DNA of 43,502 nt from Bacteroidales bacterium (lineage in GTDB: Bacteria > Bacteroidota > Bacteroidia > Bacteroidales > DTU049), in contig JAFGWG010000036.1 in assembly GCA_016937255.1 (NCBI GenBank), forward strand, positions 1 to 43,502, written 5' to 3'. The notes below the pieces were generated by a model, which worked only from the letters and a program-made list of their open reading frames with translations, made no database searches and was not told where the DNA came from. The stretch's first letter is position 1. Every line of letters begins with the position of its first letter. The position numbers and the translations under genes were made by a program. Positions 1-43,502 of this stretch are shown here, in pieces.

Positions 1-287
1 CAGGAGGATCATGGCAGGGTGTGCGGAGGCTCGATTGCACCTGTTCCATGACCCTCATGCTTCGAGACGAAGGAACGGAGGATCGCCTTCTGGATTGTTT
101 TCCTGGCTTGCTTTTTGAGCGAATTTTTCGTAATTTCGCACCCGCAAATTTGATTAGTTTTTCGTCGCCGAGGTCAATAATTTTCCTCGGCAAAGCCAAA
201 GAAAACTACAACGCCCCCACTTTTAACTTTTTTACTTTTCTCCTTTTTCAATTTTACTTTTCTGAAAGAAGTTCGTAAATTGCGGGT
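1..287. other. Intergenic DNA, no supported gene
   Basis: I see no convincing gene here. The open frame at 21-278 has low-complexity composition and no recognisable domain. A perfect 7-bp hairpin (GCCGAGG 167-173 / CCTCGGC 185-191) lies in the middle. The first 110 bases are visibly richer in G and C than the following gene and carry short GGAGGATC/CGGAGG-like repeats. This may be the edge of an intergenic repeat whose remainder lies left of the window. Confidence 0.5.
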
Positions 288-770
288 ATGAAAAGTATTC
301 TTATTATTCTTATTGTAGTGGTTTCTTTTTATAGTACAAATTCTCATGATTTAACAGGTTACTATAATTGTAATCATAATGGCAAAAGAATTAACCTTCA
401 ACTTAAAGATGATAGTTTTTGTATTATTAAAACGTCAATCTTATTATCACATTTTGTTGACACCTTAAAATGGAGTTACAAAGACGGATTATTGAGTTTT
501 TCAGAAATTGATACAAACTACGTTGAATTTAATGATTCAATTATGTTGATCACAACACCTGAGAGAGCATTATATGCTGACAACCATATTTTGTTTTTTC
601 AGGATAATAGTTTTTTTGTGTTTTACAGTACCGCAATAGATACAGGGTATAGAACTGAGGATTTTTATTTTGTCAGAAAGCAAATTAATGGAGAGGAAGA
701 GAAAACGATAAAGGACTTATTTGGAGATTCAGTAACAATAATGAACAATCTTGGTTATAAATTTGAGTAA
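288..770 (+). CDS. Small exported protein of unknown function
   Basis: A 160-residue protein that I do not recognise. Residues 1-19 form a typical signal peptide: MK followed by a hydrophobic run, ending near STNS. The mature part is acidic and rich in aromatic and beta-forming residues, with short alternating hydrophobic stretches such as FFVFYST and DFYFVRK, so a small beta-rich periplasmic or surface domain is plausible. There is no lipobox cysteine and no C-terminal sorting motif. The gene stands alone between two non-coding repeat-rich stretches and its base composition is more AT-rich than most neighbours, so it may be a recent or fast-evolving accessory gene. The start is the only ATG that retains the signal peptide. 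Whether it is expressed is uncertain. Confidence 0.55.
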   Translation: MKSILIILIVVVSFYSTNSHDLTGYYNCNHNGKRINLQLKDDSFCIIKTSILLSHFVDTLKWSYKDGLLSFSEIDTNYVEFNDSIMLITTPERALYADNHILFFQDNSFFVFYSTAIDTGYRTEDFYFVRKQINGEEEKTIKDLFGDSVTIMNNLGYKFE

Positions 771-791
771 TTTTTATACTGCACTTATGAT

Positions 792-857
792 AAAATCAAA
801 TGCCGCACTTCCCTTCGGCGAGCTCAGTGCAAGCTGCTCAGCATGACATTTGATTTT
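792..857. repeat. Extragenic palindrome with 11-bp terminal inverted repeats
   Basis: AAAATCAAATG (792-802) and CATTTGATTTT (847-857) are perfect reverse complements enclosing a 44-base GC-richer core. The core, read on the minus strand, contains CATGCTGAGCAGC and CGCCGAAGGGAAG, which resemble the CATGCTGAGC...GAAGCATG style repeats common between genes in many bacteria. The resemblance to that repeat type is from memory. It sits in the 449-base gene-free gap 771-1219. Confidence 0.6.
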
Positions 858-899
858 CTTGGTTGCACAGCATCAATGATACTCGTGTCACGCGATGCA

Positions 900-1215
900 T
901 ACTAATCTGCGGAGCAAGTGTCGGCTTGCCGGCACGTAGCTCATCTGCTATAATTTAATAATCTGCGAAATAAGCGTTAATCTGCGGATAAATCACCCCG
1001 GTTGACGCACTCAGATCCGCCACTGTTCAAAGTAGCATTTGGCGGATGCAGAGAGGTCAACCCAAAAGTTCAGCCATATTCTGCCAAATCAGCGTTTTTC
1101 TGCGTTCCATTTCTTCGTGCCCTTAATTCTCTTTGTGTTCTCCGTGTGCTTCGTGGGAAATAAATCTGCATTCCATCTTATGCGTCTTTGCGCCTTGGCG
1201 TGAAACTATTTACGT
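900..1215. repeat. Mosaic of degenerate TCTGCGG / TTTGCG short repeats
   Basis: This gene-free stretch is built from related short words: AATCTGCGG at 904-912, AATCTGCGAAATAAGCG at 960-976, AATCTGCGGATAA at 980-992, and further CTGCG words to about 1105. It ends with TCTTTGTGTTCTCCGTG and TGCGTCTTTGCGCC. The same word family, in the other orientation (TCCGCAGATTAACGCA), flanks the GxxExxY gene at 4545-4931. The block therefore looks like a decayed copy of that repeat family. No open frame with recognisable content lies inside it. Confidence 0.6.
1000..1062. repeat. Two-part inverted repeat with matched spacers
   Basis: GGTTGAC (1000-1006) pairs perfectly with GTCAACC (1056-1062), and ATCCGCC (1015-1021) pairs perfectly with GGCGGAT (1041-1047). 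The two stems are separated by 8 bases on each side, so the RNA or DNA would fold as stem, symmetric 8x8 internal loop, stem, and a 19-base apical loop. It lies within the 900-1215 repeat mosaic and about 160 bases beyond the end of tcdA. Confidence 0.65.
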
Positions 1216-1219
1216 TCCA

Positions 1220-1939
1220 TCAAACCTCAATCCCAAGCAATTTCCTCACCACCACACTTGCCAAAAAAGCCCCATATACATTGGGCATGAAGCTAATGGT
1301 GCCTACAATAGATTTTTGATTGGTGCCGTCTTCAATTTCCATAAATGTGTTTTCCATAACGGGTTCAGGCGAGAAAACCACATCGAATCCAGTGCGTACA
1401 CCCAGTTTATGCAGTCGTTTACGAACATAGAATCCAAGTTTGCAGTGGTGTGAATCGGCGACATCTGAAATTTCAATTTTTTCGGGAGCCATTCTGCTTC
1501 CGCTGCCTAAACTCGATACCAGCTTGTGGCCGTTTTTCACAGCATGATATATGAAGAAAACCTTGGGCGATAGCGTATCAATGGCATCTACAACATAATC
1601 AAATTTGCCTTCCAGCACTTCCGGAATACGGTCATCACGAAGAAATTCCTTATTGGTTTCAATCTGAACATCAGGATTTATGCTTCTGAGACGTTTTTCC
1701 CATTCATCGCATTTGTATTTTCCAATATTTTCTGTTGTGGCAATGATTTGCCGGTTTATATTGGTTTCATTCACCACATCGGCATCGAAAAGAGTGAATT
1801 TGCCAATTCCTGCACGGCAAAGCATTTCGGCGCACATGCCTCCAACACCACCAAGTCCGGCAATCAAAACATGAGAAGAAGCCAGTTTTTCCAGGGATTC
1901 TTTGTTGAGTAATAATTCAGTCCTGTCTTGCCAGCCCAT
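1220..1939 (-). CDS. tcdA: tRNA threonylcarbamoyladenosine dehydratase (TcdA/CsdL family)
   Basis: E1/ThiF-superfamily enzyme expected to convert t6A37 of tRNAs to its cyclic form ct6A by ATP-dependent dehydration. The 239-residue protein has the family features in order: WQDRTELLL near the N-terminus, a Rossmann ATP site G28-x-G30-x-x-G33, the DxDxVxxxNxxRQ segment typical of ThiF proteins, DAIDTL in the middle, and an AFLASVVVRKLLG helix at the C-terminus. An in-frame TTG two codons upstream is possible, but the ATG at 1939 gives the usual family N-terminus. It overlaps the 3' end of the TatD gene by 23 bases, so the two are almost certainly co-transcribed. It is the last gene of the 4345-1220 cluster, and repeat DNA follows it. 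Confidence 0.9.
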   Translation of the reverse strand: MGWQDRTELLLNKESLEKLASSHVLIAGLGGVGGMCAEMLCRAGIGKFTLFDADVVNETNINRQIIATTENIGKYKCDEWEKRLRSINPDVQIETNKEFLRDDRIPEVLEGKFDYVVDAIDTLSPKVFFIYHAVKNGHKLVSSLGSGSRMAPEKIEISDVADSHHCKLGFYVRKRLHKLGVRTGFDVVFSPEPVMENTFMEIEDGTNQKSIVGTISFMPNVYGAFLASVVVRKLLGIEV

Positions 1940-2561
1940 CTCCAAAAATATTTTTAAAGTTCAAATAGATCTGTTTCTTAAGAAGATCTGCATCCGTATT
2001 TCTTATTTCTGCAAGCTTTTCATAAACCGTTGAAATAGCATCATTGCGGTCATCGGTTTCGCAGAAAATTCTTTCTTCATCGATATGCTCCCATACGTAT
2101 TCGTTTTTGGCTGATAGACCAAATGAATAATACATATCATTGTCTTTAAGCTGATGAATAATGTCAATTTTGCCTGTAAAGCCATGCCAGATGTAAGTAA
2201 GATCAGGATATTCCTTGATAATTCGCCCAATAATATGAGACGCTCTTACCAAGTGCAGAATTACCGGTTTTTTGTATTTCTGTGCCAATTTAAAATGAGC
2301 ATGCAGGAGTTCTTCTTGCTCAAATTGCGAAAGTGGCGAGCGTAGTAAATCAAATCCGCATTCACCAATGGCAATGCATTTATCCGGATGGGCTTTTATA
2401 ATTTCTTCTACCTGATCAATGGTATATTTATTGGCATGCCATGGATGGATACCCACAGAAAAGAATGATTCCGGAAGATTTTCCCCCGGAATCAAATTAT
2501 AAATGCGAATTGCATCAGCATTTTGCTGGTTGATATGTGTGTGAATATCAATAAAATGCAT
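1917..2561 (-). CDS. TatD-family metal-dependent hydrolase
   Basis: Amidohydrolase-fold TatD family; characterised relatives are Mg-dependent 3'-5' exonucleases or deoxyribonucleases. Visible motifs in order: metal-binding H7-x-H9 in FIDIHTHIN, GIHPWH, E67 in AIGECGFD, HLVRASH, WHGFTG, and ETDDRND carrying the C-terminal acidic ligand. At 214 residues it is shorter than E. coli TatD (about 260). This fits a compact Bacteroidota subgroup and does not look like truncation, because every motif is present. It starts 8 bases after the hydro-lyase stop and overlaps tcdA. The exact substrate cannot be read from the sequence. Confidence 0.85.
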   Translation of the reverse strand: MHFIDIHTHINQQNADAIRIYNLIPGENLPESFFSVGIHPWHANKYTIDQVEEIIKAHPDKCIAIGECGFDLLRSPLSQFEQEELLHAHFKLAQKYKKPVILHLVRASHIIGRIIKEYPDLTYIWHGFTGKIDIIHQLKDNDMYYSFGLSAKNEYVWEHIDEERIFCETDDRNDAISTVYEKLAEIRNTDADLLKKQIYLNFKNIFGDGLARQD

Positions 2562-2569
2562 GATTTGCT

Positions 2570-4345
2570 CTAGTTCTTTTTATAGAAATTTACGAGTCCC
2601 TTATTTTCGAAAATATTCATCAGTTTTTCAGGTGGTGGACTGAATTTGAATTGCTTTTCTCCAATAAAAATGGTTCCTGTAGTGAAATCAATGTCAACTT
2701 TGTCACCAGCTTTATAAGCATCAACAGCTTCTTTCAATACAATAATGGGAAGTCCTTGGTTGATAGATGAACGATAGAAAATTCGGTTTACAGATTTGCA
2801 TATTACAGCTTTAACACCTGCTTGTCCGAGACCTACCGCAGGATGTTCTCTTGAGCTCCCACAACCGAAATTGGCGCCGGCAATAATGATTTGTCCTTCG
2901 GCAAGTTTCTCAGGGAAACTGGCATCAAAATCAATAAAAAGATAAGGCCTGATTTTCTCTGGCTCACTACTTTTAATATTATAGGTGAGATTACCGGCAA
3001 ACATGGCGTCGGTATTCAGATTGTCAACATCGGAATAATTCCAGGTCATATCCAAAAGACGATTTTCACCTTCTGGAATGGTCATGGTTTCACTCTGCTC
3101 ACTTGCATATGGGAATTTATTTTGAGTTTTAACGGTACGAGGGTCAGTAATTTTTCCGGCAAGCGCAGATGCAGCAACCGTAGCAGGTGATGCAAGATAA
3201 ATATTGGCTTTCTTATTGCCCATGCGGCCGAGGAAATTTCGGTTCGCAGTAGATATAACATTGATATCATCGGCAGGAATTCCTTGTCCGGTTCCAAGAC
3301 ATGGACCACAGGATGGTGCGAGAATATTGGCTCCGGCACGAATGAAAGTCTCAATCAATCCTTCTTCCATAGCCAACATATAAATCATTTGTGATGCAGG
3401 AATAACAAGCAGTTGGAAGTTTGGAGGAACTTTATTGCCTTTCAAAACGGCAGCAGCTTCGCGTAAATCTTCAAGACGGCCATTGGTGCATGTTCCTATT
3501 AAAGCCTGATGAATAGGAGTGCCTTCAACTTCGCTTACGGCTTTTACATTGTCAACATGATGAGGAGCAGCCACAACCGGGTAAATCTCATTTAGGTTGA
3601 TTTCAATCTCTTGGGCATAAATGGCATCTTCATCTGCCCAAATGCCTTCTACTTTTTCACCTAGAAAATCAAAAAGTACATCATCGGCAGGGAAAGCTGC
3701 ATTTTTTGCCCCCATTTCCGAAGCCAGGTTGGCAATGGTCATACGATCGCTTACGGTGAGTGTTTTCACACCTTCACCATGATATTCGATAGACATATAG
3801 TCGGCGCCTGATGAACCGATCATTCCGATGATCCACAGGGCAAGATCTTTTGCATACACACCCTGACAGAGTTTGCCGTTGAGGGTGATTTTAATGGTTT
3901 CCGGCACGCGGAACCAGGTTTCTGATGCTTTCCACAAACCGGCAGTTTCAGTGCGGTCGATTCCGGCGGCAAATGAATTGAATGCTCCGGCTGTACAGGT
4001 GTGGCTGTCGGAACCCACAACGATCATTTTGGGTTTAGCATACAAAGAAACGATCTGGTGGCAAATGCCTTTACCCACATCGTGAAATTTTTCAATTCCC
4101 TGTTCGGTAACTAAATTACGAATAAATTGATAATCGTTTGCCAGAGCGGCACTGGTAGGAGGTGCATTATGATCGAGGACAATCAATAATTGATTGGGAT
4201 CGGCTACTTTCTCGCCACCCATTTTCCTAAATGTTCCTGCAATACTTGCGGTATTATCATGCGAAAGAACAATGTCGGGTTTCGCAAATACAATGCTTCC
4301 TGTAGAAGCGTTGAAGATCTTTTCTGCAAATGTTTTTCCGGCCAT
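2570..4345 (-). CDS. Fused aconitase / isopropylmalate dehydratase-type hydro-lyase
   Basis: A 591-residue [4Fe-4S] hydro-lyase. The large-subunit domain (about 1-420) has GSDSHTCTAG and the three cluster cysteines C286 (IGTCTNGR), C346 and C349 (APSCGPCLG). The swivel domain follows on the same chain, with GANFGCGSSREHP at about 490-502. The WFRVPETIK and TNGRLEDL motifs match the LeuC type-2/homoaconitase-like branch, where large and small subunits are usually separate proteins. The fused layout at this length is the one annotated as small, Aquifex-type aconitase. No leucine or lysine biosynthesis gene is nearby, so aconitase in the TCA cycle is my preferred role. Isopropylmalate or homoaconitate dehydratase cannot be excluded. 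It leads a minus-strand cluster with tatD and tcdA. Confidence 0.85.
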   Translation of the reverse strand: MAGKTFAEKIFNASTGSIVFAKPDIVLSHDNTASIAGTFRKMGGEKVADPNQLLIVLDHNAPPTSAALANDYQFIRNLVTEQGIEKFHDVGKGICHQIVSLYAKPKMIVVGSDSHTCTAGAFNSFAAGIDRTETAGLWKASETWFRVPETIKITLNGKLCQGVYAKDLALWIIGMIGSSGADYMSIEYHGEGVKTLTVSDRMTIANLASEMGAKNAAFPADDVLFDFLGEKVEGIWADEDAIYAQEIEINLNEIYPVVAAPHHVDNVKAVSEVEGTPIHQALIGTCTNGRLEDLREAAAVLKGNKVPPNFQLLVIPASQMIYMLAMEEGLIETFIRAGANILAPSCGPCLGTGQGIPADDINVISTANRNFLGRMGNKKANIYLASPATVAASALAGKITDPRTVKTQNKFPYASEQSETMTIPEGENRLLDMTWNYSDVDNLNTDAMFAGNLTYNIKSSEPEKIRPYLFIDFDASFPEKLAEGQIIIAGANFGCGSSREHPAVGLGQAGVKAVICKSVNRIFYRSSINQGLPIIVLKEAVDAYKAGDKVDIDFTTGTIFIGEKQFKFSPPPEKLMNIFENKGLVNFYKKN

Positions 4346-4367
4346 AATTAGTCGATTTTATTTCATG

Positions 4368-4375
4368 CAAAGATG
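4368..4375 (-). promoter_or_regulatory. Possible -7 element of the hydro-lyase gene
   Basis: On the minus strand the bases read CATCTTTG, one base off the Bacteroidota -7 consensus TAnnTTTG, 22 bases before the ATG at 4345. The same variant, CATCTTTGCA, precedes the plug gene and its truncated copy. No clear -33 TTG was found at the expected distance. Confidence 0.4.
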
Positions 4376-4441
4376 CATAAAATTTTGGTATTTAAAGTCG
4401 GTTTTTCGATGAATTTTTATCCGTAGGTATTCCTGTTTTTG

Positions 4442-4500
4442 TCCGCAGATTAACGCATATTTCGCAGATTTTTTGAAATTAAAGCAGATTCTCGCAGATA
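4442..4500 (+). repeat. Left copy of the TCCGCAGATTAACGCA repeat
   Basis: TCCGCAGATTAACGCA (4442-4457) is followed by degenerate iterations: TTTCGCAGATT, AAGCAGATT and CTCGCAGATA. The first 16 bases are identical to 4959-4974 on the other side of the GxxExxY gene, so the gene is bracketed by direct repeats about 517 bases apart. Confidence 0.8.
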
Positions 4501-4544
4501 GTTTTAATAATTCGCCGGGGCAAATAATTAAAACACAAATATTC

Positions 4545-4931
4545 TTATTTATTATTTGACATTACTAGTCTTCTGTGTTCCAAACTTTTGTTTCCAAAGT
4601 TCACCAACAAGCCAACTGTAAAACCAGATGCCTTCAGATAATTCAGGATCTGCCCATAGAGTTCCATTGAAATTTCTGATAATGCTTTAATTTCAACAAT
4701 TATATTATCATAACATATAAAGTCTGCTGTATAATTTCTATTTAACTTGACTCCTTTATATTCAATCGGAAGTATAACTTCATGCTGAAATGGGATTTTT
4801 CTTTTTCCAAACTCAATCATCAAAGCATCATGATATACGCCCTCAAGAAAACCTGAACCCAACACTGAATGAACTTCCATTGCGGCTCCGATGATCTGAT
4901 AGGTTTCATTTTTGAAGTCGAAATCTTCCAT
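4545..4931 (-). CDS. GxxExxY protein (PD-(D/E)xK nuclease-like)
   Basis: A 128-residue member of the GxxExxY family, which is assigned to the PD-(D/E)xK nuclease fold. The name motif is present as G27-F-L-E30-G-V-Y33, and a nuclease-like core follows: D70 in YTADF and E80-I-K82 in IIVEIKA. The C-terminal helix GQILNYLKASGFTVGLLVNFG is typical of the family. The molecular role of the family is not established. Related genes are often found as isolated units in variable intergenic DNA, and this one fits: it is bracketed by short repeats and sits between two housekeeping clusters. The ATG at 4931 leaves the usual short N-terminus before the first helix. All motif residues are intact, so it is probably functional. 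Confidence 0.88.
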   Translation of the reverse strand: MEDFDFKNETYQIIGAAMEVHSVLGSGFLEGVYHDALMIEFGKRKIPFQHEVILPIEYKGVKLNRNYTADFICYDNIIVEIKALSEISMELYGQILNYLKASGFTVGLLVNFGNKSLEHRRLVMSNNK

Positions 4932-4956
4932 TTCTTTTTCTCAAAGATAGAAATTT

Positions 4957-5100
4957 TATCCGCAGATTAACGCAAATTACGCAGAAAATTAGCACTTTTC
5001 GAATCAGGCAAAGCCTGATTCTTTCTGCGTTAATGTGAACGATTGCGGCAAGGAATAATTTTAAGTATTTTCTGCGAGAATCTGTGTAATCTGCGGATAA
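4957..5100. repeat. Right repeat block: direct plus inverted TCCGCAGATTA copies
   Basis: A direct copy (TCCGCAGATTAACGCA, 4959-4974) is followed by an inverted copy at about 5068-5098, read on the minus strand as ATCCGCAGATTACACAG then ATTCTCGCAGAAAA. Between them lies a perfect 9-bp hairpin, GAATCAGGC (5001-5009) / GCCTGATTC (5013-5021). The open frame at 4906-5118 on the minus strand is repeat-derived and is not annotated as a gene. Confidence 0.75.
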
Positions 5101-5219
5101 AAAATAAAGGATAATCATCGGATCTCAGAGTTTCAATTTGAAATTCATTTTTTGCAAATTCTCCCTCCCTCGAAGTAGATTGCATCTATGATTAAACTAT
5201 ATTGAGAATCAGGCAAATA

Positions 5220-6008
5220 TCAAATCTTCAAGGTGAAATTCATTTTCTGAAGATTGGAATTCTTAATCAATAATCCAAAATAAAAGAAATCCAAGCCGGC
5301 CTCAAAACGATTATCTGTAATCATCGAGTTCCAGAAATCTTCCATATCCGATGAGTAATAAATATCGTCCACTGCAATAATGGCAATATCAGATAAAGCA
5401 GGGTAAATCTGATTTAGATAATCTGTGCTGGCTGCTCCTGAATGATGCCCATCCATGAAAACGAAATCAATATTTTGGTTTTCCTTAATATAATCAGGCA
5501 AAAGATCTTTGAAAAGCCCCGTTTTTGATTCGATACTACCTTCTTTGGCTATGGCTAAACTCGTTTCAGCTTTCTCAGCAATAGCGCTCACTCCTTCCAT
5601 GGTGCAAATGCTGGCTTCTGGATTGAAAAAGTGCATGCACAGACTTGTGGTGCCAAAAGCAGTTCCCAATTCCAAGATTTTTTTTGCATTAATATAAGAC
5701 GCTGCTGCAGAGATACATGCTGCCTGATGAATGGGCTTGGAAGTACGTTTAAATATTTCAGCAACTGTAGATTTAATAGTTCCACCGCGTGCACCTGGAT
5801 CTTCAAATTCAATAAGAGTTTTATCTGAGGCAAATACCTTTCGAAGGTTTTTAAGCTCATCTTCCGCTTGCTTGTTAAGGAAATTTCTTGCGCGCATTGC
5901 GTTATATAGCTCATACAAAAATGGCGAGTGTAAAGCAAAGCTACTTTGTGATCTGCGACGGAAAGAAAGATATTTTTTTAAACGAAAAAGTGCCCGTTCG
6001 CTTCTCAT
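5220..6008 (-). CDS. Class I SAM-dependent methyltransferase (O-methyltransferase-like)
   Basis: A 262-residue Rossmann-fold methyltransferase. The SAM-binding glycine motif is ILELGTAFGTTSL (about residues 109-121), preceded by HQAACISAAASY. The acidic post-motif segment is FVFMDGHHSG (about 180-189), and VDDIYYS follows, as in caffeoyl-CoA-like O-methyltransferases. The N-terminal FALHSPFLYELYN element is a hallmark of a Bacteroidota-specific subgroup. There is no signal peptide, so it is cytoplasmic. Its ATG overlaps the TGA of the DAHP synthase gene (6005-6008), which implies coupled translation. The substrate is unknown. It is the last gene of the long minus-strand run that begins with czcA. 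Confidence 0.8.
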   Translation of the reverse strand: MRSERALFRLKKYLSFRRRSQSSFALHSPFLYELYNAMRARNFLNKQAEDELKNLRKVFASDKTLIEFEDPGARGGTIKSTVAEIFKRTSKPIHQAACISAAASYINAKKILELGTAFGTTSLCMHFFNPEASICTMEGVSAIAEKAETSLAIAKEGSIESKTGLFKDLLPDYIKENQNIDFVFMDGHHSGAASTDYLNQIYPALSDIAIIAVDDIYYSSDMEDFWNSMITDNRFEAGLDFFYFGLLIKNSNLQKMNFTLKI

Positions 6009-7063
6009 TGGCTTTTGTTTTTGCTATCATTCATTATTTCCAGCTGTATACGCAGCGATTCATCGTGCATACTTTTTAGTAATCCTTTTAGAAAGTTCTT
6101 GTCAATTTTGCTTTTTTCACCTGAAGATAAGCGGTTTTGTAAAACTTCCCTCCAACGGTCAAATTGAAGAACACTAATATTATTTTCTTTTTTTATTTGT
6201 CCCATGCGACGAATGATTTCTAAACGCTGGGCGAGAATTTTAATCAGTCTTTCATCTGTTTCATCAAGTTCCTCACGAAGTTCTTGTATGGAAATGCCAT
6301 CGCAGCAGGCTGTAGTTCTTTGTCTTAAGCTATCCATCAGTTTGTGAAAATCTTCTGGCGAAATTTGTTGTGCTGCATCTGATAAAGCATTTTTTGCATC
6401 CGCATGTACTTCAATCATAAGCCCGTCGGCTTCCATATCAATTGCTTCCTGTGCAAGAATTGGAATATATGCTGCTTTCCCAGCCATATGACTTGGATCA
6501 GCCAGTATAGGTATATTAGGAAAACGACTTTTCATTTCTGCAAAAATGGACCAAAGCGGCTCATTGCGGTACACCGTTTCATCGTATGTTGCAAATCCAC
6601 GATGAATTAAGGCAGTGATTTCAATATTTCGGCTTAATAATTTGTCAACTGCACCGGCCCATAAGTGAATATCGGGTACAATCGGGTTTTTAACCATGAC
6701 CTTCAGTCCTGTGTTTTCAAGTGCTTCTGCCAGTTCGTCCACGGTAAAAGGATTGGCAACACTTCGGGCACCCAGCCATACATGATTTATTCCGGCATCG
6801 AGGCATGCTTTTACATGATCTGCTGTTCCAACTTCTGTGGCAACCGGGATGCCAAACTCTTGTTGAACTTTGACAAGGTATTTTAATCCTTCGTTTTGTG
6901 GCCCTTTATAAGTATTGTGTAAGGATCTGGGTTTCCAGATTCCAGCTCTGAAAATATCAATTTTTGTTTTGGAAAGTATCTGTTCAGCCGTATCCATGCA
7001 TAGCTTTTCCGATTCTGCACTGCAGGGACCGGCAATCAGCATAGATATTTTATTTTCCGGCAT
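6005..7063 (-). CDS. Bifunctional DAHP synthase / chorismate mutase type II
   Basis: First step of aromatic amino acid synthesis (PEP plus erythrose-4-phosphate to DAHP) joined to chorismate mutase (chorismate to prephenate). The 352-residue protein has a class I-beta-like DAHP synthase/KDO8P synthase barrel. Its motifs are GPCSAES (12-18), FRAGIWKPR, ATEVGTADH, WLGARSVANPF, NPIVPDIH, LIHRGF, ADPSHMAG and IEVHADAKNA. From about residue 257 an AroQ-type mutase helix bundle follows, with DETDERLIKILAQR and R-xx-GQIKKE. Longer upstream extension would run into ychF; the ATG at 7063 is preferred because it begins just before the barrel and lies 4 bases after the ychF stop. The mutase domain may provide feedback control by prephenate or aromatic amino acids, but this is inference from the family. 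Confidence 0.93.
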   Translation of the reverse strand: MPENKISMLIAGPCSAESEKLCMDTAEQILSKTKIDIFRAGIWKPRSLHNTYKGPQNEGLKYLVKVQQEFGIPVATEVGTADHVKACLDAGINHVWLGARSVANPFTVDELAEALENTGLKVMVKNPIVPDIHLWAGAVDKLLSRNIEITALIHRGFATYDETVYRNEPLWSIFAEMKSRFPNIPILADPSHMAGKAAYIPILAQEAIDMEADGLMIEVHADAKNALSDAAQQISPEDFHKLMDSLRQRTTACCDGISIQELREELDETDERLIKILAQRLEIIRRMGQIKKENNISVLQFDRWREVLQNRLSSGEKSKIDKNFLKGLLKSMHDESLRIQLEIMNDSKNKSQ

Positions 7064-7067
7064 AGTA

Positions 7068-8165
7068 TTATACATTGAAACGTACATGCAAGATGTCTCC
7101 ATCCTGCACAATATATGTTTTGCCTTCAAGGCGCATTTTACCTTTGTCTTTGCAAGCTGCTTCCGATTTTAGCTCAATCATATCATCGTAAGAGATGACT
7201 TCTGCTCGAATAAATCCTCTTTCCAAATCACTGTGAATGGTTCCTGCAGCCTGCTGGGCGTTGAGCCCTTTACGGATAGACCATGCACGGTTTTCTTTGC
7301 CTCCAACAGTGAAGAAAGAAACTAAATTGAGCATTTTGTAGGCAGAACGTGTCATTCGGTGCACACCGGGCTCGGTTAAACCAAGATCTGAAAGGAATTC
7401 AACTCTATCGTTCTCATCTTCGAGTTCACTAATTTCTGCTTCTGATTTTCCGGCAATGATCAAAGTCTCAGTTTCTTCCTTCTCAACTGCACTAATAAAT
7501 GCTTTTGCATAATCATTTCCTTCAACGGCTGAAGATTCATCAACATTGCAGATATACATTACAGGTTTTGCCGTAAGAAGACATAATTCCTGAATTACTT
7601 CTTCATCGTTTTTATCCCATTCAAGATCTCTTACATTTTTGAGCTCTTCCAGTTGAGCTTTGAATTTTGTTAAGCTGTCAAATGCAGGTTTTAAGGTCTT
7701 ATCACCTGTTTTGAATGCTTTTTCTACTTTCTGAAGCTTTTTATCAATCTGATCGAGATCTTTTACCTGCAATTCGAAATCTAGAATTTCTTTATCTCGA
7801 ACAGGGTCAATGCTGCCTTCCATATGGGGAAGTTGCGGGTCGTCAAAACAACGTACCACGTGAATGAGCGCATCCATATTTCGTACATCATTCAGAAATG
7901 TATTTCCGATTCCTTCTCCCTGCGATGCGCCTTTTGCTAATCCGGGAATATCAACAAGTTCTAAAGTTGCCGGAATGACTTTTTCGGCTTTGATCAGTTT
8001 ATCCAGTTCATAAAGGCGTGGATCTGCAACCTGTGCTGTTCCAAAATTACTTTTATTGGTGCTGAATGCAAAATTACTTGCCTCGGCTTTAGTGTTTGAT
8101 ATACAGTTAAAAATGGTCGTTTTACCACTGTTTGTTAGTCCAATAATTCCTGCTTTTAGTGCCAT
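7068..8165 (-). CDS. ychF: Redox-regulated ATPase YchF (Obg family)
   Basis: A 365-residue P-loop NTPase associated with ribosomes and the oxidative stress response. G1 is GLTNSGKT (residues 9-16), slightly different from the common GLPNVGKS. The G3 segment is DIPGLAKGASQGEGIGNTFL. In place of the NKxD GTP-specificity motif it has NVDE, as expected of the ATP-preferring YchF group. A coiled-coil insertion (DFELQVKDLDQIDKKL onward) and a C-terminal TGS domain with AWSIRKG and AAGTIHSDLERGF are present. The ATG at 8165 is 8 bases after the porin stop. The gene is therefore probably transcribed with the upstream metal-efflux genes, an unusual context for a housekeeping protein. Confidence 0.96.
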   Translation of the reverse strand: MALKAGIIGLTNSGKTTIFNCISNTKAEASNFAFSTNKSNFGTAQVADPRLYELDKLIKAEKVIPATLELVDIPGLAKGASQGEGIGNTFLNDVRNMDALIHVVRCFDDPQLPHMEGSIDPVRDKEILDFELQVKDLDQIDKKLQKVEKAFKTGDKTLKPAFDSLTKFKAQLEELKNVRDLEWDKNDEEVIQELCLLTAKPVMYICNVDESSAVEGNDYAKAFISAVEKEETETLIIAGKSEAEISELEDENDRVEFLSDLGLTEPGVHRMTRSAYKMLNLVSFFTVGGKENRAWSIRKGLNAQQAAGTIHSDLERGFIRAEVISYDDMIELKSEAACKDKGKMRLEGKTYIVQDGDILHVRFNV

Positions 8166-8173
8166 AGTTTAGT

Positions 8174-10015
8174 TTAATTGAAAAAGATCCAACTTAAGCC
8201 GAAGCGAAAACTTCGGTCGGGGAGGGGATACCCCGGAATTTGCCAATAATCAACGGGCAATAAACCCGCGGTTATGTTTTGCATTTCTACAAATACCCGC
8301 ATTCTTTTAATCTGAGCTTCTATAAAGACTCCGGGATATAAAAATCCGCCGGTTTTAATTTCATTTTGACGATAAAAAACCTGGCGTACCGGATCCCATG
8401 CATCTGCATAATATGGGGCATTTGCATTGAGTTCTATTCCTGATCTGAGACTAAGCGCTTTTTTGAAAACATTGTTTTTCATGCTCAACCGGAAACTACC
8501 TGCCCATTCTGGAATGCTGATATAATGTGCATTTCTTTCGTATTGGTATGCACCTTTCAAATCGACCATGAATCTGCCAAAATGAAATTTGCCTTTATAC
8601 AATGCGCCCTGAACCATTCCGTTCCCCCCTTGAGCAATAGTGGCTGATGTAAAATACATCATGTCATTTACTACGCTGTGAAATAGAGAAATGGAGTGCT
8701 TTTTATATCGAATTCCACCCTGAATTAGCAGTGTTTTGCTTTGTTTTGGATTGACAAGCCAGGCGATATGATTGCCGTAGTATTCGTTGAAAAAAACCGA
8801 TGGCATTTGCAATTGAAAATCGACAGAACCGAATCCTGCAAATTTTAGTGAATCACTGCCTTTTATGCCTCCGTGAAAAAATACATCACTGTGTGTAGTG
8901 CCTACAAGAGACATTTTTCCGTTGGCAAAAACCTGATAATCAGGAATTATGCCCGAAGAGAATGCAGCCTCAAGAACTGATTCTTGAAGGGTACTATCTT
9001 TAAAGGTATTGTAGATTTTATGCTGAACAAATCCACCACGAATATACCATCTGAAATAATGATTGCTTCTGTTTCCAATACGAAGAAAATTTTCCAAACT
9101 TTGATGTCTGAGTGAGTCTGCTGTGCGTGAAGTATCGAGCATTACAAGGTTGTAGAAGCCGCTTAGGGGATTATTATCAATATAAACACTATGTTTTCCC
9201 GTAATGGCAAATTCGTGCTCGACAAAGAGCTGATTTTCTTTTTTTGCTGATTTGTTGAGTGTAAATCCATGCACCACGAATAAATCGCTTTTCATGTATT
9301 TATGCTCAGCACTGTAGAGATATACCGGTAGCAATTGACGATCGAAAATTACAGTATCGAGAAAATTGGCTGGATTTGTAATTCCACCGTTTTCCTGTCT
9401 CTGAATATTATTTTGAGAGAAGCTGATAAAGCCATGATACGCTTTTCCGGTTCCTTTATAATGTAATGTTCCTCGAAAATGAGCTTGCTTACTTTTCTGA
9501 TTTTTTAAACCGCCCGGCGCGCTGACCAAACGATAATTGAGGCTGAGGCTAAATTGCTCTGTTAACGGCTGCGCATGTTGAAGATTAAAATATTGTTCCC
9601 TTTGATATCCACTTGAATAACTGGCCTCTACAAAGGCAGTTTTATTGTAATATAAGTAAATGTCTTTTCTTTCAAGATTATAAATTTTTTGTTCAGAGAA
9701 AAAGTCGAAATACCCACCTTGATTCTGAATTCTTTCAGGGAAATAGTTTGGTTGAAAAACAGAACCCATAACCCCGTTGGAATTGTAAAAACTTAATGAC
9801 TGAAGCGGATTAAATCTTCGAAAAGAACTTAAGCTATAGTCGTAATACAAACTATCGTTTATAATAGAGTTGTAAGGATCGGCATAGATAAATGGTATGA
9901 TGGCCGAATCCACCGTAAGTGAATCATGCTCATGGTCATCATGTTCCATGCCCTGTGCAAGAGAAAACAAGGGCAGGAGTACTAAAAATGTGATATGCAG
10001 TAATCTGATTTTCAT
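8174..10015 (-). CDS. Putative outer-membrane porin of the Bacteroidota beta-barrel type
   Basis: A 613-residue outer-membrane protein. Residues 1-20 are a signal peptide ending LFSLA-Q. The mature N-terminus carries a histidine/aspartate cluster, H25-D-D-H-E-H-D31, which could bind metal. The rest shows alternating amphipathic strands with many aromatic residues (for example YLYYNKTAFVEASYSSGYQ and YIRGGFVQHKIYNTF) and ends in a phenylalanine-rich strand (FRFGLSWIFFN), typical of a barrel recognised by the BAM machinery. It resembles the family annotated as putative porin in Bacteroidota. It follows the CzcB-like adaptor by 66 bases on the same strand, so a role with metal efflux is possible but not shown. 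Confidence 0.75.
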   Translation of the reverse strand: MKIRLLHITFLVLLPLFSLAQGMEHDDHEHDSLTVDSAIIPFIYADPYNSIINDSLYYDYSLSSFRRFNPLQSLSFYNSNGVMGSVFQPNYFPERIQNQGGYFDFFSEQKIYNLERKDIYLYYNKTAFVEASYSSGYQREQYFNLQHAQPLTEQFSLSLNYRLVSAPGGLKNQKSKQAHFRGTLHYKGTGKAYHGFISFSQNNIQRQENGGITNPANFLDTVIFDRQLLPVYLYSAEHKYMKSDLFVVHGFTLNKSAKKENQLFVEHEFAITGKHSVYIDNNPLSGFYNLVMLDTSRTADSLRHQSLENFLRIGNRSNHYFRWYIRGGFVQHKIYNTFKDSTLQESVLEAAFSSGIIPDYQVFANGKMSLVGTTHSDVFFHGGIKGSDSLKFAGFGSVDFQLQMPSVFFNEYYGNHIAWLVNPKQSKTLLIQGGIRYKKHSISLFHSVVNDMMYFTSATIAQGGNGMVQGALYKGKFHFGRFMVDLKGAYQYERNAHYISIPEWAGSFRLSMKNNVFKKALSLRSGIELNANAPYYADAWDPVRQVFYRQNEIKTGGFLYPGVFIEAQIKRMRVFVEMQNITAGLLPVDYWQIPGYPLPDRSFRFGLSWIFFN

Positions 10016-10081
10016 TAGAAATGCAAGGTCACAAAGATAATGATTTTAAGTGTAGATAAATTGTAGAGTTGCGCCGTAAAA

Positions 10082-11200
10082 TTAGTTTTGATGCATGGAA
10101 AAAGCTCCTTTAATTAAAAGACTGTCATTGATATTATTTAGAATTTCGATATGAGCATCGCTCTTCATGCCTGTTTTCACTTCTAATTCTTTGAAATAGT
10201 AATTTGTTTCATCTTCACCTGTTTTAATATAAATGAAGTTTTGCCCGGCAGAGGAAACCACAGCTTGTTCAGGGATACTCAAACCGCTTTTTTTATCACT
10301 TTTAAGAATGGTTTCCACGTACATCCCATTAATAAACTTATCCGATGTGCTATTCTTGTTAATATCAGCATAACATCTTACGGACTTGGTGTCTGGGTTA
10401 ATGCTTTTTCCAATACTGCTTAGGTTTCCATGAAAAATGATGTCGTTTTGTCCCGGAAGATAGAATTCTACGTCCATATCTTTTTCAATGTATGCAATGT
10501 CTTTTTCAAAAATATTGATTTCCAGTTGCAATTGTTGCACATCGATTAATTCCAAAAGAAAGTCATCTGTTTTGGCGTATTGCCCGTTAATGGCATCAAG
10601 TCGGCTGATATATCCGCTTAAAGGAGCGTAGATATAGTACGCTTTGGTAAAAGTTCCCTGTTCCACTTTTTCGGGTGCAATATGCAGTTGTTCCAATTGT
10701 GTTCGCAATCCTCTGTAGGTAGCAAGAATATTAAGATACTTGCTTTCCGCTTCCTGGAAATCTTTTTGTGAGGAAATTTGATTTTGTGAAAGTTTTTTCA
10801 ATCTGAGATATTCAGCTTCACTACTTTTTATTAGAGCAGAAGTTTCTGCGAATTGCTGCTGCAGTTTCAAAATCTCATTGCTTTCAATGCTGAATAGCAA
10901 TTGCCCTTTATATACATAGGTTCCTTCTTGTAAATTGTAGTAGCGCAAAATGCCTTCAACAGGGATATGAATACGAGCGATTCCCGAAGGTTTTACCCGA
11001 ATATAACCACTGCTTTGAATGCTGTGATTAAATTCTTTCTCTATAGGCAAGCCCAATTCCATTCCTGATGTTTTGAATTGCTCTTTACTAATGGTGATTT
11101 CATCGGTTTCATTTATTGCCTCTTCCTGTACAGAATTGCCTCCACAAGAAGCCAGGAAAAGTACCGAAACGAAAATGGCTGTAAAATATTTGTTTTTCAT
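10082..11200 (-). CDS. RND efflux periplasmic adaptor lipoprotein (CzcB/CusB family)
   Basis: Membrane-fusion subunit bridging the inner-membrane RND pump and the outer-membrane channel. The 372-residue protein begins with a lipoprotein signal, MKNKYFTAIFVSVLFLASC with C19 as the lipidation site. Then follow a lipoyl-like half (RIHIPVEGILRYYNLQEGTYV), a helical hairpin rich in Q, E and K (LKLQQQFAETSALIKSSEAE and beyond), the second lipoyl half (YYIYAPLSGYISRLDAINGQ), and a beta-barrel region with FYLPGQNDIIFHGNLSSIG. I start it at the ATG at 11200, which directly precedes the signal peptide; the longer frame would need a TTG. The czcA stop lies 6 bases upstream, so the two genes form an operon. 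Confidence 0.92.
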   Translation of the reverse strand: MKNKYFTAIFVSVLFLASCGGNSVQEEAINETDEITISKEQFKTSGMELGLPIEKEFNHSIQSSGYIRVKPSGIARIHIPVEGILRYYNLQEGTYVYKGQLLFSIESNEILKLQQQFAETSALIKSSEAEYLRLKKLSQNQISSQKDFQEAESKYLNILATYRGLRTQLEQLHIAPEKVEQGTFTKAYYIYAPLSGYISRLDAINGQYAKTDDFLLELIDVQQLQLEINIFEKDIAYIEKDMDVEFYLPGQNDIIFHGNLSSIGKSINPDTKSVRCYADINKNSTSDKFINGMYVETILKSDKKSGLSIPEQAVVSSAGQNFIYIKTGEDETNYYFKELEVKTGMKSDAHIEILNNINDSLLIKGAFSMHQN

Positions 11201-11205
11201 AATTG

Positions 11206-14200
11206 TCAAAAAATTAGATAGTTAATCTCCGTTGCAATTTGATTGTATTCGGCTAGGAGGTCAAGATATTTAAGTTCAATTTCAAAAGCATTATTCATGC
11301 TTATGATAAATTCAAAGAAATCAATTTCACCACTTAAATAGCTTTCAGATGCAAACTTTTTAAGTTCTTCGGCAAGTGCTAAATCTTCATTTTCAAAACG
11401 TTCAATGATGGTGTTATAATTTTCTGCTTCAGTAAGAAGGTTCTGAAGTAGCAAGGAAAATTTCAATTCATATTGCTCAATATTGTTTGATTGAATTTGC
11501 ACTTGTAATTTCTGTGCTTGAATTTCGGATTGCTGACCTTGAAAAAATAGCGGAATTTTTACCCCTACCTCAAATCCCATATAGTTTTGACCAGGACTAT
11601 AGCTATTATTGCCATTATAGTATCCAAGGTTAATGTCTGGCAAGATTTTTCTCCGTTCAAATTGCAGCATTCGTTGTTGAAGTTCAGCATTAGATTGCAT
11701 TAGTTTATACCCGGGATCGCTATTTATATCTGGAATTTTAATTTCGGTTTTTTTCAGAGGAGAATAATCAATATTTAAGCTTCTATTGCTATTCATTATG
11801 ATCGAAAGCTCCAAATACGCATTTTGAATTTCCTGATTGATTTTCTGAACTTCAGTTTGACTTTTTGATCTTTGCGATCGGGCATTCAGCCATACGAGCT
11901 TTGAAGTTCGTCCACTTTTAAAATTTTCTTCGGCAGCGCTTTCGTTTGCGGCATTAAGACTATCCGATTTAATAAGAATCTTCTGTTTATTGAGTAAATA
12001 TAAAATCCGAAAATACTTTTGTTCCACATCTTTCTTAAGCATATGAGCAGCTGCATCAAGCGAATTGGAATAATAATTAGTTTGGCTTTTCAGCATTTTC
12101 GATTTTCCTGAATAATAGCTTGGGAATTTGAATTCCTGCTCAATTCCCCAGATGTTTAATGGATAACCGTTTTCGGCAATATTATTCTCATCAGTTCCAT
12201 AGTAGATATACGTTTTATCAAAGCTATACCCTGAATGCTGAAGTTTTTTTGCAGCTTCCAGTTCAAGCTGACTATTGGAAATGGATAAGTTGTTTTGAAG
12301 AGCTTTTTCTTGAATTTCTTCTAATGATAAGGTGCTTTCTTGTGCATTGACTTGAATTATAGATCCAATTCCAAAAAGAAGAACCATAAGAAGCTTTTTA
12401 TCGGCTCTGATTAGTTTAAATGGTCGCCATTGAATACCCGTGATATTATCCCAAACTGCGTATAGTAAGGGTAGGGCAATCATAGTAAGCAAGGTAGATG
12501 TAATTAGTCCGCCAATAACAACTGTTGCAAGAGGTCTTTGTACTTCTGCCCCCGCCGAATTGGAAATGGCCATTGGGAGGAAGCCCAATGCAGCTGCAGA
12601 AGCTGTAAGAAGAACTGGACGTAATCGTCCTCTGGTGGCTTTCAATATTCGTTCTCGCATGTCTGTAACTCCTTCTTCTTTAAGTTCTTTCAGGTATTCT
12701 ATTAGCACAATGCCGTTGAGAACTGCGATACCGAACAACGCAATAAATCCAACTCCAGCCGAAATGCTGAAAGGCATTCCTCTGATCCAAAGTAAAGCTA
12801 CTCCTCCAACTGTTGCTAACGGTACAGCTGAAAATACCATAATGGCTTCTTTAATAGACTTAAACGCAAAATGCAAGAAAATAAAAATGAGTAATAACGC
12901 TATGGGTACGGCTATTTTTAGTCGATTGCTCGCATTTTCAAGGTTTTTAAATTGTCCACCGTATTCAATATGATAGCCGGCAGGTAATTTAATGTTTGCA
13001 TTGATAAGTGCCTGAACGTCTTGCACCACAGATTGTAGATCTCGGTTTCGTACATTTACGCTTACCACAACTCTTCTTTGTGTATTGTCGCGTGAAATTT
13101 TTGCCGGACCTTCAGTATATTCAATATTGGCGACATCTTTTAGTCTGATTTGACCTTGCCCACCAGGAAGCGCAATATTAATCTGTTCAATATTTTGAAT
13201 GTCGTTTCTGAAGTCTTCTTCAAAGCGAACCACCATGTCAAATTGCTTTTCTCCTTCAAAGATGCTTCCAGCTACCATTCCTCCAAATGCTGCAGATACA
13301 TACATGTTGAGGGTTTCAATATTGAGCCCGTAGTATGCAATCATGTCACGGTTATATGTGATTTTGATTTGCGGAAGCCCAACGGTTTTTTCAAGAATAA
13401 CATCAGATGCACCGGGAACATCTTCAATCAGGTCTTTAATTTCACGTGCAGTATTATTTAGAATGTCGAGATCTTCTCCAAATATTTTAATGGCTAAATC
13501 AGAACGAACACCGGTAATCAGCTCGTTAAAGCGCATTTCAATAGGTTGTGTAAACTCGTATTCAATATTGGGAATTACACTCAGCGCTTCTTTGAATAAA
13601 CCTGCCAGTTCTTCTTTGTCGCCAGCCGAAACCCATTCGCTTTTGGGTCTCAGTTTGATAATCATATCAATTTCTTCCATCGACATTGGATCAGTAGGAA
13701 CTTCTGCTGCTCCAATTCTGCTCACAATCTGATCAATTTCAGGAAACTGATTAATGAGAATCTGCTCCATCTGTGTGGTATATTCAATTGTTCTTGATAA
13801 TGATGTTCCTGTTTTCAGAGCCGGCTGAATAACAAAATCTCCTTCATCAAGGGTAGGAACAAATTCTCCTCCCATTCTGGTGAATAGAAAACCTGTTGCA
13901 ATTAGTGATGCAATGGCCATGGAGAAAATGATTTTTTTGTGATTGTATGACCATTTGATAACAGGACAATAGGATTTGTAAGCCAAGTCCATGATCCGTT
14001 CAGAGATGTTTTTCTTAGTTCTTTTTTCAGGTTTAAGAAACAAAGATGCTGCTACCGGTAGCCAAGTGAGACCAAAAAACATGGCTCCAAGAACAGCAAA
14101 GCTAAACGAAAGCGCCATGGGGCGGAACATTTTACCTTCGACTCCGGTAAGTGATAATACAGGAATAAAAACCAGAAGAATAATAATTTGACCAAAAATG

Positions 14201-15552
14201 GCAGAATTCATCATTTTGGAGGAGCCTTCAAGCGAAATTTTGTCCATTATTTGAGACTTATTATCACTTGATTGTATTTTGGCCTTATTTGTCATGATGT
14301 GTATCATGATGAATTCTACAATAATAACAGCACCATCGATAATAATTCCAAAATCAAGTGCACCAAGACTCATGAGGTTGGCGTCAATGCCGAAGAGATA
14401 CATCATTGAAAGCGTAAAAAGAAGACTGAGTGGTATCATTGAAGCAATTACCAACCCGGATCTGAGATTTCCAAGAAGTACAAGAACGATGATAAATACA
14501 ATTAAACACCCCAAAATCAGGTTTTCAAAAACGGTAAAAGATGTTTTTGAGATGAGCTCACTTCGCTCAATAATTGGATTAATATATACGCCTTCTGGTA
14601 GTATGCTTTGAATCTCAGCTACACGCTTTTTTACGGCTGTGATAACTTTATTGGAATTGGCGTTTTTGAGCATCATAATCTGCCCCATAACTTTTTCGCC
14701 TTCTCCATTGGCAGTAATAGCTCCAAAACGATTGGCATGACCAAGTTGAACAATAGCAATATCGCGAATGCGAATCGGAATGCCATCAATGTTTTGCACA
14801 ACAACAGATTCAATGTCTTCAATGCTTTTTAGCAGACCATCTCCTCTAATAAAATAGCTTTGCTCTTCTTTTTCTATGTATGCTCCACCCGCTATATCAT
14901 TATTTGTTTGTAAGGCAAGGAAAACATCCCCGATGGTAAGCTCAAATTTCTTAAGCTGCTCAGGGTTGACTGCAACTTCATATTGTTTCAGGTAGCCTCC
15001 CCACGTGTTTACTTCTACCACTCCGGGAATTCCGCTAAGGGCTCTTTTTACAATCCAATCTTGAATGCTTCTGAGTTCAGAAATGGAATATTTCCCTTCA
15101 TATCCGGGTTTTACATCAAGAATGTATTGATAGATTTCTCCCAAACCAGTACTGATGGGTCCCATTTCAGGTGTGCCAAATCCTTCTGGAATATTTTCCG
15201 AGGCGGCACTGAGCTTCTCAGCAATTAGTTGCCTTGGTAAATATGTGTCCATACTTTCTTCAAATACTATGGTAACTACCGATAAGCCAAATTTTGAAAT
15301 AGAGCGAATTTCTTCAACACCCGGTAAATTAGCCATTTCCAGCTCAATGGGATAAGTAATGAATTTCTCAACATCCTGAGTTGCAAGATTAGGACTAGTT
15401 GTAATGACTTGAACTTGATTGTTTGTAATATCGGGCACAGCTCCTAATGGAATATTAAGCGCTGCATATATGCCAAAGCCAGTAATACTTGCAGTAAGTA
15501 ATATGATTATTAATTTATGAGAAATACTAAACTGTATGATTTTGTGCAACAT
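11206..15552 (-). CDS. czcA: CzcA-family heavy-metal RND pump fused to a TolC-like outer-membrane factor
   Basis: A 1448-residue protein. Residues 1 to about 1040 form a complete heavy-metal RND transporter: an N-terminal TM helix, GAVPDITNNQVQV, two porter domains and twelve predicted TM segments. The proton-relay motif in TM4 is D400-FGIII-D406-GAVIIV-E413, the form seen in divalent-cation exporters (Zn/Co/Cd/Ni) rather than Cu/Ag CusA. At about 1045-1065 comes a hydrophobic stretch, LLMVLLFGIGSIIQVNAQ, that looks like an internal signal peptide. It is followed by an approximately 390-residue TolC-like domain beginning LSLEEIQEKALQNNLSISNS and containing long coiled coils. Such fusions are known in Bacteroidota. 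The ATG at 15552 has AGG upstream; the longer frame needs TTG. Confidence 0.95.
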   Translation of the reverse strand: MLHKIIQFSISHKLIIILLTASITGFGIYAALNIPLGAVPDITNNQVQVITTSPNLATQDVEKFITYPIELEMANLPGVEEIRSISKFGLSVVTIVFEESMDTYLPRQLIAEKLSAASENIPEGFGTPEMGPISTGLGEIYQYILDVKPGYEGKYSISELRSIQDWIVKRALSGIPGVVEVNTWGGYLKQYEVAVNPEQLKKFELTIGDVFLALQTNNDIAGGAYIEKEEQSYFIRGDGLLKSIEDIESVVVQNIDGIPIRIRDIAIVQLGHANRFGAITANGEGEKVMGQIMMLKNANSNKVITAVKKRVAEIQSILPEGVYINPIIERSELISKTSFTVFENLILGCLIVFIIVLVLLGNLRSGLVIASMIPLSLLFTLSMMYLFGIDANLMSLGALDFGIIIDGAVIIVEFIMIHIMTNKAKIQSSDNKSQIMDKISLEGSSKMMNSAIFGQIIILLVFIPVLSLTGVEGKMFRPMALSFSFAVLGAMFFGLTWLPVAASLFLKPEKRTKKNISERIMDLAYKSYCPVIKWSYNHKKIIFSMAIASLIATGFLFTRMGGEFVPTLDEGDFVIQPALKTGTSLSRTIEYTTQMEQILINQFPEIDQIVSRIGAAEVPTDPMSMEEIDMIIKLRPKSEWVSAGDKEELAGLFKEALSVIPNIEYEFTQPIEMRFNELITGVRSDLAIKIFGEDLDILNNTAREIKDLIEDVPGASDVILEKTVGLPQIKITYNRDMIAYYGLNIETLNMYVSAAFGGMVAGSIFEGEKQFDMVVRFEEDFRNDIQNIEQINIALPGGQGQIRLKDVANIEYTEGPAKISRDNTQRRVVVSVNVRNRDLQSVVQDVQALINANIKLPAGYHIEYGGQFKNLENASNRLKIAVPIALLLIFIFLHFAFKSIKEAIMVFSAVPLATVGGVALLWIRGMPFSISAGVGFIALFGIAVLNGIVLIEYLKELKEEGVTDMRERILKATRGRLRPVLLTASAAALGFLPMAISNSAGAEVQRPLATVVIGGLITSTLLTMIALPLLYAVWDNITGIQWRPFKLIRADKKLLMVLLFGIGSIIQVNAQESTLSLEEIQEKALQNNLSISNSQLELEAAKKLQHSGYSFDKTYIYYGTDENNIAENGYPLNIWGIEQEFKFPSYYSGKSKMLKSQTNYYSNSLDAAAHMLKKDVEQKYFRILYLLNKQKILIKSDSLNAANESAAEENFKSGRTSKLVWLNARSQRSKSQTEVQKINQEIQNAYLELSIIMNSNRSLNIDYSPLKKTEIKIPDINSDPGYKLMQSNAELQQRMLQFERRKILPDINLGYYNGNNSYSPGQNYMGFEVGVKIPLFFQGQQSEIQAQKLQVQIQSNNIEQYELKFSLLLQNLLTEAENYNTIIERFENEDLALAEELKKFASESYLSGEIDFFEFIISMNNAFEIELKYLDLLAEYNQIATEINYLIF

Positions 15553-15567
15553 AAACCTCGTTTTATG

Positions 15568-15575
15568 CAAAATTA
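15568..15575 (-). promoter_or_regulatory. Possible -7 element of the czcA operon
   Basis: The minus strand reads TAATTTTG, matching the Bacteroidota TAnnTTTG consensus, 15 bases before the czcA ATG at 15552. A -33 TTG at the usual spacing was not seen, so only the -7 match supports it. It lies in the 105-base divergent region shared with the phosphatase operon. Confidence 0.45.
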
Positions 15576-15636
15576 ATCATTAATATCTTTCTTTTACATA
15601 CTTATTGATCTATATCATTATTCGAGCATTTTTTTG

Positions 15637-15644
15637 TATCTTTG
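15637..15644 (+). promoter_or_regulatory. Possible -7 element of the phosphatase operon
   Basis: TATCTTTG matches TAnnTTTG exactly and ends 13 bases before the ATG at 15658. A transcript starting a few bases downstream would have a very short leader, which is common in this phylum. Confidence 0.55.
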
Positions 15645-15657
15645 AAACAAAAACTCT

Positions 15658-16119
15658 ATGAAATATTTGATGGTCTGTCATGGCAATATTTGCCGTTCTC
15701 CCATGGCAATGGGACTTCTTCGTCGTAAATTGGAACAAATTGGTAGTGATTCGGTAGTCGATTCATGTGGGTTTGAACCATATCACATTGGTGATGCTCC
15801 CGATAAAAGAGCTCAGAAGGTGCTGATGAAGAAGGATATAGATGTATCAGATCACCGCGCACGATTGTTTACAGAAGAGGATTTCGATGAGTTTGATCAC
15901 ATCTTTGTGATGGATCGCAAAAATTTTACAGACATCAAAGCTCGCGCTCGTAATGAAGAAGATATGAAGAAAGTACAGCTTTTGCTTGATGTTGTTTATC
16001 CAGGCGAGCATCTCGAAGTTCCTGATCCTTATTATGGTCTTGAAGAAGGGTTTCGCACAACCTATGCTCATGTTAGTGGTGCAGCTGAAGCAATTGTTGA
16101 TATTTATGAGAAAAAATAG
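15658..16119 (+). CDS. Low-molecular-weight protein tyrosine phosphatase
   Basis: A 153-residue cytoplasmic phosphatase with the LMW-PTP signature at the very N-terminus: V-C7-H-G-N-I-C-R13-S gives the catalytic cysteine and phosphate-binding arginine. The general acid lies in the loop D123-P-Y-Y-G. FVMDRKNF and a C-terminal helix complete the fold. The substrate may be a tyrosine kinase or protein arginine phosphate, but nothing nearby identifies one. It is the first gene of a three-gene plus-strand cluster, with 5 bases to the next gene. The start is fixed by the catalytic loop beginning five residues in. Confidence 0.93.
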   Translation: MKYLMVCHGNICRSPMAMGLLRRKLEQIGSDSVVDSCGFEPYHIGDAPDKRAQKVLMKKDIDVSDHRARLFTEEDFDEFDHIFVMDRKNFTDIKARARNEEDMKKVQLLLDVVYPGEHLEVPDPYYGLEEGFRTTYAHVSGAAEAIVDIYEKK

Positions 16120-16124
16120 ATTAC

Positions 16125-17063
16125 ATGATTCCTTCCAAGGATGATTTGATTCGTGCCCATAGCAGAATAAAGTCTTATATTCATAGCACTCCATTGATGC
16201 GATGCGAAAGTATCGATAAAATTTGTGGCGCTACCATTCAGTTTAAGTGCGAAAATTTACAAAAGGCAGGTGCTTTTAAGTCCAGGGGCGCTTCTAATGC
16301 TGTGTTTAAACTAATGGAAAGTGGGTTCACAGGAAGAGTGGCAACACATTCATCAGGAAACCACGCACAGGCTTTGAGCAGGGTGGCAAAATTTGCTGGA
16401 ATTGAAGCCCATGTCGTGATGCCTGAAAACTCACTAAAAAGTAAAATTGCTGCAGTTCAAGAGTATCATGCTGATATTACATTTTGTATTCCAACACTGG
16501 AAGCCCGGGAATCTACGCTTGCAAAAGTAATGCAGGAAGTAGAAGCCGTGGAGATACATCCATACGATAATTACGATATTATTGCCGGGCAGGCTACTGC
16601 AGCTAAAGAAATTCTTGAAGATTATTCACCTGACATTATTATTGCGCCTGTGGGTGGTGGTGGATTACTTAGCGGAACTGCATTGGCGGCCAAGTATTTT
16701 GGAAATAATGTAAAGGTTTTTGCTGCAGAACCCGAAATGGCAAATGATGCTAAGCTCTCGTTTGATAGTAAAACATTTGTTCCATCTGTAAACCCACAAA
16801 CGATTGCAGACGGATTGAGGACATCATTGGGGGACTTGACTTTTCCGATTATTCTTGATCATGTGGATGAAATTCTAACTTGTAGTGAGGATAGTATCGT
16901 AAAAGCCATGCGATTGATGTGGGAACGTGCAAAAATTATGGCGGAGCCATCGAGTGCTGCAGCATTGGCTATTGTGATGAATCACCCGGAAATATTTAAA
17001 GGAAAAAATATTGCAATCATTGTTTCCGGCGGCAATGCCGATCTTGATAATTTACCATGGTAA
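16125..17063 (+). CDS. PLP-dependent threonine/serine dehydratase (or serine racemase-like)
   Basis: A fold type II PLP enzyme of 312 residues. The Schiff-base lysine is K52 in AGAFKSRGA. The substrate loop is THSSGNHAQA, the phosphate-binding glycine loop is PVGGGGLLSG, and the C-terminal serine motif is IIVSGGNADL. There is no C-terminal ACT regulatory domain, so it resembles catabolic threonine ammonia-lyase (TdcB) or eukaryotic-type serine racemase rather than the feedback-inhibited biosynthetic IlvA. Those alternatives cannot be separated by eye. The gene overlaps the start of the methylase gene, implying co-transcription. Confidence 0.9.
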   Translation: MIPSKDDLIRAHSRIKSYIHSTPLMRCESIDKICGATIQFKCENLQKAGAFKSRGASNAVFKLMESGFTGRVATHSSGNHAQALSRVAKFAGIEAHVVMPENSLKSKIAAVQEYHADITFCIPTLEARESTLAKVMQEVEAVEIHPYDNYDIIAGQATAAKEILEDYSPDIIIAPVGGGGLLSGTALAAKYFGNNVKVFAAEPEMANDAKLSFDSKTFVPSVNPQTIADGLRTSLGDLTFPIILDHVDEILTCSEDSIVKAMRLMWERAKIMAEPSSAAALAIVMNHPEIFKGKNIAIIVSGGNADLDNLPW

Positions 17064-17764
17064 TGAAAAAACTATTTTTAATTCCTAGCGATATTGGCTT
17101 TGTTCCTGAAGGTGGAATATATTCTGATTATCAACGAGAAATAGTATTCTCTCTTAAGCATTTTATTGTAGAAAAGGCCACTACTGCCCGACGTTTTCTG
17201 AAAAGCAGTGGATATCCCCATGATTTGCGTTCATCTGAATTTTTGGAATTCAATGAGCATAATAGAAAGCAAAGTATTCCTGAGGTTTTGGAATTTTTAA
17301 AGGAAGCTGATTCCTTTGGATTAATGTCTGAGGCGGGTTTGCCGTGTGTGGCTGATCCCGGTCACGAAGTGGTTGCCATTGCGCATGAACAAGGCTTTCA
17401 AATTATTCCATTATATGGTCCGTCTTCTATAATGATGGCTTTAATGGCTTCTGGATTTTCTGGACAGCAATTTGTTTTTCATGGTTATCTTCCTGCAAAA
17501 ACTGACCAGAAAAGATCAGCCATCAAAAAACTCAGTATTGCTGTTCAACGCGATAAATACACTCAAGTGTTTATGGAAGTTCCATATCGAACAAATTCAA
17601 TGCTGGATGATATGTTTAGTGCATTACCCGGTGAGACAAAGCTTTGTATTGCTGCAGAAATTAATACACCCGAAGAGTTTATCCAAACAAAGAGCCTGAA
17701 TCTTTGGAAAAGATCCAGGCCCGATTTGCATAAAAAAAGATGTATTTTCCTTTTAGGCGTTTAG
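17057..17764 (+). CDS. RsmI-like SAM-dependent methyltransferase (tetrapyrrole methylase fold)
   Basis: A 235-residue protein related to RsmI, the 16S rRNA C1402 2'-O-methyltransferase. The visible family motifs are LIPSDIG at the start, GLMSEAGLPCVADPG (about residues 91-105), PLYGPSSIMMALMASGFSGQ and FHGYLPAK, followed by MEVPYRTNSMLDDM. Bacteroidota often carry this shorter relative besides canonical RsmI, so its target may differ from C1402. Two starts are possible, ATG at 17057 or at 17063. The second overlaps the preceding TAA as TAATG and gives MKKLFLIPSDIG. Its stop codon overlaps the stop of the convergent SlyD gene. Confidence 0.82.
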   Translation: MVMKKLFLIPSDIGFVPEGGIYSDYQREIVFSLKHFIVEKATTARRFLKSSGYPHDLRSSEFLEFNEHNRKQSIPEVLEFLKEADSFGLMSEAGLPCVADPGHEVVAIAHEQGFQIIPLYGPSSIMMALMASGFSGQQFVFHGYLPAKTDQKRSAIKKLSIAVQRDKYTQVFMEVPYRTNSMLDDMFSALPGETKLCIAAEINTPEEFIQTKSLNLWKRSRPDLHKKRCIFLLGV

Positions 17765-18267
17765 TGCTGGTGACCGTGTGCACCGTGCACGTGACCATGC
17801 GAAAGCTCTTCTTCAGAAGCATCGCGTATTTCAATTACTTTTCCTGAAAAATGCAATGTTTTGCTAGCCATTGGGTGATTGAAATCCATGGTAATAGTTT
17901 CTTCTGCAATACTCAAAACTTTCCCATTGAAAACACGCCCTTCTTGATCTTGCAAAGAAAGAATTCGTCCAACCTGAACCAATTCTGTATTCATTTTCCC
18001 TTCTTGCATAAAAATTTGACTGGGAATTTCGGCTACATTTTCTTTAACATATTCGCCATAGCCTTCTTCGGGGCTAACGGTAAAAGCAAAACTATCATTT
18101 AATCCTAGATCTTTAAGGTTTTTCTCAAAGCCTGGAATAAGATTTCCATGTCCGTATAAAAATACCAAAGGACCATTCTCATTGGTTTCTTCCAGTAAAG
18201 CTCCGTTTTCATCGTTCTCTTTCAAACTATAGGTTACGGAAACAACCTTGTCGTTTTCAATTTTCAT
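17761..18267 (-). CDS. FKBP-type peptidyl-prolyl isomerase, SlyD-like, with His-rich tail
   Basis: A 168-residue SlyD-type protein: split FKBP domain (TYSLKENDENG, FLYGHGNLIPGFEKNL) with an insert-in-flap chaperone domain (SPEEGYGEYVKENV, then QDQEGRVFNGKVLSI) and DFNHPMASKTLHFSGKVIEI closing the FKBP core. The C-terminal tail HGHVHGAHGHQH (157-168) holds six histidines, as in SlyD proteins that bind nickel and supply metalloenzymes. No signal peptide, so cytoplasmic. It lies 23 bases after the giant exported protein gene and is the last member of the tpiA-prmA-giant-slyD cluster. A role in folding its neighbour is speculative. Confidence 0.92.
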   Translation of the reverse strand: MKIENDKVVSVTYSLKENDENGALLEETNENGPLVFLYGHGNLIPGFEKNLKDLGLNDSFAFTVSPEEGYGEYVKENVAEIPSQIFMQEGKMNTELVQVGRILSLQDQEGRVFNGKVLSIAEETITMDFNHPMASKTLHFSGKVIEIRDASEEELSHGHVHGAHGHQH

Positions 18268-18290
18268 ATATTGTGTATTTGGTTTGCGAT

Positions 18291-21200
18291 TTATTCTTCA
18301 TCGTATTCCATGCTGGTTTTTTCAAGGAATTTCTTCTTTCGAGAAGTGGTAGATGTATAGTAATTATAGGCTTTTTCACCATTTTCAGCCTTCAACCTGC
18401 GTTTGTCCGGGTCGGTGTTAATAATGAGATCATTCCATTCTTTATTGGAGGAAAGTGCAGTCATTAACCCATTATAATAGTAGAAGAAATACCACTCAGA
18501 CGGAGAAAGTTCAAAATACATGGTCAGGCGGTCGCCACCACGTTTCTGAATGAGTTCTATCCTTCCTTCTACATAGCGGTTTATCTGCGTTTCGCCCATA
18601 CTGCCTATGCCAATATCGCCTATTGAAACGTAACTGCGGGTATTTGCATTATATTTCAATGTAAGATCTGTAAATACTATTGTGTGCTGCAGTGCTTCAG
18701 GCATTTTTTTTAGATAACCATATAGTGTGAGTTCTGTTTCCACTTTATTGGCTTCCTCATCAGGTAATACTTCGCCAAGATATTTAAGGTATTGCTCGCT
18801 TTTTACACTTGTAGCTTCAAGTTCAGGATAAGCGGCAAAGCTTTCTTGCATCAATTTCAGACACTCATCGTTGAAGAAGAAATCAAGTTCTCCAATGGTA
18901 TAAATCATTGTGCTGTCATCACGCATAAAATGGTCGGCTCGACCATAATTGGTCATTTTTACGCGGCTAAGATTGTCGCCAAAAGAAAGTTTGCCTTCTG
19001 CTCTTGCCTGACACTTAAATACAGAATAACTATAATATTTTCCAGGCAGCATTGGCTGCATCAGTTTTTCTTTAGAAGATACCCTATATTCATTCGAGGA
19101 TTTATCATAAGTAATATAGCCATAAGATGTTGCTAGTTCTGGATCGCCTCCATAGTATTTTCTATTAAGCAGGGTGGGATAAACACCTACTGAATCACTG
19201 GAGAAAAATAAACCTACAAAAATCTGTTCTCCCTCCGTATTGTAAGGTTGTTCTGGTACAGGAATGTAAATTTCATACGGGTTAATATCGGCATTAAATT
19301 TTAGCCATTCCTGTGGCAAAGTATCACAATTATGATGTACGCGTGCTCCACCATCGAAATTGAGAAATTCTCTTGATGCAATTAGGTTTACATCTCCTTT
19401 ATAATCGAAGTATGGATTGAGCGTAAATCCAGCGGAATCGCTTATGTGACCAATACCTCTGGTTTGTAATGTGGAATCTACTTTAATTTCGCTAAAATAG
19501 ATACGTTGAACCCCTTCCATTTCGTCGATATAATCATAAAAACCATCAGAGGTATAACTATTGGCTCCTTGAATATACACTTTCGCATTGGATACACTGT
19601 GGTATTTGGTTGTGGTGTTGGCTAGAATCTGTGCATTTTCGAGAGGCACCATTTCTGCTTTTTTCAAAATGGTTACGTTCCCGTCGCCAGGGAAGATAGC
19701 AGCATCAGCAACCTTAATGATTTTAACATCGTAAGCCTGAATAATTTTGTCTTTCAGACTATACTTTGCACGAGAAGAACTGAAACGAAGAGAATCCTGC
19801 CCTGGGTGAGTACTGATAAATTCGGAACCCGCAAGATCTATATCGGCAAGCGCTCTGATGTCCATTTCATCCAAACCTGGAATATTTTTTTCATTGTTTT
19901 GGAGTTCAATTTCATCTTTGTCCATAAACCAATCGAACTGATCCATATAACAAATGTACATATTGACAGGAAATTCCACTAGAGAAGTACCACCATTGGA
20001 TTTGAATTCACCTTTTCGCTCATCAAAATCAACATGACCTTTATAGTTTTTTGTATTGAAAGCGAGTTCTTCTTCCTCCATGGTTTTTAGACTAAAATCG
20101 CAGGTGTCTGTATCAAAAACCCGGTTTTTGAAGCTGTAATTATTCGATACAACAATCGCATTTCTAAATTCCATAACACCACTGCCAGTCATGCCTTCGG
20201 GAGTAATATTGATGGTTCCGTTAAGCTCACTATCTTCAGCATATAATCTTGCTGGAGTATCTGTTGTTTTTATCGATAAAACATTTTCGTAAGGTCGCCA
20301 TTCCTGCTCAACATTTTTTGCTGTAACAGGAGGGTATTCTACACCGCCTTTTTGTTCGTGAACAATGTATTCATCTACTGTAGAGGTCATATAATCGGGG
20401 AAGAAAAGAAAATTATCCGATTTACTTTCCGAAGACAAATATTCCAGTGTTCCATCACCTCTCAATCCTTCATTTGATAAGCGGATTAAATCGGTAAATG
20501 TTCCTTTTCCGCCGTAAGCAGGGTATCCTGCAGGTCCAGTTTCTCGAATAAAACCCAAAGAGTAATCTTTCATTACTTTCAATGGTTGATCAATGTCAGG
20601 GAATATGCCAGCCGAGGCCAGATATCCCTCAAATTCAAGACCATCTGTGGAAAAGTCGTCCAAACTATCTAAAACAAAGGGGTTTATTCTGTAAAAGAAG
20701 TTTTCTCGTGGATATTTGCCTGGATAATCGGAATTCTTATCGTAATAAACAAAGGAATATTTTTTGGAGTTGAAAATTGGATATTCAGAGTATGGTTTGA
20801 GTCCGGATTTATTATTGGGGTGATCAATAAGAATATCACCGCTAAGATCTTCAACAACACTGCGAACTCTTACCAGTGGATAATAACCATAATCATCAGG
20901 TGTTCTACTTCTTACTCTAAAAGTCATAGAGTCGATGATGGGTAAATTGAGTTTGAATTTATCATATTCAAAAGAAAAATTCTTTCCAAAATAGTCGAAT
21001 AACCCTGCATGCACACGGCCTGAAAAAGTGAAATCCCTATTACGTTGCATAATAATTTCCTGCTCTTCAGGATAGATATATACTTTTTGAGAGTCGCTGA
21101 GAAATACGCGTGATATTCCTCTCATTTTTAAGTCGTAGTTAAGGAGACTTAAAGTAGCATTATCCTCTTTCTCTATTATCGAATTGAATTGTAAAACATC

Positions 21201-22775
21201 GTAATCTGATTTTTTTGCTTTAGAGGAAATATAATCGTATGTTTTCTCTTTAACCGTTATCATGTCGGTTGAAGGATTGAAATATACAAAGCCTTGCATG
21301 GCAAGAGTAACAATTTGATCTCTAATATATTCTACCTGAATTCTTCGGTATTTAGCGAAATCGAGAACGGTAAACATTCTTGACCCCACAATTTTAGAGT
21401 ATGCTTTCAGATGTGTTAAGGGGTCAATGTCGTCAATTCCTCTGATTCTTTCAAAACGCGCTTCACTATAATAATTCATTGATTCGAAAAGTGCTTCACT
21501 GGCAGACCCAGGTCCTCTGATCATTGAGAAGTCAATTTTGGGTTCATCCATTTTCCAGTAGAGGGCTTCAAAATTCATTTCAATGCGGTGGTATGTATTG
21601 AAGAATGGAGTTTGTGCGAGCCCCTCGTTTAATCGAACAAAAGAAAGCTCTTTGAGTGAATCTAGATATTTCATTGTGAGCCCAGGGTGATAAATAGAAT
21701 CTCCATCAAAAAGAATGCTTAGTGAAGCATTATCACTGTTTACGCGATCTTTTCTAATGGCAAAGCTTTTTGACCTGGAAATAAGAAAAGGAGCACCATC
21801 TTTTTTGAAGGTTAAAATAGCATCGTAGATTTCATCCCCAAATCCCAATAATTTTGGTCCTTTCATTCGGAAGCCACCTTCGAAATCTACATCTTTATAA
21901 ATATTTTTTATTTCAAGTCTCTTATCATAGGAATTGAACTCGGGATATAGTGCTTTGTCGCCGTCTCTATTTGCCAATACTTTTTCTTCCAGTTCTCCAA
22001 GCAAAGGTTTGCCGCCAAAAAATTCCATATTATAAAACTGCACTGAATCAACATTGAAATGCCTGCTTTTTAAGTCAACAGTGTAGTAGCCGAATTCAGC
22101 ATAAACTTCATCTGGCTTGAATCCTGCTCTCATCCAATCAACTTTCCCTTTATCGCCAACCCATGATTTTTTTAAGGGGTAATACTTTCCGCTAGTATTG
22201 TAAATGACAGCACTATCTCCATTGGCGTAGCAAGTTAGTGTTAATGCCGGAAAAGTAACTACGGGTTCATCTTCGTAAGAAAACTGGTAGTTATTATTGC
22301 TGGCCTGCCATTCTGTAGTGGAGGATTTGTAGAGATAATTACTCATGAAAAGGCTGTCGGATGTTTCTAGAAACTGAAGGAATTTATTACTGGTTGATTC
22401 TTTCATGAGCTCCGCCAATGTAGAATGCCATGCTTCAAATGTAGTTGGCATTTTATTGCTTTCGTAAAGATTCATGAGGCTTACCATATATTTCATAAAG
22501 TGAGGGTAGGCTCTCATCTTTTCCTTTAACATTTGATTGCAATTCTCAATTATTTTTATTTTTTGAGCTGTTTCCAATGAAGTGTTCCAAAAAGGAGTGA
22601 ATTTCTCAAGCATAAAGGTTTCACCTTCTTTTCGCTGGGTTTTATTCTCCAATTCTGTGTACATGGAGGTCATTTCAATCAGGAATTTATTCGGGTCATC
22701 CGAAAATTCCTTGATTTGGGCTTTTGTTATGCCTGAAAATATCAGAACAAAGAGTAGTGAAACAATAATTCTCAT
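18291..22775 (-). CDS. Very large exported protein of unknown function (1494 aa)
   Basis: I do not recognise this protein. The start at 22775 gives a clean signal peptide (MRIIVSLLFVLIFSGITKAQ) and an ATGA overlap with prmA; a 13-residue longer frame would bury the signal. After a helical region (about 20-170) the chain is almost entirely beta-rich. A pattern GxxGxGxxEF...S..F recurs at about residues 767, 858 and 980, followed by strands such as IKVADAAIFPGDGNVTI (about 1020-1036) and, near the C-terminus, IGDIGIGSMGETQINRYVEG. These alternating strands recall the OstA/LptA or AsmA/TamB beta-taco folds that carry lipid across the periplasm, but that is inference. There is no lipobox, T9SS tail or terminal barrel strand. 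It is probably periplasmic. Confidence 0.85.
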   Translation of the reverse strand: MRIIVSLLFVLIFSGITKAQIKEFSDDPNKFLIEMTSMYTELENKTQRKEGETFMLEKFTPFWNTSLETAQKIKIIENCNQMLKEKMRAYPHFMKYMVSLMNLYESNKMPTTFEAWHSTLAELMKESTSNKFLQFLETSDSLFMSNYLYKSSTTEWQASNNNYQFSYEDEPVVTFPALTLTCYANGDSAVIYNTSGKYYPLKKSWVGDKGKVDWMRAGFKPDEVYAEFGYYTVDLKSRHFNVDSVQFYNMEFFGGKPLLGELEEKVLANRDGDKALYPEFNSYDKRLEIKNIYKDVDFEGGFRMKGPKLLGFGDEIYDAILTFKKDGAPFLISRSKSFAIRKDRVNSDNASLSILFDGDSIYHPGLTMKYLDSLKELSFVRLNEGLAQTPFFNTYHRIEMNFEALYWKMDEPKIDFSMIRGPGSASEALFESMNYYSEARFERIRGIDDIDPLTHLKAYSKIVGSRMFTVLDFAKYRRIQVEYIRDQIVTLAMQGFVYFNPSTDMITVKEKTYDYISSKAKKSDYDVLQFNSIIEKEDNATLSLLNYDLKMRGISRVFLSDSQKVYIYPEEQEIIMQRNRDFTFSGRVHAGLFDYFGKNFSFEYDKFKLNLPIIDSMTFRVRSRTPDDYGYYPLVRVRSVVEDLSGDILIDHPNNKSGLKPYSEYPIFNSKKYSFVYYDKNSDYPGKYPRENFFYRINPFVLDSLDDFSTDGLEFEGYLASAGIFPDIDQPLKVMKDYSLGFIRETGPAGYPAYGGKGTFTDLIRLSNEGLRGDGTLEYLSSESKSDNFLFFPDYMTSTVDEYIVHEQKGGVEYPPVTAKNVEQEWRPYENVLSIKTTDTPARLYAEDSELNGTINITPEGMTGSGVMEFRNAIVVSNNYSFKNRVFDTDTCDFSLKTMEEEELAFNTKNYKGHVDFDERKGEFKSNGGTSLVEFPVNMYICYMDQFDWFMDKDEIELQNNEKNIPGLDEMDIRALADIDLAGSEFISTHPGQDSLRFSSSRAKYSLKDKIIQAYDVKIIKVADAAIFPGDGNVTILKKAEMVPLENAQILANTTTKYHSVSNAKVYIQGANSYTSDGFYDYIDEMEGVQRIYFSEIKVDSTLQTRGIGHISDSAGFTLNPYFDYKGDVNLIASREFLNFDGGARVHHNCDTLPQEWLKFNADINPYEIYIPVPEQPYNTEGEQIFVGLFFSSDSVGVYPTLLNRKYYGGDPELATSYGYITYDKSSNEYRVSSKEKLMQPMLPGKYYSYSVFKCQARAEGKLSFGDNLSRVKMTNYGRADHFMRDDSTMIYTIGELDFFFNDECLKLMQESFAAYPELEATSVKSEQYLKYLGEVLPDEEANKVETELTLYGYLKKMPEALQHTIVFTDLTLKYNANTRSYVSIGDIGIGSMGETQINRYVEGRIELIQKRGGDRLTMYFELSPSEWYFFYYYNGLMTALSSNKEWNDLIINTDPDKRRLKAENGEKAYNYYTSTTSRKKKFLEKTSMEYDEE

Positions 22776-23629
22776 ATTTGAAAGTCCTTTTTTGTGAATT
22801 TTGCAGCAATCCATTGGTCTTTTTCAAGATATTTCTCAAAAAGTAATCCGTTTTCTTTACATACTGTTTTTATATCGTCCAAATCAGCAAGATAAAACCC
22901 ACTTAAGAAAAGCAGCCCATTTGCTGAAAGTGTTTTGACATATTCTGGTATTTCTTTAATAATAACATTTTTGTGGATATTGGCTAGAAAAATATCGCAA
23001 GTTTTTCCCTCAAGTATTTCAGATTCTCCAAGTTGAACCTGAACCCCGGAGATGCCATTGCGGGTAAAATTTTCGTTTGCATTTTCTACCGACCATGGGT
23101 CATTATCATATGGAAAAACTTCTCTTGCTCCAAGCATAGATGCAAATATTGCCAGTATTCCTGTGCCACAGCCCGCATCAATTACTGACTTTTCTTTTAT
23201 ATCCGTCTCTAGAAGAAAGGTTAGCATTGAAGCCGTTGTCCCATGATGTGCAGTGCCAAAACTCATTTTCGGTTCAATAAGAATCGAATAGGGATAAGAT
23301 TCGTTTTTTACATGAAATGGAGCATAAATAAATATTTGATTTGCCACAACTGTGGCATCATAATTTTTTTCCCATTCTTTATTCCAGTTTATATCTTCCA
23401 GTTCGGATTCTCGAAAAGCAGGTATTTTGTTTTGAAATTGCTCTTGCAATAGCTTTGTTATTTCTGCAGTATTGAGCTTTTCTTGTGCTATATATGCATG
23501 CACTTCGTTTTCTTCCTGCCAAAAACTATCGAAGCCTGCCTCGCTGAGAATGGCAATGAGCTGATCTGCTTCATCGGACTGGCCGGTGAGATCAAAGCTT
23601 AATTGTATCATTTTATTTACTTGCTTCAT
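22772..23629 (-). CDS. prmA: Ribosomal protein L11 methyltransferase PrmA
   Basis: A 285-residue enzyme expected to trimethylate ribosomal protein L11. The N-terminal substrate-recognition domain (about 1-100) precedes INWNKEWEKNY. The catalytic domain has MSFGTAHHGTTASML, SAM motif I VIDAGCGTGILAI, DNDPWSVENANEN, and FLANIHKNVI in place of the more usual NILANPL. The ATG at 23629 overlaps the tpiA TGA (ATGA) and its own TGA overlaps the next gene's ATG, so tpiA, prmA and the giant gene are translationally coupled. An internal ATG at 23611 is less likely given the overlap. Confidence 0.94.
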   Translation of the reverse strand: MKQVNKMIQLSFDLTGQSDEADQLIAILSEAGFDSFWQEENEVHAYIAQEKLNTAEITKLLQEQFQNKIPAFRESELEDINWNKEWEKNYDATVVANQIFIYAPFHVKNESYPYSILIEPKMSFGTAHHGTTASMLTFLLETDIKEKSVIDAGCGTGILAIFASMLGAREVFPYDNDPWSVENANENFTRNGISGVQVQLGESEILEGKTCDIFLANIHKNVIIKEIPEYVKTLSANGLLFLSGFYLADLDDIKTVCKENGLLFEKYLEKDQWIAAKFTKKDFQI

Positions 23630-24390
23630 GCATTACTGCTTTGAAGAATAGAATATAGTGATTCGGCTGCTAAAGAAGCTCCGCCAATAAGACCACCATC
23701 AATATCTTTGCGAGCAAATAAAGATTCTGAATTTTCAGGAGAAACACTGCCTCCGTAGAGTATTCTTAATTGCGCTGCAAATTCTTTTCCGGCTTCATCC
23801 GAAAAAAGCTGTCGAATAAATGCGTGCATCTCCTGAGCTTCATCAGGACTTGCATTTACGCCTGTGCCAATAGCCCAAATTGGCTCATAAGCAATAATGA
23901 TGTTTTTGTACATTTCCTCCGACAAAGAGAGTACTGAGTCAATAATTTGATTTCGAACAACATTGAAATGATTCCCATTATTGCGCTCTTCAAGTTGCTC
24001 CCCACAACAAAACACCGGAGTGATTTTATTTTCATACAGACGGATCAGCTTTTCGCGAAGCTGATCATTTGTTTCAGTATGATATTTCCTGCGCTCTGAA
24101 TGTCCGACTATGCAATATTTGATCCCAATACTTTTAAGCATAGGTGCCGAAACTTCACCGGTATATGCTCCTTTTTCATGTTCGCTGACATCCTGCGCGC
24201 CAATAATGATGTTCTTTTTGGAGAAATGAGATTGCAATGTGCTAAGAAAAATATATGGTGCAAAAAGCATGACTTCACTTCTTTTAAGATCTGAGTCACT
24301 TGTAATGTCTATAAATGCCTTTGCAAAATGCTCTACTTCTTTGAGTGATTTATTCATTTTCCAATTGCCAGCAACTATTTTTTTTCTCAT
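23626..24390 (-). CDS. tpiA: Triose-phosphate isomerase
   Basis: A 254-residue TIM-barrel enzyme interconverting dihydroxyacetone phosphate and glyceraldehyde-3-phosphate in glycolysis and gluconeogenesis. Motifs: GNWKMN with K11, the catalytic histidine in VGHSERR, the catalytic glutamate and loop 6 in AYEPIWAIGTG, and LYGGSVSPENS near the C-terminus. The open frame continues 71 codons upstream, but the family N-terminus begins at the ATG at 24390 (MRKKIVAGNWKMN), so the extension is not part of the protein. It is the first gene of the minus-strand cluster ending in slyD. Confidence 0.97.
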   Translation of the reverse strand: MRKKIVAGNWKMNKSLKEVEHFAKAFIDITSDSDLKRSEVMLFAPYIFLSTLQSHFSKKNIIIGAQDVSEHEKGAYTGEVSAPMLKSIGIKYCIVGHSERRKYHTETNDQLREKLIRLYENKITPVFCCGEQLEERNNGNHFNVVRNQIIDSVLSLSEEMYKNIIIAYEPIWAIGTGVNASPDEAQEMHAFIRQLFSDEAGKEFAAQLRILYGGSVSPENSESLFARKDIDGGLIGGASLAAESLYSILQSSNA

Positions 24391-24558
24391 AAAATCATCT
24401 TTTTTCAATGCCCGAAAATACGAATAATTATTCAAATAACGAAAGCAATGCTGCTTTGGTATCAAGGTTTGTGAAAAGATTTCTAAATGTGTGAGCGCTG
24501 ATTTCGTGACTTTACTAAATCTCTTATTTGATTTATGAATAGCACTATTTATATTTCT

Positions 24559-24566
24559 TATCTTTG
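24559..24566 (+). promoter_or_regulatory. Possible -7 element of the ABC ATPase gene
   Basis: TATCTTTG matches the Bacteroidota TAnnTTTG element and ends 19 bases before the ATG at 24586. It lies in the 195-base region divergent from tpiA. The nearest upstream TTTG is about 28 bases away, further than the usual spacing. Confidence 0.5.
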
Positions 24567-24585
24567 TAAGATATAATCTGATACG

Positions 24586-25323
24586 ATGTCTGAAATCATA
24601 CAATTAAGCGGTATTGAACGTCATTACAAGGTAGGAACTGTAATTGTTAAAGCATTAAATGGGGTTTCTTTTAATCTTGAAAAAGGCGAATATCTTGCAC
24701 TAATGGGCCCATCTGGCTCTGGTAAATCCACATTGATGAATATTCTTGGCTGTCTCGATACACCAACTGGCGGAACGTATATTTTGAATTATCAGGATGT
24801 TAGCCAGCTTGATGATAATAATCTTGCCGAGATTAGAAATAAGGAAATTGGTTTTGTGTTTCAGACTTTTAATTTGCTTCCCAGATATTCGGCTTTAGAG
24901 AATGTTGCTTTACCATTAATTTATGCAGGCTATAAAAAAGATGCAAGAATGGAAAGAGCAGAAAAGGTTCTTACAGATGTAGCGCTTGAAGATAGAATGG
25001 AACATAAGCCCAACGAATTGTCGGGTGGACAGCGTCAGCGTGTGGCTATTGCCAGAGCTCTGGTAAATGATCCTTCTATTATTCTTGCTGATGAACCAAC
25101 AGGAAACCTTGATACTCGGACATCAGTTGAAATAATGGGGCTATTTGATGAATTACATCGCAAAGGGAATACTATTATTATTGTTACCCATGAAGAGGAT
25201 ATTGCCCGTTATGCACATCGTATTATACGCTTGCGCGATGGATTAATTGAAACCGATGAACGTAATGAAAATGTAACCAATTATCAGGTAATGCTTGCGA
25301 ACCTGAAAGATGATGAAGAATGA
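24586..25323 (+). CDS. ABC transporter ATP-binding protein, MacB/LolD type
   Basis: A 245-residue nucleotide-binding subunit. Walker A is GPSGSGKST (41-49), the Q-loop lies in [11 protein letters not shown], the signature is LSGGQRQR, Walker B is [11 protein letters not shown], and the H-loop lies in IVTHEED. The [11 protein letters not shown] segment after the Q-loop is characteristic of the LolD/MacB/FtsE group, which powers lipoprotein release, mechanotransmission or efflux. No permease gene is adjacent. The partner must be encoded elsewhere, so the exact function is open. Its TGA overlaps the ATG of the adenosyltransferase gene, implying coupled translation. Confidence 0.9.
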
Positions 25324-25880
25324 GTAATAAAAACTGGAAAATATATACAAAACAAGGCGATAAAGGCAATACCTCATTAATTGGGGGTGTAAGAGTACCT
25401 AAAAATCATGTTCGGGTAGAGGCTTATGGCACAGTTGATGAGCTAAAATCTTTCTGCGGTGTGTTACACGATTCAATAAAAGAAGGAATAGAAAAACACT
25501 TTATTCGGGGTATTTTACAAGATCTTTTTTTAATAGAATCTCATCTCGCCACTGATCCAGAAAATAGCGAACCCAAGTTTTTTCCGGATTTGAATGCTGA
25601 AATGGCAGAAAAACTCGAAAAGGAAATTGATCGCTTGAATGAGGAGCTTCCCGAGTTGGCGCATTTTATTTTGCCTACCGGACATTCTACCGTAAGCGCA
25701 GCACATGTTTGCAGAACCGTTTGCCGTAGGGCAGAGCGCAGAGTATTAGATTTATTTGAAACAGATAAAGGCAACGAAAATATTATCATTTACTTGAACC
25801 GCCTCAGCGATTATTTCTTCGTGCTGGCACGTTTTCTGGCAAAAGAAAATGGGGTAGGGGATGTGGTGTGGAAGGTATAA
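25320..25880 (+). CDS. Cob(I)alamin adenosyltransferase, PduO type
   Basis: A 186-residue ATP:corrinoid adenosyltransferase producing adenosylcobalamin. The N-terminal ATP-binding segment is [15 protein letters not shown], followed by [15 protein letters not shown], a five-helix bundle with [26 protein letters not shown], and [13 protein letters not shown] at the C-terminus. These are the PduO/MMAB signatures. A B12-dependent enzyme such as methylmalonyl-CoA mutase would use the product, but none is visible here. The gene starts within the stop of the ABC ATPase gene (ATGA) and is followed by a likely bidirectional terminator. Confidence 0.93.
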
Positions 25881-25884
25881 AACA

Positions 25885-25909
25885 AAAAAGAGGCCGGAGC
25901 CCCCTTTTT
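25885..25909 (+). terminator. Likely bidirectional terminator
   Basis: AAAAAG...CTTTTT arms (25885-25890 and 25904-25909) flank a GC-rich core (AGGCCGGAGCCCC) that extends the stem with one mismatch. The A-tract and T-tract suit termination in both directions. It sits between the convergent adenosyltransferase (stop 25880) and M56-TonB (stop 25938) genes. Confidence 0.65.
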
Positions 25910-25937
25910 CTATACCGCATTTTTAATTTGTTTTGCA

Positions 25938-27155
25938 TTACTTTTCATCAGATAATACAAAATTTACCGGCAGGGTAATTTCAACGGCAACCGCTTTACC
26001 GTCTTTTTCACCTGGCGTCCAGTCGGGCATCATTTTAACCACTCGTATGGCCTCGGCATCAAGCTCGGGATTTACCGATTGCTTTATGGAAACATCTTTA
26101 ATTTTTCCGTCTTTGTCAACAATGAAGTTTACAAATACTTTTCCCTGTATGCCATCTTCCTTGGCTTTTTCTGGGTATTTGACATTGTCTACAAAGAATT
26201 GACCCATCGCTTCCTGACCGCCGGGAAATTCAGGCATCTTGTCTACTTCATGGTAGACTTCTTCTATTTCTACAGTTTCTTGGCCATCTGTAGTTGTTTG
26301 GTCATTTTTTGCAGGACTGTGACTGCAGGCCATAATCCATACAGTAGCTAATGCTAATGGCAGCGTAAGGAGCCAACGTCGATTGCTAAATTGTTTTTTT
26401 GTGTTCATCATAATAATTCTGTTTTTAATGAAAGATTTGTTGAATTGGTTGACAGGTAATACTGTCGGATAACCCATACTTAGCGATAACAATATTTCTT
26501 GGTATTTTACTCGTTCAATTCCTTTATTGAGCACAGCTTGGTCGGCTTGGTATTCGTGTACTCTTTCCAATTCCTTTTTTAGAATCCAGTATGCCGGATT
26601 TATCCAGAAAAGAATTCCAGTAATGGAAATGAAAAGTCTGTCAATGGAGTGCATTAGTCTTGTATGTTCTTTTTCGTGTTCATGCACTTCAGTATGAATA
26701 AGGGTGTTATGAATAAAAATTATATTGAAAAATGAAAACACAGGCATCTCTTTATTCAATAATATTATTTCGTGCGACCCTTCTTTAAAGTGACTGTGAG
26801 TATGTCTTAGATAGAAAATCTTTCCAAGTCCAATGAGTATGCGCACTGCGAAAAATGCTGAAATAATCAAGTAATAGAAAAGTATGAGTGTTGAGCCTGG
26901 TATTTCATTGGCAGCTGTATTTGTCACAGTCTTGTTGGATACAATGACTTCATTGATAATATAGCCGGGCACTTCGCTAATACTGCCACTGCTTGTAAAC
27001 TGTAGTGCCGGAGAAACTATACTAATTATGAATGCCAGTAGAATAAAAACTCTGCTGTGATGGTGACTGGCTTTTTGCTTTAATAGTAGCTGATATATTA
27101 TCATGAAAATGAATAATACCAACGATGAGCGAAACAGATATTCTAAAATACTCAT
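25938..27155 (-). CDS. M56-family (BlaR1-like) metallopeptidase fused to a TonB C-terminal domain
   Basis: A 405-residue inner-membrane protein. Four predicted TM helices occur in the first 290 residues. A cytoplasmic zinc peptidase site, H160-E-K-E-H164, is followed by the third-ligand region EYQADQAVL (about 200). After the last TM helix (LLTLPLALATVWIMACS) a TonB C-terminal domain begins with PEFPGGQEAMGQFF and KYPEKAKEDGIQGKV and ends near LPVNFVLSDEK. BlaR1 proteins sense a ligand and cleave the BlaI repressor. Here the periplasmic sensor is replaced by a TonB-like domain, a layout common in Bacteroidota. Its ATG overlaps the blaI TGA (ATGA). The signal sensed is unknown. Confidence 0.9.
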   Translation of the reverse strand: MSILEYLFRSSLVLFIFMIIYQLLLKQKASHHHSRVFILLAFIISIVSPALQFTSSGSISEVPGYIINEVIVSNKTVTNTAANEIPGSTLILFYYLIISAFFAVRILIGLGKIFYLRHTHSHFKEGSHEIILLNKEMPVFSFFNIIFIHNTLIHTEVHEHEKEHTRLMHSIDRLFISITGILFWINPAYWILKKELERVHEYQADQAVLNKGIERVKYQEILLSLSMGYPTVLPVNQFNKSFIKNRIIMMNTKKQFSNRRWLLTLPLALATVWIMACSHSPAKNDQTTTDGQETVEIEEVYHEVDKMPEFPGGQEAMGQFFVDNVKYPEKAKEDGIQGKVFVNFIVDKDGKIKDVSIKQSVNPELDAEAIRVVKMMPDWTPGEKDGKAVAVEITLPVNFVLSDEK

Positions 27156-27532
27156 GATTTTTTCTTTTTTTGAATTTCTTTATTAATGAGATTCTGAAGC
27201 TCTTCAAGCTCTTCAAGGCTTAAATTTTCTTTCTTGCTGAAAAATGAGACCAGATTGCCGACTGAATTTGAAAAATACCTCCCAATCAGGTTCTTTGTGC
27301 ATTGTGCTGAGTATTCCTCTCGACTTATAAGTGGGAAATACCGATGCGTTTTCCCAAAGGATTCGTGAGAAACAAATCCCTTTTTTTCAAGAATTCTAAT
27401 AATGGTAGATACGGTAGTAATAGCTGGTTTTGGATCAGGCATTTTTTGAACAATGTCTTTTACAAAAGCTTGCTTGAGATTCCATAAGAAATCCATCACT
27501 TGTTCTTCTGCTTTAGTAAGTTCTTTTTCCAT
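27152..27532 (-). CDS. BlaI/MecI/CopY-family transcriptional repressor
   Basis: A 126-residue winged-helix repressor. The N-terminus LTKAEEQVMDFLWNLKQAFV and the recognition region ITTVSTIIRILEKKGFV are diagnostic of the family. HESFGKTHRYFPLIS forms the wing, and a helical dimerisation domain ends in a lysine tail. It is paired with the downstream M56 peptidase, which by analogy to BlaR1/BlaI would inactivate it by cleavage. Two inverted repeats and a -7 element lie 17-60 bases upstream, so autoregulation of this two-gene operon is likely. No beta-lactamase gene is present, so the regulon is unknown. Confidence 0.94.
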   Translation of the reverse strand: MEKELTKAEEQVMDFLWNLKQAFVKDIVQKMPDPKPAITTVSTIIRILEKKGFVSHESFGKTHRYFPLISREEYSAQCTKNLIGRYFSNSVGNLVSFFSKKENLSLEELEELQNLINKEIQKKKKS

Positions 27533-27548
27533 GCTTGCAATTTTGAAA

Positions 27549-27592
27549 CAAATATAACTAAGAAAATAGTTGAATAACTAACAATTTAGTTA
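27549..27592 (-). promoter_or_regulatory. Promoter -7 element and two phased operator candidates of the blaI operon
   Basis: On the minus strand TATATTTG (27549-27556) matches the -7 consensus. Two inverted repeats lie next to it: AACTA-N6-TAGTT (27556-27571) and TAACTAA-N4-TTAGTTA (27575-27592). Their centres are 20 bases apart, about two helical turns, so two repressor dimers could sit on the same face. Both share the half-site AACTA. Assignment to the BlaI protein is inference from position. Confidence 0.6.
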
Positions 27593-27742
27593 ACGGTAGT
27601 ATTTGTTCAGTTTTCGGTTACTTGTACTAAAAGTGAATTGAATTAACATGGTTTTTAAGTATTTTTTGCAAAAAGCATAATATTAATGTACTTTTTTTAA
27701 CTTTAGGCCGTTAATTCAATCAAAATTGAAGAGCGTAAATTT

Positions 27743-28831
27743 ATGAGAAAGCCATTATTTTTCCTTGCATTCATTTTTGTATCTCTAATACTATCAGCAC
27801 AAGCGCCTAAGTATTCGAATGAGTTTCTAGCCATAGGTACTGGAGCGAGAGCTTTGGGTATGTCGAATTCTGTAATTGCTTCAGTAGATGATGCGACTTC
27901 TGCATACTGGAATCCTGCTGGTTTAGTTTTAACTCCTTCTGCTAGGCAAGTTTTTCTAATGCATAGTGAGTATTTTGCAGGGATTGCTAAATATGATAAC
28001 ATTAGCATTGCCGCTGTAACGAGCGATAGTTCAGCTTTAGCTTTTACCTATATTCGTTTTGGAGTTGATAATATACCAAATACTACAGATCTAATTGATG
28101 CACAGGGTAATATAGACTATGATAGGATTACTACTTTTAGTGCAATAGACAATGCTTTTCTGATTTCTTATTCTCGCAAAATGCCTATTGATAATCTGCG
28201 TATTGGAGCCAATGTGAAAATTATTCGCCGCAGAATTGGGGATTTTGGAGGCAGTTGGGGCTTTGGAATTGATGCCGGAGCTCAATATCAACTGAAGAAA
28301 TGGAAATTTGGTGCAGTTTTGAGAGATGTTACATCAACTTTCAACGCATGGTCTTTCACCCTAGATGATCGTACCCGTGAAGTATTTACATTAACCGGGA
28401 ATGAAATTCCTGAAAATAGTTTAGAACTTACACTACCACGTTTATTGCTAGGAGGAGGCAGGTCCTTTCAAATCTCAAATTCGTTTAATATCTATCCTGA
28501 AGCAGGATTAGATGTAACATTTGATGGGAAAAGAAATACGCTGATTAAAACAAATTTCATGAGTATTGATCCACATTTTGGATTTGAGCTTGGGTATAAG
28601 AGTTTTGCCTTTTTACGTGGAGGAATTGGAAATATTCAGCAAGAAACCAATTTTGATGGAAATTTGGTAAGAACCATGCAGCCAAACTTGGGCGTGGGAA
28701 TAAATATCAAAAATGTTTTAACGATCGACTATGCTTTTACCGATATTGGAGATGTAAGTGTTGCTCTGTATTCTCATGTGTTTTCACTTAAGCTTAATAT
28801 CAACGGTAAAGAAACATCACCAAGTTTATAA
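27743..28831 (+). CDS. PorV/PorQ-family outer-membrane protein
   Basis: A 362-residue barrel protein of the PorV/PorQ family, whose characterised members act in type IX secretion as shuttle or attachment-complex subunits. The signal peptide (1-19, ending LSA-Q) is followed by the family hallmark FLAIGTGARALGMSNSVIA (about 28-46) and DDATSAYWNPAGL. The remainder is amphipathic strands with RIGANVKIIRRRI, FGIDAGAQY and a closing VFSLKLNING. It lies 5 bases before the C25 peptidase gene and is surely co-transcribed. PorV binds PorU in the attachment complex, so this pair probably forms an analogous two-protein unit. Whether it is PorV itself or a paralogue cannot be told by eye. Confidence 0.82.
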   Translation: MRKPLFFLAFIFVSLILSAQAPKYSNEFLAIGTGARALGMSNSVIASVDDATSAYWNPAGLVLTPSARQVFLMHSEYFAGIAKYDNISIAAVTSDSSALAFTYIRFGVDNIPNTTDLIDAQGNIDYDRITTFSAIDNAFLISYSRKMPIDNLRIGANVKIIRRRIGDFGGSWGFGIDAGAQYQLKKWKFGAVLRDVTSTFNAWSFTLDDRTREVFTLTGNEIPENSLELTLPRLLLGGGRSFQISNSFNIYPEAGLDVTFDGKRNTLIKTNFMSIDPHFGFELGYKSFAFLRGGIGNIQQETNFDGNLVRTMQPNLGVGINIKNVLTIDYAFTDIGDVSVALYSHVFSLKLNINGKETSPSL

Positions 28832-28836
28832 AGCCT

Positions 28837-31800
28837 ATGGAAAAGAAATATATCTCTTTAGTAGCAGTTTTGTTTTTGCTTTTCTCATTTTCTTTCGCTT
28901 TAAGAGCGCAAAACTATGGCAATGAGTGGATTAATTATAGTCAATCGTATTATAAAATAAGAGTTGGAAATGATGGTGTCTTTCGCATCAATTATTCAAC
29001 TTTGGTAAGCGAGGGTATTCCAATTACAACATTTGACCCTCGTCAGATTCAGATTTTTGCAAAGGGTGTAGAGCAATATATTTATGTAAAGGGTGAAAGT
29101 GACGGTGTTTTTAATTCAACTGATTATATAGAGTTTTATGCTGAGGCAAACGACGGGTGGTTTGACGAAAACATGTATAAAACCCCAGGAGATCACCCCA
29201 ATCCTGATTATAGTTTTTTTAATGATTCTGCGGCATATTTTTTGACATGGACAACTGGTATTTCCAATAGGCGATTAACAGTAGAGACCGACAAAAATTT
29301 CACAGGCTATACGAGCGAGACTTATGTGAATTATGTATCTAGACAGAATTATTTTAGTACGTACTATACTGGGAAAACAGATTCACAGGGTATTACGAGC
29401 TCTGAATATACAAACTGTGAGGGATGGTTTGACTCACCAATGACTATTAATACTCAATATCCTGGCGTTCCGCAATCTTTTAACAGGAGTGTTGAGAGCC
29501 CGTATGCGTATTTGTCTGGCCCACAAGCTCAGATAGAGATGCTCATTCTTGGAGAGTCCAATTACGATGGCTTGGCTCCAGATCATCATATGACTATTTC
29601 TTTTGCTGGGCAAAGTATAGATACCCTCTATGAAGGTTATGTTCCAATAAAAATCAAGCGTACAGTATCGCCCGCCTCATTGGGTAATCCTTCAACAGTA
29701 TTCAATTTTGTTCTTCCAAATGATCTTGGCTCAAATGCCGATCGAAATGGATTGAGTTATATTCAAATTAAGTATCCTAGAGAGTTGAATATGGCCAATA
29801 ATTCTACAATGCAATTTAGTGCTGGTGATGGAACCCTTTCTAAGGCTTATTTCAGTTTTACAGGGTTAAATGCTCCTGCTACTGATAGTTGTGTGGTATA
29901 TGATATTACTAACCACCGTAGAATACTAACAGTGCGATCAGGTTCAACTCTGAGTTTTTTGGTACCCAATAGTGCTTCGGAAAAGAACTTGTATATCACC
30001 TGCGAAAATAGAATTACACAAGTGGTTGATTTGTTTCCTGTAAATACTAGTTTAACTTCTTATGCAAAATTTGTCGATTATTCAGACGCTCAATATGATG
30101 ATGTTGATTATATTATTATTGCGCACAAAAGTATGTCGGCAAAAGTTGAAGAGTATGCCAATTATAGAAGAAGTACTGGCTATGAGGTTCTTGTAGCTGA
30201 TATTGATGTGCTTTATAATGAGTTTTCTTATGGAATAAGTAAGCATCCCTTGGCTATTCGCAATTTTGTTCGTTTTGGGCTAACTGAATTTGCTGATACC
30301 ATACATGGCCTTTTCCTGATTGGAAAATCGTATAAAGCTGGTGATAGCCCTTATAATTATCGTACAAATTCGACCTATAGTGCGCTTACATATGTCCCAT
30401 CTTATGGTATCCCTCCATCAGATATTATGCTTACGAGCGGAATTCTTGATTCATTATACCAACCAGCAATACCAACAGGGCGACTTGCTGCAAGAACATC
30501 AACAGAAATTTCTTGGTATCTTGAAAAAATGCAGGATTTTGAAGCAGCTCAAAATGCACCATATAATCCTGCCGATCCTTATGAGAAGCAGTGGATGAAA
30601 AAGGTGCTGCATTTTGCCGGGGGTTCAAGTTATGGTGAATCATTAATGCTTTTGGGCTATCTTAATCATTATAAAGATACTCTTGAAGGTCCTTATTTTG
30701 GAGGGTCTGTTTCTACTTTTACTAAAACATCAACTGCACCTATACAGCAAAACACCAGTGATAGTTTGAAGACTATTATCAATAATGGGGTTTCTATGTT
30801 GAATTTCTTCGGTCATGCTGCCGGTATTGGGTTCGATATTTCAATTGATAATCCTGATGAGTATAGTAATTACCAGAAATATCCTTTTTTGATTGCAAAC
30901 TCGTGTTTTGCTGGAGATTTATATGAGCCAACATACAGTTCATCTGAGGCATTTGTAATAATTGAGAAAAAAGGGATGATCGGCTACTTAGGTTCCATTA
31001 CAAAATCATACGCTTCATATTTGAATGTGTATAGTGAGGAACTTATTAGTAATATTGCTCGCAAAAGTTATAATGAGCCTATAGGGCTGATTATACAAAA
31101 AACTATTGCTGAAATTCAGTTTCCAGGAGATGCAAATATAAAAGATGTTTGCTATGAAATGACTTTGCATGGCGATCCTGTGCTTAGACTTGGTGGTTTC
31201 CCTTTGCCAGATTATGTTTTAACCCCTTCTGAGATATATTTTACACCAACTGAGATTTCAAGTGAATTGGATTCTTTTCAACTTTATGTTATTGCGAAAA
31301 ATGTTGGTAGCTCTGTCTTCGATTCTATTGTGTTAGAGGTTCAGCGAATATATCCGGATAATACTTCAGAAACATTTCAAAGATTGATTCCTTCACCCGG
31401 CTATGCCGATACGGTTATGTTTTCAATGTATGTTGATCCATTAAAAGGTATAGGCGTCAATCAGTTCTCAGTATGTCTCGATGCTTTTGATCAGGTTTCT
31501 GAAAGTAATGAATCCAATAATTGCGCTAATACTAGTTTGCTTATAAAATCGAGTGATATTATCCCGGTCTATCCGTACAATTATGCAGTAATTCCCGATA
31601 CTTTTCTGACTTTGATTGCAAGTACTTCGGGTATATTGGGCTCGTCTTCTGACTATATTTTCGAAATTGATACTACAGATAGCTTCGATAGCCCTTTTTT
31701 AGTGCAGAGTTCTGCAATTAGTCAACAAGGTGGTATTGTGGAGTGGGCTCTTCCTTTTTCTATGCTTAATTTAGGCGATTCTGCGGTGTATTTCTGGAGG

Positions 31801-33912
31801 GTTTCTATTAATGGAAGCGGAAACTGGAGAGAAAGTTCATTCCAGTATATAACCAATAAAAGAGGTTGGGGACAAGCGCATTTCTTTCAGTTGAAGAACG
31901 ATGAATACGAATACGTAACATACAATAAACCTGCGCGAATACTTGAGTTTGTAAACAATATTGTTACTATTTCTGCACAAACCGGGTATTATCCGTTTAT
32001 TCAATGGGCAGAAGAATGGTATAAAATTGATAACGCCATAAAAGGTCAATGGTCTTGTACCAGCGATATTGGTAATGGAATGAAATTCGCAGTTTTCGAT
32101 ACGGTTAGTATTACACCTTGGATGAATACCGACCCCAATAATGATGGGTTGGGTCCTTATGATGCACTCAATTGCAGAAACTACGATTATTACGATTTCG
32201 ATTTTTATACCACCGATACCATGTGGATGAATCGTATGGTGAACTTTATTAATGCAGTGCCCAATGGGTATTATGTTCTTGCATTTAGCCATCGAAATCA
32301 TAATGCTGAAAACTATCCCGAAGCTTTATATCAGGCTTTTGAAAGTATTGGCTCAAATCTGATTCGTACCATAGTCAATAACCGACCGTATATTATCTTT
32401 GGAAGAAAAGGATCTCCCGGTCTTGCTACAGAAAGTGTTGGTGCTGCTACAACTAGTATTATTAGTGAGGCTTTTCCTATCACTACCAACTGGAATCAGG
32501 GTTATGTTGAGTCTACTACCATAGGGCCAGCCTCAGAGTGGAATTCATTGCACTGGCGAGTCAGTAGCTTTGAACCCGGTTTGTGGACAGATACCGTACG
32601 TCTTTGTGTTTTAGGTATAAAAATAGATGGCAGTATTGATACAGTCATCAATAATTTGCCTCCCGTACAGGATTCGCTTGATATTCTTAACCTTTCTTCC
32701 CGAATTGATGCTTCTGTTTATCCATATTTGCGTTTGCATCTAAAGGTTCAGGACGATAGTTTACTTACTAGTGCTCAGCTTGACAGGTGGCATGTTTTGT
32801 ATGAACCGGTTCCTGAAACAGCGATTGACCCGATATCATTTTATGAATTTTATAGTGACACTGTTCAGGAAGGCGAAATAATATCTCTGGCAATTGCAAC
32901 TCGAAATATCGGAGCGGTTGATTTTCCGGATAGCTTATTGGTTTCATATTGGCTTATCGATCGTGATAGAAATATCCATTCCTTGCTTACGCATAGAACC
33001 AAAATGCATCCGGTTGGCGATATCTTAATCGATTCTGTATCATTCAATACCACAAACTTCTATGGAAATAATAGTCTTTGGGTTGAATTTAATCCGGTAT
33101 ACAGCGGAACAGGGCAGTACGATCAATTGGAGCAGTATCACTTTAATAATATTGGGGAAATTAAATTTTATGTTGCGCAAGATAAGATTAATCCAATGTT
33201 AGACGTAACTTTTGATGGAGTACATATTCTCGATGGAGATATTGTGAGTGCAAAACCCACTATTCAAATGATGCTTAAAGACGAGAATAAGTGGTTGCTA
33301 ATGGATGATACTTCTGCATTTAGAGTTTATCTGCTTAGACCTGGTGCTTCGGACTTAGAAAGAATATATTTTTATGAGAATATGATGGAAAATATGATAT
33401 TCTATCCTGCATCTACTTCACAAAATAATACTTGCCGAATTGAATATTCCGGCGATTTCCCGGTTGATGGCACTTATACGCTTATGGTTCAGGCACGCGA
33501 TAAAAGTGATAATGAAAGTGGTAGTATCGATTATCAGATCAATTTTGAAGTGATGAATACTCCTGCTATCACTGATATTCTCAATTGGCCAAATCCTTTC
33601 AGTACCCGAACGCATTTTGTGTTTACCCTTACCGGTTCGGAAGTGCCCGAATATATGATGATTCAAATTATGACTATTACAGGCCGCATAGTTCGCGAAA
33701 TTGATAAATCTGAACTAGGACCCATTCATATTGGAAGAAATATTACTGAATACGCTTGGGATGGTCGCGATGAATATGGAGATCAGTTAGCCAATGGTGT
33801 CTATTTGTATCGTGTAGTAGTGAAACTCAATGGTGCAGTTATGGATAAGATTGAAACACCTGCAGGACAATACTTTACCAAGGAATTTGGTAAAATGGTA
33901 TTGATGAGGTAA
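28837..33912 (+). CDS. C25-family cysteine peptidase, probable T9SS sortase PorU2
   Basis: A 1691-residue surface protein. Signal peptide 1-24; N-terminal beta domains to about 420; then a gingipain-type C25 domain (about 420-785). Its catalytic pair is H660 in NFFGHAAG and C690 in NSCFAGD, and it closes with the family signature LHGDPVLRLGG. A CARDB-like domain (about 790-905, VIAKNVGSSVFDS) and further beta domains follow. The C-terminus (about 1585-1691) is FlgD-like, WPNPFSTRTHF to YAWDGRDEYGDQLANGVY, as in T9SS-exported proteins. Typical PorU is about 1100-1300 residues, so this longer form fits the PorU2 group. It may process T9SS cargo or be a cargo itself; the PorV-like gene immediately upstream favours a sortase role. 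Confidence 0.85.
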   Translation: MEKKYISLVAVLFLLFSFSFALRAQNYGNEWINYSQSYYKIRVGNDGVFRINYSTLVSEGIPITTFDPRQIQIFAKGVEQYIYVKGESDGVFNSTDYIEFYAEANDGWFDENMYKTPGDHPNPDYSFFNDSAAYFLTWTTGISNRRLTVETDKNFTGYTSETYVNYVSRQNYFSTYYTGKTDSQGITSSEYTNCEGWFDSPMTINTQYPGVPQSFNRSVESPYAYLSGPQAQIEMLILGESNYDGLAPDHHMTISFAGQSIDTLYEGYVPIKIKRTVSPASLGNPSTVFNFVLPNDLGSNADRNGLSYIQIKYPRELNMANNSTMQFSAGDGTLSKAYFSFTGLNAPATDSCVVYDITNHRRILTVRSGSTLSFLVPNSASEKNLYITCENRITQVVDLFPVNTSLTSYAKFVDYSDAQYDDVDYIIIAHKSMSAKVEEYANYRRSTGYEVLVADIDVLYNEFSYGISKHPLAIRNFVRFGLTEFADTIHGLFLIGKSYKAGDSPYNYRTNSTYSALTYVPSYGIPPSDIMLTSGILDSLYQPAIPTGRLAARTSTEISWYLEKMQDFEAAQNAPYNPADPYEKQWMKKVLHFAGGSSYGESLMLLGYLNHYKDTLEGPYFGGSVSTFTKTSTAPIQQNTSDSLKTIINNGVSMLNFFGHAAGIGFDISIDNPDEYSNYQKYPFLIANSCFAGDLYEPTYSSSEAFVIIEKKGMIGYLGSITKSYASYLNVYSEELISNIARKSYNEPIGLIIQKTIAEIQFPGDANIKDVCYEMTLHGDPVLRLGGFPLPDYVLTPSEIYFTPTEISSELDSFQLYVIAKNVGSSVFDSIVLEVQRIYPDNTSETFQRLIPSPGYADTVMFSMYVDPLKGIGVNQFSVCLDAFDQVSESNESNNCANTSLLIKSSDIIPVYPYNYAVIPDTFLTLIASTSGILGSSSDYIFEIDTTDSFDSPFLVQSSAISQQGGIVEWALPFSMLNLGDSAVYFWRVSINGSGNWRESSFQYITNKRGWGQAHFFQLKNDEYEYVTYNKPARILEFVNNIVTISAQTGYYPFIQWAEEWYKIDNAIKGQWSCTSDIGNGMKFAVFDTVSITPWMNTDPNNDGLGPYDALNCRNYDYYDFDFYTTDTMWMNRMVNFINAVPNGYYVLAFSHRNHNAENYPEALYQAFESIGSNLIRTIVNNRPYIIFGRKGSPGLATESVGAATTSIISEAFPITTNWNQGYVESTTIGPASEWNSLHWRVSSFEPGLWTDTVRLCVLGIKIDGSIDTVINNLPPVQDSLDILNLSSRIDASVYPYLRLHLKVQDDSLLTSAQLDRWHVLYEPVPETAIDPISFYEFYSDTVQEGEIISLAIATRNIGAVDFPDSLLVSYWLIDRDRNIHSLLTHRTKMHPVGDILIDSVSFNTTNFYGNNSLWVEFNPVYSGTGQYDQLEQYHFNNIGEIKFYVAQDKINPMLDVTFDGVHILDGDIVSAKPTIQMMLKDENKWLLMDDTSAFRVYLLRPGASDLERIYFYENMMENMIFYPASTSQNNTCRIEYSGDFPVDGTYTLMVQARDKSDNESGSIDYQINFEVMNTPAITDILNWPNPFSTRTHFVFTLTGSEVPEYMMIQIMTITGRIVREIDKSELGPIHIGRNITEYAWDGRDEYGDQLANGVYLYRVVVKLNGAVMDKIETPAGQYFTKEFGKMVLMR

Positions 33913-34043
33913 GGGTTTTCTGCCTTAAGTGATTTCTCGAGATAGTAACACAATCTTTTCTGCTGCTTGCCATGAAAAATCTTCCATTTACCGACTTAAT
34001 ACAATAATAATGTAACTTTTGCGGTTTATATCTGTCTTTATGT

Positions 34044-34064
34044 CAGAAATTTCTGCCATATTTG
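34044..34064 (+). promoter_or_regulatory. Perfect 12-bp palindrome next to a -7-like element
   Basis: CAGAAATTTCTG (34044-34055) is a perfect palindrome and is followed at 34057-34064 by CATATTTG, one base off TAnnTTTG. The TonB receptor ATG is 44 bases downstream. The arrangement resembles an operator overlapping a promoter, but the regulator is unknown. Confidence 0.4.
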
Positions 34065-34108
34065 TTGTGGCATAGAATTCGACAGCATCAAAACATTACA
34101 ATTGAGAT

Positions 34109-36475
34109 ATGCAAAAATTAATACTTTTTTTATCACTTTTTTTGCTTGCGCAACTGCTTTTTGCACAGAAATATACAATTAGCGGTTATGTGAAGGACAA
34201 TGAAAGTGGTGAGTCGCTCATCGGATCTACCGTCTACGATAAAGTGTCCCTTCAGGGGACTACTACTAATACATATGGGTTTTACTCCCTTACATTGAAT
34301 GCCGGAGTCTATGATATTACGTTTTCTTTTGTTGGGTATCAAGATTCTGTAGTGAAGGTAAATTTGAATAAAAATACTAGCATTAATATAAGTTTGCCTT
34401 TAAAGGCTATTACAACAAAAGAAGTTGTAATAACTGGTGAAAGACCTGATGAAAATATTCAGAGTACAGATATGGGAAGTTTTAAAATGCCCGTAGAAAA
34501 GATTAAAACCATTCCAGTACTTTTTGGCGAAGTTGATGTCTTGAAAACGATTCAACTCACTCCAGGCGTGCAAAGTGGAGGCGAAGGTAATTCGGCTTTT
34601 TATGTTCGCGGTGGTGGTCCCGATCAAAATCTGATTCTGCTCGATGAGGCTGTGGTATATAATGCCAGCCACTTATTTGGTTTTTTCAGCGTTTTTAATG
34701 CAGATGCCCTTCAAAATGTTGAACTAACCAAAGCAGGAATGCCCTCAAATTATGGTGGGCGTTTAGCTTCTGTACTCGATATCAGCATGAAGGATGGGAA
34801 TATGAAGAAATATCATGTGGAAGGTGGGCTTGGACTTATTTCATCGAGATTGACAGTTCAAGGCCCCATTAAAAAAGATACTTCCTCCTTTATTGTTTCT
34901 GCCCGTCGTACATATGCCGATGTTGTAATGAAGCCTTTTATTAAAAAGACTAGCCCAATGCGAAATTCGGGCTATTATTTCTATGATCTGAATGCGAAAG
35001 TAAACTATAGACTTTCCGATAAAGACAGAATTTTTGCCAGTGGATATTTTGGTCGCGATATTTTTGATCTTAGTGTAGCCGAAGATGAGTTTCAGAATTC
35101 TATTGGCTGGGGGAATGCCACTTTAACTACACGCTGGAATCATCTGTTTAGCCCTAAATTATTTGCAAATACCTCTCTGATTTATAGTGATTATAAGTTT
35201 GAGATGAGTGCGGCGCAGGATTTATATGAAATGAAATTGCGCTCCGGAATTAATGATTATAACGCAAAGCTCGATTTTACATATTTGCCTTCTCCAAAAC
35301 AAAATATTAAATTTGGATTGAACTATGTGCATCACATTTTTACGCCAAATAATATCAGTGCTCGGTCAGGAGATCTCGACCTTGATCTTGGCGATGAAGT
35401 GAAATTGTATTCTCATGAAGCTGCAATTTATCTCAACGATGAATTCGATTTGGGGGAAAATATAAAGATTAGTGCTGGCTTGCGTGGTAGTTATTTTGCC
35501 CATGTTGGTCCTTTCGATCGTTTTGTGATCGACTCGGTTACCGGCATTATTCAGGATACTATTCCTTATTCAGCAGGTGATGTTATCCGCGATTACTGGC
35601 ATATCGAACCACGCATCAGTGCTCGATTTAGAATTAATGAAAAGAGCTCTGTAAAAGCTTCATTTACACAGAATTATCAGTATATCCATTTGGCGTCTCC
35701 CACTACTATTACTCTCCCAACCGACGTTTGGTTTCCGAGTACAGAACTGGTGGAACCGCAATTTGGTACTCAATACAGCCTTGGTTATTATCGAAATTTT
35801 AATGATAATGCTTGGGAATCTAGCGTGGAGATCTATTATAAAGAGATGAAGAACCAGATTGAGTATAAAGAAGGTGCTTTAATGGAGGATAATCTCAATA
35901 ATAATGTCGATAATAATTTCACTTTTGGTGATGGATGGTCTTACGGTGCTGAACTCTTTATAAAAAAACAGATTGGTAGAACAACTGGTTGGTTGGGCTA
36001 TACTTGGTCTAAAACGGAACGCCAGTTTGATGAGATTAATACTGGAGAAATATATCCGGCAAAATACGATAGGCGTAATGATATTTCATTGGTTTTATCC
36101 CATCAATTAATGGAAAATCTAGTGCTTTCTTTTGTTTGGGTATATTCAACAGGTACGACCGCTACCTTGCCTGTTTCACGCTATATTATTGGAGGAAGCA
36201 TTGTGAATGAGTATGGTCCGCGTAATGGTTATCGTATGCCATCATACCATCGAGCCGACTTCAGCATTACCTGGTACCCGAAAAGTAAGAAGAAAACACG
36301 TAAGATTCAGGAAAGTTGGAATTTCTCAATCTACAATCTTTATAATCGTAAAAATCCATATTTCATCTATTTTGATGTGGATGGAAATGTTCTGGAAGGT
36401 AATGTTGTTATTAACGCCAAACAGGTTTCGTTATTCCCAATGCTGCCTTCAATTACATGGAACTTTAAGTTTTAA
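34109..36475 (+). CDS. TonB-dependent receptor with carboxypeptidase-regulatory-like domain
   Basis: A 788-residue outer-membrane transporter. Signal peptide 1-19; a CarboxypepD_reg-like domain (about 22-100, ISGYVKDNESGESLIGSTV); a plug domain (about 125-240) with LKTIQLTPGVQSGGEGNSAF, RGGGPDQNLILLDEAVVYN and GGRLASVLDISMKDG; then a 22-strand-type barrel ending in the aromatic strand SITWNFKF. It is not of the long SusC type. It is followed after 3 bases by a DUF4249 lipoprotein, a pairing recurrent in Bacteroidota, so the two probably form an uptake unit. The substrate is unknown. Confidence 0.92.
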   Translation: MQKLILFLSLFLLAQLLFAQKYTISGYVKDNESGESLIGSTVYDKVSLQGTTTNTYGFYSLTLNAGVYDITFSFVGYQDSVVKVNLNKNTSINISLPLKAITTKEVVITGERPDENIQSTDMGSFKMPVEKIKTIPVLFGEVDVLKTIQLTPGVQSGGEGNSAFYVRGGGPDQNLILLDEAVVYNASHLFGFFSVFNADALQNVELTKAGMPSNYGGRLASVLDISMKDGNMKKYHVEGGLGLISSRLTVQGPIKKDTSSFIVSARRTYADVVMKPFIKKTSPMRNSGYYFYDLNAKVNYRLSDKDRIFASGYFGRDIFDLSVAEDEFQNSIGWGNATLTTRWNHLFSPKLFANTSLIYSDYKFEMSAAQDLYEMKLRSGINDYNAKLDFTYLPSPKQNIKFGLNYVHHIFTPNNISARSGDLDLDLGDEVKLYSHEAAIYLNDEFDLGENIKISAGLRGSYFAHVGPFDRFVIDSVTGIIQDTIPYSAGDVIRDYWHIEPRISARFRINEKSSVKASFTQNYQYIHLASPTTITLPTDVWFPSTELVEPQFGTQYSLGYYRNFNDNAWESSVEIYYKEMKNQIEYKEGALMEDNLNNNVDNNFTFGDGWSYGAELFIKKQIGRTTGWLGYTWSKTERQFDEINTGEIYPAKYDRRNDISLVLSHQLMENLVLSFVWVYSTGTTATLPVSRYIIGGSIVNEYGPRNGYRMPSYHRADFSITWYPKSKKKTRKIQESWNFSIYNLYNRKNPYFIYFDVDGNVLEGNVVINAKQVSLFPMLPSITWNFKF

Positions 36476-36478
36476 GTT

Positions 36479-37357
36479 ATGAAAAATCTCTTTGTCATTA
36501 TATTTATTTTATCCTTGTTTTTTGTTTCTTGTGAAAAGGAAATTGATATTGATTTGCCACAACCTGAGAATAAACTTGTTGTGGAGGGATGGATAGAAAA
36601 CGGGGAATATCCTGTCGTTATCATTTCGAGAAATTCAAGTTATTTCGATCCGATTGATAGTACTGCATTGGCCAACCTTTTTATTACCGATGCACAGGTA
36701 ATTGTCTCAGACGGTATAATAAATGACACCTTGCAGTTGGTGGTTGATATCAATAATATCAATACGGGTACATGGCCTTTTATTTATTATAAGGGCTCAA
36801 AGATTCTAGGTGTGGAGAACGGTGCATACTCATTGGATATTCTTGCAGAAGGGCAGACGATAACGGGTTTTACTACTATCCCACAGGCTCATGGTTTTGA
36901 TTCTTTGTGGTGGAAATCTGAACCTGTTTCTGATACTTTGGGCTATATCTGGGCTACTTTTACTGATCCCGGCAATGAAAAAAACTATTATCGCATCTTT
37001 ACCCGCCGTTTGGGTCGTGATTATGTAGATATTCCATTGTATGGATCTGTTTACGACGATGTATATTTCTCAGGAGAGAGCATTACTTTCTCGATGTTCA
37101 GAGGAATAAGCAGTATTGAAGACGATAGTGCCTATGCCGAAGATGATTTTGGGTACTGGCGTAAGGGAGATACTGTTGTAGTTCGCGTTTCCTCTATGGA
37201 TGTTGCACACTACGATTTTTGGATGTCGGCTGAACAGGAAATGTTTTCAGGTGGAAATCCTTTTGCCAATCCTGTTACCATCAGGCATAATGTTGTAGGG
37301 GCCGTTGGCGTTTTTGGAGGATACGGCTCTGTTTACGATACTTTGATAATTCAATAA
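36479..37357 (+). CDS. DUF4249-family lipoprotein
   Basis: A 292-residue lipoprotein: MKNLFVIIFILSLFFVSC with C18 as the lipidation site, followed by EKEIDIDLPQPENKLVVEGW, the DUF4249 opening. The mature chain is beta-rich with conserved-looking segments TDAQVIVSDG, FTTIPQAHGFDSLWW and YYRIFTRR. It begins 3 bases after the TonB receptor stop. DUF4249 proteins are regularly encoded next to such receptors and may act as a surface lid or binding subunit, analogous to SusD without sequence similarity. That role is inference. Confidence 0.9.
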   Translation: MKNLFVIIFILSLFFVSCEKEIDIDLPQPENKLVVEGWIENGEYPVVIISRNSSYFDPIDSTALANLFITDAQVIVSDGIINDTLQLVVDINNINTGTWPFIYYKGSKILGVENGAYSLDILAEGQTITGFTTIPQAHGFDSLWWKSEPVSDTLGYIWATFTDPGNEKNYYRIFTRRLGRDYVDIPLYGSVYDDVYFSGESITFSMFRGISSIEDDSAYAEDDFGYWRKGDTVVVRVSSMDVAHYDFWMSAEQEMFSGGNPFANPVTIRHNVVGAVGVFGGYGSVYDTLIIQ

Positions 37358-37368
37358 AACCAAATACC

Positions 37369-38322
37369 ATGAGTACAGAAAGAGAACATCGCCAATGTGT
37401 GATTATCGGGTCAGGACCCGCAGGTTATACCGCAGCTATTTATGCGGCCAGAGCAGAACTTAAGCCTTTAATGTATGAAGGAATGCAGCCGGGTGGGCAG
37501 CTAACCATTACTACAGAAGTTGATAATTTTCCGGGCTACCCCGAAGGTGTTACCGGGCCGGTTATAATGGAAGATCTTAAAAAACAAGCCGAGCGTTTTG
37601 GTACTGAAATGCGTTTCGGAAATATTGCCAATGCTGATTTTTCAAAAAGACCTTTCCTGTTGGTTGACGACGACGATAAAGAAATATTGGCTGAAACCGT
37701 TATTATTGCTACCGGTGCTTCTGCCAAATGGCTGGGAATTCCTTCAGAACAAGAATACAATGGTTATGGCGTTAGCGCATGTGCAACTTGTGATGGGTAT
37801 TTCTATCGTGATAAAGTTGTTGCCGTTGTGGGTGGGGGAGATACCGCTGCTGAAGAAGCTACGTATCTTTCTAAATTGGTGAAAAAAGTATATCTGATTC
37901 ATCGTCGCGATGAATTGAGAGCCTCAAAAGCTATGCAGCAAAAAGTTTTTAACACCGAAAAAATTGAAATGGTTTGGGATAGTGGTATTAAAGAAATAGT
38001 AGGTGAGCAAAAAGGATTTGCTAAAGCAGTAACCGGTGTTATTGTTGAAAATCTGAAATCAGGAGAAGAGCGTAGAATAGACCTCGACGGTGTATTTATT
38101 GCCATTGGGCATAAACCCAATACGGATATATTTAAAGGTCAAGTCGAGCTGTTTGAAAATGGATATATTAAAACGGTGCCCGGCTCAACAAAGACCAATA
38201 TCGACGGCGTTTTTGCCTGTGGAGATGTACAGGATCAAACTTACCGTCAAGCAGTTACTGCAGCCGGCTCCGGTTGTATGGCTGCTATCGATGCTGAGCG
38301 CTTTATCAGCAGCAACGAATAA
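37369..38322 (+). CDS. trxB: Thioredoxin-disulfide reductase
   Basis: A 317-residue FAD/NADPH enzyme that keeps thioredoxin reduced. FAD-binding GSGPAGYTAAIYAAR is near the N-terminus, the redox-active pair is C138-A-T-C141 (SACATCDGYFY), NADPH binding is VGGGDTAAEEA plus HRRDELRAS, and the C-terminal FAD segment is FACGDVQDQTYRQAVTAAGSG. It follows the DUF4249 gene by 11 bases on the same strand, so transcription from the receptor promoter is possible, though a housekeeping promoter cannot be excluded. A strong terminator lies just downstream. Confidence 0.97.
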   Translation: MSTEREHRQCVIIGSGPAGYTAAIYAARAELKPLMYEGMQPGGQLTITTEVDNFPGYPEGVTGPVIMEDLKKQAERFGTEMRFGNIANADFSKRPFLLVDDDDKEILAETVIIATGASAKWLGIPSEQEYNGYGVSACATCDGYFYRDKVVAVVGGGDTAAEEATYLSKLVKKVYLIHRRDELRASKAMQQKVFNTEKIEMVWDSGIKEIVGEQKGFAKAVTGVIVENLKSGEERRIDLDGVFIAIGHKPNTDIFKGQVELFENGYIKTVPGSTKTNIDGVFACGDVQDQTYRQAVTAAGSGCMAAIDAERFISSNE

Positions 38323-38347
38323 AGTAATTCTTTGAAATATTTGCCTT

Positions 38348-38374
38348 AGCCCCGGAGTTTTTTGGGGCTTTTTT
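38348..38374 (+). terminator. Rho-independent terminator after trxB
   Basis: AGCCCC (38348-38353) pairs with GGGGCT (38364-38369), followed by a run of T to 38374. It lies 26 bases after the trxB stop. Confidence 0.85.
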
Positions 38375-38378
38375 ATAT

Positions 38379-38415
38379 AAAAAAAAGGGTTGTTCCCGTT
38401 GGGGAAGCAACCCTT
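38379..38415 (-). terminator. Rho-independent terminator of the CUB-protein operon
   Basis: On the minus strand AAGGGTTG-CTTCCCC...GGGAA-CAACCCTT forms a long stem: the outer 8-bp arms are 38385-38392 and 38408-38415, with an inner TTCCC/GGGAA stem. It is followed by eight T (plus-strand A 38379-38386). It lies just beyond the stop at 38437 and back to back with the trxB terminator. Confidence 0.85.
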
Positions 38416-38436
38416 GTCTGTTTATGATGATAAGAA

Positions 38437-40788
38437 TTATTTGGATCGAGTGATAATAAATACTTCTTTATGCTCTCCACCAAGAGTAAGGTAATACATG
38501 CCTTCGGCATATTCAGATGTGTTGATCTCTTTATGATACTGATCAATGACTCCACTTTCAATAACTTCTCCTGCAACATTATATATTCTATAGAAATTGT
38601 ATAGCAATGAAGCATCTGCGTCTATACTGATTGCATCGGTGGCTGGATTAGGATATATTTGTAATAAATCATCCATGTTCTCAAGCATATTAACGCTAAC
38701 AACTTTGCTGTATGAGAATGCCCCGTCAAAATCAGTTTGTTTGATGCGGTAGAAAATTACATCTTCTCCCGGGTTTTCGTCGAGATATGTGTAGCGTTTT
38801 ATTTCATTGCTGTTTCCCGAACCATCAATTGTGGCAATAGCCTCGAAAATATCTCCGTTATATGAACGTTCTACATTGAAATAATCATTGTTGACTTCTG
38901 AAGCTGTTCTCCACGAAATGTTGACATTTTCACCTGATGGTTTTGCAATTAGATCGAGGAAGCCAACAGGCAGAATTGTACAGTCAAATGCAGCACCGTT
39001 GGTTAACGTCCAGTCTAATGAATAAGAATTTGGGTTTAGTTTATTCCATTCGTTAATCATGATAAAATATGCTTCTCCTGCAACGACATCAAGCTCTGCA
39101 ACAAACTGGTCACCGCTTACATCTTCAGATAAATCTCCTGATGAAGTACTTAAACCGGTTTTTCCGGGGCTGGAATAAGCTGCAAATGAGCATCTGACAG
39201 GAGGCCCTAAAGTATTACAGTCTGAGCTTTTATAAATGGCAAAGTCCATGTCGCTATTTCCCAATGGCTGAATTTCGAGTTCCACTGTTCCACTGCTGGA
39301 TATTTCAAAACGATACCATTCGGTAAAATTTTCTGAAGTAACACATCCGCCACAGCCTTCAGAGTTAAGGCCGGGACCCCAAACTTCAGAGTTTACACTG
39401 ATGTCATTACAAAGAGCAACGGCGTTAGAGCAATCATAATTATAGGTGCCGTCTGGGCCGCTTGCAAAGGGTACACATGACAACGAAATATCCCATCCTT
39501 CCCAATAACCACTGTTTGCAGCACTGGAGGAGAATCTGAAAGTTAAACAGCCACTGGGGTGTGTTGAAGTTATTGTAGGACTCCAGGCACCACCTGTAGT
39601 ATAAATCTGAGGAGCAGTTAAGCTTCCACAGCCACTCCAAATTGTAGTGCTGTTTTGTGTTGGTCCGTTTTGTACATATAAGACATCTGTACAACCTGCA
39701 GGGGCTGTAGTGTATTCAACTTCAAGAACATTAATGGTTGCTTGAACTGCAGTTAATGGGTTACTCGGACAGAAAGTTCTGTAAATTTGATTGATATTGT
39801 TGGAGTAGGTTACTCCGGGTCCACCATTGTCGTAATATGATCCGGTGCAAGTGGAAACCATACACATTCCAAGGTAAGTATTCTGTATTCCGGTTGTAGG
39901 GTGGTAATATGGTCCGCCAATAGCTTCGGGGCAGGCACCGCAGTCAAAAGGACAAGTATTACATGTTTCGCCTGATCCGCAATAATAGTCGCCACAAATG
40001 TCTGAATAACTTTCTGTTGCACAAAAGTCAAATGTTCCTTCAGTAGTGCTCGAAACACCTAGATAGTATATCCCTTCAGTTAAATTAGTGAATTGAACAT
40101 TGGTGCCAGATGCAACACATTGGGCGCTTTGCGCAGGATAAACAGAATAGTTGGGACACTCTCCGAAAACAAGTAAGTATTCAACATTTGCAAAGCTTGC
40201 ATTTTGCAATTGAATATCTAAAGTGTTCATTCCTGCAGTAAGATCAATAGTGTACCAAACAGTATTGCCAGAAGTGAAACAACCATAATTAAAATCAGCA
40301 GTTGCTCCTACATTGGTCTCCCCAATAAGACATGTTCCATCTAGAGGAGGAATAGTGCCGCTAATAATCTCATCATTTGATAGTGTTGGTGCTGCAGAAC
40401 AAGTTATTGTTGCTTCCCAGCCCGGTCGAGTTGTTGAAGCATTGGATACGAAAATTACGGTAATGCAATTACAACTGGAAGTGATTAATCCTGTTCCGGG
40501 GTTTGTAATATTTGGTGTACCACTGCTGGCATCTGAACCATAATAAATGAAAAGGTTATCTCCATTTTTAAGATCCATGGCAGTAAAGTTTATGCTAATA
40601 TATGTTCCAGATGAGGAACAAAATACTATGGTGTCATTTTCATTATTCCCATAGTCTCCTCCAGCTCCACCTGAGTCGTAAAAATTGCCACTGCAGGTTG
40701 CAAATGAACCTGTTTGCATATTATAAGTCTGAGCATTTAAGCTTATTGCAAAAAGTACAAAAATTGAGAAGTAAAATAATTTTTTCAT
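38437..40788 (-). CDS. Secreted multidomain T9SS cargo with two CUB-like domains
   Basis: A 783-residue exported protein. Signal peptide 1-19 (ending LNA-Q). A CUB-like domain (about 32-130) with CSGNFYDSGGAGGDY and GWEATITC is followed by a beta domain (about 145-260). Then comes a cysteine knot-like stretch at about 263-288 (CGDYYCGSGETCNTCPFDC pattern). A second CUB-like domain (about 310-430, CTGSYYDNGGPG to ISLSC) and a pre-peptidase-like domain (about 450-610) follow. A FN3-like segment (WRTASEVNNDYFNVERSYNG) leads to the type A sorting domain (about 700-783, LQIYPNPATDAISID and GMYYLTLGG). CUB domains bind proteins or glycans, so an adhesive role is plausible. It overlaps the small upstream gene (ATGA). 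Confidence 0.88.
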   Translation of the reverse strand: MKKLFYFSIFVLFAISLNAQTYNMQTGSFATCSGNFYDSGGAGGDYGNNENDTIVFCSSSGTYISINFTAMDLKNGDNLFIYYGSDASSGTPNITNPGTGLITSSCNCITVIFVSNASTTRPGWEATITCSAAPTLSNDEIISGTIPPLDGTCLIGETNVGATADFNYGCFTSGNTVWYTIDLTAGMNTLDIQLQNASFANVEYLLVFGECPNYSVYPAQSAQCVASGTNVQFTNLTEGIYYLGVSSTTEGTFDFCATESYSDICGDYYCGSGETCNTCPFDCGACPEAIGGPYYHPTTGIQNTYLGMCMVSTCTGSYYDNGGPGVTYSNNINQIYRTFCPSNPLTAVQATINVLEVEYTTAPAGCTDVLYVQNGPTQNSTTIWSGCGSLTAPQIYTTGGAWSPTITSTHPSGCLTFRFSSSAANSGYWEGWDISLSCVPFASGPDGTYNYDCSNAVALCNDISVNSEVWGPGLNSEGCGGCVTSENFTEWYRFEISSSGTVELEIQPLGNSDMDFAIYKSSDCNTLGPPVRCSFAAYSSPGKTGLSTSSGDLSEDVSGDQFVAELDVVAGEAYFIMINEWNKLNPNSYSLDWTLTNGAAFDCTILPVGFLDLIAKPSGENVNISWRTASEVNNDYFNVERSYNGDIFEAIATIDGSGNSNEIKRYTYLDENPGEDVIFYRIKQTDFDGAFSYSKVVSVNMLENMDDLLQIYPNPATDAISIDADASLLYNFYRIYNVAGEVIESGVIDQYHKEINTSEYAEGMYYLTLGGEHKEVFIITRSK

Positions 40789-41078
40789 TCTTCTCTCCTT
40801 TCTGCCTCTTGTGTCTTATGGCTAAGATCAGGCACAATACGTTCTTGCTCTTCTGGATTTACACGAATTACAATTTTGTTTTCTGTCGGTAATACCGAGC
40901 TTTTAGGATCAACTCGAACTTTTTGATTGACATCAAAAGACTCATTTGGTTGAACCTTGATTTCGTTCACTTCTTTTACGGGTGTTTTCTGTTTGTTCCC
41001 AATATTGTTTTGCGCATGTGCACAATAAACCCCCAGGAATAACATTCCAAATACAAAAATAATAATCCTCATAATCAT
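40785..41078 (-). CDS. Small exported protein upstream of the CUB cargo
   Basis: A 97-residue protein I do not recognise. A signal peptide (about 1-22, ending HAQ) precedes a short, very polar and charged chain rich in K, E, N, Q and P, with no cysteine in the mature part and no sorting tail, so it is likely disordered. Its TGA overlaps the ATG of the CUB protein (40785-40788), which strongly implies co-expression and supports it being real. The longer frame starts with TTG. The ATG at 41078 is used here and the one at 41072 is equally plausible. Confidence 0.65.
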   Translation of the reverse strand: MIMRIIIFVFGMLFLGVYCAHAQNNIGNKQKTPVKEVNEIKVQPNESFDVNQKVRVDPKSSVLPTENKIVIRVNPEEQERIVPDLSHKTQEAERREE

Positions 41079-41275
41079 CAAAAACAGGTAATTCTACCTA
41101 CTAAGATACATCATAATGCATGAAAGTTCAATTTAGAAATGGAATGGAAACTGTTGTTTTGATTAGATAAGTAAATATTCTAAAACATTAGTATATAAAT
41201 GCTTAAATATATTCGACAATAAGCTTAGTTTGGCCGCTAAAAAGAAAGGTTAATCTCTTGTTAATTATTTCGCAA

Positions 41276-42643
41276 TCAGTTATTTCGACTATTCAAACTC
41301 AAAACCCCAAGCAATCGATCATAAATTTCACCGGGCTCACGATAATAAACATAAATAGTATAATCGTTATCGGCCTCATAATGCCGGCCTTCTATATATG
41401 AGTCATCTGCAATATTTTTTTGATTTGGTAAAAATGCATAGAGATAATTATAATAGCCTTGCTTCAAAAGGAGTGAATCGGCATATCCACCACGATCAAA
41501 ATCATATTCCATTTTATTGGCGTCGGTAAAATTCCAGTCACTTAATGAACCCATGATATACACACTTCCTTCGCTTAAAGGATTAGGGTATTTAAGAAAG
41601 AAGTGCACCCAAACATATTCGCTTTCTGTATCGGTGTCGCTGCCATCATCATTTTTAATCAAAAAACGTCCATTAATATCGTCTCCGCTTTCATATCGCT
41701 GAAATGGACGTCTCTCATCATTGGTGAGATATACATGGTACATTTGATCTTGTCTATCAATTTTGGCAATATTCTCACTGTTATATGATAGACTTTTAAT
41801 ATCAAAGAAGCGAAATTCATTCGTAGCATCAAAACTATTACCAGATTCGTAGTTATAATCATAAATATTTCCCTTTACCATTCTCGGTTTCAGATTGGTG
41901 ATGGCATTATCGTAACGTCCGTTTTGCTGCACAACAATATGTAGGTTTTGGTATGGATTTATAAGTTCAAAACTGCCACTATTGATTTCAAAATCAACTT
42001 CTTGTCGGTAATTGCGGGTTTCAATATCTGTGCCTTGCTTCACATTGGCAGTTATACCCAATTGATGTTCATTAATATAAAAACGTCGAGTTACAGCCAG
42101 CTTTTCTTCACCGTTTTCGTTATACCAAACTTTCAATAGATAATTTCCACTTCTGGTGGGTTTCATATTATTGCCAGGAATGATGGCTTTGTAATGAATA
42201 TAGGGTTGATAGGTATTTCTTGAATAGGCATAATCGGTGATTTCCTCTTCGAAAAATCCATCGAGATATTCCATTTGTAAAAGATCAACCGGTTTCCATT
42301 CTGCATCACAGAGTATAAATGTATATCTGAATTCTTTGGTGTTTTCACTTAAATCATCGAAATGAAGTGCGAGGGTCTGTTCTCCCCCAAAATCAAGAAT
42401 GGGTGGGCTAAAAACCCAGTCGCTGCCATGTAAAACTACAGATTTTATGGTAGGAATATAGATGAGGTCTTCATATTTCATGCGATCTTCCACAAAATAA
42501 TCGTCGGGATCATCGTTTTTTATCTGATCGTCTTTCGAAAAATTATTTTCAACATCATTATTAATGACATCACTGTTTTTCTTTGTGGTTTTACAGGAAA
42601 CTAGAAAACCTAAAACCAATATGGCGACTAATATCTTTCTCAT
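41276..42643 (-). CDS. Type IX secretion system plug protein (DUF5103)
   Basis: A 455-residue lipoprotein of the family formerly DUF5103, now named after the plug protein that closes the periplasmic end of the SprA/Sov translocon pore when no cargo is present. The lipobox is MRKILVAILVLGFLVSC with C17, followed by KTTKK and an acidic linker. The first domain includes IKSVVLHGSDWVFSPPIL and FRYTFILCDAEWKPVDLL, with QMEYLDGFFEEEITDY. The C-terminal E-set-like part has GSVYIMGSLSDWNF and QGYYNYLYAF. The usual protein has a plain signal; the lipobox here is a direct reading. The longer frame needs a TTG. A truncated copy of its 5' end lies 210 bases upstream. Confidence 0.85.
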   Translation of the reverse strand: MRKILVAILVLGFLVSCKTTKKNSDVINNDVENNFSKDDQIKNDDPDDYFVEDRMKYEDLIYIPTIKSVVLHGSDWVFSPPILDFGGEQTLALHFDDLSENTKEFRYTFILCDAEWKPVDLLQMEYLDGFFEEEITDYAYSRNTYQPYIHYKAIIPGNNMKPTRSGNYLLKVWYNENGEEKLAVTRRFYINEHQLGITANVKQGTDIETRNYRQEVDFEINSGSFELINPYQNLHIVVQQNGRYDNAITNLKPRMVKGNIYDYNYESGNSFDATNEFRFFDIKSLSYNSENIAKIDRQDQMYHVYLTNDERRPFQRYESGDDINGRFLIKNDDGSDTDTESEYVWVHFFLKYPNPLSEGSVYIMGSLSDWNFTDANKMEYDFDRGGYADSLLLKQGYYNYLYAFLPNQKNIADDSYIEGRHYEADNDYTIYVYYREPGEIYDRLLGVLSLNSRNN

Positions 42644-42702
42644 GAGGTATGCATTAAAAACTCGCAAATTGCTGCTTTATTGTTCAATAGCATTATCTAT
42701 TG

Positions 42703-42710
42703 CAAAGATG
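42703..42710 (-). promoter_or_regulatory. Possible -7 element of the plug gene
   Basis: The minus strand reads CATCTTTG (variant of TAnnTTTG), 59 bases before the ATG at 42643. The same word followed by CAATA occurs 55 bases before the truncated copy's ATG (43012-43019), so it was duplicated with the gene start. Confidence 0.45.
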
Positions 42711-42737
42711 GGAATTTTTATGAAATAATGAGGTTGA

Positions 42738-42839
42738 AATTTTATTATTGGTGGTACTGACCTAGATGCTGGAAACTATTTCATTTCATTTATTGCCGAA
42801 AACGACCAAACCTATTCGGGCCAGTTTGTGAAGGAGTAG
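42738..42839 (+). pseudogene. Orphan C-terminal tail of a T9SS type A sorting domain
   Basis: After an in-frame TGA (42735-42737) the frame encodes 33 residues ending TDLDAGNYFISFIAENDQ-TYSGQFVKE and TAG. The pattern L-x-x-G-x-Y-F-I-x-F...Y-x-x-x-F-V-K-E-stop is the last strand pair of T9SS type A sorting domains. No upstream part of such a protein exists here, so this is the leftover of a deleted cargo gene. Confidence 0.6.
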
Positions 42840-42848
42840 TCTTTGGGT

Positions 42849-42956
42849 CTAAATTAGCATACCTTTTTTCAGTATGTTATGCTCTGCATCATCCTTCGTA
42901 GTTTTACAGGAAACAAAAATGCTGATGAGGGCTATGGCAAAGAGAATCTTTTTCAT
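42849..42956 (-). pseudogene. Truncated duplicate of the plug-gene 5' end (35-codon lipoprotein stub)
   Basis: The frame encodes a 35-residue product starting MKKILFAIALISIFVSC-KTTK, with the lipidation cysteine at position 17. This is the same spacing and the same following KTTK as in the plug protein (MRKILVAILVLGFLVSC-KTTK). After that the sequences diverge and a stop follows (TAG at 42849-42851). The upstream region is duplicated too: GCTTTATTGTT and TATTGCAAAGATGGGA occur in the same order before both starts. It could still be translated as a tiny lipoprotein, but a decayed partial duplication is the simplest reading. Confidence 0.7.
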
Positions 42957-43088
42957 ACTGTGAATTTAACTCCGAAATGCAGGCTTTATTGTTTATGTGC
43001 CTATGGTATTGCAAAGATGGGAAAAAATACTAAAATGGATTAAGGGGTGATAATTATTCATATATGTGAATTTATATAAAAATTATTG

Positions 43089-43103
43089 TTTTTTTTTTTT
43101 TTT
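43089..43103 (+). repeat. Poly-T tract of 15 bases
   Basis: Fifteen consecutive T, the longest homopolymer in the window. Such tracts may vary in length by slippage and are also error-prone in sequencing. Confidence 0.8.
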
Positions 43104-43158
43104 ACACGTTAAAAATAATTATATATTTTTCCCGTTATTGGACCGAAAAAAATATTTT

Positions 43159-43233
43159 AAAAAAACCGGCCAAAGGGTTAGCTCACCCAAAGACCGGCCT
43201 TCACAATACAAATGATTAATAAATTAACCAAAT
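43159..43233 (-). ncRNA. Candidate small RNA ending in an intrinsic terminator
   Basis: On the minus strand a perfect -7 element TATATTTG (43240-43247) is followed by about 75 bases with a 6-bp stem (43214-43219 / 43224-43229, one G-U), then a GC-rich hairpin (GGCC 43196-43199/43168-43171; inner GGGT/ACCC) and seven T (43159-43165). The start at about 43233 is estimated from the usual -7 spacing. There is no open frame. A terminator-only reading is also possible, but no gene precedes it on this strand. Confidence 0.35.
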
Positions 43234-43449
43234 GCGGAGCAAATATACGAAGTAATACATATAATTGATGTTTTGAACTTGTTAAATAGTGCATGGCATC
43301 AATGCTTGGCGGCATTTTACTGAAAATTTAACGCTTTAAACAAGCTCTGATACAGTCAGAGACAGTAAAATATTGCACAACTGCGAAAGTGGGAAAATGT
43401 CTTGTTTAATTAAAAAGGCTGTGTTCTATAATATGTAATCCAAAAAGCT

Positions 43450-43457
43450 TATATTTG
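43450..43457 (+). promoter_or_regulatory. Possible -7 element of the last gene
   Basis: TATATTTG matches TAnnTTTG, only 4 bases before the ATG at 43462. A transcript from it would be leaderless or nearly so, or the true start is further in. Confidence 0.4.
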
Positions 43458-43461
43458 CAGT

Positions 43462-43502
43462 ATGAAGCTAAAAGAAATACAAAAGTTACTATCGCAATTA
43501 AC
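43462..43502 (+). CDS. Start of a gene cut by the window edge
   Basis: The frame begins MKLKEIQKLLSQL and runs off the right end. Only 13 complete codons are visible, so no function can be given. A -7-like element directly upstream supports it being a real start. Confidence 0.5.
   Translation, partial: MKLKEIQKLLSQL

Follow-up and report, generated by a model that had tools for sequence, protein, structure and literature searches.

A paired AACTA palindrome as the predicted, lineage-specific operator of a BlaI-family repressor and its M56 partner in Bacteroidota

In a genome of the Bacteroidales, two copies of the inverted repeat AACTA-N6-TAGTT stand side by side at the promoter of a gene for a BlaI-family repressor, and the evidence, read jointly, makes it very probable that they form an autoregulatory operator of the adjacent BlaI protein, whose repression would be relieved by a partner metalloprotease of the M56 family. 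This reading builds on computed properties, namely the presence, rarity and conservation of the dyads, the way in which they go together with BlaI genes and with a promoter, and the make-up of the M56 protein. A preliminary description of the same DNA had proposed a paired, lineage-specific BlaI operator, and the comparison of genomes supports the prediction of such an element. BlaI/M56 pairs recur in Bacteroidota yet are named after staphylococcal beta-lactam resistance (for background on BlaR1 and BlaI, see the available part of PMC7593790); with a defined operator, their regulons become readable from sequence, and the targets predicted elsewhere point from beta-lactams towards TonB systems and DUF1573 proteins. 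No description of an AACTA operator or regulon was found in the open-licence literature, and the accessible portions of PMC12578637, PMC12204202 and PMC12596196 concern no BlaI protein.

The window, that is, the whole stretch of DNA that was analyzed (43,502 nucleotides), carries the following elements around this promoter:

27576-27591, minus strand: distal dyad AACTA-N6-TAGTT, AACTAACAATTTAGTT, predicted BlaI-dimer site 1
27556-27571, minus strand: proximal dyad AACTA-N6-TAGTT, AACTAAGAAAATAGTT, predicted BlaI-dimer site 2
27575-27592: extended perfect palindrome TAACTAA-N4-TTAGTTA, TAACTAACAATTTAGTTA, which contains the distal dyad
27549-27556, minus strand: -7 element TATATTTG, of consensus TAnnTTTG, which has one base in common with the proximal dyad
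27152-27532, minus strand: blaI, encoding a 126-aa winged-helix repressor (PF03965), with its start codon at 27532
25938-27155, minus strand: gene for a BlaR1-like M56 metalloprotease of 405 aa with a periplasmic TonB C-terminal domain
27743-33912, plus strand: divergent PorV2-type gene and peptidase C25 gene

A reading in the direction of blaI encounters first the distal dyad, then the linker ATTC, the proximal dyad and the -7 element, with TATATTTG beginning on the final base of the proximal dyad. The coordinates of the two dyads upstream of blaI, with centers 20 bp apart, are confirmed as first described, and the perfect -7 element that had been reported to adjoin them shares one base with the proximal copy; the accompanying phrase "two helical turns" stands as far as the 20-bp spacing is concerned, which amounts to about 1.9 turns and not to exactly two. 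The blaI and M56 genes overlap by ATGA and constitute a two-gene operon, and the intergenic region that separates blaI from the divergent genes spans 27533-27742 (210 bp). The repressor scores 112.8 bits against PF03965, for which the curated cut-off is 22.6, and is the sole match over the cut-off in its genome, a second match falling below it. The PorV2-type gene on the divergent side encodes a putative part of a type IX secretion system.

The exact dyad occurs twice in the window against a mean of 0.06 in 400 dinucleotide shuffles of the window; two or more exact dyads arose in 3 of the 400 shuffles, and a 20-bp pair in none. When the 210-bp intergenic region was shuffled 20,000 times, a 5-N6-5 dyad of any sequence, repeated at 20 bp, arose in 2 cases. 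Relaxed patterns did not rise above chance in the window, where the 18-bp palindrome with up to three mismatches gave three matches (4.92 expected) and the dyad with up to one mismatch gave two (1.74 expected). The signal in the window resides in the exact copies and in their pairing, and the observation of the dyads is confirmed as correct and well beyond chance. Throughout the genome to which the window belongs (3.85 Mb in 254 contigs, 96% complete), exactly two exact dyads are present, both at blaI, while the reversed pattern occurs 26 times, a crude control, since coding DNA is poor in TAG and CTA. The genome scan for an AACTA-dyad regulon that had been suggested at the outset was run, and recovered the blaI operator but no further targets: the pair with up to three mismatches was found at the blaI site only (reversed control: one place), and neither this mismatch-tolerant pair scan nor a scan for a dyad with a -7 element detected a second target in this genome. 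Further candidates from the latter scan (single dyad and -7 element, up to two mismatches) were rejected, the search having returned 11 places, blaI included, against 16 for the reversed control.

Conservation of the dyads in the promoters of related genes, the lack of which had been named in advance as grounds for abandoning the proposal, emerges strongly both when the search starts from BlaI proteins and when it starts from the pattern. A BlaI match was found in 34 of 59 genomes (the window's own and those surrounding it), at 51 places, and DNA was obtained around the best-matching 29 of the 50 BlaI places in relatives of the same order. Within this order, an exact dyad lies at most 250 bp upstream of 23 of 29 BlaI genes and the 20-bp pair upstream of 13 of the 29, against a background of one dyad in 81,874 bp of the same flanking DNA; the 29-gene set leaves out L013, whose upstream sequence comprises 28 bases, and includes a second, divergent BlaI-like gene from L017. 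In a second set (L065-L094), the dyad precedes 26 of 30 BlaI genes, an enriched proportion, since the genomes of this set had been selected on the presence of the pair. The six genes of the first set with no exact N6 dyad upstream are those of L032, L034, L028 and L029 and the two of L017. At L032 and L034, AACTA-N7-TAGTT (17 bp) takes the place of the N6 form, and L028 carries TACTACATTTATAGTA; upstream of the L029 gene and of both L017 genes, neither the N6 form nor the N7 or TACTACATTTATAGTA form was found. At L017, upstream of position 1501, the two BlaI-like genes face one another across a shared intergenic region devoid of AACTA dyads, which contains two ACGAA-N4-TTCGT palindromes; a switched operator specificity is possible there. 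At L121 and L161, a BlaI gene with no dyad of its own stands, as judged by eye, behind another long coding frame, an arrangement that suggests BlaI-M56 cassettes in tandem, controlled by a single operator.

When the pattern itself is taken as the starting point, the exact pair turns up in 31 (own genome included) out of 296 genomes sampled across the phylum, and these fall as 31 of 73 in the window's class (own genome included) and 0 of 223 in the other classes of the same phylum, which bears out the idea of a lineage-specific operator. Among 395 genomes drawn over the window's class, the pair is found in 53, again including the window's own, and the reversed control is zero throughout both the phylum and the class tables. 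In the 52 class genomes other than the window's own, 51 of 55 pair sites face a BlaI gene within 250 bp. A strong PF03965 match is present in all 52 of these genomes, whereas among 70 class genomes that lack the pair 6 have one (13 if the family cut-off is applied, 17 at E 0.001), an association with Fisher probabilities of 4e-28 (using 6/70) and 6e-20 (using 17/70) that refers to 70 pair-less genomes taken from the top of the list and not phylogenetically matched to the pair-bearing ones. The coupling of pair and BlaI bears directly on another explanation for the dyads, which lie in an intergenic region shared with divergent genes: they might serve a different regulator, for example of the PorV2 and C25-peptidase genes, the nearness of blaI being incidental. 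This appears quite improbable, as the pair tracks the presence of BlaI at the genome level and holds, over 128 loci, a mostly fixed position relative to a -7 element that faces BlaI; in the window, moreover, there is overlap between the proximal dyad and the blaI -7 element, and about 150 bp lie between the dyads and the divergent start codon.

The association with BlaI also holds on a broader scale. A scan of a collection of 84,980 species genomes yielded at least 119 stretches with the pair, and in 102 of the 119 among the matches listed a BlaI gene is faced within 400 bp. Judged by their titles, all 119 listed stretches come from Bacteroidota as GTDB defines the phylum; two of them are Chlorobiota records and one is an Ignavibacteriae record. 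The pair with a -7 element, allowing up to two mismatches, occurs in 52 of 248 genomes of another order and in 3 of 22 of a third, with none for the control. On the DNA retrieved with this second pattern, BlaI is faced at 49 sites but not at 23 others, which are spread over 22 loci; L216 and L217 represent one site, L226 and L232 repeat L037 and L038, L273 and L274 carry the same DNA as L125 and L114, and L227 is counted among the non-BlaI cases solely on account of its better orientation, which is the one that leads away from BlaI. Five pairs were not counted as BlaI promoters: that of L042, a near-perfect palindrome with no -7 element facing a gene, and those of L095, L155, L178 and L212, from one Alistipes metagenome-assembled genome (MAG), which likewise have no -7 element facing a gene. 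L042 lies between genes that resemble, by eye, those of HU and RNase G. The Alistipes MAG, TD116_bin79, holds the 36-bp pair at least four times, at L095 and L178 as a perfect 36-bp palindrome, and one of its copies precedes a GT28 glycosyltransferase gene; these palindromic pairs are perhaps a separate repeat family.

The housekeeping promoters of Bacteroidota have the consensus TAnnTTTG at -7 and TTG at -33, and both elements can be placed with respect to the dyads in a profile of 128 BlaI-facing pairs, the window's included. The base that follows the distal dyad is G in 58% of the 128, which yields TTG, and one base past the proximal dyad the profile reads TAnnTTTG, with T 89%, A 88%, then, after the two free positions, T 86%, T 90%, T 79% and G 64%. 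A perfect TAnnTTTG is found in 86 of the 128 loci; it starts at +1 in 68 and at -1 in 7. Of these 86 loci, 74 also have a TTG on its upstream side at a distance of 18-20 bp, and in 53 the distance is exactly 20 bp. The proximal dyad consequently occupies, in most of the 128 loci, the spacer that separates -33 from -7, an arrangement that would account for the constant 20-bp distance within the pair. The window represents a slightly shifted case, in which a perfect TAnnTTTG begins at -1 and TTA takes the place of the expected TTG at a distance of 18 bp; TTG itself was looked for 17-21 bp upstream of the -7 element and was absent, the nearest being at 25 bp.

The same profile speaks to a further alternative, namely that the palindromes act as RNA structures or terminators and not as operators in DNA. 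Inverted repeats could fold in this manner, and some pairs elsewhere (L095 and L178) are perfect palindromes over all 36 bp; the six inner bases of the dyads, however, vary freely and are A/T-rich, while the outer bases recur, and the dyads of the window would lie outside the blaI transcript because they are situated at and upstream of the -7 element. A terminator scan of 27400-27800 found none, a result of little weight since the expected number was likewise 0.0. Taken together, these points render an RNA function extremely improbable.

The partner gene accompanies the repressor with great regularity. The 184 BlaI genes collected comprise 164 with a long downstream ORF, 14 cut by a contig or locus end and 6 without such an ORF, and HEXXH is present in the downstream ORF of 155 of the 164. 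In an alignment of the window protein with 50 partners picked from complete HEXXH-bearing downstream ORFs, H160, E161 and H164 (of HEXXH), E201, D205 and R246 are invariant in 51 of 51. M56 and TonB_C are the only Pfam domains recognized in the window protein, and the Pfam tally for the 51 aligned proteins gives M56 in 51, TonB_C in 36 and the TonB-receptor Plug domain in 5; a penicillin-binding domain was found neither in the window protein nor in this tally. Single cases of ExbD, Amidase_3 and peptidase M23 periplasmic parts were also observed, and the variety of these parts is suggestive of interchangeable envelope sensors. In the predicted structure of the window protein (mean pLDDT 88), residues 3-241 match BlaR1 8ext (Z 15.3, rmsd 3.3, 204 aligned) and residues 305-403 match the TonB C-terminal domain 6i97_D (Z 9.8, rmsd 1.8, 89 aligned). 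According to this model, the protein is a BlaR1 in which a TonB domain replaces the penicillin sensor, and its fold match predicts an inner-membrane location.

From these elements we infer binding, its cooperativity, the cleavage event and the signal. Each AACTA-N6-TAGTT site would be bound by one BlaI dimer, and the two sites would lie on nearly the same face of the DNA and cover the promoter, so that RNA polymerase would be shut out and the blaI-M56 operon kept low. The BlaR1-like M56 partner would span the inner membrane, and engagement of its periplasmic TonB-type domain would lead it to cleave BlaI near F97|F98, thus relieving repression. The expected position of the cut derives from the staphylococcal protein, whose site N101|F102 (PMC9834060, in the part available) aligns with F97|F98 of the window BlaI. 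The P1' residue, at position 98, is F in 67% of 229 BlaI proteins, the remainder having L, M or I; at P1, the window protein has F and not the N of staphylococcal BlaI. This last difference would be compatible with true BlaI operators from which repression is lifted by a cytoplasmic ligand or another protease instead of by M56 cleavage, and a peptidoglycan-fragment coactivator has been proposed for the BlaI of Bacillus licheniformis, according to the accessible text of PMC3305447. The recurrence of a HEXXH ORF after BlaI, together with further catalytic residues that do not vary among the aligned partners, makes such a route rather unlikely, and relief by the M56 partner remains the preferred reading.

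In other genomes, the pair is also found before genes other than blaI, which is suggestive of wider regulons that would include tonB, exbD and DUF1573 genes. Seventeen of the 119 matches listed have no nearby BlaI; four are those of the Alistipes MAG, two are cut by locus edges and thus uninformative (L154 and L168), and 11 remain. Among the latter, the pair precedes tonB at L103, L173 (where tonB is followed by blaI) and L144, where truncation of the gene at the locus end leaves the Pfam match marginally below the cut-off; exbD at L159; a DUF1573 gene at L125; an aspartyl-protease gene, and then blaI, at L141; a gene with a sub-threshold Porph_ging match at L149; a carboxypeptidase-regulatory-like gene at L213; a DUF4440/SnoaL-like gene at L210; and genes with no Pfam match at L104 and L114. 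A perfect -7 element is in its canonical place at L103, L125, L141, L144, L159 and L210; that of L149 is imperfect, that of L114 is perfect and comes after a third, imperfect dyad, and L104, L173 and L213 have none.

DUF1573 genes, as identified with Pfam, follow the pair in 11 of the 22 non-BlaI second-pattern loci. In 12 genomes of one family, chosen for having non-BlaI sites, they are present at 10 of 16 non-BlaI loci (binomial 4e-21 if 15 of 4000 genes are DUF1573), a strong enrichment because each of these genomes holds only 6-15 DUF1573 matches. The operator pair stands before a DUF1573 gene, in one family of the second order, at L259, L263, L267, L269, L271, L273, L275, L277, L282 and L284. 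These targets evoke an envelope-sensing switch in many Bacteroidota, in which a BlaI with a remodeled recognition helix would act on AACTA pairs, a TonB- or Plug-type M56 protein would read TonB-dependent transporters, and the regulons would include tonB, exbD and DUF1573 genes. We offer it as a tentative possibility; if true, it would amount to a feedback control of the delivery of energy to the outer membrane. In Porphyromonas gingivalis, a BlaI-family gene with an M56 neighbor is under-expressed in excess hemin (LFC -1.74; available part of PMC10470040), a hint that fits a link to TonB-dependent uptake and proves nothing. The raised expression of a BlaI-family gene in a Riemerella LPS mutant, reported in the portion of PMC5294843 at hand, was not used as evidence.

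The half-site, numbered from the center of the dyad as A-8 A-7 C-6 T-5 A-4, can be set in register with the operators of the two classical systems. The staphylococcal mec/bla operator, [A/G]NATTACA[A/T]NTGTA[A/G][T/G]NT, reads A-7 T-6 T-5 A-4 C-3 A-2 (PMC5341023, available part), and has A(-7), T(-5) and A(-4) in common with the AACTA half-site. The consensus of CopR/CopY operators, RNYKACANNYGTMRNY, is R-8 N-7 Y-6 K-5 A-4 C-3 A-2 in the accessible part of PMC7253601; the 16-bp frame is the same, and AACTA fits R-N-Y-K-A exactly. These aligned positions therefore indicate that the outer part and the TA agree in register with classical sites. The inner CA at -3 and -2 of the mec/bla and CopY operators is not retained here: the TACA-N2-TGTA core is in neither dyad of the window, and no CA consensus emerges at these positions across the 128 loci, in which, against an A/T-rich background, C at -3 is seen in 8% of distal and 7% of proximal left half-sites, and A at -2 in 62% and 81%, respectively. 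In this profile the search pattern itself dictates AAC at -8 to -6, while the protein-first set shows the outer half-site bases independently of the pattern in 23 of 29 BlaI genes. The statement that AACTA differs from the TACA/TGTA core, made in the preliminary description, is consequently right for the absent inner CA, but not for the TA and the outer bases, which are kept in register.

In MecI, K43 and R46 touch bases. The window BlaI has T and S at these positions, and among 231 BlaI proteins, mostly from loci chosen by the pattern, the K43 position is N in 92% and the R46 position is S or A in 84% and 16%. Covariation of the recognition helix with the operator within Bacteroidota was sought and rejected, residues 37 and 42 failing to separate operator types among 228 BlaI genes; the link between helix and operator is drawn from the Gram-positive comparison only, because S or A at residue 42 does not separate operator types. 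The repressor belongs to the same family as staphylococcal BlaI and MecI (MecI 1okr, E 1.5e-16), and a palindromic operator in its own promoter is common to both systems, while the two-gene operon of the window, unlike the staphylococcal bla/mec systems, is without a beta-lactamase gene. The family is also that of CopR/CopY, and the cop promoters of pneumococcus and Enterococcus hirae likewise carry two sites, as described in the available text of PMC7253601; in contrast to CopY, the 126-aa window protein contains no Cys-X-Cys motif (as defined in that same text), and a copper exporter is absent from the window operon.

On the membrane side, H160, H164, E201 and D205 of the window M56 protein are equal in spacing to H201, H205, E242 and D246 of Staphylococcus aureus BlaR1, as listed in the accessible part of PMC9834060. 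Residues 305-403 match the C-terminal domains of TonB in the FoxA:TonB (6i97) and BtuB:TonB (2gsk) structures, with Z 9.8 and 7.8. Whereas TonB carries this domain on a single helix, here it is joined to a protease of the BlaR1 type for which several membrane helices are predicted. In comparison with BlaR1 and MecR1, the protease fold and the catalytic spacing are thus the same, and the sensor of the window protein would be a TonB C-terminal domain.
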